Of a stretch of 64,000 nt of DNA, positions 1-64,000 are shown piece by piece; the stretch's first letter is position 1; every line of letters begins with the position of its first letter. Below the pieces are notes generated by a model. It had not been told where the DNA came from. It worked only from the letters and a program-made list of their open reading frames with translations, and did not search any database. The translations under genes were made by a program, and so were the position numbers. The DNA lies in the NCBI RefSeq assembly GCF_010015585.1, contig NW_022985070.1, forward strand, positions 744,001-808,000. Direction: 5' to 3'. This DNA is from Eremomyces bilateralis CBS 781.70. Lineage: Eukaryota > Ascomycota > Dothideomycetes > Eremomycetales > Eremomycetaceae.

Positions 1-713
1 TCCCCAAGTCCTACGAGCAGGACCCGCGCTTCCACGAGACCTGGAGCAAACTGAGCGCCTTCTCCCTGACGCAGTTCGACCGCATCGTGCAGCTCGACAG
101 CGACATGCTCGTCCGTCGGAACATGGACGAGCTGATGGAGCTAGCGCTGGATCCGCCAGGGGAGGAGGGGGCGGGCGACCGCGTGTTTGCGGCGAGCTAT
201 GCATGCGTGTGTAATCCGTTGGGGAAACCGCATTATCCCAGCGATTGGATCAGGGAGAACTGTGCGTTCACTAGCCAGCATGACGCGCCGGATCGGGCGC
301 AGACGGAGGGGGCACCGCTGGGTGCTGGGTTGGCGATGCCGAATTCGGGGTTGCTGGTCATCAATCCGAGCCGGGCGGCATATGAGCTGATCTTAAAGGA
401 ATTGGTAGAAGCGACCTCGACGGCGGCCTATGAATTCGGGGATCAGAGTCTGATCGGGTACACGTTCCGTGGCCGTTGGGCGCCACTGCCATACGTCTAC
501 AACGCGTTGAAGACGCTGCGGTGGAAGGGCGTCCATGATCAGATTTGGCGGGATGAGCGGGTGAAGAACGTGCATTATATAATGGTCCCCAAACCGTGGG
601 ATGAACCGGACGGCGAGAGGGGCCAAGCGGACGAAACACACAAGTGGTGGTGGGACGCGAATGATGAACGGAAGAGACTGGAGAAAACAAGAGGGATTGA
701 GGATGAATTTTGA
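1..713 (+). CDS. GT8-family glycosyltransferase, 3' part (5' end outside window)
   Basis: The frame is open from base 3 and ends with TGA at 711-713; the 5' end lies left of the window. About 28 codons in is the motif LDSDM, the DxD metal and nucleotide-sugar site of GT8 retaining transferases (glycogenin/Gnt1-like). It is followed by a segment MPNSGLLVINPS, the usual GT8 'NSGV' strand, and by FGDQSLIGYTF, matching the conserved 'DQ' motif. The tail is acidic and basic with no membrane segment. Fungal members with this layout act in Golgi or cytosolic glycan synthesis. The acceptor cannot be told from the sequence. An N-terminal membrane anchor, if present, would be outside the window. The family call is firm, the subfamily is not. 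Confidence 0.8.
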   Translation, partial: PKSYEQDPRFHETWSKLSAFSLTQFDRIVQLDSDMLVRRNMDELMELALDPPGEEGAGDRVFAASYACVCNPLGKPHYPSDWIRENCAFTSQHDAPDRAQTEGAPLGAGLAMPNSGLLVINPSRAAYELILKELVEATSTAAYEFGDQSLIGYTFRGRWAPLPYVYNALKTLRWKGVHDQIWRDERVKNVHYIMVPKPWDEPDGERGQADETHKWWWDANDERKRLEKTRGIEDEF

Positions 714-838
714 TTGGCATTATTGCATAGTTACTGTTAGACTGTCTGATGTTGCTACAAGCCTACCCCGTTTTGGATGCTAATCCCAATATACCCAGGC
801 CTGTACTCCTCGCCAATGCCAATTCCAAACGCTACAGT

Positions 839-2537
839 TCAATCGTCCCGTCTCTCAGACTCGTGTCCCCAAACTTCCTCCGCTGACTTCTTTCCCTTCG
901 TCTCAGGCACGAAGGTGAGGACCAGGAGGAAGAACCCGGCCGCAAACGCCGCGAAGATGAAATACACCCGTCCCTCACCCAGCGCTTTGTTCACCACGGG
1001 AAAAAACTGAGCGACGACAAAGGTGGCGATCCAATTGGACGCGAGCGCCCAGCTTTGGGTGGCGCCGACGGCTTCGTGGACGGCCAGCTCGCTGGCAAGG
1101 ATGAACGGGACGGGACCGAGCCCGACCGCAAACGAGCAAACAAACAGGATGACGGCGACGGCGGAGAGGACTTTGATGTTATAGCCGATGGAGAAGGCTA
1201 GAGCAAGAGATGAAATGCCCATCCCGAAGATAGAGCCGAGCAGGCAGGGCTTACGACCGAGCTTGTCGACGAGCGGGGCACAGGCGGCTGTGACAATGAT
1301 ATTGAGGGCAGAAACGGCGAGGTTGAGGAGGGCAGAGGAGGAAGATAGGAGCGAGGATAAGAGGGAAACGCCGTACATGATAATCGAGTTGATACCTAAG
1401 TCCGTCAGTGAATGGATACTGTTGGTCAAGGGGTGCGGTCTTACCGCAAAGCTGTTGGGCAAGCATAACCATTATGACAGCAATCACTGCCTTCCTGGTC
1501 TGGGGGCTGGCCAAAGCTTGTAGCATCCCAAGATGCCCCTGGCCGGACTGGCTCTTGTTTGAGGGGAGGTGTTGCTGATCCGGCGAATTCAAGAGAGATT
1601 CTTGTTCCTCTAAACTTCGCGTTAGCATGTTCATATTATAGCCAAAGAACTGCTTACCATCGTCTTCACCAGCAGCAATGCCCCAGCTGTTAAATTCGCC
1701 GTCGATATCGAACCTCTCACCTCTCACTCTCCTCAAGATCTTTCGTGCTTTCGGCCCACCCCCTTCTACGTTGGCAGCAATCCATTTCGGGCTTTCGTCC
1801 GAGAACATCAGTCCGACCAGCTGCCCAACTCCAACCAGCCCAGCAGCAGCCAGTACAATCCTCCACATCTGACCAAAGGCCAGGAAATACCCAAGCAGCT
1901 GTGCAAGAAAGATGCCAACATTCACCATCACCTGGGTGAAGGCGCCGAAAAACCCCTTCTCAGCCGGCGGGGAGAGCTCGGAGATGTATATTGGCACGGA
2001 AACCATAGCAGCCCCTGAACCCAAGCCTGAAATGAAGCGTCCTATAGCCATAGTTGCGATATTCGGCGCGAGAGCCGCGAAGATGGGGCCAAGGATGGAG
2101 AAAGGGACCGCGAGTCGCATTGCATGCATCCGCCCATGGCTTGTAGAGACCGTACCGGCCACCAAAGCACCCAGAAATCCACCCAAGGTAAACATGGAGC
2201 TCACCACCCCGAGTTCCTCCGCTGTCATGGGGATACACTGGGGAAGGGTGGACGACGACACGGCATCAGGTCCGAGGAGGGACTTTCGCTTGCAGGTGAT
2301 GACATCGAGAGGGGTGTTGAGCTCGGTGAGGTGGTAGCCGAAGAGGAACGGTCCGAGGGTGCTCACGAAGATGAGGAAGAGCAAGTAGGGCGTGAGGTCA
2401 CGGAACCAGGTTCGTGGATCCATCGTGTGCGGTCGACGAAAGAGCGGCTTCGGAAAGGGCAGATTAGCCTTGTATTCATCATCGTCAGATGCAGCGGAAA
2501 AAAACGTCTGGTACGGGGGAGACATAAGCAAAGACAT
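839..2537 (-). CDS. MFS sugar-transporter-like protein (yeast VPS73/YBR241C type)
   Basis: Three exons on the minus strand: 2537-1658, 1609-1445 and 1395-839, giving 533 residues. Intron 1 (48 nt) has GTAAG, a TGCTAAC branch and TTTAG. Intron 2 (49 nt) joins LAQQLC to GINSIIMYGVS, the classic sugar-porter QQxxGIN motif. About twelve hydrophobic segments are visible, with PESPK-like DESPKW at the end of the first half, LVDKLGRKP in the second, and PETKGK near the C-terminus, all sugar/inositol porter signatures. The N-terminal ELNTPLDVITC and a long first loop resemble the vacuolar VPS73/YBR241C branch rather than plasma-membrane hexose carriers, so the substrate is uncertain. Intron 1 is a multiple of three and stop-free, so naive annotation would retain it. 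The start is either Met at 2537 or the Met four codons later. Confidence 0.85.
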
Positions 2538-3550
2538 ACAGAAGCGGACAATAATAGTGAGCTATCGTAGGGCAATAGTGAACGACATGCCGTGGAATGG
2601 ATTGATATTGGGGCTATTAAGACATCCGGTAATACTCATACACAATCGATGCAGCCAAATCAGCCACTGAAACCCTATCTAATCGCACACGTTCATTCAC
2701 GGATCTCAGCACCGTGCCGTCATATGCAGGATAGTATTGCGTGTCGGAAGCTCAGCGCTGTGGAAGTATCAGATGGTGCCGAGTTGAATGTTTGTCGGAG
2801 GTGCCGGCTAATATGACGTCGAGCGTATTCCAAATGCAGTCCGAACGTTCTAAAGCCAACCCAAAAACGAATGGCGAACTCGAAAACGTTAGATGGAAAG
2901 GAGTATCGGCGAGTGGCAGGTGAATATGATAAACTACAGAAGGCAATTAGTCGACGTTGAGGGGTGTTGCGGTCTGCAGATGTTCAGTCCATATGTGGCC
3001 GACGATGCAAGGGTCAGTTGCTCGTTGCCAGGGATAGATGCGCTCTGCGAACGTCGGCCTCTTAACGCTCAACCAAGTAAGATTCCGTACTGCGAAATGG
3101 CCTTAGACCTGACTGACAGGAGACGCCAAAGCCCAAATGTGTGATGCAAGGCTTGGGCTCATGCAGGCCCAAAACGATGAAGACATAAAGGCATGGACTG
3201 TGAGAAGGCCTCTCAGATACTCTGGCTCCAATCCTCTCTTCTATCTAAATGTATTTTGCAAAACCGTATTGCCGCGAACGTCTTTCCAGCCGAGCTATGA
3301 CGCTGAACCTCGTTCGAATGACATGACCTGTATCTCCTCGGAATCCAGCATAGTTTGAGCCTATCTCCAATACGGGACGCATCATCACAGGACACAGGGA
3401 CAGACGCGCATGCTAATTGCTGAACGACGCGCTCTCGCTCCCAGCTAGCTCCAACCCGATCACCACACTGTCCTGGTGTCGGATTGCTCGTTCAATTGGC
3501 TGGAGTCATCGGATTACCTTGGATTACCAACCCGATGAAGCGGAGAGATC
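2538..3550. other. Intergenic, about 1 kb
   Basis: It lies between the divergent starts of the transporter and SSN3. Only scattered short open frames without family features are present, and no RNA gene or repeat was recognised. It presumably holds both promoters. Confidence 0.6.
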
Positions 3551-5412
3551 GTGGAGATGGTTGCGGGTGAAATCAAGATCGGAATGAGCCAAACCGGAAA
3601 GATGATCTCCCCCAATGCGCCGCCCTCGGGCCCCAACCCCACCACCAACACTACCACCAAGACATCCACCTCCACAACATCCGCAAAGCGATCCGTTCAG
3701 CAGGCCTTCGATGGTGCGTGCATCAGTTACAATTCTTTGATTATCGTGAATTTATGGAATACATGAATACATCTCTTCTCTGGTTCTCTCAAGGACTTTT
3801 CTTAGATATGCCTAATAGAGTGCGCTTCATTTAATGTTTCAATCAGGACGGACCGGTTCCGCTTTCCATTAATTCGCTTGATATTGTGCGAAATTCCTTC
3901 GTCACTACTTCATCGTATCTGACTCTGGGACACACGACGGTAGAAAGAGGTGATCCGTTGACTCATCTGGATTATCTCATGCGGTATCTACTGTATTGCT
4001 TATTCTTATGTACCGGACACTTCTAGTCCTTGCATGCAACAGCGCTTGAAAATCTTCGTTAGTTGTTTCCTGGAACCGTGCTTGGGCGACTTCAACTAAT
4101 CAACAACCCCTCATTGCAGAACCGGGTGCCGCCATAAGTATGTTAGCAGGCTCCTATTTGAACCAAAAACGAGTGCGTGAAAGATATGATATCATCGGAT
4201 TCATCAGCAGTGGCACATATGGCCGGGTATTCAAGGCAAGAGGTCGAACCGGCCAGGTGGGAGAGTTCGCCATCAAAAAGTATCACGAGTCCTCCCTACC
4301 TCAAGCGCATGGCTAAACTGTCCAGATTCAAACCGGACAAAGAAGGGGAGCTGCAGTACACGGGCATCTCACAGTCCGCCATCCGGGAAATGGCTCTATG
4401 CACCGAGCTGTCGAACCCGAACGTAGTTCACACGGTCGAGATCATCCTCGAGGACAAATGTATATACATTATCTTTGAGTATGCCGAGCACGATCTGCTG
4501 CAGATCATCCATTATCATACCCAGACGTCGCGACCGGCCATCCCTCCCATGGTCATCAAGTCGATTCTATACCAGCTCCTGAACGGCGTCCTCTACCTCA
4601 ATCGTAACTGGGTGATGCACCGTGATCTTAAACCCGCCAACATCATGGTCACCTCCGCCGGGGCGGTCAAGATCGGCGATCTGGGACTCGCTCGTCTTTT
4701 CTATAAGCCTCAGGCGACGCTTTTCGCCGGCGATAAAGTCGTCGTGACCATCTGGTACCGCGCACCGGAGCTTCTCCTAGGGTCACGGCATTATACCACC
4801 GCCATCGATCTGTGGGCCGTCGGCTGCATCTTCGCCGAGCTCCTGTCCCTTCGACCGATCTTCAAAGGCGAAGAAGCGAAGATGGACGGCAAGAAATCGG
4901 TTCCCTTCCAGCGCAACCAGATGCAGAAGATCGTCGAGATCCTGGGGTTGCCGACGGTGGACCGGTGGCCCCTTCTGAAGCACATGCCGGAATATGGACA
5001 GCTATCCAACCTCGCGCAGGGAAATAGTCGCGTCTTGAACCCGGTCGGCTTGGAGAAATGGTATACCTCGACGGTGGCTCATAACAGATACGTCGTCCCG
5101 AACAGTTCCCCTCCAGGGACCAAGCCCGACGTGCCAGGCCGCGATGGCCTTGCCCTTCTGCAAGGGTTGCTCGAATATGACCCGATGAAACGCCTTACCG
5201 CGGAGCAGGCGCTGCAACATCCGTATTTCCCAACGAACCAGGCCGAGCGGGACGTGTTAGGGAAGAATTGCTTCGCGTGGAGCTTTACAGACTATCCGAA
5301 TCGCCGAGTGAGTAGCGATGATAATGATATCCGTACCAGCAGTTTGCCTGGCACCAAGAGAGGTGGACTACCGGACGACAGCTTGAGACCGGGCAAGAGA
5401 TTGAAAGAGTGA
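3551..5412 (+). CDS. ssn3: Cyclin-dependent kinase 8 of the Mediator kinase module
   Basis: Exons 4120-4279 and 4326-5412 are well supported, and 3551-3713 is a probable 5' exon, giving 469 residues in total. Splicing at 4280-4325 joins EFAIKK to FKPDKEGE. The kinase shows a glycine loop (ISSGTYGRV), a SAIREMALC helix as in CDK8, catalytic HRDLKPAN, a DLGLARLF activation segment, WYRAPELLLG, and the family-specific tail SLPGTKRGGLPDDS. With cyclin C, Med12 and Med13 this kinase phosphorylates RNA polymerase II and transcription factors. The 5' exon adds a Ser/Thr/Pro-rich stretch. Its donor (3714) and the acceptor (4119, with an upstream CTAAT) preserve frame across a 406-nt intron, long for this genome. 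If that exon is wrong, translation starts at the Met at 4140. Confidence 0.88.
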
Positions 5413-5577
5413 AGAGATGGAGCATCGAAGATATCCAACCCATTTCGTCATGCGCCTACACCAAACAAGATATCATTAACATCCATCGCCTTGCTATCCC
5501 CCAGCTCTACACCCGTTCGCACAAGACGGAGATTTCTGAAGAATTGGCTTTCCTAGTCTAACACGGCAGATCTCTAG

Positions 5578-5790
5578 CTCACCCTCGTCGACGACCCCCT
5601 TGAGGACGTGAGGGAGTCCGAAGACAGCTTCACCAATGTTTTCAGCGACGGCTTTTTCAAGGCCGATTTTCTCCTGTCCGAGTCGTCGGGAGAAACCATG
5701 GAAATAGACGAGCCCGATTACCAACAACTAGTTACCGATCTGGACCCATCGTCCTCGCGTCAGGATACGGAATACCAACTCAAAAACTGA
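5578..5790 (+). CDS. Possible 3' exon of a small unrecognised gene
   Basis: An open frame of 70 codons is preceded by a good acceptor (TCTAAC branch, then CTCTAG ending at 5577) and ends in TGA at 5788-5790. The peptide is acidic (runs such as VDDPLEDVRESED) and shows no known domain. I could not find a convincing upstream exon in 5413-5577, although a stretch from about 5450 looks codon-like. The rest of 5413-6200 holds nothing else recognisable. It could equally be 3' untranslated sequence of ssn3. Confidence 0.2.
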   Translation, partial: LTLVDDPLEDVRESEDSFTNVFSDGFFKADFLLSESSGETMEIDEPDYQQLVTDLDPSSSRQDTEYQLKN

Positions 5791-6200
5791 AACGGGGTGT
5801 TGCTTGGAGTGCTGGGGTAATTAGAATGCGGTTCGGATTCCCGGCGTGCACCGCAAGTATAAGAGGGAATTACTATAGTGTCAACAGCTTAAATTTTTGT
5901 TGATCCATCATTACTTACGGAGGTTTGAATTGATCCTCTAGGATACCTACCGAATCATTACATGGCTTGTGTGTTTCTATACATACATGCCTCATCTGAA
6001 ATGACTCAATTGCTGCTGTTCTTGTCCCCTGATACCGTAGCATCACTACCTGGAATCCTGCAACGCCCTCTATTTATGTTAGCCGTTTGTATGAGACCGC
6101 CATCAAAATGATCCAGACTATCGGTTTCCTTCTAGATGCATCGCTCCCCTGCTTGCAGAATGATTCAAGATAGTTCACAATTACTCTCCTGAGCAAAGCA

Positions 6201-7530
6201 TCACCGTAGCCCACAACCGAGCAACCCCTTGAACTTTGCCTTGATGCTCGCCCTTCTAGAATTTCCGTTTGCACGAGACCTTCCACCGTGACCCCCAGGA
6301 ACCCCCAATATATTTACCGCTCTACAGCCCATGAACTCGTCCACGTCCGTCGTCACTCTACCCACAAACCCCCCCATATCAGGCCCATCCGACGTAAAAC
6401 TGACCCTCTGCGCCCTTGCCTTCCGACCCTCCCATCCACTATCCGGCCGATCCGTGGCGTGAAACACGCAAAGCATCCCCCCGTCAGAGTCTTCGTCCGC
6501 AGTCCCCGACATCCCATGCGGCATCCGAATGAACGACCCGTGCCCCGGGCCGAACGGCCCGACATCTCGCCTGCCGCCCTCTCCGATGGACCCCAGCTTC
6601 GGCGACCACGCCTGGAGGAGCGGGCGGCGGCTCTTGACCCATGCGCGAGGGTTGAGCGGTTCGCCGCCGACGTATTGCAGCGTGGCCATCTTGTAATCGC
6701 GGGTCCAGCTTCCGGCGCAGGAAAACACGATGCCTTTCCACGAACCGTCAGATGCCTTGAGGTACTGCGGGCCTTCGTTGATCCCTGAGGACCCGGAGAA
6801 TTCCCAGCGGTGTTCTGGCGCCGATATCCGCACGGCGAAACTGTCCACGAGCTCCGGACTCGCCATATGAGCGATATATAGTTCCTGAATGGATTCGTCC
6901 TGGCTGCGGCCTCTTTCAACCATGCTCTTGATGCTTTCGCCAGGATATCCCGCCAGAAGCGGCCAGCCGGAATACACACAATACAGCTGGTCATCCAGCT
7001 CGAATACCGTCCCATCGATGGACCACTGGTGAGGCGGAAGTCCCGGTAGCGGACCGAGGAATTCCCAAGGCGCCTCGCAGGGAGATACGTCGGTCGGCGG
7101 GCCGCGAAGCACGCAGAGCCGATGACTGGCGTTACCGATGAGAGGATGATCGCACGATACATATATGTACCAGCGGCCGCAGAGGGCGTGCAGCTCGGGG
7201 GCCCAGATGTTTCCGGAGAAGGGGTACCCGTGCTCCGGTTGCCTGTGTCGTGTCAGAATCTGAGAACGCTGGGGTCTGTTTAGGATTGGGCATTGTACGA
7301 GGCTGCGACCTACCATACTACAGTCTTTCTCGGATACGTATAAAAACCGAGGAGAGTCGGGGATGACCATATTTCAACTCTGTTTCCGGAAGTGAAAGTC
7401 TATATTACAAGCACATTTTAGTTGATCGCTCGCTCAGATGCCTCTCTTCATCTGAAGCACGTACAAGGAAGAAGGTGTCGCGCAAGAAGACAACATATGG
7501 ATCAGGCGTCGGCACCGCAGTTATGGTCAT
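6201..7530 (-). CDS. Glycoside hydrolase family 43 (arabinofuranosidase/xylosidase-like)
   Basis: Exons are 7530-7465, 7399-7314 and 7242-6201, giving 397 residues. The first exon encodes a 22-residue start containing PDPYVVF. Exon two supplies FTSGNRVEIW and ends at KTVVW, and the third opens with QPEHGYPFSGNIWAPELH. The three GH43 five-bladed-propeller acids are visible: general base Asp10, modulating Asp127 in WSIDGTVF and general acid Glu207 in INEGPQYL. GPGHGSF is another family motif. There is no signal peptide, so the enzyme is probably intracellular and acts on imported arabino- or xylo-oligosaccharides. A longer single open frame across 7370-6201 gives a misleading N-terminus lacking the general base; the spliced model restores it. 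It is divergent from the AA9 gene about 1 kb away. Substrate specificity cannot be read from the sequence. Confidence 0.85.
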
Positions 7531-8559
7531 ACAACATGATCGAGCGGATTCCATTTCGCTTTCATTATACCGTCAATCGCAGACATCGCTAAGATATCAT
7601 TGTTCTCAAGCACAATTGCTTGCGACATTCGGACATCATGATGCAACCTCCCTTGGAAATTGCGCGAGTCAGTTTTGAGCTGATGCGGACATACCATGAC
7701 TCACGACATCACGATGATCTCGTGGACAGACCGCGTGAACACCGTCTACCGTCTACGATTCTCTCGACAAATGATATCAGATTATCGTTCGCACATGAGA
7801 CGCCATGAAAGCTTTGGATAAGCTGGTGAAAGATGTTGGGTAAAAATACCTGAACCAAGACCTTTCCGCCTTGTGTTAGACTTATCCTCAGTATCACCAG
7901 TCAGCCTCCTATGTAGAGCTATGGCACACACTGTACAATCATCAGTTGTTTTGGAACTTCCTTGCTGGAGTCATTTCGTCCCATCCTTTCGTGATTTCGT
8001 CCGATGTTTCCCCATTTATGATGTTCAAGGGATTTGTTTTTCCGTGGTTTCGAATCGTATTTGTGTGTCCACGTAATTATGTCATCCTTAATTTAAGATT
8101 TTGGATCATCTATGATCTATCTCCAACCTTCGTCCTGGGATCACTAATCGTGATACGGCCCCATGGTCTTTTGGGAAACGCCACGAGATCGTTTCCATCA
8201 TTTATATTAGGTTGCCACCAATGGGATTTCAAGAGTATCGAATAAGCAAAAAACGAACCTGTTATGCAACGATGTCCTTGCGATGAATGGGCACGCAATA
8301 CTTGCTGTCATGGTCCGTCTTGGCACCGGTCCGAATATGTCCAACGGGCGTGAACTGCCCTATCCATGGCCGGTCATTTATCTGTCATCGTACTGTGTTG
8401 AATAGATTCGGCGAGATGAATAGGTACCAATGTTATAGATCAATCATGGCAGGAGGATTCGTGCGTTCTTTAAAGAGAGGTTACCTTCACACGACCCGGG
8501 ATTCCAGTGCTTACCAGTGACACTCTTTTTGTTCTACGAAACATTCTCTTGCTAGCAAT
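7531..8559. other. Divergent intergenic region between GH43 and AA9 genes
   Basis: About 1 kb separates two carbohydrate-active genes that start in opposite directions, so it should contain both promoters. I saw no convincing coding exon, repeat or RNA gene. I did not find a clear pair of XlnR or CreA sites by eye. Confidence 0.5.
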
Positions 8560-9361
8560 ATGAAGTTCCTCACTGTCGCCGCTTTTGCCACCATCGCGCA
8601 GCTGGCGTCTGCCCACACCACGGTCGGGTGGGTCTTTGTTAATGGCAAGGAGCAGGGTCGAGGCGATGTTGTGCCGGGCGGCTACATCAGGAAGCCCAAC
8701 AATAACGACCCTGTGAAAGATGTGAAGTCAGGAGACATCACTTGCAACACGAGTAAAGGGCCGAACACCAAGAATGTGAACGTCAAGGCCGGAGACGAGG
8801 TATGGCGAGAACCCCGTCGTCCCTGGACAGTCATTAACAGCACCCAGGTCACCGTGGAATGGTTCCACGACAACCGAGGAGATGACATCATCGCGGATAG
8901 CCACAAAGGTCCCGTCCAGGTCTACATTGCCCCCGCGCAAACGAACGGCAAGGGCAATGTCTGGGTCAAGATCGCATCCGACGCCTATTCCAACGGCGTG
9001 TGGGCAACCGACAAACTCATCAAGAACAAGGGCAAGCACTCGTTCAAGGTGCCCAATGTTGCTGGTGGTGACTATATCGTCCGCGCCGAGATTATCGCCC
9101 TCCACGAGGGCAATCGCGTCGGTGGCGCGCAGTTCTATCCGAGCTGCATCCAGTTTAAGGTTGCTGGAGGGAGTGGCAAGCTTCCGGCGGGAATAGCACT
9201 GCCTGGTGCATACTCGCAGAATGACCCTGGTATGGCGCCCTTGCTGCTTTTGAGTGATATTGTTATACTCACGAGGAATCATAGGTATCTTGTACGATGT
9301 TTATCAGCAGCCGCTGAAGCCCTATACTGCACCTGGAGGCCCAGTTCTCATCAAGGGTTGA
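8560..9361 (+). CDS. AA9 lytic polysaccharide monooxygenase, secreted
   Basis: Exons are 8560-8799, 8848-9229 and 9285-9361, giving 232 residues. A signal peptide of 18 residues ends in LASA, leaving His19 as mature His1, the N-terminal half of the copper histidine brace. The second copper ligand is His99 in DSHKGP, and the axial Tyr177 lies in QFYPSC. Cys62 and Cys180 fit the conserved disulfide. Splicing the last intron joins NDPG to ILYDVYQQP, the usual family ending. The enzyme is a single domain with no cellulose-binding module. AA9 enzymes oxidatively cleave cellulose and some hemicelluloses using O2 or H2O2 and an electron donor. Intron 1 is 48 nt and stop-free, so retention would insert 16 residues into the core. 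Regiospecificity is not predictable here. Confidence 0.93.
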
Positions 9362-10077
9362 TTGAGATTGGTAAGGACAGGCAAGATTGTTAGTCGTCCA
9401 AGATAGACGGCTCGGATGTTGCATCTACGTATTGAGGAGTATTCCGTACAGATCATGGTGTGATTGCCTTTATATATAAATCTTACGGGGCAGCTCGTTT
9501 ACTCCATCCTAGAACTTTGACATTGCAATCTTACGGCTGGTGCTCGTTTCAGGATTACCTCAAACTGTTGCACTACCATCTGATAAAATGAACACTTTTA
9601 CCACTACTTGGTTTTTAGATAATACATGGCTTCTTTCGATTGACTATCACCCGTATATATCCATGGTCTAACACCGACACACAACCCGATTGGCTGGCAC
9701 AAGACAGGAAATCCTTTCGAACCGCCACAGCTGAAATAGAATAGCTAATTACAAATATGTGAGGTGAAAAAAGGAATGGAGAAGAAGATAATGTCGAGCT
9801 AAAATAGAGTAACAAAAAAACCCGGACCATAATCGCTCGTGTCTAAACTGCATTACTCGGAAGCATAACTTAAATCCTAGGGGTATAAAGAAAACGTAGC
9901 GAATGATCTACCGCACCCATTCGGGATTTTGGTTGCGTTTCAAAGCATGAGTACTTCTTCCTTGCGCCGGTAAAATTAAATAGCAAATGGTATGCCACCC
10001 GGGCCACGCTATCGACACCTGCGTAGCGAAACAAAGGAAACCGAAGGAGACAGCAGGGAGGGAGCCCGGGAAAGCGT
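9362..10077. other. Intergenic, convergent 3' ends
   Basis: The AA9 and Rax1-like genes converge here. The stretch is AT-rich in part and holds only short non-coding-looking frames. Nothing else was recognised. Confidence 0.6.
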
Positions 10078-11581
10078 TTAGAAAAACATCCCCGCTGGCA
10101 ACACAACGAAGACAACCGTGATGACGATGGTCAGCAATAGCGCCCAGATTTGACTCTGTAGAACAATCCGATCCTGAATGATCCGAATCGCCTGCTCCTG
10201 CACCGCGGTTTTCGGCCCGAAAATCTTCTGCATCAGGCTTCGCTTCCGGAAATTCTCGATCCATGCCTCGTCCGTGTATGTGTTCGTGGTCCCGAAGGTC
10301 TCCATGCTCTTCGGCCGCTTCATGCTCCTCCCGATCGAGCCCGCCAGGGTCGCCTCTTCATCGTCCGGCGGGAGAATCCTGCCGCTCCTCCGCTTGTTCG
10401 TATTGGTCGATGAGACGAGGGAGACGGTCTCTGCATCTTCCCAGGGCTTGAGCTCCCGGCCATGGCCGCCGCTGTACATGATGACGCAGAGCCCTTTGTA
10501 GGCGGCGACGAGGGTTCCGATGCCGATGAACGTGACGAGGGCGGGGAGGATGCGCCACCAGCGGGGCGCGGCGGAGAGGGTGAGGATGGCGGTGATGAGG
10601 ATGCCGGCCAGGGTGTGTGACACGCCCATGGCGCGCACGAAGAAGACGCGCGGCTTGTTGCCGTTGCAGATGGACCAGCGGACGAAGTTGGGGTGGGCTT
10701 GGCCGCGGAGGACGGACTCGACGAGGGCGAGGGCGGGGGCGAGGGCGGAGGGGTGGGTGGTGTGCTGGAGGGCATGAAGAACCGCGGTACGTTCACGGTG
10801 AGATAGGTTCAGCTCTCGTGGAGCGGACGGAGCAAGGTACGTGGCGATGACCTTGGTGATCTCAGAGCGGAAGGGTTGGATGGAGACTGATATATGGTTA
10901 GCCCGCAATTTCGGATATAGAAAACGCTCAATTGAAACTTACAAGACTGCCACTTCAGGCCAACTTGATTGTTAGCCTCCTCGGCGATTTCCTGGAGGGA
11001 TTTCTGAGACTTGATCGACCTTGAAACGAAAGACTCGTAGTCCGTTGCGCCCGAGAGGGATGGTCCGTAGGAACCGCCAAATTCGGACCGGGTCGGCGTT
11101 GGCAGGTCATCAAGCGGGATTTCTAGCTGATCCTTCTTGTCGAAGTTGATCTCGACGGTGGTGCCATTTGGCACTTTGCTTCGACGTCCATGATCATCTT
11201 GGACGTGAGGCACAGGTTCCCATTCGGGTGAAAGTGACTGGTCCTGCAGCTTCAGTCTCTCGAATTTCTTCGTGTAGTCCCTCAACCAGAGGTAAAACTG
11301 GAGATTCTCGGCATCATGGGCAACATAGATCAGATAGTCCATGAAGTCATTCAATTGGCAGGGCTGGGACGGTGTTAGCCTAACGGACTGCTGCAGGTTG
11401 CCATGTCGAGCTGTGTTACCGGTAGGGTCTCGTTGTTCACCACCCTCTCAAACGATAGTTCTGGTGGTACGGGATTTTTGCAGCTCTTCATTCGGTCGAC
11501 ATATCTCTGACAATCCTTGGGGTTCAGTGGACCCGATGTCCGTTCGACATAAGCCGGACGGCGGTAAAACAGAACAGACAT
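10078..11581 (-). CDS. rax1: Rax1-type RGS-domain membrane protein
   Basis: Exons are 11581-11420, 11363-10943 and 10886-10078, giving 463 residues. The start MSVLFYRRPAYVER, the segment LPPCQLNDFMDYL and HDAENLQFYLWLRDY mark an RGS-like helix bundle, split by a linker and resumed near FSIQPFRSEITKVI. Three hydrophobic segments follow: GILITAILTLSAA, LVTFIGIGTLVAAY and, at the extreme C-terminus, LLLTIVITVVFVVLPAG. This RGS-plus-three-helices plan is that of yeast Rax1 (bud-site selection) and of the rax1/RgsC proteins of aspergilli, which affect growth and sporulation. Whether it accelerates G-alpha GTP hydrolysis is not decidable here. Both introns are 56 nt with GTAAC/GTAAG donors and CTAAC branches. 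Confidence 0.82.
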
Positions 11582-14418
11582 TATCAGCGATAATGAGTGC
11601 GTGACAGAAAAAAGAGAGGATCAATGACAGTGAGAAAGTATTAGAACCTTAATTAAAGAGCAATATTTCGAAGAAATCTTCAGAAGAATGAGAGGCACCA
11701 CAACGTATCGGTGGTGGGGAGCATCCGTTTGTACAACACGGGCGGGACTGGAGCACTGCAACGCGGGAATTGGGGGAGATGCGCATACTCGCATATAAGT
11801 ACTTCATAGCATCTGCAGGGCTGCAACTAGGGAGACCCGATGGGCGATGATGCTATCTCACCATGTCCCTTAAAGCCTGTGGCAGCAATTGAACGCGCTA
11901 CGATGCTGCAGAAAGGAAAGATGGGCACGGCTAATACTACTAACATTCCATGTATTGGCCTCCAAGTTCTGAAGCGATTACCGGGTACGGTATCACCGTA
12001 CCTGACCTGGTCCTGGCATTGCCATCTGCACTGTGCTCCGTGCGATGCGAGGGATGGGATGTGCCAGTCCGCCTTTGGTCTATCCCACGCGATACTAAAA
12101 GCTAGGGAGGCCGGAAGATATTAGGTAGATCATAGGTAGATCACAGAGCAGAAGGCGAATAGAAGTGAACAATGAGAAAATGACTGAGTCTGATGTTGTG
12201 TGTGTTGTGGAGCTGGGACCTGAAGCTAACGTGGACATCGCGACGTTTAGAGGATTTTGGATGGCAAAAGGATCGTCGCAGTTTGCAGTGGTGAAGGACT
12301 GGCCTGCGTTTCTCTTATGCAGGGGAAGCCTGGGATATGCCTTTCTCCAACCTCAGTTCGAAAGTTCGAACCTCCCAAGTCCCAACTCATCACCTTTCAC
12401 TAACTAGTTAATTAGTTAACTTAGTTATTTCCATGAAAGATCAAATGGGCTGGCTGCCCTTTGTCTTTCTCATCCTCACCACCCATCCTGGTATGGTCAG
12501 CCCACGCCCGGGGTGTGAAACTCCCCTATGACCGTCCCACCTTCTCCTCCACCTCAACGACAGGCTGATAGGAAGATATGGGATACCCTGTATCGATCCG
12601 AGTTCCGACACTGACACTCCGGGTGTATCGTGGGCCGTAGCCCTCTCTTTTCCTGGGTGCTGGGATATCAATGGGCACTTAGGGCAGCAACTAGCAAGCC
12701 AGCAACCATGATTATCGCGACATCACCCAATTTTTTAGACAAGCCGGAAGCGGGTGGCTGGTCGAGTCTAACGCACCCGGTACAGGACGGATCGGGAACG
12801 ATCATCTTCAAAGTTCAAACGACCTCAGTCTGATCGGTGAGATCGGCCTGGAACTCTTGATGATTGGGCCACAAAATGACAAATACCAATGTGGAGTCGG
12901 CATCACTCAATCTGCATTCTGCTCGTCCCTATCTGGCAGAGCCTAACCGTACTGGGAATTATGCCAAAAATTCACTTATGCAGGCACCAGGTCCCTGTTT
13001 TCCACTTGCATGCGGATTGTGGATGGTTAACTTTGGCTCAAAATTGTTGGATTCAATTCCTTGACTTCCATGGAACAGTCGAGAAACTCCAGAAACTAGA
13101 CGTCGCAAACGGACAACCCATATCGCGATGCACCCAGACTTCAGAGTTCAGACACCTCCTAACCCTGTACTAACGGGACAGTTTGGCGGGTTGACCTGTC
13201 TCTGCCTCTACCTACTCAACGTCGATTACTGGTACATAATAATCAAATGCACTATTAAACCGGGCAATTGGGGGAGAGGATCGACACAGGAAGTGCGACA
13301 TCGACAAAGAAACATGAACCACCTTATATCCGCCGTTCGTATTAGCCGGAGTTTTCTTTTGATCGATCGCCCATCGTCATTTGCTTAAGCCACCAAGTTT
13401 CCACAGACCACAACTCCACCTCAGAGCAGATCTTGTCATGGAACTGCTACGACCATTCTCACAGCCCGCAAAGGATGGCAGACGGCAGTTCCTATCGGTC
13501 GACCACGTGGATTCCCCGCCCTTCTCACCGCTCCCAGAATGCCGGAGCCATAAATCGTCCAGCATCTGCATGTTTCCAAGGGCTGACTGGCGGGCGGCAT
13601 ATCCAAGTCCACGGGATCGATCGAATTCGAGCCTAGATATTGGACTCCGAACCAGCAATCCGACTATGTACATAGTACTGTTGGGCAGATGGCGCATTAT
13701 TGGGGAACGGGGCCCCATAATCGTATCAGCGGGAGCGGGAGAGGTAAGAAAAGATCCCTATTGCGAACGACGCCGAGAGATTCATGGAACTGCCTCCCTA
13801 GTCAACGACAACCATTCATGCTGCTTCACCTAACTTTTTTTCCATTTTCTTGCTTCTTCTTTAGGTCTCCATTCAGTACAAGCAGTTCCAAGTTTCCAGA
13901 ATTGTTCTTCTCATTTCCGGTTTCTGTCGAGCAGAGAACCCTCTAGGCTCTAGTCAGTCACATCGACCCATATGGAGCCCCTCTGCCATGGATAAGTCGA
14001 GGACTGGACCACCGTCCATCGCATTTTAACTGAATTATCTCGTTCGGACCATGGCCATCATTCCTTGGGAATTCATTCACACGTTTTGCGGCTGCAAGGG
14101 TTAGCCAAACTCGTAGCTCAAATTCTCCCATATTGCGAATAGTGCTGTACACCCACTGATAATGAAGGTATGATGCTCCTAGCCGTGTCTGGATGTCGTA
14201 TGCTATCCGATATTCAATGATATGGCTTGCTTGCTACGATTCTACTTGTCATGTTTGTACTGTGAACTCTACTCGTTTCGTGTTATATCAAGTTCATTGC
14301 TCCCTATAATTAGTCCACGACCACAGTGTCGCAGTTCCCCCACTTGCTTCGGCAAGACCTCTCCCAAGCATTTTCCTTGCTCATTCCTCATTATCATTAC
14401 CAAACAAATTCCTGCATC
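11582..14418. other. Intergenic, 2.8 kb
   Basis: I see no open frame with codon bias or a family motif. The longest (13381-13833, plus) is overlapped by an equally long antisense frame and looks random. An AT-rich stretch built of TTA/CTA runs lies near 12400-12430, and a pyrimidine-rich tract near 13830-13865. No tRNA was recognised. Confidence 0.5.
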
Positions 14419-15214
14419 TCACCATGGAGCTAGCCATCGTCTCCAAAGTTTCCATACGATCCAACCGACGATCCCCATCAAGACAACCATCCCAACCACC
14501 AGCGCGACCATTACCTCTCCTCTCATTTCGAACGCCTCCGTGACCTCCATCCGCATGACCTTCCGGTGCATCTCGCGAACGTACCATCTTCCAGTTTGAA
14601 TCTTGCCAAGGCGCCTGTGCTCATGATCACGACCGGATACCTTCCCGCCTGGGCCGATATTTGGCCTGGAATGCGACGATTGCCAGGTGGAATCGCCGGG
14701 CTGCTGGTATGGCTCCGGATCCCACCGTGAATGCCATGCGTGCGGAGTTGACGGCGTAGAGTGCTCGGAGACGCGGTACTCCCGGTCACGGCGGTCGACG
14801 AGGAGAAGGGAGAGGAGGAAGGAGGTGAAGTAGAGAGGGGTTAGGATTAACTGCACATTGTTAGGATTGCAATGGGACTTGGCCGGTACTGGAGAGACGT
14901 TGGCCCATGTTTGAGATTGAACATGACGATACATTGTAGGTTTTGAGGGGAGGACTAAGCGGAGGAGTTTGGCGGTTTGGCGCGTGGGCTTAGGGAGAGA
15001 GTCATGGGCGTTTGATTGGGATACTTACATGAGTCAGGCATGAATCGGAATCGTCGTCCGGGGACGACACGCTGGGGTCTATCTGGCCCATCGACCGACC
15101 CGATTGACGGGTTGAGGGCGATACATCGGTGCCGCTCGAGGTGGTATCAACTAGTGGATTGTCGAAGAAAGGATCAGAATTCTTCTTGCGTCTAGTGCCC
15201 CGCGCCGGTGTCAT
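14419..15214 (-). CDS. Small two-helix membrane protein, function unknown
   Basis: Two exons, 15214-15029 and 14850-14419, give 205 residues. The intron (178 nt) has GTAAGT, a CCTAAC branch and TGCAG. The N-terminus is polar and basic, with TPARGTRRKKNSDPFFDNPL and a Ser/Asp-rich stretch (SSPDDDSDS). A first hydrophobic segment (LILTPLYFTSFLLSLLLV) opens exon two. A soluble middle follows, then a C-terminal helix (VALVVGMVVLMGIVGWIVW) ending in KLWRRWLAPW. I believe similar proteins occur in other Eurotiales but know of no function. The plan suits a small organelle or ER membrane protein. A TTG-initiated extension upstream is possible but less likely than the ATG at 15214. Confidence 0.65.
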
Positions 15215-15797
15215 GGTGGGGATATCGCATGGAGCATTCGGGAGAAGGGGAAATTGATGCAACTGAGTAAACTAGATTCATTTATTAAGCACTAAGTAGT
15301 ATCACTCCAAGTAGTATCAGAGAGGATAAGATCTGTTCAAGTGTTAGTATCATTAGTTGTTGGACAATAGTCGGAGACGGGTGGGTGTTCTGTGAGGTCA
15401 TCCCGTCATTGACTGTGAACACTGACTGCATGGTGAACAGTGAACACCCGGTGAACAGGGTCCCCCGCCCATTTCTGCCCTCTGCGGGCGCTTCCGCTCT
15501 CTACTATGTAACTACTTCCATGTTCCATAATGTACATTAGACTCTAAGAGTTGTGCCTTGCGAGCCGTGGACCGCAGCTTCATATTGAATTGGAAACAGT
15601 ATTTTTGCGTTGGTTGCCGTATGGAGTGAGAAGTCGCTTGCGGGGCATATACACCTCATCTGAAAGTCAACAGTTTGACTCGACTCTTTGACGCCGCATC
15701 AACGACTGATCGCTCCTCTGCAGTCGTATATCACCACTTTCCATTGCCATCACCTTGGTGGACTACTATGGACTTGAACTAACCGTCCTCATCCATC
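15215..15797. other. Divergent intergenic region
   Basis: It separates the divergent two-helix protein and WD40 gene, and contains a cluster of GTGAAC copies (listed separately). Nothing else was recognised. Confidence 0.5.
15414..15457. repeat. Cluster of four GTGAAC motifs
   Basis: GTGAAC occurs four times within about 45 bases (near 15415, 15433, 15440 and 15451), all in the same orientation and irregularly spaced. It may be a transcription-factor site cluster or a decayed tandem repeat. Confidence 0.4.
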
Positions 15798-18435
15798 ATG
15801 GGCTTCTCTCTTGCTAACAAGCTCTTGAAGCGAGAGATCGCCGCGGAGAAGAATCGAGCTTCGACAGTTCGGGGTCTCTATGGCGATTCTTCTTGGGTGG
15901 ACGATCTAGGTATGCCCGTCCCATCATGACGAATGCCAACAGGACTGATTTTATCATAGACATCGTCAATGAGCTAAATGGACATAGTGGCTGCATCAAT
16001 GCACTAAGGTGAGTGCCATCGTGGCTACATATCTCTAACATATTCGTCTTGGAGCACACCAAACTGAACATATCTGCAGCTGGTCGAAGTCCGGGAGACT
16101 GCTTGCCTCTGGCTCAGACGACACCTATGTGAACATCCATACCTACCTCCCACACGCCTCCGACTCTCAGTTCTCATACACCACCGCAATCCTTACTGGA
16201 CATGAACAGAACATCTTCTCGGTCAAGTTCATGCCGTACACCAACGATCGCGTCATCGTCACAGCAGCTGGAGACCACGAGGTTCGTATCTTCGATGTGG
16301 AATATAACAGCACGTCGAGATCATCCACTACATTGCCCTTCGGCCCCTCGAACCCTCGGAGACGGGGTAGACCACATGTGCTTCAAAATGGGGTGTCATA
16401 TCTGAGCGCTGGAGATACCAGCGCCAAGGTCTTCAGATCACATTACGATCGTGTCAAGCGGATCGTGACCGAATCCTCGCCATATTTCTTCCTTACGTGC
16501 TCCGAAGATGGAGAGGTGCGCCAGTGGGATATCCGATCCCCTGAATCCGCTTATCCAAAACGCGACTATCGGAACGTGAACGACCCATCCATCCCGCCTC
16601 CGCTCATTTCCTATGGACGGTACCAAATCGATCTCAATACCATCTCCTGCTCGCCTTCGCAGCCTCACTACATTGCTCTCGGCGGCACGCATCCCCACTG
16701 CTTTATCCACGACCGACGAATGCTCGGACGCAACAAGTTCGATGAGCGAGGCTCCCCAGCCCCTTCGTCCAGCACCACGGGAGACAAAGACGATGAGGAT
16801 ATGGCCGAAGCAACTCAGTGCGTGCGAAGACTAGCTCGGAATAGAAAGACGTCGGTCGGGCCTCGTAACTCGGACCATATCACCGCTTGTAAAATCAGCG
16901 ACGCGCATCCCAACGAGGTCATCGCGAGTTGGTCGAATGATAACATTTACTCGTTTGACATCGTCCGCACGCCTGATGCCCGAGATGTTAAGGAGGACTC
17001 GCAGGAGGCAGAGGGTAGTCAGAGAAGCCAAGGCCGAGTCAAATCCTCACCGAGCCTGAAACGCAAGCGACCGGGAGGTGAAAACGCGTCCCAGAGTGGT
17101 AGCGATGGACGGTCTGGGTCACATCCGAGGACCGATGACGGCTCCAGCACGGATAATCAGGGACCCGCCAGCGTTGCGATCCGGCCTGACCACGGGTCTG
17201 CCTCGGCATCGGAGGGCCAGGACCACGAGCAGCAAGAGAACGGCGATTCAACTCCACAGGCACCGACTTCGGCATCTCGCAGAACACAAGGACCATCTCA
17301 GAATGTTCAAACTTCCGGCGTATCGGACTTGCTGAACGCGATCACTTCGACGAGCGTGGCAGAAGACAGCGAAGAGGAGGAGATTGAACGGTTCTTGGAG
17401 CAAAGTGTTTTGGGCGTTCATCGGTCACATCAGGGGGGGCATGGGACTGGAGGTGGTGGCGAGGATGAGGCTCAAAATGAGGAAGATGAAGACGAGGAGG
17501 AGGAGGACGAAGAAGACCATAACGATTACGAAGAGGGCGATGAGGACGACGAGGATAACAGTGGATCAGAAGAAGACTCAGAGGACACCTCGTCCGACGA
17601 ATATGGCCCGCAGATGTTGGGATTCCCCGCTCGAGTCCTGCACATGAAATCGAAGCGAAAGGTCAACCAGAACGTACCATGTTTGCCGCACATGCGAACG
17701 TATAAAGGGCATTGCAACACCCAAACCGTGAAAGATGTCAATTTCTACGGCCTCAACGACGAGTACGTGGTGAGCGGAAGCGATGACGGCAACTTCTTCA
17801 TCTGGGACCGCCAGACAGCGCGGCTCGTCAACATCCTCGAAGGCGATGGCGAGGTCGTCAACGTCGTCCAAGGTAAGTCCCGGCCCGCTTCGGCCCTGTG
17901 GAGCGCATGATTGACTCGGATCGCAGGCCACCCTTACGAGCCGATGATCGCCACCTCGGGGATCGATAACACCATTAAGATCTTCAGCGCGGACGCTCGC
18001 GCACGACATGCGGCGAGAATGGCACTGGGTGTCTCGGCGTCGGATCCCGAGGAGCATAGTTCCATCCGTCTTGGGGGACGAGCCGCAGTTCGTCTGCGAG
18101 AATCGAGCCCAGAGGAATCAACCTACGGAGGACCAAGCAGCACAGGAGCGACCGGACCTTCCAATAGGTCCCGTTCTCCCTCGACGGCCTCATTGTCAGG
18201 GAGTGACCGAGGTCCCAATTTGGAGCCGGCGGTGCTCGTGGACGACGAGCCGGAGGATATGGAGTTCACGGCGCTAGATGGGTTGTCGTCGATGCAGCGC
18301 ATGGCCGAGGAGTATCAGATCATCGCGGCGAACGAGAGCGATGGGGCTGCGCATCGGGTCTACACAGGGCATGCGGTGGCGGCGCTCCTGGCGCAGCATC
18401 TTCAGGGTGGAGATGAGCAGTGTAGGCCGATGTGA
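15798..18435 (+). CDS. WD40-repeat protein, DCAF6/Iqw1-like CUL4-DDB1 adaptor
   Basis: Exons are 15798-15909, 15960-16008, 16080-17872 and 17927-18435, giving 820 residues. WD units are visible at the N-terminus (HSGCINALSWSKSGRLLASG; GHEQNIFSVKFMP; HYDRVKRIV with FLTCSEDGEVRQWDIR) and again after a long insert (VNFYGLNDEYVVSGSDDGNF; HPYEPMIATSGIDNTIKIF). The R in VRQWDIR fits the WDxR box that docks DDB1. The propeller is interrupted by about 250 residues of Ser/Gly/Asp/Glu-rich disorder, including a long acidic tract near 17460-17580. This split-propeller plan is that of human DCAF6 and fission-yeast Iqw1, substrate receptors of the CUL4 ubiquitin ligase. The substrate is unknown. The family is confident, the exact orthologue moderate. 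Confidence 0.8.
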
Positions 18436-18705
18436 GGGGTGAGGCAGCCATTACCCAACTACCTAGCCCGTCGTCTATCCAATGAAATAAACTCATATCC
18501 AATTTATCTACAGGCCAGATGTTGACCAGATGTTTCCTCGATGTCGCTGTGAATTGAGAGGCGATTCACGTGATCTGATTGTTGTCGAGGCTACAGCTGA
18601 GGGTCCACGTGACCCCAAGTGCACAGACGATTCTATGCTTTTCCACGGCAGCGACAGGGGTCCAGCCTCCACCAGCGGCGCCGCAAGCAACGCAGCGGGT
18701 GAACT

Positions 18706-18723
18706 GGAAGCTTCTAAAACTTC
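18706..18723. promoter_or_regulatory. Candidate heat-shock element upstream of hsp90
   Basis: An inverted nGAAnnTTCn core (GGAAGCTTCT, 18707-18714 plus flanks) is followed by another TTC at 18721 and preceded by GAA at 18701. It lies about 330 bases before the hsp90 start, where Hsf1 sites are expected. Spacing of the outer units is imperfect. Confidence 0.5.
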
Positions 18724-18945
18724 ATCCTCTCGACCTTTTTCTATCCTCCCCGTTTCCACACAAACATTTATCTTCAACTCCCTCAACTCTCTCATTCTCA
18801 CTCTCTGCTCCTTACACATCTTTGTGACGAGATACCCCATCCTGCTTCTTCCTCTACATATTCAATAGAATCCTTCATTACCAGGTCAGTAATCATCCCT
18901 ATCCCTCTTCACTTCTTGCGATCAGCCTTTCCAGCGCCGCACAAG

Positions 18946-18958
18946 GTTGCTAGGCAAC
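18946..18958. promoter_or_regulatory. X-box-like (RFX) palindrome upstream of hsp90
   Basis: GTTGCTAGGCAAC is two GTTGCY half-sites facing each other with a one-base spacer, the form recognised by RFX-family factors. It lies 85 bases upstream of the hsp90 ATG, so it may be in the promoter or in the 5' untranslated region. Confidence 0.35.
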
Positions 18959-19042
18959 GATCTCTCTCACTCACAAAGTCAACTCGGACTCACACTGACA
19001 CCCATCAAGGCCACCTAGTCCCTCAAACACTCCACCGCCAAC

Positions 19043-21228
19043 ATGTCATCCGGCGAGTCGTTCGAGTTCCAGGCTGAGATCTCTCAGCTCTTGGGCCTCA
19101 TCATCAACACCGTCTACTCCAACAAGGAAATCTTTTTGCGAGAACTGATCTCCAATTGCTCCGATGCCTTGGACAAGATTCGCTACCAGTCCCTCTCCGA
19201 CCCTAGCCAACTCGACTCCGGTAAAGACCTCCGCATCGATATCATTCCAAATGCGGAGGCAAAGACCCTCACCATCCGTGATACCGGTATTGGTATGACC
19301 AAGGCTGTAAGTTTTGCCCCATCCCTATTTTCACTTTTGGTGTCCCACCTACTAACTCACTTCAGGATCTCGTCAACAACCTGGGTACCATCGCCCGCTC
19401 TGGCACCAAGCAATTCATGGAAGCCTTGAGCGCCGGTGCTGATGTGTCCATGATCGGTCAATTCGGTGTCGGTTTCTACTCCGCCTACCTTGTTGCCGAT
19501 AAGGTCACCGTCGTCTCCAAGCACAACGATGACGAGCAGTACGTCTGGGAGTCCAGCGCTGGTGGCACCTTCACCATCACCCCCGACACTGAGGGCGAGC
19601 AGATCGGCCGTGGTACTTCCATCATCCTTCACCTGAAGGATGAGCAAATGGACTACCTTGGCGAGAGCCGCATCAAGGAGGTTGTCAAGAAGCACTCCGA
19701 GTTCATCTCATACCCTATCTACCTGCACGTCCTGAAGGAGACCGAGAAGGAGGTTCCTGATGAGGATGCTGAGGAGAAAGAGGTTGAGGAAGATGAGGAG
19801 AAGAAGCCCAAGGTCGAGGAGGTTGATGAGGAGGAAGAGGGCAAGGAGAAGGCCCCGAAGACTAAGAAGATCAAGGAGTCCAAGATCGAGGAAGAGGAGC
19901 TCAACAAGACCAAGCCCATCTGGACCCGAAACCCGCAGGACATCTCTCAGGAGGAGTACGCGAGCTTCTACAAGTCGCTCTCCAACGACTGGGAGGACCA
20001 CCTCGGTGTCAAGCATTTCTCCGTTGAGGGCCAGCTTGAGTTCCGCGCCATCCTGTTCGTCCCGAAGCGCGCTCCCTTCGATCTCTTCGAGGCCAAGAAG
20101 ACGAAGACCAACATCAAGCTCTACGTTCGCCGTGTCTTCATTACCGATGATGCCACCGACCTCATCCCTGAGTGGCTCAGCTTCGTCAAGGGTGTCGTTG
20201 ACTCCGAGGATCTTCCCCTCAACCTGTCTCGTGAGACCCTTCAGCAGAACAAGATCATGAAGGTCATCCGCAAGAACATCGTCAAGAAGACCCTCGAGCT
20301 CTTCAACGAGATCGCTGAGGATCGTGAGCAGTTCGACAAGTTCTACACTGCCTTCGGCAAGAACATCAAGCTCGGAATTCACGAGGACTCTCAGAACCGC
20401 CAGGCTCTTGCTAAGCTCCTCCGATTCAACTCCACCAAGTCCGGCGAGGAGACCACATCGCTCACCGACTACGTCACCCGCATGCCGGAGCACCAGAAGC
20501 AGATGTACTACATCACCGGCGAGTCGCTCAAGGCGGTCCAGAAATCCCCCTTCCTTGACAGCCTGAGGGAGAAGGGCTTCGAAGTCCTCTTCCTTGTCGA
20601 CCCTATCGATGAGTATGCCTTCACCCAGCTCAAGGAGTTCGACGGCAAGAAGCTGGTCGACATCACCAAGGACTTCGAGCTCGAGGAGACCGAGGAGGAG
20701 AAGAAGGCCCGTGAGGAGGAAATCAAGGAGTACGAGGACACCACCAAGGCCATCAAGAACATCCTTGGTGACAAGGTCGAGAAGGTCATCGTCTCCCACA
20801 GCCTGGCCGCTTCCTCGCCGTGCGCCATCCGTACTGGCCAGTTCGGTTGGTCTGCCAACATGGAGCGTATCATGAAGGCGCAAGCTCTCCGCGACACCTC
20901 CATGAGCTCCTACATGAGCTCTAAGAAGACCTTCGAGATCTCCCCCAAGTCCCCGATCATCAAGGAGCTCAAGAACAAGATCACTTCCGATGGCGAGGAT
21001 GATCGCACCGTCAAGAGCATCACCCAGCTGCTGTTCGAGACTTCCCTCCTCGTCTCCGGATTCACCATCGAGGAGCCCGTCGGCTTCGCCCAGCGTGTCA
21101 ACAAGCTGGTCAGCCTGGGCCTGAACGTCGACGAGGATGTCGAGACTGAGGAGGAGGCGGCCGCTGAGACCGCCGAGGGTGCCACCGCCGAGGGCGCCAC
21201 CGAGAGCGCGATGGAGGAGGTTGACTAA
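19043..21228 (+). CDS. hsp90: Cytosolic HSP90 chaperone
   Basis: Exons 19043-19306 and 19366-21228 give 708 residues. The N-terminal GHKL ATPase shows [17 protein letters not shown] with the Mg-binding Asn, DTGIGM, and [15 protein letters not shown] Glu/Lys-rich linker (about residues 210-260) follows. The middle domain carries [12 protein letters not shown] with the catalytic-loop Arg, and the dimerisation domain ends in the EEVD motif that docks TPR co-chaperones. The single intron (59 nt, CTAAC branch) falls just after the DTGIGM motif. Codon use is strongly biased to C-ending codons, as expected for a highly expressed gene. An antisense frame of 391 codons over the gene is a by-product of this bias. 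Confidence 0.98.
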
Positions 21229-21622
21229 GTTGGACGCGGTCCATGGCTACATACCCCCGCGCCCCTCGGATCGGACGCTTTCTGAGGATGTTCGCTTTTG
21301 CCCCTTTCACTTCTCGGTTCTGATGCCCGCGACACGACTAATCAATCCTACACACATGGCATGTTTTCTCATGGTGGATGGAACGGCAGGAGTCTAGGAT
21401 TGGTGGTAGTCGCCCTTTTCATGCTTGATGGCCGGATGAACGTAAAAAGTTTCGAGTTTCCCGAATGGCGATACATTAGATAGCGTTTCAATGGAAGATG
21501 TCATTCAAAATTGAAACATCTTTGTTTAATTTGTGATCGTGACCATTGCCCTTTCCCCGGACTCTAGAAGGTGAGAATTGGATAGCCGCAGTCATCACGA
21601 TGCGGCATCGATGCCCACGAGC
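21229..21622. other. Intergenic, convergent 3' ends
   Basis: The 3' untranslated regions of hsp90 and the short-chain dehydrogenase gene lie here. Nothing else was seen. Confidence 0.6.
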
Positions 21623-22657
21623 TCAATAATCTTTAAAAGGGCATCCCTTCTCCCTACTCTCCCCCCTCGTCTTCTCCTCCACCACCTCCCTCGTCAACCT
21701 CATCAACCGCTCCGCTAACTGCAAATCATTCGCCTTCTCCCCCCCTTTCTCCACGATCGCCGGCGGACAAATATACTGCCCCGTCCCCTCCGTCACCGTC
21801 GCCGCGAACATCGTGCTCACGCACCCCTCGAACACGTCCTTCTTGAACGGCGCGATCCCCTCCTTCATCAGGTGGCCCGCGATCGGGTACGCCTCTAGGA
21901 TATGCTCCGTCGACTGCCGCGTGTCCACGAACCCGGGGTGCGTCGCGTTCACAAGGATCCGCGGATGCGTCGCGGAAAGGTGCGTCGCGAGGTATTTCGC
22001 GTCCAGAAGCGTCGCGAGCTTTGAGCGCCCGTAGAGCTTGTTCGGGTTGTAGTCCTCGTTCAGCTCGGCGACCGACGCGAACTGCGTCTCCGGCGGCGCC
22101 GACTCGTGCACGTTGGACGATAGGTTAACGACGCGCACGACGTTCCCCGCTTCCGCGGTCTTCTTCAGCAGCGGGAGGAGATGCGACGTTAGCACGGCGT
22201 GGCCGACGTGGTTCGTCGCCATGGTCAGCTCGACGCCGTTGGTCGGCGCTAGCTGCCGCGACATGACCCCGCGCCCCGCGTTGTTAATGAGGATGTCCAG
22301 CCGGTCCGTCTCCCGCGCGATCTCCAGCGCCGTCGTCCCCGTCTGCGTCCAGTCCGCCAGGTCGCACTGCTTCCACACGATCTTCTGGATGGCGGCATCG
22401 CCGAGGTCGTCGCGCAGCGCGGCAATGCCGCGGTCCTTGACGTCGGAGCTCATCGAGAGGAGGAAGAGTTTGGAGATGTCGTGCGCGAGGAGCGTGTGCG
22501 CGCAGCCGTAGCCGATGCCTTCGGAGCCGCCGGTCACGACGGCGACCTTGCCGGTTAGGTTGGGGACTTGGTCGAGGGAGAATTGGTTGGCTTCGGGGAC
22601 GAGGTGATTGCTTTCACCGCCGAAGTTTTCGGCAACTTTTCTGGCGATCGTGTCCAT
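21623..22657 (-). CDS. Short-chain dehydrogenase/reductase (retinol-dehydrogenase-like)
   Basis: One exon of 344 residues. The Rossmann dinucleotide motif TGGSEGIG is near residue 42, followed by NNAG, a catalytic Ser in VNLSSNVHES, and Tyr-x3-Lys in LYGRSKLA. The cofactor-binding strand end and ATHPGFVDT are also typical. Length and motif spacing fit 'classical/extended' fungal SDRs related to retinol dehydrogenases and WW-domain oxidoreductases. There is no signal peptide or membrane helix. The C-terminus is basic and ends GCPFKDY. The substrate is unknown. It stands alone with no pathway neighbours, so no metabolic cluster is implied. Confidence 0.85.
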   Translation of the reverse strand: MDTIARKVAENFGGESNHLVPEANQFSLDQVPNLTGKVAVVTGGSEGIGYGCAHTLLAHDISKLFLLSMSSDVKDRGIAALRDDLGDAAIQKIVWKQCDLADWTQTGTTALEIARETDRLDILINNAGRGVMSRQLAPTNGVELTMATNHVGHAVLTSHLLPLLKKTAEAGNVVRVVNLSSNVHESAPPETQFASVAELNEDYNPNKLYGRSKLATLLDAKYLATHLSATHPRILVNATHPGFVDTRQSTEHILEAYPIAGHLMKEGIAPFKKDVFEGCVSTMFAATVTEGTGQYICPPAIVEKGGEKANDLQLAERLMRLTREVVEEKTRGESREKGCPFKDY

Positions 22658-23828
22658 GGTGGATGATGACTTGGGAACGATGCGCTGGTGGAGCGGCAGG
22701 ATGTGGACCTCGCAACGGCCATCTTATATCTCGCATGCCTTCCGGTGTGACGCTGGGAAATGGAAGTGGCCTATGACATTAGTATGACGGTGTGAGCACA
22801 GAACCGTTGGGGTGTTGATGTACAATCTTGATGACGCTCGTATTACGGGAGATCGTCATAGGGCAACTGGTAGGGCTGCTCAACTGATTGTATCATCAAA
22901 ACTGCTATTTCCTACATCTGACTGGACAACAAGCTGTATCCGCTGTGAAGGTTCATGCAAGACCTTGGTGTTGTTGGTACTGACAGTATGGAGCGTCTGT
23001 AGAGGAAGAATCAATTGTGGTGTTTCAAACCGGCCTGTATGGCTCTAAGTCTCGAAATCCCCACAGAATTATCAGCCGCGACACTACCTAAATTGAAGTA
23101 TTGGCCGTAGCAAGAGTATCTGCAACTCCTTTGAAGAGAGCGCCCAGAAAACATTGTTTTCTTGTCAAAACACCGAGCATGTTTCACGAGCAATAATCAT
23201 CAACACTTGTCTCACGCCTGAGTCTATCAGACGCCTCCACCAAGATAAAAGGAGCATGATATGAGCGACTCGATATCGGAGGGAGGCCGGGCTGAAGAGG
23301 CTATCCATTAGGAGTTTCAGGTCGCTGGAGGAACATTTTAGGATTCTCAATTTCATCCACTCCTCAGAGGAGACTTAAGAAGCTGAGGAAGAAAAGTTGG
23401 GTCGTCACCCGGGGCGGAGGAATGGCTTGAAGATGAACTCGCGGCAGATCACCCGGTGCTGGCCGAATCCGATGGGGAATATGTGGTAGCTTCGGGGATG
23501 CGAGAGCAAGGTCGGCTGGCCAGGAAGATGATAATGTCAGGCAAAGGGGGAACCCTTAAGGTGGGATAATGTGGGAGAAGGGGAGAAGGTTTAGTCACAA
23601 GCAAATGCAGTTGATACGGCAGGCCGTGGCATGCTTCAACTGAAGAGGTTGAACCCAGGTTTCCGGAGGAATGATATGATGCTCGTATGGGATGGGAGCG
23701 CAACGGGGATAACGGATTACCCGGCCACAGGGTAATTGATGAAGATGGACTCAGGAGCAGCGGATGAGTAGCTGTATTGGTACAGTTGCTAGTTCAAAAA
23801 CAACAGGGGGATGAAATCTATATACAGA
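22658..23828. other. Intergenic, 1.2 kb
   Basis: It covers the promoter of the dehydrogenase gene and the 3' flank of the ATP synthase gene. Only short frames without bias are present, and no repeat or RNA gene was recognised. Confidence 0.55.
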
Positions 23829-24655
23829 TTACTTGAGCGCAGCTTGAAGGCTCTCCAAGACCTGCAAGAGCTGTTAGCAAGTGGGCGGTTGGTGGATCAT
23901 CGCATTCAACATACCTCAAGTTCGATTTTGGCCTCCGCGATATCCTGCTCGCTTCCACTGCCGCCGGCAACCTTCTGTGACTCGGCGATCTGGTTCCTCA
24001 CAGCCTTTGCTTTCCATTAGCATGGTTAAGGAATCTTTGTTGATCACATAGGGCATACCTCGACACTGAAATCCTCGAGGGGGAACCCTTCGACAGCATT
24101 GATGCTCAACAGCGAGCCGGGTTGAACGACAGCAAATCCACCGGAGACTAGAGGAGGTAAGATGTTAATGTCCATTAACGCCCTCTAGGGACGGATCCTA
24201 GGCAATGCAAAGGGTCCAAAGCGCTTACCGAAGAACTGCTTGCTGCCACCTTGTTCCTCGATGACTTCGACAAGGCCAGGCTTCAGTTGCTCAATTGAAG
24301 GAACGTGGCTTGCGAGGATACCCATCTCTCCAGTCTCAGCCGGCAAGTTCACTTGCACACTAGAATATATTGTCAGGGAAAGGCTCGGGTAGGGATGGGT
24401 ATGCGATCGTACACATCGGTGGATTTGTAAATGGACTACGGGAAGCATCACGTTAGTTTACAAGACCTTCACTGCAATCGCAAAATCGCATGCCCGGGAA
24501 ATCGGATCGAGAGAGAGTCATACCTGATGCGGCAATGCCAGAGAGAGTTGGATCTTGTCCGACGCAACATCCGCATAGGTCCTTCGCTGGACCATCGGGC
24601 GGAAGGCCGACGGGCGCAGCCGCAGCGCCGTTCGAGCGACTCGGAAGGAACTCAT
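23829..24655 (-). CDS. atp16: Mitochondrial F1 ATP synthase delta subunit
   Basis: Six exons on the minus strand: 24655-24524, 24435-24413, 24359-24229, 24147-24059, 24004-23915 and 23861-23829, giving 165 residues. The N-terminus (SSFRVARTALRLR, VQRRTYADVA) is a basic, hydroxylated mitochondrial presequence. The mature part shows QVNLPAETGEMGILASHVPS and SGGFAVVQPGSLLSINAVE, the beta-sandwich of the F1 central-stalk subunit (bacterial epsilon), then a C-terminal helical hairpin. It links the gamma subunit to the c-ring and transmits rotation. Intron density is high for such a short gene; the second exon is only 23 nt. All splice sites are GT-AG, and the frame closes exactly. Confidence 0.93.
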
Positions 24656-25126
24656 TCTGATGAGCGAGAATGAGAGATGGAAAAGATTGGGATGGCAATT
24701 GGTAGCTGGGTAAAGAGGGAGTGACGGCTTCGACGATTTCGAAGAACTTCCGAAGCTTCACGATGAGAGGGCTTGGCAAGTCACGTGGATATTTTGAGAC
24801 TACACAGCCACAGTAGCCACATCAACGACATATCCAAATGAACGAAACAGTTTGGATTTAGTCTGCTTTTATCATCTCGATGTACAAATTCCAGCTTCAA
24901 TATAGTAACAGACATTGAAACCCGGTTGCCCTGCGTATGATATAAGACAATAAATTCGCATATTGCTACAAATGGCACATTTTTCGTTCTGTCTGCACAA
25001 CTCCAAGTGAATCCCCGTTGCCCCCGAAAGTATCACCTCTACATATCATCCAGTTAGTCTACAGTCATGAGTTGAGACCTATCCCATCAACACCTCCGTG
25101 GTAATCTTGAACTTTTCATCGTGTGC
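24656..25126. other. Intergenic
   Basis: It holds the promoter of the ATP synthase delta gene and the 3' flank of the next minus-strand gene. No other feature was seen. Confidence 0.6.
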
Positions 25127-25855
25127 TCATAATATGAAATCGCTGTCGCTGTTGACGGACGGAGCAATGTTCTTTTCCTGTGGCTGTTCTTCGTGTTGCA
25201 TTTCTTCCCGCAAGTCCCCGTGATGCATTGTTTCGGGAAGTCCTTGCGCCTTTGTCTGTTCTTCACCCTCGCCATTGCCCCCCATTGATACAGGCGTCGG
25301 AATTTCGTGCGTGGCGATATACTCTTTCACGGCACACGGCTCCCAGTCCATCGTGGGCGTCTTTGCCGCGATCATATCCGTAAGCGACAACAACCCTCCC
25401 TGGAGCGCCATGGCAGCCGACTCGATGGACGCCACCTCCCGCAAAACCGACCCGGTCGCCTCCTTCACCGCTGACGCATGCGCCAGCAGATCGCCGAGCT
25501 CCCGCCTGACGTGGAAGGCGACCCGCGCGTCGTTCACGATGCGCGCCGCTTCGGGGTCGAAGCCGGGTCGCACGTGGCGAGGCGGGCGGTGCGGGTCGCT
25601 GGGGGTTCCGCTGAGTGAGGTGCGTTTTGGTTTCTTAAGGCTATGGAGGCTGCCGACGCCGTGGTCGGACTTTGTGTTTTTGAGGGGGGAACGGAGTGGA
25701 GCGTCTGGTCGATGATGTCCGTATGGCGAGTCGGACATATGGCTGTCGATATCTGCATTGCTAGTGTCGCTCGGCCACGTGTTTCTTTGCGTCCTGTTCG
25801 GTTTTCGGGACCGGCGATTGCGGGCTCGTCGCTTTGAATTGCAGTTTCGAGGCAT
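25127..25855 (-). CDS. Hypothetical protein, basic N-terminus and acidic C-terminus
   Basis: One open frame of 242 codons. The N-terminal 30 residues are rich in Arg/Lys/Asn (RNCNSKRRARNRRSRKPNR), like a nuclear or nucleolar signal. A Ser/Pro/Lys-rich middle follows (LRSPLKNTKSD, SLKKPKRTSL). A likely helical segment comes next, about FDPEAARIVNDARVAFHVRR and onward to SLTDMIAAKTPTMDW, and the tail is acidic and Gln-rich, ending SDSDFIL. I recognise no family. The helical block could be a small protein-interaction domain. The start may lie at a downstream Met (SDSPYGHH), because the first 40 codons are compositionally unusual. The coding call rests on length, a single frame and domain-like organisation. 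Confidence 0.55.
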   Translation of the reverse strand: MPRNCNSKRRARNRRSRKPNRTQRNTWPSDTSNADIDSHMSDSPYGHHRPDAPLRSPLKNTKSDHGVGSLHSLKKPKRTSLSGTPSDPHRPPRHVRPGFDPEAARIVNDARVAFHVRRELGDLLAHASAVKEATGSVLREVASIESAAMALQGGLLSLTDMIAAKTPTMDWEPCAVKEYIATHEIPTPVSMGGNGEGEEQTKAQGLPETMHHGDLREEMQHEEQPQEKNIAPSVNSDSDFIL

Positions 25856-26530
25856 GTTGTAGAAGGTATGGTGTGATGTGAAGTGTTGTTGGCGGTTACT
25901 GATTGAAGTATTTCCAATGGTGTATCCCTATCTAGAGTATATTTAGGTTGAGCTGTAACACAGTGGCAGTCTTATGGTGCGCTTTCTAGGCCGTTTCAGA
26001 CCATTCTAAGATGGTTCGGACAAGAGGATCGAATCGAGTAAGCATTGTTTAGGAAACGCCTCATATCGTTCGGATATCACACTTTAGCTTGTACTTCAGA
26101 CAAAGATCTGTGTTTAAACCAATACAATGCTTTCAGTCGGCCTTGTCTCGGTATCTATTAACTGGCATTATACTTACAATAAGAAGCCCTTTCGTAATAG
26201 CCAGCAAAAAGGTACTGGGCAGGACTAGAATCTTTTTACTGAATATCCACCATCAAATGTGTTGACGGAACCAGAATCGGAGCAGGCAATGCTACCGCCT
26301 GCCACCGACAGCACATCCTCAATCCATGGGAATGCAACTTAGCGAGTATGGCACGTAGTCTAGAGCATCTCAGATATATTGGCCCAACCCGCCAAATTGC
26401 ATGCCATGAATGGGATCCGCACTGTGTACGCTTCCACCAAAACCTCAACGGCGAAACCCCAACCGCGGTACGCAGTTCCATCTTTCCATAAGCCTCCAAC
26501 GCCAATTCAAGCAGCTGCACCATTGATATA
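25856..26530. other. Intergenic
   Basis: It lies between the 3' end of the pob3 gene and the promoter of the hypothetical gene. Only short frames and AT-rich patches are present. Confidence 0.55.
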
Positions 26531-28480
26531 TCACTTCGTCTTCGACTTCTTCTTGGGCCTCTCCTCAGCATCTGACTCCGCACCGGCCGAGGCGTCGTCC
26601 ATCTCCGCGTCACTCCCACTACTTTCATGCGCAGAGTCGTACTCCTCGGCCACGTCGGAGTCAGAATCGTCACGGAAGTCTTCGTCGATACTCTCATCGT
26701 CTTCATCGGCGCTTCCCCGGACGCCGTTCCCTGCATCATCGTCGCTGCTTTCTAGCTGATCCTTCAGTGCCGCAGCTAGGAGAGCGCCGGACTAGGTAGT
26801 GTTAGAACCGCAGGAGCCTGGGTGGTGAAAGGAACATACCTCTTCCGCCATCTCGTTGATGGTCTTCAACTTCTTCGCTCGGAAGAACTCTTCCAAGGGT
26901 CCTTGTTCCTCCCTATTGGAAGATATCAGCAGACGGGAATTTCCTATCACAGAATAGATAGCCCTTACCTATTGATGTTGCTGAACTGGTGCTCACCAGC
27001 CCCACCCTTCAATGTGACACTCATGTCAAACGTCCTACTAGCTGAGATCGCACCGCCAACTCTCGACATGGTGATGTTGGCAACATTATCGAAGGAGATG
27101 TAGGTGGCCGGCTTCGGAACAAACATGAAGCTCTTGTCGAGGCAGAAGAGGTGACCCTCGTTGGCTTTAATGGAGCACTTGACACCAGATTGCTGGTGAT
27201 GGCTTAAAAAGTCCTTCGACGGCATGGCAATCTTCTTGCCAGCCAAGCCGCGGAAGAGTTGGGCTACAACCGAGGAGATGGGAGCTTCGTAGTTGGCCCT
27301 CAGCTTTCCGTCGTATTTCGCGAGCTGTTCCTCCGTCATGTTGAGATCCAACGTCACTTCTTCGTCCCGTTTGAACTGCATGACAAGGAAAGGATACCGT
27401 GTCTGGCCTTGGCGAATCGGGGGATCCAGACCAATTGTGATGAGGGTATGGACATCGTCGGGTTTCGGGAGCATGAGGAATTTCTTAACCGACTCGTACT
27501 GAATCTTGTAATCGTACGTCTTGCCGCGTAATCTAAAGTCTTTCTCGTACATGTCGATGTCGAACCGTCCTCTGGGCTCGGTTAGACCTGTATCGCAAAC
27601 TTTTGAGTAGATAACTAACCTTGGCGTCAGATGCAAGACCTCCTTGAACGAGGCGTAATTGTCGCCCGAGATCTCCCCAATCTCCGCCTTCTCGATCAGG
27701 GTATTGTAGAAGACATTGGCAGCATTTTGCTCCTCCATCTCTTCGTCCTCGTCGCCTTTTTCTTCGTCTTCGTTCGTCTCCGCCTTCGGGGCGGTTCCAG
27801 GAATGTAAAAACGCATTTCCACCAGTTGATCTCTCGCCCCGCCAGCTTTCTGGCCTTTTGCGCGGGCCCCGGCGAGGTCACCATTCGTTTCGGCACCATC
27901 TCCAGGAAGCGAGAATTCGAGCGTGACCTCATTCTTGCCCGCGAGGTTGGTGTTCGATATTTCGGTGTATGGGATTTCGAAGGCGGGTCGACTTTGGACG
28001 TTGAACGCTAGCTCGGCCTTTCCAAATTCCGCTTTGCCCCAGTTCCAGCCTCGAACCGCGTGTTCTTTACTTTCGAGGTTGATACTGTACCATTGCTTGA
28101 ATGGCCGGCTCAGGCGATCGAAGTCCTACACAATTAGTATTTGCCTCCATCCATGTGCTGGGCTCCATACCTCTTGCTGGAATCCATCGAGCTGAATGAC
28201 GTCTCCATTCCTCGAGATCACTTTCACTTCGTGTCCGCGCGCCGCTTTGCTCCATTGAGCTTGGGTGATATCAGCGGCTTGCAATGTGAATGTATCGCCG
28301 CCGGCGGCGGGCTTCCAACCCAGACCGGAGTCAGCGAATCTGCATTTCCCTGGTTGTTTAGCGAGATCTAAGTAGATCCCGTCGAAGCTCTCCCTACATC
28401 ACAAATGTGTCAGTGTCATTGTATCCGGATGGTTTCGCTTGGAAAGGTGGGATTTGATATAGAGCCATGCAAACTTACAT
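26531..28480 (-). CDS. pob3: FACT histone chaperone subunit Pob3 (SSRP1-like)
   Basis: Coding exons: 28480-28479, 28393-28171, 28125-27620, 27571-26969, 26912-26840 and 26791-26531, giving 555 residues. The start codon is split: AT ends the first exon, an 85-nt GTAAGT...GTAG intron follows, and G opens the second, giving MESFDGIYLDLAKQPGKC as in other Pob3 proteins. Domains: N-terminal dimerisation PH-like (residues about 1-110), then the double-PH middle domain with KTYDYKIQYESVKKFLMLPK and YISFDNVANITMSRVG. INREEQGPLEEFFRAKKLK comes next, and an acidic tail ending in a basic PKKKSKTK. There is no HMG box, as in fungi where Nhp6 supplies it. FACT (with Spt16) displaces and redeposits H2A-H2B during transcription and replication. 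One 48-nt intron (27572-27619) is stop-free. Confidence 0.93.
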
Positions 28481-29085
28481 GCCTGCGGAGATGGAAAGCA
28501 GTAGAGCTGCTTATCGGCTATGTTACGGTCTCGGAATAGTCTGAAAATCGAAGATTCAAATAGTTCCGACTCTCGTGCAAAGATGGAAGTGAAGGAGACA
28601 CAATGGTGGGGGTTGGTAGGATTGATAGAGTGAGCTTATACGAACGCGTTCGATTCCACCATGGAGAGAAAACGCGCAGGGCGATGGAAGTGAACGTGAC
28701 AAGAGCTGATCAGATAAGATTAGATCTGAATGCCTCGTTGCCTTGGTGCCTGGGAATTTTCATGCCCCAGGCAACAAGATATTTAGCGTTATCCCGGCTC
28801 CGATGAGCCAATAAGCGAATCATGCCGATAGCGGCAGACCCTGACGTTTACGACTCCATCCTTAATGCCCCGATTATTCAGTGAGGAGTGAATACTATTT
28901 CGGGGATTCTGTCGTCTCCCATAAGCTTGCTTGCCTTTTGATTAGTATGAATTTCGTGATATAATCTGCCCCTACACTCCTTTTTGATCTTTTACTTGGC
29001 AAATGCGCTGATCAATTGATATCTTGAGCTGCTCGCACCGCATTCGCCGCTACGGTCCTGCTCCAACCCGTTCGCGATCCTTATC
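28481..29085. promoter_or_regulatory. Bidirectional promoter region of pob3 and oac1
   Basis: About 600 bases separate the divergent starts of pob3 (minus) and the mitochondrial carrier (plus). The first non-coding part of the pob3 leader exon must lie just above 28480. No other gene was seen. Confidence 0.5.
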
Positions 29086-30226
29086 ATGTCTACGACTGCT
29101 GGGTATGGAATGCGTCGCAACATCTACGTCTTCATATGGTTAACCAGTGCATAGCGCTTTTGTAGCAGGCGGTATAGCTGCGTGCGGTGCGGTCACAGTC
29201 ACCCATGGCTTCGAAACCGTGAAGATCCGGTACGGCCCTCCGCAACATGATTCGGCGCGATGACGCTGACGTCCTCCAGACTACAGCTCCAAGGAGAATT
29301 ACAATCGAAACAAGAAGCGAAGCGATTATACAAAGGCGTGCTCCATGGCTATAGCGTTATCGTGAAGAATGAAGGCGTACGCGGACTATTGCGCGGACTC
29401 AGTTGTGCTGTGAGTACTTGACGGGGATGCGCGGAACATGAGTTGACTGGAACCAAATAGTATATTTATCAAATCGCCTTGAATGGCTGTCGTCTTGGTT
29501 TCTACGAGCCTATTCGGGCCTCGGTGGCCGGCGCCATCTACAAAGACCCGACCGTCCAGTCCATTGGAGTCAATATCTTCTCTGGCGCATCGTCTGGCAT
29601 CCTCGGAGCTATGGCAGGCTCGCCGTTCTTCCTTGTCAAGACGCGCCTGCAATCCTATTCTCCCTTTCTCCCCGTCGGAACACAACATCAATACCGAAGT
29701 CCTTGGGACGGACTGGGAAAGATCTATTCCTCGGAGGGCTTTAAAGGATTGTACAGAGGCGTGGGTCCCGCGATGATCCGGACCGGCTTTGGTTCGTCGG
29801 TGCAGTTACCGACTTATTTTCTAGCGAAGCGAACGTTGATGAAGCATTTCGGCGTTCAAGACGGAACTCCCCTGCATCTGGCGTCGTCGACCGCAAGCGG
29901 CTTCGTGGTGTGTTGCGTCATGCATCCTCCCGACACCGTGATGAGCAGGATGTACAACCAGACCGGAAACCTGTATTCGAGTGCATTCGACTGCTTATAC
30001 CGAACGGTCAAAACCGAGGGATTGCTTGCGGTGTACAAGGGATATTTCGCCCATTTGGCTCGGATTCTCCCACATACGGTGCGTTTCCTCACCCATTAGA
30101 AGTTGATGGACGGCAAAGATTGACGTGACATAGATCCTCACCCTCACTCTGGCCGAGCAGACGAACAAGTTGATGAGAAAATTCGAGGACCAAGTATTAC
30201 CGAGCAGAAGGAAGGAGAACCTGTAA
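29086..30226 (+). CDS. oac1: Mitochondrial oxaloacetate/sulfate carrier (Oac1-like)
   Basis: Five exons, 29086-29102, 29155-29229, 29280-29409, 29461-30078 and 30134-30226, give 310 residues. It has three tandem repeats of two helices. The signature PxD/ExxKxRLQ is present as THGFETVKIRLQLQ in repeat one (with P replaced), SPFFLVKTRLQS in repeat two, and MHPPDTVMSRMYNQ in repeat three. Repeat-linked motifs such as YKGVLHGYSVIVKNEGVRGL and EGFKGLYRGVGPAMIRT match the family. The sequence resembles yeast Oac1, which moves oxaloacetate, malonate and sulfate across the inner membrane. The first coding exon is only 17 nt. Repeat one having H-G-F-E where most carriers have P-x-D/E is shared by Oac1-type carriers, as far as I recall, and is not taken as damage. 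Confidence 0.88.
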
Positions 30227-31176
30227 GCGACGATGTCTGGAGAATAGTGCGTTGAGTTTGATCGTGGCATTGGTTGGCCGTTTCTATTAGAAGCCTTGCT
30301 CAGCCGGAACAGCATTGCATGCGGCGAATGGTTCGGATTCTAGACCTGGGAGCATTTTGGGATCTGTTTGTATGTATCGGATGGAGAGTCACGTGAGTGG
30401 TAGATTGTTGGGTGTTGGACGATTGGGCTTCATCCGTTCAGGAGACATCCCAATTCCAATTATTCTCAACTAGGATCGCATGACCGATCCTTTCATGACT
30501 TCTGCAACAAATCTGCTTCATGGCGCAGCGGGCTGGAACGGACAGCGATTCCGATTTTCCCTGAGGCGGGCGGCTACAAACCACTGCGAGCCATTCCCAG
30601 GGAGACGTTCGTGTTCTGCTAACCGCCGAGCGATGCTGCGATCCAATTGTTTACAATCCACTGCTTCCCCCATCCAACATCCATCCCTCTCGCTAGATTT
30701 CGTTCTCGCATCCTTTTGGCTATTGCCCCTTTTGCCTGGCGCTAACCTGCAGGAACCCTTCTTGTAAGGCTGATTGGAATGGCCGTGAATGACGACAGCC
30801 AGGCTTGGTTGTCAGGTTACCTTTTGGATAACGGCGCGTGCTCTCCCCATCGCGGTACCTACCGGATTACCGCTGTGATATGGGTCTACATAACTGTGAA
30901 GGGCGCCTTCCGCGTCCATGGTGAGTCTCGATGAGTTGTATGGGCGTTAGATGTAACACTTTTCATTTCCTTCCTGTCTTGTTCTCCGAGTCCAATCGTT
31001 TTATGAGCGATCGACATTTGCGTTGTATCCATGATTGTTCACGGCCTTCAGTTCGATCTGTATAACAGTTGATGCATTCATGTAAGTCGGATATCTGCCT
31101 TACTACCCGCTGGCTTGTCCCTTCGGTACGGTCATCAAGGCGGAGCTTGCATACTAACATTGCGTAGCTACACAGG
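30227..31176. other. Intergenic
   Basis: It holds the 3' flank of the carrier and the promoter of the CFEM gene. A possible leader intron lies near 30920-31170. No other gene was recognised. Confidence 0.5.
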
Positions 31177-33702
31177 ATGCATCTGTCCGGGTATGGACGC
31201 ATCACCCTCCTAGCCGCCTCGATAGCATTCGCTTTGCCCCAAGAAGATCAAGAATCAACCGTTGTAGTTCCTCCGTCACTCGAGACGATTCTGCCCGACT
31301 GCGCGAGACCATGTCTGGTCGACTTTTTGCGGCGAGAATATCAAGGTGTTGGCTGCACGGGGACCGGAGACATCGATTGCTTCTGCGTACATTATAGCAA
31401 TGGCGGCTACACTCTAGGAGAAGGGGGATATGCCTGCATGACAGCGGCTTGTCCAGAGGACATGTCCAATGCCACGTTGGTATATAATATATGTACAGGA
31501 CGAGGGAACGCCGTCGTACCAGTTCACGGGACATTGACAATCACTACTCAGCCGACTCCAACACCTACCATGCCTCCACCATCGACCTCGTCGATCTCCT
31601 CACAGAATCCTTCATCGGACCCCTCAAGTACTTCCACCCTCACTCTATCGCAATCCACTCTATCCGCATCTCAAACCTCTGCTACTGAACCAGGAGCTCT
31701 GTCGACGGCCCAAATCATTGGGATCTCCTTAGCATGCGTTGGGGTCATAGTTGTGTCCATCACGATTGTTATCGCCGTTGCCTGTTGCCGCAGACGCAAA
31801 GCCGAATCCAAGGCACTCGATGAAAAATCCTCGCCGAGATATCACTCCGATGAGCGGCCAAAGCAACTAGCCGTGCAATATGTTCCTGTTGCAAGGTATG
31901 CTCGTGATCCTCGTGGAGGGCTAGGAGGAGTGGGTATCACGACGATGGCTCCCAACCAACCATCCAAGGGGGTGAGCAGCGAGAAACCCAATCAAGCTTG
32001 GCCAGCCTACTATGCGGTTCAACCCGAGGATATCGGCGTTGCCATCAGCCCGGAATCAGAAGCAGAGAAGAGGAAAATAGCAGAAAGCAAAGGCATGCAT
32101 ACTGAACCTCCCAGAGCTGCAGTCACTCCTCGAAAACCCGCAATACGTCCATCACAAGTCCCCGAAAGGAACGATAGCTTGCATTCGAGTTACCCGTATG
32201 AGACCCCACTCAACACAGACGGAGGAGTCGGGATTGGGATGTCCAGCAATAGCGAGGAGCCTATGCAAAGGCAGAGTGATGCCAATCTGATCAGGAGACC
32301 GTTCACGTACGAGCAGTCATATATGGCAGCGCCTACAGTTGCCAGTGCAGCTGTACCTGGTGCATTGAACGACATGGCTCAGCAACACGGTGCACGAAAT
32401 ATCAACGGTGTTCCGATTCTGCAAATGCCACAGCCTCCTAACCGAGCTGTGCTGTCTCAGCCGTCCTCCGAAAGTGGGCTTTATGGATTTCCACATCCTC
32501 CAGCTCTGACGCCAGTGTGCGACAATGGCCCCCAACAGCAAATTCCCCGAGAGACGGAATCTCAGAATACCTGGCCTACGCAAACTTACGTCTCATTAAT
32601 GCCGTACAAGAGCGGACAGAATCGACCGGAGAGTACTCAGACCGTGTTTGAGGAGGACAGCCCATCGTGGCGTTTCTCCCGACAATCTAGGCAGCTCCGA
32701 TCACCCAACCGATCAGTACACGGATTAGGATCGCAGCCAGAGGTAAACGAGGTGTCGCCAGTGTCATCAACTGTCTCTTCTCAATGGCGACGTCGCGACC
32801 TACGGCCTCCTCCACTTCGAATTCCACAGCAATACGAGCGGCACCCGCCACTCCGGATCCTTCTAAACCAAATCGATCCAGCGGGGGCCCGACCGGAAGA
32901 GTTCTCGGCTCCTTCAAGGTCGACACCCAAGAAGCCGACTTCAGGAGAAGTGACTCCGATCCTATTGGATGCACTGGATGCCATTCCTGAAGATGCACAG
33001 CACAGTTCCGCCAACTCGACGCTAAGCGGGCAGCCATCCATCGCATCCACCCCGAACCGGGACTTTCCAAAAACCGATCGGTACTCAACGGCCTCTGCGA
33101 CATCCATCGACACCAACGAGTCGGACGATCCGACGCCTCCAGAGGACGCGACCAAAAAGCTGTCTCCCGTGGAGGAGTCGCCGCTCAGTGCCGAGTCCCC
33201 AATTCACGGACTACGGTATCCCCGCGTCCCACGGGCATCCAACCAAGCCGTGGCGCGATCACCGCGGAGCCCCAAGGGCCAGACGGAGGGCGTGACGGGC
33301 TCTCCGACCAGCTGGGGACGACCATCACCCAAGCACGAGCCCGACTTCCAGATCGTAAATCCAGGCACGTCAAGAACCCCGCCAATTACACTCGAAATCA
33401 GACAGGAATCTTCACCACCATATCATCACCGAGCCGGCACCCTGGGCTCCCCATACCGGACTCCCCCTCGGAATGCCGACGCCAGTAATAAAACCCAGAA
33501 GCCGCAACAGGCAGCGTCCGGCCGCCGATCCAGTCGATCAGAGCCCGAACAGCAGTGGGCGGCGCCGTCGGGTCGCTCCCCAGCGGGCCCGGCACGCCCA
33601 TCGCCACGAACACCGCCCGGAATGGCGGGATTCCCAACGACTCCGATGCCTAAATTGACGCCGACGCGACGTGGGGACGAGCTCTACTTGAGCGTGACTT
33701 AG
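31177..33702 (+). CDS. CFEM-domain single-pass membrane protein with long cytosolic tail
   Basis: One uninterrupted frame of 841 residues. A signal peptide (about residues 1-20) leads into a CFEM module with eight cysteines: CARPC, VGC, DIDCFC, YACMTAAC and NIC. The Asp before the fourth Cys is the position that ligates haem iron in Csa2-type CFEM proteins. A Ser/Thr/Pro stalk follows, then one membrane helix (IIGISLACVGVIVVSITIVI, about residues 179-198) and a basic stop-transfer ACCRRRK. The remaining roughly 640 residues are predicted disordered: Ser/Pro/Arg-rich with repeated SPR/SPK/TP sites, as for phosphorylation, and no kinase or other domain. Such proteins are placed at the plasma membrane with the CFEM outside. 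A role in haem or surface sensing is inference. The size of the tail is the unusual part. Confidence 0.85.
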   Translation: MHLSGYGRITLLAASIAFALPQEDQESTVVVPPSLETILPDCARPCLVDFLRREYQGVGCTGTGDIDCFCVHYSNGGYTLGEGGYACMTAACPEDMSNATLVYNICTGRGNAVVPVHGTLTITTQPTPTPTMPPPSTSSISSQNPSSDPSSTSTLTLSQSTLSASQTSATEPGALSTAQIIGISLACVGVIVVSITIVIAVACCRRRKAESKALDEKSSPRYHSDERPKQLAVQYVPVARYARDPRGGLGGVGITTMAPNQPSKGVSSEKPNQAWPAYYAVQPEDIGVAISPESEAEKRKIAESKGMHTEPPRAAVTPRKPAIRPSQVPERNDSLHSSYPYETPLNTDGGVGIGMSSNSEEPMQRQSDANLIRRPFTYEQSYMAAPTVASAAVPGALNDMAQQHGARNINGVPILQMPQPPNRAVLSQPSSESGLYGFPHPPALTPVCDNGPQQQIPRETESQNTWPTQTYVSLMPYKSGQNRPESTQTVFEEDSPSWRFSRQSRQLRSPNRSVHGLGSQPEVNEVSPVSSTVSSQWRRRDLRPPPLRIPQQYERHPPLRILLNQIDPAGARPEEFSAPSRSTPKKPTSGEVTPILLDALDAIPEDAQHSSANSTLSGQPSIASTPNRDFPKTDRYSTASATSIDTNESDDPTPPEDATKKLSPVEESPLSAESPIHGLRYPRVPRASNQAVARSPRSPKGQTEGVTGSPTSWGRPSPKHEPDFQIVNPGTSRTPPITLEIRQESSPPYHHRAGTLGSPYRTPPRNADASNKTQKPQQAASGRRSSRSEPEQQWAAPSGRSPAGPARPSPRTPPGMAGFPTTPMPKLTPTRRGDELYLSVT

Positions 33703-34463
33703 AGGTGGGGTACCGCTGCGATAGCCTTGTATAAGTACGTAGAACGCATTCATCCTTTTGCGCCTGGGCATTTTCTTTTGTTTCGCTGCCTTTCTCCGGC
33801 GGTCATTTTCTGGGGACAGGGATTGTATCACTAGCGACGCGACGGGCTTGGTCAACATTCGTTTTTAGGCGCGGAAGATACCCTAGGTCCCTAGCCTAGA
33901 GAGGATTGGATTGATTGCCGCATTATTTGGAGCATCGGGACGAAATGGAAGAATAGACAAGACAAACAACATGAAGCTCTTTTGGCATTCAGCCAGTTCC
34001 CATGACCCCAATGATCCGACTGATTTTCGATGCCGAATTGACAATTGGCGGTGGATTGACTGATTCAGAAGCTCCTAAGCAACTGCAGGTGCTTAGTGAT
34101 GTGATGTAATATTCCGACTGGATCAAGATGATCGGGGTCCATGATCAGGACCAATATGGGATGATTATCTCACCCCACGTCAGGATGAAATTGGGCTCGC
34201 CTCACCCCTCCTCCCCCCAGTGCCACCATCTGCCCCCAAAAGTCCTGTAAATACTCAACACTCAACACTCGTGAGTTTTTTCCAGGACCCTGTCGCTTTT
34301 CTGAGATATTTGCGTCACCGCTTCCCTCCCCTCATATCCCCCCCCCTTCCCCCCCTCTACCTTCTCTCTGGACCTTTCCATTTACTTCCCACCATTATCA
34401 TCCAAACCTCTTCCTCCTACTCACTCTTCCTTCACTTAAACGTACTCCATCACCACCGCAATC
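33703..34463. promoter_or_regulatory. Transketolase promoter with pyrimidine-rich tract
   Basis: Between about 34320 and 34375 the plus strand is almost pure C/T (runs such as CCCCCCCCTTCCCCCC). Such CT-rich boxes just upstream of the start are typical of strongly expressed glycolytic and pentose-phosphate genes in filamentous ascomycetes. No gene was seen in the rest. Confidence 0.5.
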
Positions 34464-37115
34464 ATGGGTTACGACAAGACTGACGAGCTCTGCATCAACA
34501 CCATCCGGACCCTCGCCGTGAGTTACCCCCCATATCCCCCCACCTTCGTCACTGGTCGAAGTGATTTTTGCCCGATCTCGCTCTACACACACCGTCCACC
34601 TCGTTTGATCGTAGAGACGAACCTCAATTGCTAACCGCGATGCCTTTGTTCAGGTCGATGCCACCTTCCAGGCCAATTCAGGCCATCCGGGCGCCCCGAT
34701 GGGCATGGCTCCGGTGGCCCACGTCCTGTTCAACAAATTCATGACCTTCAACCCCAAAAATCCCGACTGGGTGAACCGCGATCGTTTCGTTCTCTCGTAC
34801 GTTGTGGCCCCATTTCCTTTTCCCCCATTTCCTATCCATCTCCGGTGCTGGGAGGACGGGTGGAGCGTGCGGGACCACCGCGGAGGAGCTGTCTCCGTCG
34901 CATTTTGAAGCTGCAGAATCTCCGCGGGCGTTCACAACGGCTCCACTTTCGCATGTCGGTTTTGCTTTTGCAATGGCGGCTTGATTGGTCGCATGCGAGC
35001 CTAGGCAGCTTCGCGACGATCATCGTGACCTCTTATCTTTGCATTTTTGGAGATGTGAGCCGCTTCGTTAACAGATATCGCACAGAAACGGTCACGGCTG
35101 CATGCTTCAGTATGCGCTGCTCCACCTGTTCGGCTATGGTGTCAGCATTAACGACTTGAAGAACTTCCGAGTAAGTTCTGGGCGCGATTAAGCGGAGAAA
35201 CCTTCCACAGAAAAGGGTCTAATGAGATTATAGCAAGTCGACAGCATCACTCCCGGCCATCCAGAGGCACATGACACCCCGGGTGTTGAAGTGACCACTG
35301 GTCCCCTTGGTCAAGGCTTCGGGAACGCCGTTGGCCTCGCCATTGCCCAACAGCATACCGCGGCCGTGTTCAACAAGCCCGGTTTCGATCTCATCACCAA
35401 CCACACCTATGTTTTCTTCGGCGATGGATGTGCTATGGAGGGTGTTTCCAGCGAGGCTGCCAGCATGGCGGGTCATTTGCAGCTGGGCAACTTGATTGCC
35501 ATCTATGACGACAACCACATCTCCATCGGTTAGTAGTCTCGTTCACAAGGATTCCAGTATGCGTACTGACCACCCTTGACAGATGGCGACACTGCTTGCG
35601 CCTTCACGGAGGACGTCCTGAAGCGATTTGAAGCCTACGGCTGGCACACACTGACGGTCGAGAAGGGTGATACTGATTACCAGGGTATCGAGGAGGCAAT
35701 CCGCCAGGCCAAGGCAGTCACGGACAAGCCTTCCGTCATCAAGCTGAGGACCACGATTGGGTTCGGCTCCAAGCTCGAGGGCACTGGTGGCGTGCACGGC
35801 AATCCCTTGAAGGCCGATGATGCTAAGCAGGTGAAGCAGAAGTTCGGGTTCAATCCGGACGAGATGTTCGTCGTTCCCCAGGAGGTCTACGACAGGTATA
35901 ACAAGCACGCTGCTGAGGGTGCTGCCGCCGAAGAGGAGTGGAAGGCGTTGTTCGCGAAGTACGGACAGGAACACAAGGATCTCCACACCGATTTCGCACG
36001 CCGCTTGACCGGAGACCTCCCGGAGGGATGGCAAACCAAGCTCCCCGTCTACAAGCCCAGCGATGCCCCCGTTGCGTCCCGAAAGCTTTCCGAGGCGGTC
36101 CTGGAAGCCATCCACGACACCGTCCCTGAGCTGCTCTCCGGTTCAGCCGATTTGACTGGATCGAACAACACACGGTGGAAGAACGCCGTCGACTTCCAGC
36201 CTCCAAGCACCAAGCTGGGCGACTGGAGCGGTCGGTATCTGCGGTACGGTGTGCGCGAGCATGCCATGGCCGCGGCGATGAATGGACTGGCGGCATACGG
36301 CACCATCATCCCTGCTGCCGGTACTTTCCTGAACTTCGTTTCGTACGCCGCCGGTGCCGTCCGTCTGTCGGCTCTTTCCCACCGCCGCGTCATCTACATC
36401 GCCACCCACGACTCGATCGGTCTGGGAGAGGACGGCCCGACCCATCAACCCATCGAGACGCTCGCTCACTTCCGAGCCCTCCCCAACATGATGGTGTGGC
36501 GTCCGGCGGACGGCAACGAGACCAGCGCCGCATACTACATGGCGTTGACCAGCAAGGGCACCCCCAGCATCATCGCCCTGACCCGCCAAAACCTGCCGCA
36601 TCTCGAGAACTCGACCATCGAAGGTGCCAGCAAGGGCGGTTACGTCCTCAAGGAGGACAAAGACGCCGCCATCACCCTGGTCTCCACTGGCTCGGAGGTG
36701 TCCATCTGCATGGAGACCGTCAAGTTCCTCGCCGAGAAGGGCGTCAAGTCCCGCGTCGTGTCCATGCCCTGCACGGAGATCTTCGACGCGCAGCCGAAGG
36801 AGTACAAGATCAGCGTCATCCGCGCCGGCATCCCGGCGTTGAGCGTCGAGGTCATGAGCACCCTGGGCTGGGAGAAGTACAGCCACGAGCAGTTCGGACT
36901 GAACCGGTTCGGCGCCAGTGGACCGTACAAGCAGGTTTACGAGGTATGTTCCAGAATAGACGACCTGAGGGACTCTTACCATGTACTGACTTGACTAGAA
37001 ATTCGAGTTCACGCCCGCGGGTATCGCGAAGCGTGCGCTTGCGACTATTGAGTTCTACAAGGATGTCAAGCCGCTCCGCTCTCCGGTCGACCGGGCTTTC
37101 CAGCAGCTGATATAA
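34464..37115 (+). CDS. tktA: Transketolase
   Basis: Six exons, 34464-34517, 34654-34796, 35086-35170, 35234-35528, 35583-36943 and 36999-37115, give 684 residues. The N-terminal thiamine-diphosphate domain shows [18 protein letters not shown], the cofactor signature [19 protein letters not shown] (about residue 157) and [10 protein letters not shown]. The pyrimidine domain has RYGVREHAM with the catalytic Glu and [19 protein letters not shown] (about residue 470). A C-terminal domain follows ([20 protein letters not shown]). It transfers two-carbon ketol units between sugar phosphates in the non-oxidative pentose phosphate pathway in the cytosol. Length matches fungal orthologues. All introns are GT-AG; the third intervening sequence (34797-35085) is 289 nt. 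No peroxisomal C-terminal signal is seen in either the spliced or the intron-retained end. Confidence 0.97.
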
Positions 37116-37386
37116 GATAGACGTTAGCTGGGTGCTGTGACGAAATACAGGTACTGTGCGTAGCCGCCAAGGCGAGGGGGATGAATGATATTTGTTCATC
37201 GGAAAATGCTGCAGCAGGACGTAGGGTGAAATTCCCATGCCCTCGACTAATACGCCGGTCGTTCCGGGCGATCAACATACGTGAATAGAGTTGATATGTT
37301 ACAATCAAAATGTTCGTTCTCGATCCCTCGCTCCTGTAGGCCCTCTATAAACCCGTGCACTTCGTCTCACACCCCCACCCAGCCCT

Positions 37387-37886
37387 TTATTTATCCGTCT
37401 CATCATCCCCCACCCCCAACGCCACCAAAAACCGACTCACGCAATTATATGCCGCCACCACCGCCGTCACTTCCACCACCTCCCGCTCCTCACACAGCCC
37501 CTGCAACCCCTCGAACACCTCCTGCGGCACCGCCACGCTCTTCGTCATCGCATCCGTATACCGAAACACCGCCCTCAGCTTCGCATCCGGCAGCTCGGCC
37601 TCCCCTGGCACGACGAACGCGTCTAGCCGCAGCACGGCCTCGAGCGTCTCCTTCGGGGTGTCCGGCAGCGCGTCGGTCAGGAGGGGGAAGTGGTGCCCGT
37701 ATTCGTAGTCCGCGCCGTTGAGGATCGCGATGCGGCAGATGGCGAGCTCGCGGGGGGCGGCAGCGAGCGAGGTGGTTTGCGTGCGGATGGCGCCCATGAA
37801 GGAGTTCCTGTAGTCAGGAAAGGAGGCGTCGTTAGTTGGGATTCATGTGGGGGGTGGGGGGACGTACCAGCCATCGGCGACGGGGG
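37387..37886 (-). CDS. Carboxymuconolactone-decarboxylase/AhpD-like protein, 5' part lost in gap
   Basis: The last coding exon is 37807-37387. A 60-nt intron (37867-37808, GTACGT...CTACAG) connects it to an upstream exon of which only 19 bases (37886-37868) are visible before the N run. Joined, they read PVADGW then NSFMGAIRTQTTSLAAAPRELAICRIAILNGADYEY, the CMD/AhpD-like helical fold. Fungal relatives are often annotated as CMD-family or 4-carboxymuconolactone decarboxylase-like, but most lack proven activity. The CxxC of AhpD peroxidases is not evident in the visible part. The start and N-terminus lie inside the gap. The nearby transposon may sit in the promoter. Confidence 0.75.
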
Positions 37887-38701
37887 NNNNNNNNNNNNNN
37901 NNNNNNNNNNNNNNNNNNNNNNNNNNNNNNNNNNNNNNNNNNNNNNNNNNNNNNNNNNNNNNNNNNNNNNNNNNNNNNNNNNNNNNNNNNNNNNNNNNNN
38001 NNNNNNNNNNNNNNNNNNNNNNNNNNNNNNNNNNNNNNNNNNNNNNNNNNNNNNNNNNNNNNNNNNNNNNNNNNNNNNNNNNNNNNNNNNNNNNNNNNNN
38101 NNNNNNNNNNNNNNNNNNNNNNNNNNNNNNNNNNNNNNNNNNNNNNNNNNNNNNNNNNNNNNNNNNNNNNNNNNNNNNNNNNNNNNNNNNNNNNNNNNNN
38201 NNNNNNNNNNNNNNNNNNNNNNNNNNNNNNNNNNNNNNNNNNNNNNNNNNNNNNNNNNNNNNNNNNNNNNNNNNNNNNNNNNNNNNNNNNNNNNNNNNNN
38301 NNNNNNNNNNNNNNNNNNNNNNNNNNNNNNNNNNNNNNNNNNNNNNNNNNNNNNNNNNNNNNNNNNNNNNNNNNNNNNNNNNNNNNNNNNNNNNNNNNNN
38401 NNNNNNNNNNNNNNNNNNNNNNNNNNNNNNNNNNNNNNNNNNNNNNNNNNNNNNNNNNNNNNNNNNNNNNNNNNNNNNNNNNNNNNNNNNNNNNNNNNNN
38501 NNNNNNNNNNNNNNNNNNNNNNNNNNNNNNNNNNNNNNNNNNNNNNNNNNNNNNNNNNNNNNNNNNNNNNNNNNNNNNNNNNNNNNNNNNNNNNNNNNNN
38601 NNNNNNNNNNNNNNNNNNNNNNNNNNNNNNNNNNNNNNNNNNNNNNNNNNNNNNNNNNNNNNNNNNNNNNNNNNNNNNNNNNNNNNNNNNNNNNNNNNNN
38701 N
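37887..38701. other. Assembly gap (815 N)
   Basis: A run of N. Its right edge is exactly at the TA of the transposon's left terminal repeat, suggesting the assembler broke at the repeat boundary. The true length may differ. Confidence 0.99.
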
Positions 38702-38703
38702 TA

Positions 38704-38746
38704 ACGTAATCCACCAGCGAGTCGCCCAAACCACCGAGTCGCCCAC
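38704..38746 (+). repeat. Left terminal inverted repeat of transposon
   Basis: It begins ACGTAATCCACCAGCG and contains two direct copies of GAGTCGCCCA, probably transposase-binding half-sites. It matches the right repeat without mismatch. Confidence 0.93.
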
Positions 38747-38784
38747 TTCATCTCCGTAACAGCGATCATCACGATTTTTTCGCA

Positions 38785-40449
38785 ATGTCTCAACAACAGA
38801 GCCCTCAATTACCTTCAAATGAAGCTAGAATGAACCTAGCCATCCAGACTATCGAACAAGACCAAGTTCAATCAATTCGAGAAGCTGCAAAAGCTTACAA
38901 CGTCCCGTGGAGTACCTTACGTGACCGCCGCAACGGAATGACTGCACGAAGCGATTGTGTCCCGAATTCGAAAAAGCTCTCAAATATGGAAGAAAGGGTG
39001 ATTATCGACTACTGCCTCGATGTCGACGCGCGCGGATTTCAGCTCAATTACGATATGTTGCGAGATATAGCCAACAAGCTACTCAGCGATCGCGGTCAGG
39101 CTCACGTTGGTATCAATTGGCCTTCAAGATTCGTACAACGCGTTCCAGAGCTCAAAACACGTGTTAATCGAAAGTACGACTATAAAAGAGCCCTGAACGA
39201 AGATCCAGAGATTATTGGCGCGTGGTTTCGCCTCGTACGCAACGTGAAGGCAAAATACGGTATCCTGGATGAAGATACATACAACTTTGATGAAGTTGGC
39301 TTTCAAATGGGCGTAATCGGGACGCGCATGGTCATCACGGGTACCGAACGACGTCAGACTCCAAAAACCTTGCAGCCAGGCAATACAGAATGGGTGACAT
39401 CGATCATTGCTGCCAGCGCGCAAGGTTGGATTGTCCCACCCTTCATCATCTTCAAAAGCGCTCGACATTACAATACCTGGTACGAGGCGATTGCGGATAG
39501 GCCTGATTGGGTTCTATCAGTTAGCGAGAAGGGCTGGACGTCCCTTGAGCATGGATTTGAGTGGTTAAAGCATTTTAATCGCTTCACAGAAGACCGTACG
39601 ACTGGCGCCTATCGGCTTCTGATTATGGATGGCCATAACAGCCATGACACTATCCAATTCCAGGATTTCTGCAAGGACCAGAAGATTATTACTCTCTGCA
39701 TGCCTTCGCATTCATCTCATTTGCTACAACCCCTCGACGTTGGCTGTTTTGGGCCATTAAAGCGCGCGTATAGCAAGGAGATTGAGGACTTTATCCGGTG
39801 CCGCATCAACCACATCACGAAAGAGGACTTTTTACCTGCTTTCAAGACCGCCTTCGAAAAAGCAATTGCTACGGAGAATATCCAGGGCGCCTTCAAAGGC
39901 GCAGGATTAGTGCCTTTCGATCCAGAAGCTGTTATTTCAAAGCTTGATGTCCGATTACAGACCCCGACGCCATTACCAGAGATCACTCAATGGGAGTCGC
40001 AAACACCACGCAACGTCGCTGAAATAAGGTCCCAAACAGAGTACATACGACAGCGCCTTCAAAGAGATCAAAATACCTCCCCAACACCGCTTTTAGAAAG
40101 CTTTTCAAGCCTTGAAAAGGGTGTTCAAATGGTCGCGCACGGAGCTTCAATCATGGAGGTCGAGATAGGAAAGCTTCGGAAGGCAAACGAGACGCTATCA
40201 AAGCGCAAACAACGCAAAAAAAAGGTGCTTAAGGGCGCTAATACGCGCTCAATTACTGATGGGCTTGAATTAGCTGTACAACGTCGGGATCAAGATATAA
40301 TCAGTGAAAATGGTACTTCTAATGACGTTCCCGCAAGGCGCCAGCGACGTTGCGGACGCTGTCGCGAGCCAGGACATCGCGTTGAGACCTGTACAATGCC
40401 TCAATTAGCTATACCAGAAAACGTAGATCCTAGCCTACTTCCTAATTAA
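38785..40449 (+). CDS. Fot1/pogo-like DDE transposase
   Basis: One exon of 554 residues. An N-terminal psq/CENP-B helix-turn-helix is present: SIREAAKAYNVPWSTLRDR. A second CENP-B-type DNA-binding region (VIIDYCLDVDARGFQLNYDM, with RFVQRVPELKTRVNRKYD) follows. The DDE domain has Asp169 in NFDEVGFQMG, Asp282 in LIMDGHNSH and Asp318 in LLQPLDVGCFGPLK. The spacing of 35 residues between the last two gives the DD35D pattern of Fot1/pogo. At the C-terminus, CGRCREPGHRVETC (from residue 523) is a CCHC zinc knuckle, C-x2-C-x4-H-x4-C. The protein excises and reinserts the element at TA sites. All expected residues are present, so it may be functional. Confidence 0.93.
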   Translation: MSQQQSPQLPSNEARMNLAIQTIEQDQVQSIREAAKAYNVPWSTLRDRRNGMTARSDCVPNSKKLSNMEERVIIDYCLDVDARGFQLNYDMLRDIANKLLSDRGQAHVGINWPSRFVQRVPELKTRVNRKYDYKRALNEDPEIIGAWFRLVRNVKAKYGILDEDTYNFDEVGFQMGVIGTRMVITGTERRQTPKTLQPGNTEWVTSIIAASAQGWIVPPFIIFKSARHYNTWYEAIADRPDWVLSVSEKGWTSLEHGFEWLKHFNRFTEDRTTGAYRLLIMDGHNSHDTIQFQDFCKDQKIITLCMPSHSSHLLQPLDVGCFGPLKRAYSKEIEDFIRCRINHITKEDFLPAFKTAFEKAIATENIQGAFKGAGLVPFDPEAVISKLDVRLQTPTPLPEITQWESQTPRNVAEIRSQTEYIRQRLQRDQNTSPTPLLESFSSLEKGVQMVAHGASIMEVEIGKLRKANETLSKRKQRKKKVLKGANTRSITDGLELAVQRRDQDIISENGTSNDVPARRQRRCGRCREPGHRVETCTMPQLAIPENVDPSLLPN

Positions 40450-40506
40450 TAAATTGCTTCAGTAGTTGTTGAGATATTCAGGTTACGGTAGTGGGCCACG
40501 GTTGAG

Positions 40507-40549
40507 GTGGGCGACTCGGTGGTTTGGGCGACTCGCTGGTGGATTACGT
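40507..40549 (-). repeat. Right terminal inverted repeat of transposon
   Basis: It is the exact reverse complement of the left repeat, ending GGATTACGT followed by TA. Confidence 0.93.
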
Positions 40550-40570
40550 TAGTTAAGTTAAGTTAAGTTA
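40549..40570. repeat. Short GTTAA tandem repeat flanking transposon
   Basis: Directly after the right terminal repeat comes GTTAG then about three copies of GTTAA. It may be an outer part of the element end or a pre-existing microsatellite. The remaining bases to 41042 contain the promoter of the SET gene and nothing else recognised. Confidence 0.6.
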
Positions 40571-41042
40571 GTGCTGGTTCAGTTTGTTTCTTCCACAGCA
40601 GATGCCTATAGTTCTCATCAGCATAACCCCAAAATTGTTGGTATGTGCCATCATTGCGATTGCTTAGTGATGCTGGCAGTTAATGACATGGGCTTGCATT
40701 CATACAGCGTGGTTCAAGAAGAATGTTTGGACTGAACCGCGCTGGAGATGCATGCACAGCAAATCCGGTCAGACTTCATCTGCATCATGGATGGTGCCTT
40801 GGTATACCAAATATCTGGATATACACCATGGCGGTTGCTATTGTTGCGGTAATTCCTTCATGAAATTCCTTCATGGTTAGCCGCATGAAGCAGGTACAAC
40901 GCCGGAGCATTACGTTCGTGTCTATTTTCCCAACTCGTCTCGGTCCCTCAAGGAAAGTTTCGATCGTTTTCATTCATTGCTTTCCTTCGTTAGTCTCGAG
41001 TCGATTATACTTAGTCTTATCAATCCACAGCCTTCATCTACC

Positions 41043-42805
41043 ATGTCCGTCAAAGGAACCGTCCATATGTCAATGGTGCAGCCATTGAAGCCCCATATTC
41101 CAACCCCAGTTCGATGCATTATCGAGAACACGGTGGTTTCCGTCAGTCGAATCTTCGTGGATGAATCCTCCCTCATCGGAAAGATACGCGGATATGGCTT
41201 GTTTACTACGGACAAGATCGCTGCGTACACCGATGTCTTCCGCACGTCCAATCCGGCAACATGGTGTGTCATGCCCCAAGTCTTCAAACAAGCCTGCGAC
41301 AACTGCTTCGCCGATAGAGCGAGAGACGTCGGGCAACTGGACTACCAACTGGATCCGACTAATAAAATGCAACCACTTATCCCGTGCGATGGCTGCAAGA
41401 GGGTATATTACTGCGATGATGTGAGTCGGTGCTCCCATATTTGAAGGAATCCAACTGAGAGTTCCGGCCACAGTTCTGCCGGAGGGCGGCTTGGGACAAC
41501 CATCACAAGCGAGAGTGTCAGTACTTCCAAGAGGAGAGATGGAAATGGATTTGCGTCAACCAGTTCGCGAAGCTCGCACGATTGGTGATGCGCTTATACT
41601 CCTCCGAGGCATCAGAAGAACAAATATTTGCGCTAAGGGGCCAGCTGCCAATGCACCCGAGCCGCTTGCAACGTTACTTAAAGAATCCTATTTTCACCCA
41701 AACCATACGCATTTTGACTGAGACGATGGCTCACCTTTGCCGAGCTGAGGGGCGGCTTCCACTTTCTTGGCAAGACTGCACAAGATTGGCCATCAGAGTG
41801 AGATCAAGTTTGCGTTTCGACCGAAAACCGAAGCTGATCATTGTGAAGCTGGACAGCTTGGTCCGCCTCTACAGGCTATCGCCGTGCCACCAATTCCATA
41901 TGACTTATCGGATTGACCTCACCATGATTTATGTCTGTCACTCATGCGATCCGAACTGCCACTACTTCGTCAATGGGAAGGAGTTGGTTCTTCGAACTCT
42001 AAAACCCATCCAGCCTGGAGAACAGTTGACAGCTTCACTCATCGTGAGGGCAGAGTTGTCGGCGGTCGACCGAACCGGTTTCTTGGCCAGTGAAGTAAAC
42101 CAACCTTGCGAATGTGAGTCATCGGGTGATTATCTCTCAACCCTTCCGTTAACCTTCACAGGTTCAAAATGCATTGAGGAGTACTTCTCTTCGCTTTCGC
42201 CGGCATCCACGGCCTTACAAACCCTCAGTAATATCCTCCGCAATCCTGCCCTCGATGGTCCAACTACGTTGGCAGCCGACGCATGGCGACCACTGAGGGG
42301 CCGTGTATGGGACTTTGCCCTTGGAACATATCATTTCCAAGAAGCGTTTGAACTGGTTGCGCGGATCACCACGTGGGCCTACTTTTGTGCCCCGCCATTC
42401 GAAGAGCACCCTCATCGAGTGTATCCTCTTATCGTCGTCTGTTTAGCACTGAATGGGGCACTGCGCTATGCCCTCTCTCCAGCGAGCCCCAGAGGGTCAT
42501 TTGGATTGAAGGAAGCCGTCGGGGAAGACGATTTGGGGTGTGCGCTCTCGGATTGTTGCACTCAAGCGATCAACGACGGAAAAAATATTTTCGGTCCGGA
42601 TTGCTACCCATTCAGGAAGCTGGAAGACATGTTCGGGCTGTTTTACGTCCGAAATGCGAAACAGACGACCTACGAAGAGTTCCTCTTCGAGTTTCGTGCC
42701 AAATACCCGGCTCTGATCAAGTGGTGTAGCGATGCCGCTGTGGATAATGCGGAGCGCTTTGAGCAGTGGTTGACGATGGTTCCGCTCCTTTTTGAAAATC
42801 ACTAA
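41043..42805 (+). CDS. MYND zinc finger / SET-domain protein (SMYD-like)
   Basis: Modelled exons 41043-41420, 41474-42113 and 42162-42805 give 553 residues. Splicing of intron one reconstructs a MYND finger: CDNC, then CDGC, YYC, FCRRAAWDNHHKREC. Intron two joins NQPCE to CSKCIEEYF, the post-SET-like cysteine cluster. The split SET plan, an N-terminal SET part (IRGYGLFTTDKIAAY), MYND, then a SET core and a helical C-terminus, is that of SMYD lysine methyltransferases. In the core the usual NHSC is CHSC (YVCHSCDPNCHYF), losing the Asn that contacts the cofactor. The stretch just before (about 41800-41920) reads poorly against the family, so an unrecognised intron or decay there is possible. 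Transcript data would settle it. Confidence 0.72.
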
Positions 42806-43936
42806 TCCCGCAAGGCCAAAGCCGTTGGTTGACACTCATGTACTGCCCATCATTCGCTAAGATCCACCTCAAGAAAGCAGACAGCGAATTTCACATGCAG
42901 TTCCCATTCATCTCAGAGAGACTCGGTCAGACGAGTGTACGTACTGGTAACCGGTCTGTTCAGATACGTTTCGAGTCAGTGATCCAACTGGTGCAGCCGG
43001 GCAACGAACTGCCAACGCATGCTCCGTTATCACAACTAATCCGTTAATCTCCAAAAAGTGCCAAGTTTCGACGAGCCAACGGTGGATTGGATCCCGGCTG
43101 GTGAGTGGTGCCCGTGATTGCGTGTGTGGGCGTCTGTGTCCTTCTCCACAAAGTCTTTGCTTCTTCCCCGCATTCCCCTTTCGCGCATCGGCGGCCATCG
43201 ACCTGGTTTTGTCCTGTCATCCAACGCCTCGCTCGACTGTGGGGCGCAACAAGAAATGATGGGATGAAACCTCAGTCATTTTCTACCGAATTTGCTCATT
43301 CATTATTAATGCGTGTCCAATGGTTTCCTATGAACGACTCTCCCATTGGACGGCACCATTTCCAAACGTTAAACCTCCAGGGTGACACCTGGAATCCCTC
43401 ATCTATCACGCTCTGTATAATGAAACTCGGAGGGCTCGGTAGTCGGTAGCCTTCTATGCGCTTCCTATGCCCTATTCTATAGGCATACTTCGCCAACAGA
43501 CTATTGCGATATTTATCCGTTTCATATCGACTTCTTGGCCTGGAGTTTGTTCCATTTCCGCCTGTCAGCGTGTCAGATCGCTGGTTGGCTCCCGTTGCGT
43601 CCCACCTGTATTGGCCTGTGCCTCTCGCGGGCTATATCTGAAACTTGGCGAAGTCTATTCACGCTTGGAACACTAGAAGCCTCGTTAGAATCCCATTGCT
43701 ACTAGGTTTACACATGCTTTCCAAGATTCCTTTATTGCTCTACCGTTCTGAGCGGCCCTACTTCCCGTTTTGACTTATGTTCATTTATCTATGTTATCTA
43801 TGAATCGACCCCGCCACGCATGTTCTTTGGGACCCGTCGTATATCGTAATCGTTTGTTCCTGCACGGTTGATCCGCAATAAAGCCAGCCGGTAACTTCAC
43901 CTGAAAAGTGGTTTCTTCTGCAGAAGTTCGTGGGCC
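42806..43936. other. Intergenic, 1.1 kb
   Basis: It lies between the SET gene and the Zn2Cys6 gene. Only short frames without bias are present, and no repeat or RNA gene was recognised. Confidence 0.55.
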
Positions 43937-45441
43937 ATGTCGTCGAAACGATCGCATAAGAAGTCAAAGAATGGTTGCAAGACGTGTAGGCAGAGGAAGA
44001 TCAAGGTGAGCCATTTTACATCTGCCCTGTCGAATATCCGTTCGGATGAATTGGGAGCAGAGAATATGTTGTCATTGGCTTCTTACGAGCTCCAATCGAG
44101 TTCAACGTATAGCGGCAGTCTGAGCGGCATGGCTTACCAACGACAACACAGTGCGATGAGACGAGACCAGTATGCCTACCATGTAGAAAACATCGAGTCC
44201 TGTGCCACTGGAATGGCCCAGATCAGTCACAAAACGACGCCTTAAGCCAACTTGAGCAGCAGGCCACATTATCATTCCAGTTCAACGACCCGGGGTCACC
44301 ACCATGGTTTGGGTATCCGGACCGGCCGATTCTAGAGCTGGAGCTGATAAACATCCATACCTATATTCACGCGACGGCTTCATCATCCTTTGAACCGCAA
44401 ATCCGCCGTCTCTGGGCATACGAGGTGCCCCAACGGGCTCTTCACTGTGATTATTTGATGAGCAGCATCCTCGGCTATGCCGCCTTCCACACGCATATTC
44501 ACAATCCCGGAAATATTCGCATGAAGCTGGCGGCGCATAACTACTTCGGCGATGCCGTGCGGAAGCTGAGCAAGGAGCTAGCGAACATCACGGAAAAGAA
44601 CGCCGGCCTGGTGTTCGCGGCGTCGACGATCATCGCGTTCCATTCCAGTATCCTGTGGCTTGATCCGTGTACTCGGAATGATCGATCCGGGTACGAGTTG
44701 CCCTTGCAATGGTTCCAGACAGGGCAGGGGGTGGGTGCTGTGGTCCGATCCGCGGGGAAATACATCGCGGGAACCCCGATTGGGCTACTGGTCGAGGGGC
44801 TCCCGCACAAGCAGCCGGAGTGCGAGCCAGTCGAGATGCTCGCGCCGCTGAAAGCAGTCTTTTTCCCGGAAACAACTCCAAAGAGTCCGGCGGAGGTCAA
44901 TCCGGACGATATGTGTCTTAACATGGTGTTTCGGTATATCGAATCGATGTACCGTGGGCTTCTGAAGGGCGAAGCGATCCGAATCACCCGGCGACGAATT
45001 CTGGTGTTTCCGACGATCCTGAGCCGGAGATACATCGATCTGCTGCGTGCGCATGATCCTCGCGCCCTAACCCTCCTGGCGTACTACTTCGCCGGCATGA
45101 AGGTCGTCGAGCAGCACTGGTGGATCAAAGGTCGCGCCGACCATGAGATCCTCGGCATCATCGATCTGTTGCCGCAGGAATGGCGGATGCAGTGTGTCTG
45201 GCCGTGCATTGTCGATCCACTGGAGTGGTTCGAAGCCGGGATACCCCTGTGCATCATCCGAATGGATGACGGGCAAGATGTCGGCGTGGTGTTTCTCCCC
45301 TTCGAAGCTGGCGGTGCGCAGGCGCAATTGGAGCAGTTCACCAAGCCGGACGTACCCGGCGTGGATGGCCCGGAGACGGTGGAGTCGGTGCGCGAAAGTC
45401 CAGAGGCACCGCGCCTGGGGCCGTTGACCACGTTCGCGTGA
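43937..45441 (+). CDS. Zn2Cys6 fungal-type transcription factor
   Basis: Exons 43937-44005 and 44152-45441 give 452 residues. The 146-nt intron interrupts the binuclear cluster itself: exon one ends NGCKTCRQRKIK and exon two starts CDETRPVCLPCRKHRVLC. The six ligands are Cys14, 17, 24, 31, 34 and 41 (C-x2-C-x6-C-x6-C-x2-C-x6-C). The remainder, with helices such as ILELELINIHTYIH and a long body containing DYLMSSILGYAAFH, is the alpha-helical regulatory domain seen in sterol-regulatory-like Zn2Cys6 proteins (the Upc2/Ecm22-like group resembles it loosely). Nothing in the neighbourhood indicates a controlled cluster. The targets are unknown. Confidence 0.88.
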
Positions 45442-47248
45442 ACATGGGGACAGCGAACTGGATTGGTGCACGAGTGGCGGTCCGGAGTTGGGCTGGATCA
45501 GTTGGGATCAGCCATCGGCGTGGGATCATTTCGGCAAGGTGAGCATCGCACTGCGCGATTGCTTTGATCCAGGTGCTTCCATTTATGCCTGAAATGCTTT
45601 CTTATCTATAAATCATATTAGCTCGGCGTGTTGCTAGTGTGTATAGGATTACCCCGGAGACTGCGATGGTGTCTCGAAACCGCGATGGTATGTTTGGCAT
45701 GTCATGAGGAGACGGTCCATTTATAAAGCTCCCTTGAAGGGATCTGTATATCGAAATCGAAGTCATGTCAACGATATAAAATCGAACAAATTGATGAAAG
45801 AAATCCCGTCCACAAAGAAACTGAAGACTGCGGTTCGTCGCACGGACAAAAGAAAGGACGACTCGTCTGGCGTCCACCGTCCTTTTGTATGCATGTTTCT
45901 CAGCCGAATCTTTCACAAATTCGGAGGGTTCACTATTTCACGACAGAATGTATCTGCCGACGAGGCTCACATGTAATGCAAGGCGCTTATAGGAGTCGAA
46001 ACCCGGTCCAGTTACTGTTTCAGGCACCCTCCTGCTCGCTCTCGGGTTCTGATAAGCACCAGGTTCAATTGGTGACCAATCAGCAGCATGATTGAACAAC
46101 GCCAGATGCACTGCACAAATGCACAAGTGGGTTCAATCCGAGATATTCGGCTATCTTGGTGGGCATCCAATAGTAGCAACTGGTTTTAAAGACGTGTGTC
46201 GGTTCCCCTGGTGTGAAGAGCATCTGATTCCGAGTTGAAGTGGGTGTGATGTCTTTTAGTTATGGAGTAGGGTGGTCGCATCGAATGTGACTTTTCAATG
46301 AGTTTCAATGCCGAGTCGCATAGTGTCCGATCGGCCATCGATTACCCCTGTACAGAATATGGTTACTCGCCCTATGCGAGAGATGTAAGTTTCATCAAAG
46401 GCAATATACACCTTCCAGCGCATGTCAAATTCCCGGCCTGTTGCTCATTCCAGGTTGAAAGTAGAGAAAGATACGGTACGTTTGCGATACTACTGATTAA
46501 CTCACGATCACTGTGAAGGGATTGTCCAACCATCATTCTAAAGGCCGGTTGACGAGAGCGTGTCGACGTTATGCAAGCTAAGAGCGAGTGCGAATATGAT
46601 CTTTTGTCGAGACACTTCACATGCTTTGAAGAACACTTGCAGTGTCGTAGAATCAACCACGGCCCCGAACGGTATTATGGTCAGGATGGCTGCACGGATA
46701 TAGTAGCTCTCGCACTGGGGATATCGCTGAATATGATACCCAAAGACCAGGATACTGACACTTTGCGCTTAGAAGACATATCAACCTAGATCGATACATC
46801 AGTCACAAGTTCTATGATATTGGGAGGACCAGCATAAACACAGTCCCGTCGAAGGCATGGACATTGAATCCAACCGGTTGACTATTTGTTACTGCCAGTG
46901 GCAGAGCAACGGATGTGAAGTCACATAAATTATATGACCCCTTATCAACAAAATGACGACATGCATACATCCAGGCATGCTAGCTACTGTATACGACTGC
47001 AGCGCACGTCCACTGGGAATTTGCAATCATTCTCTGCAACATGCACCGCAGAGGCAGATGTAACGATGAGAGTTCGCATGACACCTTTTGTGGTTCCCAT
47101 GCTCTTTTGATATCGATGTGCCTCATGGCTTCCCCGTTGTGCGCCACGCAAATGCGATATCCGACTCCGTATTCGACACTCATGCGACATGCCTGGTATG
47201 ACCGTTGCTAATGCTGTGAAAGGAAGCCTCAATCACGAGATCGAACAC
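45442..47248. other. Intergenic, 1.8 kb
   Basis: Two frames of about 72 codons (46298-46516 and 46571-46789) carry splice-like sites but no family signal. No repeat or RNA gene was recognised. The region is otherwise unexplained. Confidence 0.5.
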
Positions 47249-47948
47249 TCATGTTTTGGGTACCTGGGACTCGAGGTTGCCAATCTGCTTTCGGAGTTGC
47301 ACCCAGAAGTCCTGGCCGGATGCCATGGCATTCGCTGCAAACCATGTTAACCTTCTTTCATTCGCGAAGACACGGTTGGTTTGATGGGGACGTACGCCTA
47401 CTACCCCAAGCCGCTGCTTTTCCAGCGCTTGCACTGCCATCCGATGGCTTCCAATGTCGCACGTCGGCCCCACCCACTGCCCGCGTGTAGCATTGCTTCA
47501 GGAATTCCTTGGTTTCCGCGGAATTGAATCCGTTCACGGGGACATGCTTCTCGTCCGCCGGAGACACCGCCGCCTTTCCGCTCGCATAAGATTGGCTCGC
47601 GGCTCCGGGGGACTGTGGCGCGGACGACTTCTGAGACGCTCCGCGGGTCCAGACGTTCGTTCCCGGAGATTGCAGGTTCCCCGTCTGTTTGTCCCGCGAC
47701 GGGGTGTTGGATCGATCGCGGGAACTGCCAGACGATGGCTGCCGGGGGTTCTGCGGCGCAGCGAGGTTGGCCGGTGGCGGTCGGCGCCAGCTAGAATGGA
47801 AGGTTAATATCCGTACGTGGCTTCTGAAATCGGCAAAGGACCAAGATCATGAACAGCTAGTGGGATACACGACTGGACCGTGGTGTGATGGACTCGAGCA
47901 TGCGTTGGCATCAACATGAACTTACCGGTTCTCGCTTGCGGCGCTCAT
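47249..47948 (-). CDS. Conserved-looking small fungal protein, function unknown
   Basis: Three exons, 47948-47926, 47790-47405 and 47334-47249, give 164 residues. The introns are 135 nt (ending CATTCTAG) and 70 nt (GGTTAACATGG then TTTGCAG). The N-terminus is MSAASENRWRRPPP, followed by a Pro/Ser/Gln/Gly-rich disordered region (RQPSSGSSRDRSN; SGKAAVSP). A compact C-terminal module then appears, about residues 100-164: NGFNSAETKEFLKQCYTRAV, HWKPSDG, and ANAMASGQDFWVQLRKQIGN. I believe this C-terminal block recurs in Aspergillus proteins but cannot name it. It runs divergently from the ribosomal protein gene. No signal peptide, helix or metal site is evident. Confidence 0.65.
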
Positions 47949-48307
47949 GGTGAACCAGGACGAGGGAATGACGCCAAGGAAAGATTCGACAACCGCCTCC
48001 GCAATTCCTCGACGCAAAGGAGGACAAGTTGCGAGAAGCTCGATTAGGCTGATAGCCCTTGACGGCGGATGGAGGAAATGACAACACCATGAGCTGATTG
48101 TCAGTTGTCACATTGCCTACGCGAACGGCGTGAACCGTCCGCCGGATTTAAAGTGGGGCCACACCAGTCGAACTTTCGGACCACATCACTAAAATATTCC
48201 ACAGCACCACCATCGACGCCATCGATTTTACATCTCCAGCACTACTCTCAAATCCCATTGTTGGCGCAGGATAACCACTTCTTTGCGTCCATTCTCAACT
48301 TTTCAAA
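47949..48307. promoter_or_regulatory. Divergent promoter region between unknown gene and rpl22
   Basis: 359 bases between two opposite ATGs; it must serve both genes. I did not identify individual sites with confidence. Confidence 0.5.
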
Positions 48308-48815
48308 ATGGCTCCAGCAACCGTATGACCGCCCCCCTCGTTCCCGTGCCTCGAACTTCAGCTGATCATGTCACAGAAACGTACTGGTGGCGCCAAGGGC
48401 GGAGCGAAGAAGGGCCAGAAGATCACGAAGAAGGTATAGAGAGTTGCCTTCGCGATGGATGGAGAGAGAAGGCGGCTAACATCCCCCCCAGTTCGTCATC
48501 AACGCCGCACAGCCCGCCAACGACAAGATCTTCGACGTCTCTGCCTTCGAGAAGTTCCTCCACGACCGCATCAAGGTGGACGGCCGCACCGGCAACCTCG
48601 GCGACACGATCCAGATCTCGCAGGTTGGCGAGGGCAAGATCGAGGTCGTCGCCCACCAGGAGTTCTCCGGCCGCTACCTCAAGTACCTCACCAAGAAGTT
48701 CTTGAAGAAGCAGCAGCTCCGCGACTGGCTGCGCGTCGTGTCCACCTCCAAGGGCGTCTATGAACTGCGATTCTTCAATGTCATGGACGATGCTGAGGAA
48801 GAGGACGAGGATTAG
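48308..48815 (+). CDS. rpl22: 60S ribosomal protein eL22
   Basis: Exons 48308-48322, 48377-48433 and 48492-48815 give 131 residues. The first coding exon is only five codons (MAPAT). The second encodes a basic tail (KRTGGAKGGAKKGQKITKK), and the third the eL22 fold: FEKFLHDRIKVDGRTGNL, KIEVVAHQEFSGRYLKYLTK, KFLKKQQLRDWLRVVST, ending in an acidic EEEDED. It sits on the large ribosomal subunit. Short introns close to the start are usual for fungal ribosomal protein genes and often carry regulation. Codon use is strongly biased, fitting high expression. The frame closes exactly, and the length matches the family. Confidence 0.96.
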
Positions 48816-49111
48816 ACTTGCGCGCCAACATGGGACCTGTCAAGTGCCTACACTGGTCATTGGCGTCATAGCTAGTCCAGCATGTATCCTAGAATCACCG
48901 GGAAAGCATGAGAATCAATAATGGTGTTGACAGAGACTTTCTATGGCCCCTCGTTTTAATGCGTCATTGTTCGTGTCTATCATCGTTATCCATCGTCCAT
49001 GCCCAACTCGTGCAACCGGTCGTTTTAGCCGGCACGTGAGGTCTGAATATTACACCTCTCGCACGGTTCCAATATTTCGGAGACAGCGTCCGCATTCGAA
49101 GCGTGTAGCAA

Positions 49112-50762
49112 CTAGTAATCCATGAGATCACCATATGACCCATTTGAACCCGCCACGTCCTCCATCGTCATGGCCTGGCCGCCCCTCAGTGCCTCCATGT
49201 GAGGTCCGCGACCTTTGCCAGAGGCGACCACTAGGTTGGCATGCAACATATTCATGCGCATTAACCGCAGCCGCAACGTCCGCTCGTACGACTGAGCCAT
49301 GTCAAGCGCTTGGGCTTGCAGGGCCGATCGGGGATGTGGAGTGGGGGAGATGAGTAGCTGAGGAGCTGTTAGTGTCTCCGTTGGAAAAGTATCGTAGAGA
49401 GGCTTACTCGATCCACCAGGTCTAGCCGTGCCTCCAGAGACCCCCTTTTGATCATGTCCACTAATTCCTCCTCGATTGGTCGCCCATCGGTGGACGGGAA
49501 CCGTGTCTGCATCTCGTCCAGCGTGACCTTATTGAACGGTTTAAAGTACTGCACGATGCTCTTCCGCCGCACCAGTTCGTAGAGCTGGAGCAGATGCGGC
49601 TGCAGGTAGACGTCTAGCAAGTAGTCGTTGCGGTGCGAGTCTAGGATTTCGAGGCAGGCGGAGTAGTTGCAGGAGCAGAAGAGGGAGATGGCCCGACGAA
49701 TGTGCGGTTCCAGTTCCAGGAAATGTCGGAACGTCGCGCTGTCGAGGACCCTCTCTTTGAGCTCTTGGGGGCTCATGGATGCCAGCGCACAGAGACCGCC
49801 GTAGACGGCAATGTCGTTGCCTGTTATCAGCTCTTTCTGAAAGTCGATCCCCGCACGTGGTTCTAGGGCCGTATAAGATTGCGGGGTTGCAATGAAACTC
49901 CTCGCCGCGTCGGCATAGTTCTTCGCGGCGAGTGAGACGAGACCGTTCAAGGGCGGCAGGAGGGCGTCGATAATGTCTTTGTCCTCGGTCGGAAGGGGTT
50001 GAGCGAGGACGCGCTGGATGGCGTTCCCGAGGTGGTGGAGCTGCTTGGTGGCAAGGTGGACCATGGCCAGCTTGAGGAATAGTTCGATTTCATGACGGGC
50101 GGTTTGTCGGAATTCCCGGGCGCGGGCGTATGCTTTCAAGGCACTGCCGAAGTCCCCGATCTGGTACGCGTGGAAGGCGATGTCTTCATTTGCCATCTAC
50201 GCTGCTGTCAGCTGCCTGGCTTTCGAAGCCGCCTGAAATGCCCAGGCCGGAGTGAGTTTCTGAACGCTTACACGAATGCTCTCTCGGATCATGTTGTTCT
50301 TGTACCCTTTCAGCTCCTGATCCAACCGGTCCGATTCCGCCTTCTCCACCAGCTTCGTCCGGGCGACCCAGTCCAGGTCTGTCTCGCTCAGCGGATCTCC
50401 CGGCACGATCTTCTGCAAGATCTCCATGACCTGCATGTAGGCATCCACATCTTTGCCGCGTCGGGCCTCTTCCATCGCCAGTCGGAGCGCATCCAGACAC
50501 AGGCACGTCGACGTGGCGCCGATGGACTTTAACCGGTCGAGTTTTGTTCTTCCTGTGGCGGGATCAGCAACGGCGTCATGTCTGCGTGGAACGGGGTAGC
50601 CGGACCTTGGTAGTTGGAGATGTATGATTCGAGGTCGAATTTGGGAGGTTCTGCGGAGTCTTAGTCAGCGGACGAGCTATTCTATAGCATAGGAGACGTA
50701 CCATGGACAACAACGAGCCCATTTTGGGCGCGGTTATTGAAGAATTCGGAATTGGCAGCCAT
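49112..50762 (-). CDS. csnA: COP9 signalosome subunit 1
   Basis: Five exons, 50762-50702, 50650-50606, 50552-50272, 50196-49408 and 49357-49112, give 473 residues. After KFDLESYISNYQGRTKLDRL comes a TPR-like helical repeat body (LCLDALRLAMEEARRGKD; DIAFHAYQIGDFGSALKAYA), then the PCI winged helix (LYELVRRKSIVQYFKPFNKV, LDEMQTRFP, EEELVDMIKRGSLEARLD). This Rpn7/CSN1 layout, with the short MAANSEFF N-terminus, supports CSN1 rather than the proteasome lid subunit Rpn7. In Aspergillus nidulans the complex deneddylates cullins and controls development and secondary metabolism. The C-terminus ends GSNGSYGDLMDY. It runs tail-to-tail with the rpl22 gene. Confidence 0.9.
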
Positions 50763-51597
50763 GGTGAGTTTGCGGCGATGTCGTGCGGCGGTTGGTAGGT
50801 GCCCGTTCGGACGGCTTAGTCCATAGCTGGTGAGGAATGGTTTGGATTACGAGCTAGGAGGGTTGATCATTCGTAAACTGGTTCCGTTTGGTCCTTCAAA
50901 TTTTCATGCGTTTCCAGCGTGTGTATCAGTGTACAATATGTTCAAGGTACGAGCAAGTGAAGTTATCGTAGTGAAGTTATCATATGGCTGGAGCTCCAGG
51001 TTAAGCAGGAGCTCGGGGTGAGCTTACAGTGTCATGGATGCCTTACCGACTATCGGCTTGATGCCTGAGGCACCAAGGCACCAATAGAGTATAGCACGTG
51101 ATATGACGCAAGTATGGAATTGTTCCATGCGTTCTGGGCTCAGGCACTCTTCACCATCGACAGGCGATATGATTGAAAAGCATGTTTATGGGTTACTGAT
51201 ACAAACTCTATCAATGACTGAGCAGGCCAGTGACCTGCACAAGCCCAACTTTTCCAGTCCTATGGTCATGTCATCGGCATTAGCCATGTAGCCGTCGTCA
51301 AGTCCCCATGTCCCGTAGGCCGTTAATACACCAGACATCCCGTATCGTCAAAGTGGGTGGCCCTTCGTGTTCCTGCCGACCCATATTAAGACCTTCCAAA
51401 CGCCGCAAATGATTCGAATCGACAAATGACACGGGCCGAATGGGCGTGCAATAAAAGCCACCAACCATCCGGCGTTGAATGAAAGTAGACGCGTGACCCA
51501 AGTGGGGTCCGCGTCGTCCCCAAACCCCTTCCCATAAAAGTACAGAACTCATAGCATACAACTGGACCACTTTTCAGAGCATCGGGGATGCATCATC
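50763..51597. other. Intergenic
   Basis: It lies between the csnA start and the 3' end of the C2H2 gene. Only short frames are present, and no repeat or RNA gene was recognised. Confidence 0.55.
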
Positions 51598-54304
51598 TCA
51601 GATCAAGAACGGCGTCGATTCAACGTTGACCAGGTTATCGGGCACCCACGGACCTTTCTCCTCCTCAGTCGCGCCCAGCAGAGCCGATGCACGCTCCAAG
51701 GTTCGGATATCCAGGTCCGTCACGTAGTTCTTGGTATCGAGGTTGACGCGGACCTCGAACTCGCGATCCAACATCATGTCGTCCTTCCATAGTCGACGAG
51801 GGCCGTCGTACACGCAGATGACCCGCTTCTTCATGTTCATACGGTCGACTGGACAACCCCAAGACGTGGGATAGTTCTTTCGCCTCTTGCGGCCGGACGT
51901 CTGCCCCGTGAAGGGTACGCCGCCCTTGCTGAACGTGAGACCGGCGCGGGTTCCAACGTGACCAGTTCCTCTCCCACCAGTGGTCTTGGCGATGCGGTTG
52001 TGAGGGTTGCCACCCCCGACGTGCTGCGAAGGGCCGACACCTCGGGGATGTGCTAATTGTCACATTGGATCTTCTTTCCGGGACCGGATGCCGCCCTTGC
52101 CGGAGCGTGGATCGCTGCTGTTGCCGTCCCCGCTCTCCTCATTGTCCGCATCGTCGTCGTCCTCATCTTCGTACGGGGGAAGGCTGAAGTCCATGCCGTC
52201 TGAAAGTTTATGGCGTGTGAGGGACTCCTTGACATTCTCGTCGTTCTGGACCGACTCGAGGTTCTTCTGGTTGATGGCCTCGCTCGGCTCAATCTGCTGC
52301 ACGACGCGAAGGACACAGTCGTCGAGATGCTCGTAAAACTCCTGGGCGGTCGGGAAGACGATGCTACATGTGGAGCAGGTGCCCGATGTATTGTTTTGAG
52401 GGTTTTGTCCTTTCCTGCCTGGGCTCCTCTTCCGGCTATTGGGTGGGGTTTGTTCCACTCCATGGACCGAAGTCAGATGTCGCTTGAAGACATCGGCGCG
52501 GTTGAAACTCTTCTCCGCTGCGGAACCCGAGCCCGGGCAGAAGCCGCACACCATGGTACCCTTGTAATGGGTCAACGTATGACGGTTCTTGTCATACTTC
52601 CGTGCGAATCCTTTCACGTGGTATTCGCAGGTTTGGATCGGGCACTTCTCGGGCCGCTCGGTTTGGTGGGTCAACATATGGGCCTTGAGGTCCTTGAAGA
52701 CACGACCACAGTCCCCGATCGGGCAAAGCCCCTTGGGGTCCTCCTCGAGATCGGAACGACTTGATCGCGAATGCCTTGACGCCTGTGAGCCAATAGACTG
52801 TCGTCGTGATTCGTTGAAGGTAGGATAGGGCTCGTATCGGTTTCGTGGCGATTGGCTGCCATGGGTAATGTTTCTCGAACTGACCCGAGGGTGGCTATGG
52901 CCCGAATTTTGAGAATAGGCCGGGGAAGGGGGGTGTTCGACGTTGGTGAGATGGGGCGATGCGGTCCCGCCATTGAATCCGGTTGGGTATAAGTAGGGAG
53001 CAGCGAAATGATTGGCGATAAGAGAAGGATCTAAAAGCACGGTCGGAGTTAGCTGCTGCTAAGAGGGTTTGCAAAGCTTCTTCAAGATATATGAAGATCG
53101 ATAAAGCAAGGATAAGGAAAAACCAACAAGAAGACTCCAACGGAGGAACGAAAATGCCGCTGCTTTGATGAAAGAATGGAGATGAAAGAGATTCAGAAGA
53201 CGCAGGAAAGTTGCCCTGGACGGGCTCTACTGCCGCGGATGGGGGCCAAATTTGATGCGAGAGGAGCGAATTTCTTCGAGGAGCCACCGGTGACCCCGCC
53301 ACCGACCTTGGGCCCCCATGTGGTTCCTGCTGTGGCACTTGAGAGCATCGAAGATATGGAGACGCCATCCTGGAGGCTGGGAGGCTTGGAGACTTGAACA
53401 TCCCGCCATCCTGCGATTCGATGGGGGTGACGGTCGACCCGTTTGACCTAGGGATCTCGGTCGGGGTGGTGGCGGTCGGCGACGATGTGTTCTCCAGGAA
53501 AGGGCGGGCAATTGAAGATCTTCTCGGATATCGCAACACAGGCGACTTGAAAGACTCGGAAGAAGAAGGAAAGGCAGAAGACACGCTAAAATGAGACAAC
53601 GAAGGAACTTCAGATGACTCACCCACGCAGCCCGGATCCTTCGGAGCTGCAGCCAGAATGGGACCAGCATCGTAAGAGGAGCTGCTGATGAATGCCTGCG
53701 ACATTGGGAATCCCTCCGCTTGGCTCAAGCCCAGTCCGGCGTATGACCAAGCCTCGAAGGCCGCAGGAAGGGCGGGCGACGGGATCGTCGAGCTGCTAGT
53801 GCTTGAGAGGGACCCGGTCGAGTCGGATGCGGTCGAGAGCCGTGGTGCATTCATGTCCAGCGGCTGGAGAGGAGATTCCGGCGGGCTATACGGATTCTCG
53901 AAGGTCCCGCCCGTTTGCGATGGATCCAGTGGGAAGCGAGCATCGGGGAGTTCGGCCGGGGTGAAGAAAGGCGCCTGCAGGGATTGGAGACTTTCCATGC
54001 TGCTGATGGGGGTGCTGGTAGAAACGGTGTCCAAGTATTGGGCATACGCCGTGTGGGCCGCCGACTGCTCATCGTACAACTGCGCAGTGAAGAAGTCTTG
54101 GTCCGACATGTTTTGAGGGTACATGTAGGATGAGGGCATGTTAGGATTCGTGGATGTGGGACTATCGGTCCGCTTGTCAGCATGGGGATCTTGATCAATA
54201 TCCTGATCGATATCTTGATCGATATCTTGATCGATATCTTGATCGATATCTTGATCGATATCTTGATCGGTATTTTGATCGGTATCCTTATTTGAGTCTG
54301 ACAT
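51598..54304 (-). CDS. C2H2 zinc-finger transcription factor with a conditionally reached C-terminal tail
   Basis: Modelled exons 54304-53128, 53030-52101 and 52052-51598 give 853 residues. The N-terminal half is disordered (Asp-Gln repeat, Ser/Pro-rich). The finger block reads LCPIGDCGRVFKDLKAHMLTH, KCPIQTCEYHVKGFARKYDK (with HTLTH) and MVCGFC with HLTSVH, then TCSTCSIVFPTAQEFYEHLDD. An acidic stretch (PPYEDEDDDDADNEESGDG) follows. The same frame then meets UGA (52062-52060), and coding resumes as AHPRGVGPSQHVGGGNPHNR through RKRRKNYPTSWGC and KKRVICVYDGPRRLWKDDMM to TGA at 51598. A 48-nt GC-AG intron (52100-52053) removes the stop. Alternatively UGA-CAA-UUA is read through. The first intron uses a weak GTTGGT donor. 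The start is at 54304, or the Met four codons earlier. Targets are unknown. Confidence 0.75.
54193..54288. repeat. 12-bp in-frame tandem repeat encoding Asp-Gln-Asp-Ile
   Basis: Eight 12-base units (consensus GATCGATATCTT on the plus strand): five identical, three at the edges changed. Read on the minus strand they encode DQDI repeats near the start of the C2H2 factor. Such arrays vary in copy number by slippage without breaking the frame. Confidence 0.95.
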
Positions 54305-54840
54305 GATTGGGATCATAGATAGGGTCGTATGAGGGGAATAGAAATGGCGCGAAAAGAATGGGCGTGCTTTGTCTGAACTACAAAGTGGAAGGATAAAAAT
54401 GCTTTGTGACAGAGTGAAGATGCTCCTCATCGCGAGGCCAGAAAGATTTATAAGAAACAGGAAACTCACTCTTTCACAACGAAAGGGGGCGCTGGGGGGG
54501 GAGGAGCGAACTGATCAGCGGCGGGATCCAAACGAGGGACTCGCCTTGCACGCCGTCGTCGAGACGATGACCGGGATCGCCCGCCCATTACTTCCCATTC
54601 AGGGTCTCCGGGAGGAGCAAGTGTGGAACAGATGAACAGTGGAAGTCAGGATGCAACTTCGGTAGAATGCAGGACACCAATCACTGGAACGGACAATTGC
54701 ACTCAACCACAACTGTTCTTCTCAGTTCTCCTCAGTGGTACTCGGATTCTTGGGAATTGACACAAACGTGGAAGTGGATAGAAAACCAGGTGCACGTGTT
54801 GCGGAGGTAGAAATTAGTAATAAGGCAGGGACTGTAGCTG

Positions 54841-54900
54841 GTGCAGCGACGGGTGCAGTGAAGGGTGCAGTGAAGGGTGCAGTGAAGGGTGCAGCGACTG
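54841..54900. repeat. Five-unit 12-bp tandem repeat (GTGCAGTGAAGG)
   Basis: Five 12-base units, the middle three identical. It lies in an open frame (54735-55022) that would give Gly-Ala-Val-Lys repeats, but nothing else supports coding. Confidence 0.9.
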
Positions 54901-57900
54901 ATAAGGCTGATGCCCCACAGCAGAATGTGTGTCGTTCTGAATTGCAGTTGCCTTGTTGGCCACGGCAGTTTATCCTGACACTAGAACAAGGTGAAGGGTG
55001 GATGAAGTATCAACAATTATAATCATCAACAATAGCAACAACAATAGGATGGAAGTGTGGAAGCATATGAGAGGGATGGAGTTCCTGGAAATGAAGAATT
55101 AGACTTGAATAGAAATGGCACAGTGAGGAAGGATATGTAGGGTGTTAGCAATCTGGAACTGAATTTAGAAAGGCTTCGAACCCGTCCGGAGAAGGGGGGG
55201 CGCAGTCGATATAAGAAGATCTTTTTTGGTTTTCGGGGGGATTGGGGGGATGGGGGGAGGCATAGTCACCACCACGAAAATGCGCAGCACCATGACACAC
55301 CATCCGCCGACGTTCCCCCCGATCTAGGACAACACCACGACATAATTAGGTAGTATGCTGCACCGCACGATTTCCAAGCCCTCCTCCAAATCCAGAAAAG
55401 AGCGGAGCCGTCCAACCGTTCGCTTTTGATTGACGCGAACAACACCGACTGCTCTCCACCACGATGCCCACCGCGTCCAGAGATCAGACACCGACCCGAA
55501 CCATGCAGGGCTCCAAGCCGCCGAATGCTGCCAATCTAGCCAGTGCGCCCAATGGAACCTCTCTCCCTTGTCGAGCCTTACGGCGCCCGCGACCATGGGT
55601 GAGTGATGGGTATGCATGTCCGCTCGTCTGTACTCCCGAACTTCCCTGTCCCTGCAGAGCATCATCAAAGAGTCGACTCAGTCAAGGACCCACGGCTACC
55701 GGGGATCTTTCCATCTGGCTGTTTTCGGTTTGGGGGCATGCTGGGCTGGGCCGAGTGGGGATGGACGCGGTCCCTTTTGGCAGGGAATAGAAGGGGAGTC
55801 CCCCGGTGATCCATAACTAGTGACGGCGAGCATCTTGCACAGCAAATCCCCTGTTCCTCCGCCTCGCCGCCTCTTCGCGCAGCCCGAAGGTGTCTGCGCC
55901 ATAAATCCTCTGCACCACGAGTCGGTCTGCCATTCTACTTCTGTGACCACCCCTTTCGTCCTGTGTGCTCCAGTAGCCCTCCCTAGTGTAGGGTAATTGC
56001 CCACTAAATCAATAATTATCAATGATTTTCTCGCGTCTTCGTTTGATAAGTCGGCAGCATGCCAATCTCATCTCGTCTAGGATCGTAAGACAATAATGTC
56101 AAGAAAATAATACTGGTATTTGAGTCAAGGTCGAAACCAAACTCATTCCAATTCTCAATCGCGGCCCGCTTCCTTATCCACTTTCCACAGTGCTGTGGCC
56201 GAAACTCGGACCTCTTAGAAGTCATTGCGACAGTGCTGATCTCGTTCCTGAATCCTGAATTCCTATTTCTCCATTTGGCGGGGTAATCATGATCCGTCAA
56301 TGGGCCGTCATACTACGTATTTTTTAGGGAGGACACTGAGCTTCTCCAGTCGTAACGCGGATGTGTACCAACGGTGAAGACTCATGGTTATCAAGACCAA
56401 CCATGGTTCACGGCAGAAAATCTCGCATGATTGACGAATCGGGCAGTGGAAATGCCGTTTGGAAATGCCGTTGTTTACTTTTCTCGACCATCATGGTCAC
56501 TCTGATGTAATAGAAGTCAACAAATCTCGTTGTGGGGAGGAACGGTGGTCCCTGAGCCACGGCTCTCCTGGAGTAGGGTACCAACCGGAAGTTTCCTTGA
56601 CGAAGTGGTTCAGAATTCAAGATTTATAATCATCGAATTAATTAGTTCTGTATCGCGGGAACGTAGAATTTAGAAACCCGTCAAAGGGCCTGGGCGGACC
56701 GGTCCAGATATGTATCGTCCTCCCCCTTTGACGTGTCAATCACGCAATAATGATCCAACTTTCAAGAGGCATGCGCGTCTTTGGAGGGAAGGGAGGGGAC
56801 CAGTCATTGGCCTGCCAAAGAAAAAGAGGCTCGAATGGTGGCCTTCTCAAAATAATCCCGAAAATGCCACTATGATGCCAAACTACGACCACGTTTAAGT
56901 GTCACAAACCAGTGAACCACCGGGTCAGGAATGCTCGTTAGTATGACCAGCGACGGTAAGTACCTTGATAAATCGATGAGAATTGAGAAGTTTTGATTTC
57001 GAAGGGTCCACACCGATTAGGAAGAAAGAGGCGAGCCGAAGGCTTGTTCTGGACGCGCCGACGGGGATAGATGTTGGATGGGCAGGGGAGCTTGTCTGTT
57101 TGTTTGACAGATCAGCAAATCTGCAGGATGTGAATGTCTTATGTCACCGGGCGACGTGGTCCTGTATCGCCGATCGTTGGATCATTTGGACTTCTCGAGT
57201 TATTGAGAAGGCAGGGTTCGAAGACAGTGAAGATGCCCAGGAGAACTGCTGTTCAGACTTCAGAGGCAAAGTGTTAGCAGAAAGATTCTGTCATGCGATG
57301 CTTCGTGACGTTGGTGACATGGTGGCTGGGCGGGCTCGTCCACAAGGGCGGAACGGGCGCTGGTGAGTCCGTCAGAGATGGCTGCAAAGCGAGTCTGGGA
57401 TCTCGGTTTGGCCGAAGTGGCACTGGCGCCGTCTGGCGGCGTGCCCCCCCATCCTCAAAAGTATCCGATCCTCTACTACCATTACGATAACAGAATCAGA
57501 TTAGATGTTCGTATGTGTGGCATTATTAACAGTGAATGATTTGCTGGGTGGCTAATTCCGCCGTTTTGAGAAGACGGTATCACGGCATCTTGCAAGGTCA
57601 TCCGAAGCGGTGCGACGATTCCACTTCGTCAGTACATGTGACGCTCCAATGAGACCAACCCCATGTGACGACAGAAATCGGATGGTTGCATGATGCGTAC
57701 GATAGATTGGATGTCGTGGTAAGAAGAAATGTCGCCGACGAGAAAATCTGCAGAGCGGACATGGAGTTGAGGCTTGGAGAAACGGAGAGGCGGTGGAAAT
57801 AGCGGCGGGAGACGCAAGAGAAGGAGCAGTCGAAAGTTCCATTGCGGGAAACACCCCTACTAGTTCCTATATTTGGCAGCCGCTAGGCCTATTTAGGATT

Positions 57901-58140
57901 AAAATGAGCCTCAACTGGGGCTTGTGACGCCATCAGGCGATTCTCGACACCGCCTCCTCCATTCTTGGCTCCAATGAACCTAGAGAGAAGCGAAGTTTGA
58001 GACAAAACCATGAATGCAGATTTATATTGGTTACTACTTGGATCAGTACAGGTTAACGGTAGTTCCGTAGGTATCCCTACCAGGCGGAGGGTCCAGAAAT
58101 CTCTTGTTGAAGTCTTGTAGCCAGTTCAGACCTATGGGTA

Positions 58141-58197
58141 TTGGTTTCATGGTGCATTCCTTGGTATATTGGCTTTCATGATACATTCCCTGGGATA
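58141..58197. repeat. Degenerate tandem duplication of about 28 bp
   Basis: Two imperfect copies beginning TTGGTTTCATGGTGCATTCC and TTGGCTTTCATGATACATTC. No coding or element context. Confidence 0.7.
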
Positions 58198-61100
58198 TTG
58201 GGTTCACCACTCAAGGTGCAAGATGCTATATATCGGTACGTAGTATTGATATTATGAGATGTTGCAGTGGCGAGTGGTGAGGCACCGAACGCCACCATGC
58301 ACCTAGCCCAGCCATGGTCAGAGTAGAACCTCACAGGGCTGACTGGATTCTGCGATCTGGCCCCTCTCTACCCAGTCTACCAGAGTGCCAGTATTACTAT
58401 CTATGCTCATTTGCCCCAAAGGCGTAAAGTTAACGTATCCGTCGAAATATCGGCGGTTGCAACCTTGTCCATCATCGATGCCAATGATCACTGCAATGAC
58501 TTCTCCACCGTACGTTCACGGAGCTATCACTAATGGTCCGCCTATCTCCCCGAATTGACGACCGTTACACGTACGGAGCAGATGGATAGTTGTTAGTTGG
58601 ACCCCAGGATTCCATGCTTGCTAGCCGAAAATAAATCCACCGGAAACAGATTCGCCGGGTACAGGGGTTGAATACCTATATCAGGAGAACCGTTCATGGT
58701 TAGAGAAGCGACGGAGACGATTCAAGGTTGTAAAATGCAACGCCTTGATGCTGCAATGGACCCAAATCGGAAGGCCGGGTCACTATGTCATCCCTATCAT
58801 GTTTGCGGTTCCAAAAGGCAACCTCATCATCGGTTGGAGCGGCGACTTATGGGAAGAGTTGCCATTTTTTGAACTCTAGTCGAGTTACACACGGTTGTCC
58901 GCTACTCGAAGTCCCGACCCCGCATTATGACATCCAACTGAAACCATTCCGAACGTGCAGACCATGTGAAATGGAAAAGATGCATATATTCAAAGGTCGC
59001 GATGCAGCAGGATCTCACCACACCTAGGTTCGATAAAGTACCTCGGTGCCATATTGCTTATTAGGTGGTACTCACGAACGACGGCCAAATGACCCGAAGA
59101 GATGGTCCTCAATCTGCAATGAATGCAGTTGACGATTCCAATGGGCGGGTACACGTAGGACGAGTTCCTGAAACCACACCGGTGGAAAAATTGACATCTG
59201 CTTTCGTCCTTCGACGCTCTTTGCGTCCCAGCAATTGCAATCCCGATCACTAGTTCGTATCACGTCATTTGGTTGGGTGGCAGTTGCACGACCGCAAAAC
59301 TACTGTCCTGGATGCCGTATTGATCCTGTGCACACAATCTCGGGCAGTACAGGGAGATCCAGGCCCAGTTAAAATAGCAACAATGATTTGGCTCGGTCGT
59401 CGGTACATGACAGTCGACAGAGGACTTGAATTCTTCTCCTATTTTCTAATCACCGTCAGAAACCGGGTGAACGAAGTCACTCACTTCGTGCCGGCTGCCC
59501 GCCTGCCGTTGGGGGAGCATTGCTAAACTTCACAAAACCCGGAAATAAGTCTATCCCCTGAGTCTTGAGGCGATGGGCCTGTTTCAGATGGCCGGCTATG
59601 AATCCAAACGTCAGAAGTCAATTGGCAGCGTATAAATATGGAGTGCGGACAGTTTGGGTATTTTGGGGCTATTCAGGGGATGGCGAATAAGGCGATGCTC
59701 TGCCGGGTCTGCCCTGCCCGTGCAGCATCAATTTCCAGCGTAAGCGCGGGATCACGATTTCTCCGATCCCCAATTTCGTTTCTGCCATCGGCCATGGGAA
59801 CAATACACTCGACTCTCGGCATCAGCAATTGAATCATGAATCATGATCGCTCTATCTAAAGTTAATCCATTATCACTCCCGAGTCTTGAGTTCTGAACCA
59901 TTTCACAGGGTATGTCTGACGACATGCGACCTGGATTCATGGTATGGAAATTGCAATAATGCCCATTGTCATCGAAACCGGGCACCAGGCATATGGAGTC
60001 CGACAGAAGGGAAAGATCCTTCCGGCATCACCACTGCGGTCTACACCAACCACTCGCAGACTCGGACACTTTCCTGTTGTCCCCTGGAGCGGCACTTCCG
60101 ACGTGCGACCCCTAAACTTGTGATCCCCTGCTCACATAATCGGAGTCTATTGATGGCATACAATGTAAGTCATCGATAAGGGTGGATGTTGTGGGACGGG
60201 AATGGGAACCCTTCCTCCTGCATTGTCACCGTCCGTGGTCCATCACAAGGCCCATAGATGTGGTCGATAGGTATCAGCGGCATGGGAGGAATTAGGATGC
60301 GTTGTCGTCAGTCGTCTTTGTCGACAGGGTCACAGCCCAGACCCGGCAGCCTTGCGCCCTGCTCATCGACCATGCGACCATCAACCAGTGGTTTGTTTCT
60401 GGTGTCCAAGACATCGTGAAAGCCCTTTTGGCTGCATCCAGATTCGCGATTCCGGTGGCACACGTCCACGAACCTCCTTTAGGGCCTCCGCTTCCAGGCA
60501 TGACAACCGACCAGGCGGCAAGACAAGAAACACCACGCGACAGACCCTAGTCAGTCCGGACTGTCGGTTGCAGGATTCGGCTGGGGACGCCGATCGCAGG
60601 CGAAATGCGTAGTGTGTGGCTGACTGAGGAGTCAGAAGTGTGGACTAGGATCTGACTTGAGAGGCAGGGGAAGCTTCGACTTAACGGATTCGGACAAGCG
60701 CGTGAGCGAGACTGCAGCCAAGAGAAATAAGGATGAGTTAGTACTCCGTACATGTTTCCAATTTCCATTCATCCATTTAGTTCCAACCTCAACTGGATCT
60801 CTCCGATATCGAATGCCACGCAAGTGGAATTTGGAAAAGTGGCCGAACAATCATCGTTGCAGAATGCCGAGTCGAGAGTCTAGAACGCGCTCATATCATC
60901 CACCCGTCTAGCACCTCGACACTTTCGGCTCAACCTTCAGTCGGGCTCAGCCTTATTTCGGCAGTTCTACTTGACGAACAGGGAAACCAAACTTTCACGC
61001 TTCGTGACCCCTGTATCGTCATCTCGTCACCACACATGCCCGATATCAAGGTTGCCAGGCTCAGTTGTGAGGTTCAGAGTAACTCCCCAACGTCCATTAC

Positions 61101-62403
61101 CTTCACTTCAGAGTCGCTGCCGAGGGATAGTTCAGATTCTCAGGATTTCGATCCCAGTCTTGCTTTAGAGTGTCATCAAGCATAAAGCTTCGAAAAGCCC
61201 CCAATGCGGGTCCGAGGGCAGTTGAGCCGCCATATGTGGATTTCAACGGTCTTCTACTGGATCGACATCGTAGCGCCACGGCGTTGGCGGTTGGCTGCTC
61301 GTGCGATTCGATACTTCACCAGGTTCACCTTTGTCACCGTGTGTAGTACTCCACCGCGGTTGGTAAGCTCCGTTCAAAACGAAGTAGAAACATTGACTGA
61401 ACGATTATATCGGTCTCAAATTGGTCAGCAGAGAGTCCCCTCAACTCAATTCCTTCCTCGGACGTTGGGAAGTTCATGGGAATGGAACATTTGAGCATGC
61501 TGTGTACTTTGAGGACTGAGGTACATCCAAATAAACTTTGCCTATTGAATCCCTCGAACCAATAGATATTAGCCAGAAAATCCCTGGATCGGAAAGTCCC
61601 GCCGGATGCTACTGAAGTTCGGTCCCATGGAGCAGTTGGTTAACCGGTTTCATTGGGTTTCGACTTCATTTCAAGCATCTCGACCGTTGACACCAGCGTG
61701 CCCGCCTCACTGCCGTATACTGGTCACATCTAGTATCCTTTAATGCTGGAAGGATTCGGTGTTCACACCACGGCCAGAATTATGAGAGGAAGCCGTCAAT
61801 GATGCATTCAACAACGTCCCAATGGAAGTTTCTGAGTCTGACGCACCCTCTTGGAGCAAATTCTAAAATCTTTTCGGCGGACAGGAACATGTTGCACCCA
61901 AAACATATCTCTGGCTCTCGCCTGATATAATCCTACCGTTTGAGGGAGTCTAGAAGCTTCTTTCGAACGACTCATTATCGGGGAGATGGGTAGGTGGGTA
62001 TCTTGGGAGGTAGTTATTATGGGGCCAGTACCGAACAATCGCGAAGTCGACGATAACACGTTTGTATACTGTTTAGACTTCACCGGTTCACCTTCATCGA
62101 TGATGGTCAACCCCTGGGCTCGATACAGAGCAGAACATCATGATGAGGTGCGTAACCAGACTCCGGAGCATCAATTTTTGACACCCACCCGCCAGTCCAC
62201 CATGGTTCGGAGCTTTGGGTCCATCTACAGATCATTATTCAATCCCTTGGGACTGTCCCTAGCCTTTCGGAAGTAGGACATGAATGACGATCCGTATGTG
62301 ATCCAATGTGGCATGTGACCCCAACCAAGATGACAGAGTACATGTATTCAGAGGGGCTTTGGACTTTGGTACAGAGTACACGGACGGGATCCGAAATGAG
62401 AAT

Positions 62404-62490
62404 CGCCAATTCGACGGTGCCAATTCGACGGTAACAATTCTATGGCACCAATTCTATGGCGTTGTTGATACTTGGCATTGTTGATATTCA
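62404..62490. repeat. Cluster of short imperfect duplications
   Basis: Paired copies of CCAATTCGACGG, CAATTCTATGGC and GTTGATA lie next to each other, as left by replication slippage. Confidence 0.75.
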
Positions 62491-62629
62491 TCGCAGCGCG
62501 GCGCGAGGCCTGGATCGGTCCCTACCAAGCTTTGCTTCTCCGATATGACGAGCTCTGTTGGCATAATTCAACCTTGGCTCCACATTTTCGATATCCAATA
62601 CCACATCGACACATTTCATACTGGGAAAT

Positions 62630-63775
62630 TTAGGAACTAGTCGAAGGGACCCCGATGGAATAAAGAATGTCATCCATCTGGGTAGGGTTCCGTTTGAGAG
62701 CATCCCATTCTTCCTGATTTTTTACCATCAACGTGCCTGCTAATAGGGTACCATTGAAACATGCGGTTCCGGCCACTGTGCCGTTCGCATCTAGGGTCGG
62801 AGCGCCTTCATTCGAGCGAGGACAAATGACCATTCCTCCCTCAACCATTCCAAGGTTGTAACTAAATGGGACGGGCCCGTCGAATGAGGATGGAGAATTT
62901 GTCGTCTCTGGGGACTGTACTTGATCACCACAGTGGTTGATCAATCTGCGATAGACATGGTAGATGTTACCGAAGGAACAGTCCTCCGAAATCGGCAGCC
63001 CGAAATGCGAACAGGGTAGCGAAGGCAGCACTTTGAACCCTTCGAATTGTTAGCTAAGCATCGTATTTATCGTCGGATGATATAATTCTCTGAAGTATTC
63101 TGGTGAAGATCGACGTGCAGCGTGGGCCAACTTGCCTGCTTTCTCCACGGGTGACGCGATGATAGAATCAATCAAAGGGGCCCATGCGAGCTGAGAATCG
63201 TCCCCATCCATCGACTCGACGGGGAGGAACTGAAGGTGTCGGTGTGGTTGACTGGCGCCACTGAACGGCCCCGAGTTGAAGAACGCATACAATCGCCGGC
63301 CCTCCGATGACCACGACCTCAGCAGCTTGTATGTTTGCAGTAGATCATCCAGTTCAAGCAAATAAGTTTGGGGTTTGTCTATGACTGTAGCGAGAATGAA
63401 ATGGTTCTTGATGATGGGATACTTGTTAAGCACCAGGAAATGGCTCGGAGCCCCTCGTGGGATTTTGTCAATCAACAGGTCCGGATCTGGATCTGCGAAC
63501 GGGTCGACTTTCTTCTCGACTGGTTCGTTTGAAGCAGCACGCTTCTGGACCGGCTTCTTGTTTAAAGAAGGACAATATCGTAGTTGAAACTATAAAATGT
63601 TATCTATGTGTGTCGTTGAAACACAAGGGATGTTTGATGGACTAACCGGTAAACTTGATGCTGTATGAATGATGGCTAGCTCGGTTGGGGAAAATGATAG
63701 CTTCTGTGCGGCGATTCCGGCTTCATATTTCCTAGAAACTAAATCGTGCAATGGCACATCATGTTCCTGCATCAT
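62630..63775 (-). CDS. apa2: Ap4A phosphorylase (ATP adenylyltransferase, Apa1/Apa2-like)
   Basis: Exons 63775-63647, 63589-63136 and 63039-62630 give 330 residues. Splicing joins SSLP to FQLRYCPSL, then IPRGAPSHFLVLNKYPIIKN. The HIT-superfamily catalytic motif is SGASQPHRHLQFLP, with the His triad in the form H-x-H-x-Q as in yeast Apa1/Apa2. The C-terminal domain has VPFSYNLGMVEGGMVICPRS and GTLMVKNQEEWDAL. The enzyme splits diadenosine tetraphosphate with phosphate into ADP and ATP. The second intron (63135-63040) starts with GC in the context AG-GCAAGT and ends TAGCTAAC...GAAG, a textbook GC-AG intron. A longer N-terminus, up to the Met at 63898, is open, but those 41 residues do not resemble the family. 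Confidence 0.88.
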
Positions 63776-64000
63776 TGTATCGGCGAATTTGTTAAGATGA
63801 TCTGGTAGTGCTAAACATTTATGAAGAGTCCTGAGCCAGAACCATGATGACGATGAACTTCTAGTCTCTAGTTGGCAGTTCATGCCCGAGGCAGCCATTT
63901 CCTAGCAGAACATGAACCAGGCACTCTGTGCTGTACCTATGTGACGAAGTCTATATCTTCAGATTCGCCGGCTTGACTTCGCTTATGAGACTAAAAGCAT

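Follow-up and report, generated by a model that had tools for sequence, protein, structure and literature searches.

The locus compared with known readthrough systems

The type I readthrough signal is UAG followed by CARYYA, a hexamer that also stimulates readthrough of UGA and UAA (PMC3542737). The type II signal is composed of UGA followed by CGG or CUA, mostly together with a stem-loop that lies some 8 nt further along, and 3' structures typically start at this distance past the stop (PMC3542737). On UGA, the CARYYA hexamer CAAUUA gave approximately 15% readthrough in one mammalian context, where UGA and UAG behaved alike (PMC4132726). The fungal readthrough cases described in PMC4207609 are enzymes of metabolism, and what readthrough adds to them is a signal for peroxisomal targeting.

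The DNA analysed is a window of 64,000 nt of Eremomyces bilateralis CBS 781.70, corresponding to C4:744001-808000 (contig 4) of a genome of 26.6 Mb in 62 contigs; positions are those of the window unless another contig position is named. A gene on its minus strand encodes a C2H2 zinc-finger regulator whose frame is interrupted by UGA-CAA-UUA and continues as a long open tail. The locus has CAA-UUA right after the stop in common with the type I signal of tobamoviruses (UAG-CAA-UUA, PMC3542737), and differs from it in using UGA, in lacking an adenine at -1, in having a predicted hairpin on the 3' side and in belonging to a cellular gene. It shares UGA followed by an extended stem-loop with type II signals, the stem-loop opening here 7 nt downstream, but the triplet after the stop is CAA rather than CGG or CUA (PMC3542737). 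The combination of hexamer and stem-loop is also featured in the benyvirus coat-protein readthrough region, which pairs UAG-CAA-UUA with a compact stem-loop (Table 5 of PMC3542737, citing unpublished data) and differs in being viral and in using UAG. The Drosophila POU factor Vvl/Dfr is likewise a transcription factor with a C-terminal readthrough extension; that extension is shown in vivo and conserved, and the protein is from an animal and belongs to another factor family (PMC8417969). The peroxisomal readthrough genes of Ustilago are likewise fungal cellular genes with UGA, but there the UGA-CU context suffices and peroxisomal targeting signals are added (PMC4207609). A 48-nt intron candidate that overlaps the stop has the GC donor, AG acceptor and short length of fungal GC-AG introns (PMC7072748), but a weak branch site and coding-like content. 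If the inference drawn below is right, the locus would work like known readthrough systems, of which its sequence makes it a candidate member.

The C2H2 gene, its in-frame UGA and the tail

The first exon of the C2H2 gene (about 53128-54316, minus strand) is delimited by its open frame and coding score, and the start is placed by inference at the first ATG, either 54316 or 54304. Coding score was computed with a 3-periodic Markov model. Its training set was 56 long ORFs, the gene itself excluded, drawn from 264 kb of this genome that comprise the window and 200 kb of contig 4. Positions 54300-53140 score +16.8 as coding in the exon's own frame and below zero in both other frames of the strand. 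The translation of the N-terminal part contains Asp-Ile-Asp-Gln seven times in tandem (54179-54262, minus strand). Intron 1 (53031-53127, minus strand) is a GT-AG intron of 97 nt with the branch AGCTAAC and is the top-scoring candidate among those joining the frames, with a site score of 8.8 against 1.4 for the runner-up. Exon 2 (52063-53030, minus strand) comprises the zinc-finger region, an acidic stretch and the end of the short form. The strongest stretch for Pfam zf-C2H2 lies within it at about 52666-52725, and its coding score is +28.5 nats over 53028-52101.

The gene is adjoined by a homologue of COP9 signalosome subunit 1 (49372-50196, minus strand, plus flanking frames), identified by a PDB match at 4.1e-42 and by the Pfam domains RPN7 and PCI. 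An in-frame stop of this homologue at 50199 falls inside a GT-AG candidate scoring 14.1. Further along the window, a DNA transposon at 38785-40551 (plus strand) contains an uninterrupted 554-aa frame with Pfam DDE_1 and HTH_psq and has a 49-base inverted end; we label it pogo-like. A stretch of 1,099 bases from this element has 11 full-length matches in the genome, the window's copy counted, and their 97-100% identity suggests that the transposon has been recently active.

The zinc-finger frame runs into UGA at 52060-52062 on the minus strand, and the hexamer directly 3' of it, CAATTA (52054-52059, minus strand), agrees with CARYYA, both as first described from the sequence. The 3' context is therefore of the leaky kind on two counts, CARYYA and UGA-C. 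On the 5' side, adenines at -1 and -2 are missing and AUG precedes the UGA; such adenines are not obligatory for readthrough. A CARYYA hexamer follows in frame after 29 of 19,705 codons of long ORFs, making it a 0.15% event. The tail frame (51598-52059, minus strand) contains the basic cluster GRKRRKN and ends at the stop 51600-51598. Its length had been given as 151 codons, which holds if counting begins after CAATTA; counted from CAA, there are 153 sense codons plus the stop.

Among the three frames of the minus strand, the whole tail is coding only in the zinc-finger frame, in which 52052-51601 scores +25.7 nats; its two companions give -24.4 and -40.2. Coding-like sequence in the same frame is present on both sides of the stop, and per base the coding likeness of the tail is at least that of exon 2. 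The signal is uneven: two frames score alike over the first 124 nt (4.24 and 4.32), the remainder (51928-51601) is clear at +21.4 against -44.6 and -18.6, and, within the tail, the score of several 36-nt windows is close to zero or negative.

Under fixed thresholds, the 264 kb contain seven loci at which a stop splits coding-like sequence of one frame. A GT-AG candidate scoring at least 12.5 is available at four of the seven, and at two the best candidate scores at most 3.0. CARYYA is present at the C2H2 locus alone, which is also the sole one with a hairpin below -17; its hairpin is the strongest of the set at -29.4, the next being -16.6. On the minus strand of contig C4, stops at 61439 (in L010) and 38584 (in L007) also split coding-like frames, with a best site score of 3.0; these are possibly chance frames or further interrupted genes.

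The predicted hairpin downstream of the stop

A hairpin of 45 nt and 17 bp (52009-52053, minus strand; -27.7 kcal/mol) is predicted to open on the seventh base past the UGA, a feature that the preliminary description had missed. It places an RNA structure close to the distance of about 8 nt that is common, though not universal, in readthrough signals, and it is a possible readthrough stimulator by this modelling. Stem pairs that were tested have a probability of at least 0.99 in five contexts of up to 501 nt. The length of 45 nt was picked after the fold of the 94 nt 3' of the hexamer had been seen, and that longer fold is ordinary overall (z -1.37). A fold of 52125-52030, which spans the stop and cuts the hairpin, is nothing special either (z -0.07).

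The 45-nt window begins 9 nt on, counted from the U of the UGA, and is the most stable of 1383 such windows of the gene. No coding position among 3000 was as stable, nor any of 253 matched for GC, and one of 1000 dinucleotide shuffles of the window reached its stability (z -4.2). Sampling of the 264 kb on both strands every 12 nt, with the hairpin's own window off the grid, gave 3 equally stable windows of 43,842; these represent two places, one being counted on both strands. An equally stable window 6-12 nt on (five offsets) follows 8 of 25,695 ORF codons, at two loci, and none of 36 CARYYA codon sites, where the best value is -19.9. The result depends on window length. With the starting point of the 45-nt window retained, lengths of 40 to 60 nt give similar results (0-2 of 1500), lengths of 70, 80 and 100 nt fall to ranks 20, 13 and 55 among 1500, and at 30 and 36 nt the stability is ordinary. 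Synonymous recodings of the hairpin peptide are equally stable in 0.5% of 5000 cases, or 0.4% of 3000 with matched GC, and among the 133 windows of the gene there is one with a synonymous z more extreme than that of the hairpin. The hairpin is thus rare genome-wide, and less exceptional given its Gly-rich peptide. The notion that a palindromic repeat had been inserted into the gene was unsupported, as a 126-base stretch matched only itself in a genome search that skipped very common words.

Readthrough, the overlapping GC-AG intron and other readings

Splice-site tables were built from 39 introns, which had been identified by their contrast in coding score together with a YTRAY branch. Among 44 GT candidates collected with no demand for a branch, some of them probably false, 17 are without YTRAY (3 with NTRAY only and 14 with no branch). 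Four GT candidates without YTRAY in C4:1-200000 and the window contain CTGAAC near the acceptor, which is perhaps a second branch-site form of this species. As a positive control, 20 kinase regions with stops were hand-picked for strong scores and few stops from the 143 matches listed. In 15 of these, 16 GT-AG candidates at 8.5-16.4 span stops; three of the candidates exceed 120 nt and are less certain, and two of the 15 regions also have stops close to an edge (24 nt at most) that no good intron covers. Of the other five regions, four have a sole stop within 12 nt of the edge and one has a best candidate of 5.4. When TGA was placed at 6000 random ORF codons, a frame-keeping GC candidate of 42-100 nt scoring at least 3.9 was gained in 13.7%, such a candidate with either GT or GC in 44.7% and any candidate scoring at least 9 in 5.5%; an earlier chance model without an inserted TGA gave 36% for any candidate and 10% for GC. 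The 264 kb yielded 26 listed GC-AG candidates, none convincing by eye, and the pattern GTGACAATTAG occurs at 3 places in the genome, which is uninformative.

The reading to which we assign a probability of about one half is that UGA ends a short form and that a fraction of ribosomes reads through it to give a longer one. It is ranked first because the published anatomy of programmed readthrough unites UGA and CARYYA with a stem-loop lying about 8 nt downstream. The alternative judged next, and doubtful, is that a 48-nt GC-AG intron (52053-52100, minus strand) is constitutively spliced, so that the tail is in the sole protein and the UGA never meets a ribosome. The preliminary description had proposed both routes to the tail: the conditional one is strengthened by a hairpin at the published spacing, and the constitutive one is possible and weak by the splice signals of this genome. 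By its letters the intron is as described, with GCAAGG starting at 52100 and AATTAG ending at 52053, a length that keeps the frame and removes the stop; the acceptor had been written with a gap between TGTGAC and AATTAG, which are in fact contiguous (TGTGACAATTAG). The donor GCAAG has A at +3 and +4 and G at +5, the acceptor is YAG, and the strict pattern GCAAG..TRAC..YAG is produced by only 0.23% of TGA placements. Among introns of fungi, 1.009% are of the GC-AG type (Table 1 of PMC7072748). The site scores are 1.1 for the donor, 2.4 for the acceptor and 0.35 for the branch GTGAC, 3.9 in total; a GT in place of the GC would raise this donor to 5.6, a normal value, and about 20% of the 44 GT candidates, some probably false, do no better than this site when the GC penalty is taken into account. 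Against this, splice-site scoring found only weak introns that would remove the stop, and 5 of 172 frame-keeping candidates outscore this one when no length prior is applied. Stops in 15 of the 20 kinase control regions are covered by candidates at 8.5-16.4 compared with 3.9 here, on a scorer that favours GT and YTRAY. The branch is GTGAC, 7 nt from the AG, where YTRAY usually lies at 10-12 nt, and its 0.35 compares with a 5th percentile of 4.0 among training introns; because those introns were selected for YTRAY, this failure is not absolute. The first 38 nt of the intron (52100-52063) are coding-like rather than of non-coding composition, ranking at the 46th percentile among coding windows and at the 94th among intron windows, and the hairpin is left unexplained. 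The two readings mimic each other because UGA-CAA-UUA-G also resembles a minimal branch and acceptor (TGAC..TTAG). If readthrough is real, the intron needs only an in-register GC donor by chance, and GCRAG is found in register at 5.8% of positions (4320 of 74,822). A real intron would bring part of the hexamer with it and would leave the hairpin unaccounted for.

Third in order of judgement, and improbable, is a recent nonsense change or an assembly base error in an uninterrupted exon, by which the gene of this strain would be truncated and the hexamer and hairpin coincidental. A single assembly is available, and coding sequence on both flanks of the stop is what a recent interruption would leave; but the tail is still coding by score, and with a plain nonsense change both hexamer (29/19,705) and hairpin (8/25,695) become independent accidents. 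It is very unlikely that the stop is removed or recoded in some other way. A 246-nt GT-AG candidate (52174-51929) has the top raw site score of 7.4, but the stretch scores +7.0 as coding despite the stop that it contains, and it is long for a genome in which 45 seed introns have a median of 58 nt (search range 40-130 nt). A-to-I stop correction is known in filamentous ascomycetes, where the editing has a strong preference for U at -1 and the correction is described for UAG (PMC11156358); the A of this UGA is preceded by G. Selenocysteine machinery is absent from fungi (PMC4207609), and a search of 50900-52300 against Rfam gave no hit, SECIS included, at E values up to 5.

In the favoured reading, the UGA-CAA-UUA context would weaken termination, and the hairpin, because it opens 7 nt downstream, would meet the mRNA entry side of a ribosome halted on the UGA and could favour a near-cognate tRNA there. 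The residue inserted would likely be Trp, Arg, Cys or Ser, as at other UGA stops (PMC4207609). The long form would have 154 extra residues, with a basic NLS-like cluster and a further region. As this form would gain both, the ratio of the two forms may tune the regulator, making the gene a putative two-form switch. A protein with the tail may carry or miss the segment KGGIRSRKEDPM.

Relatives of the tail and meaning for fungal regulators

Neither the tail nor the zinc-finger query has relatives in the viral (viral_contigs) or prokaryotic (genome_contigs) collections. The tail has no second match in its own genome at E <= 10, and a single zinc-finger stretch at another place in that genome matches at 41% over 54 residues. 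Pfam contains no family for the tail, the PDB returned two chance-level matches (E about 0.4), and single-sequence AlphaFold gave a model with a mean pLDDT of 35.1, which is unusable. A text search with five peptides of the C2H2 protein gave no paper. We presume that C2H2 proteins with a similar tail and no stop are present in other filamentous fungi; if such stop-free tails exist, the stop is lineage-specific, which is compatible with readthrough, intron and nonsense change alike.

Among publications screened by title and the start of the abstract, no report of readthrough in fungal transcription factors was found. By analogy with plant-virus signals, we tentatively propose that a C2H2 regulator of a filamentous fungus has a hybrid of the type I hexamer on UGA and the type II stem-loop that would add a basic region of 153 codons to a fixed share of its protein. 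UGA-CAR-YYA-G resembles a branch site with acceptor, so annotation may conceal readthrough cases as odd introns, and gene finders should treat this sequence with caution. If readthrough is true here, the gene would provide a fungal transcription factor with a translational switch between two forms, the extension being the size of a domain and the signal complete in its two parts, and fungi, like Drosophila, would be able to tune a regulator by translation.
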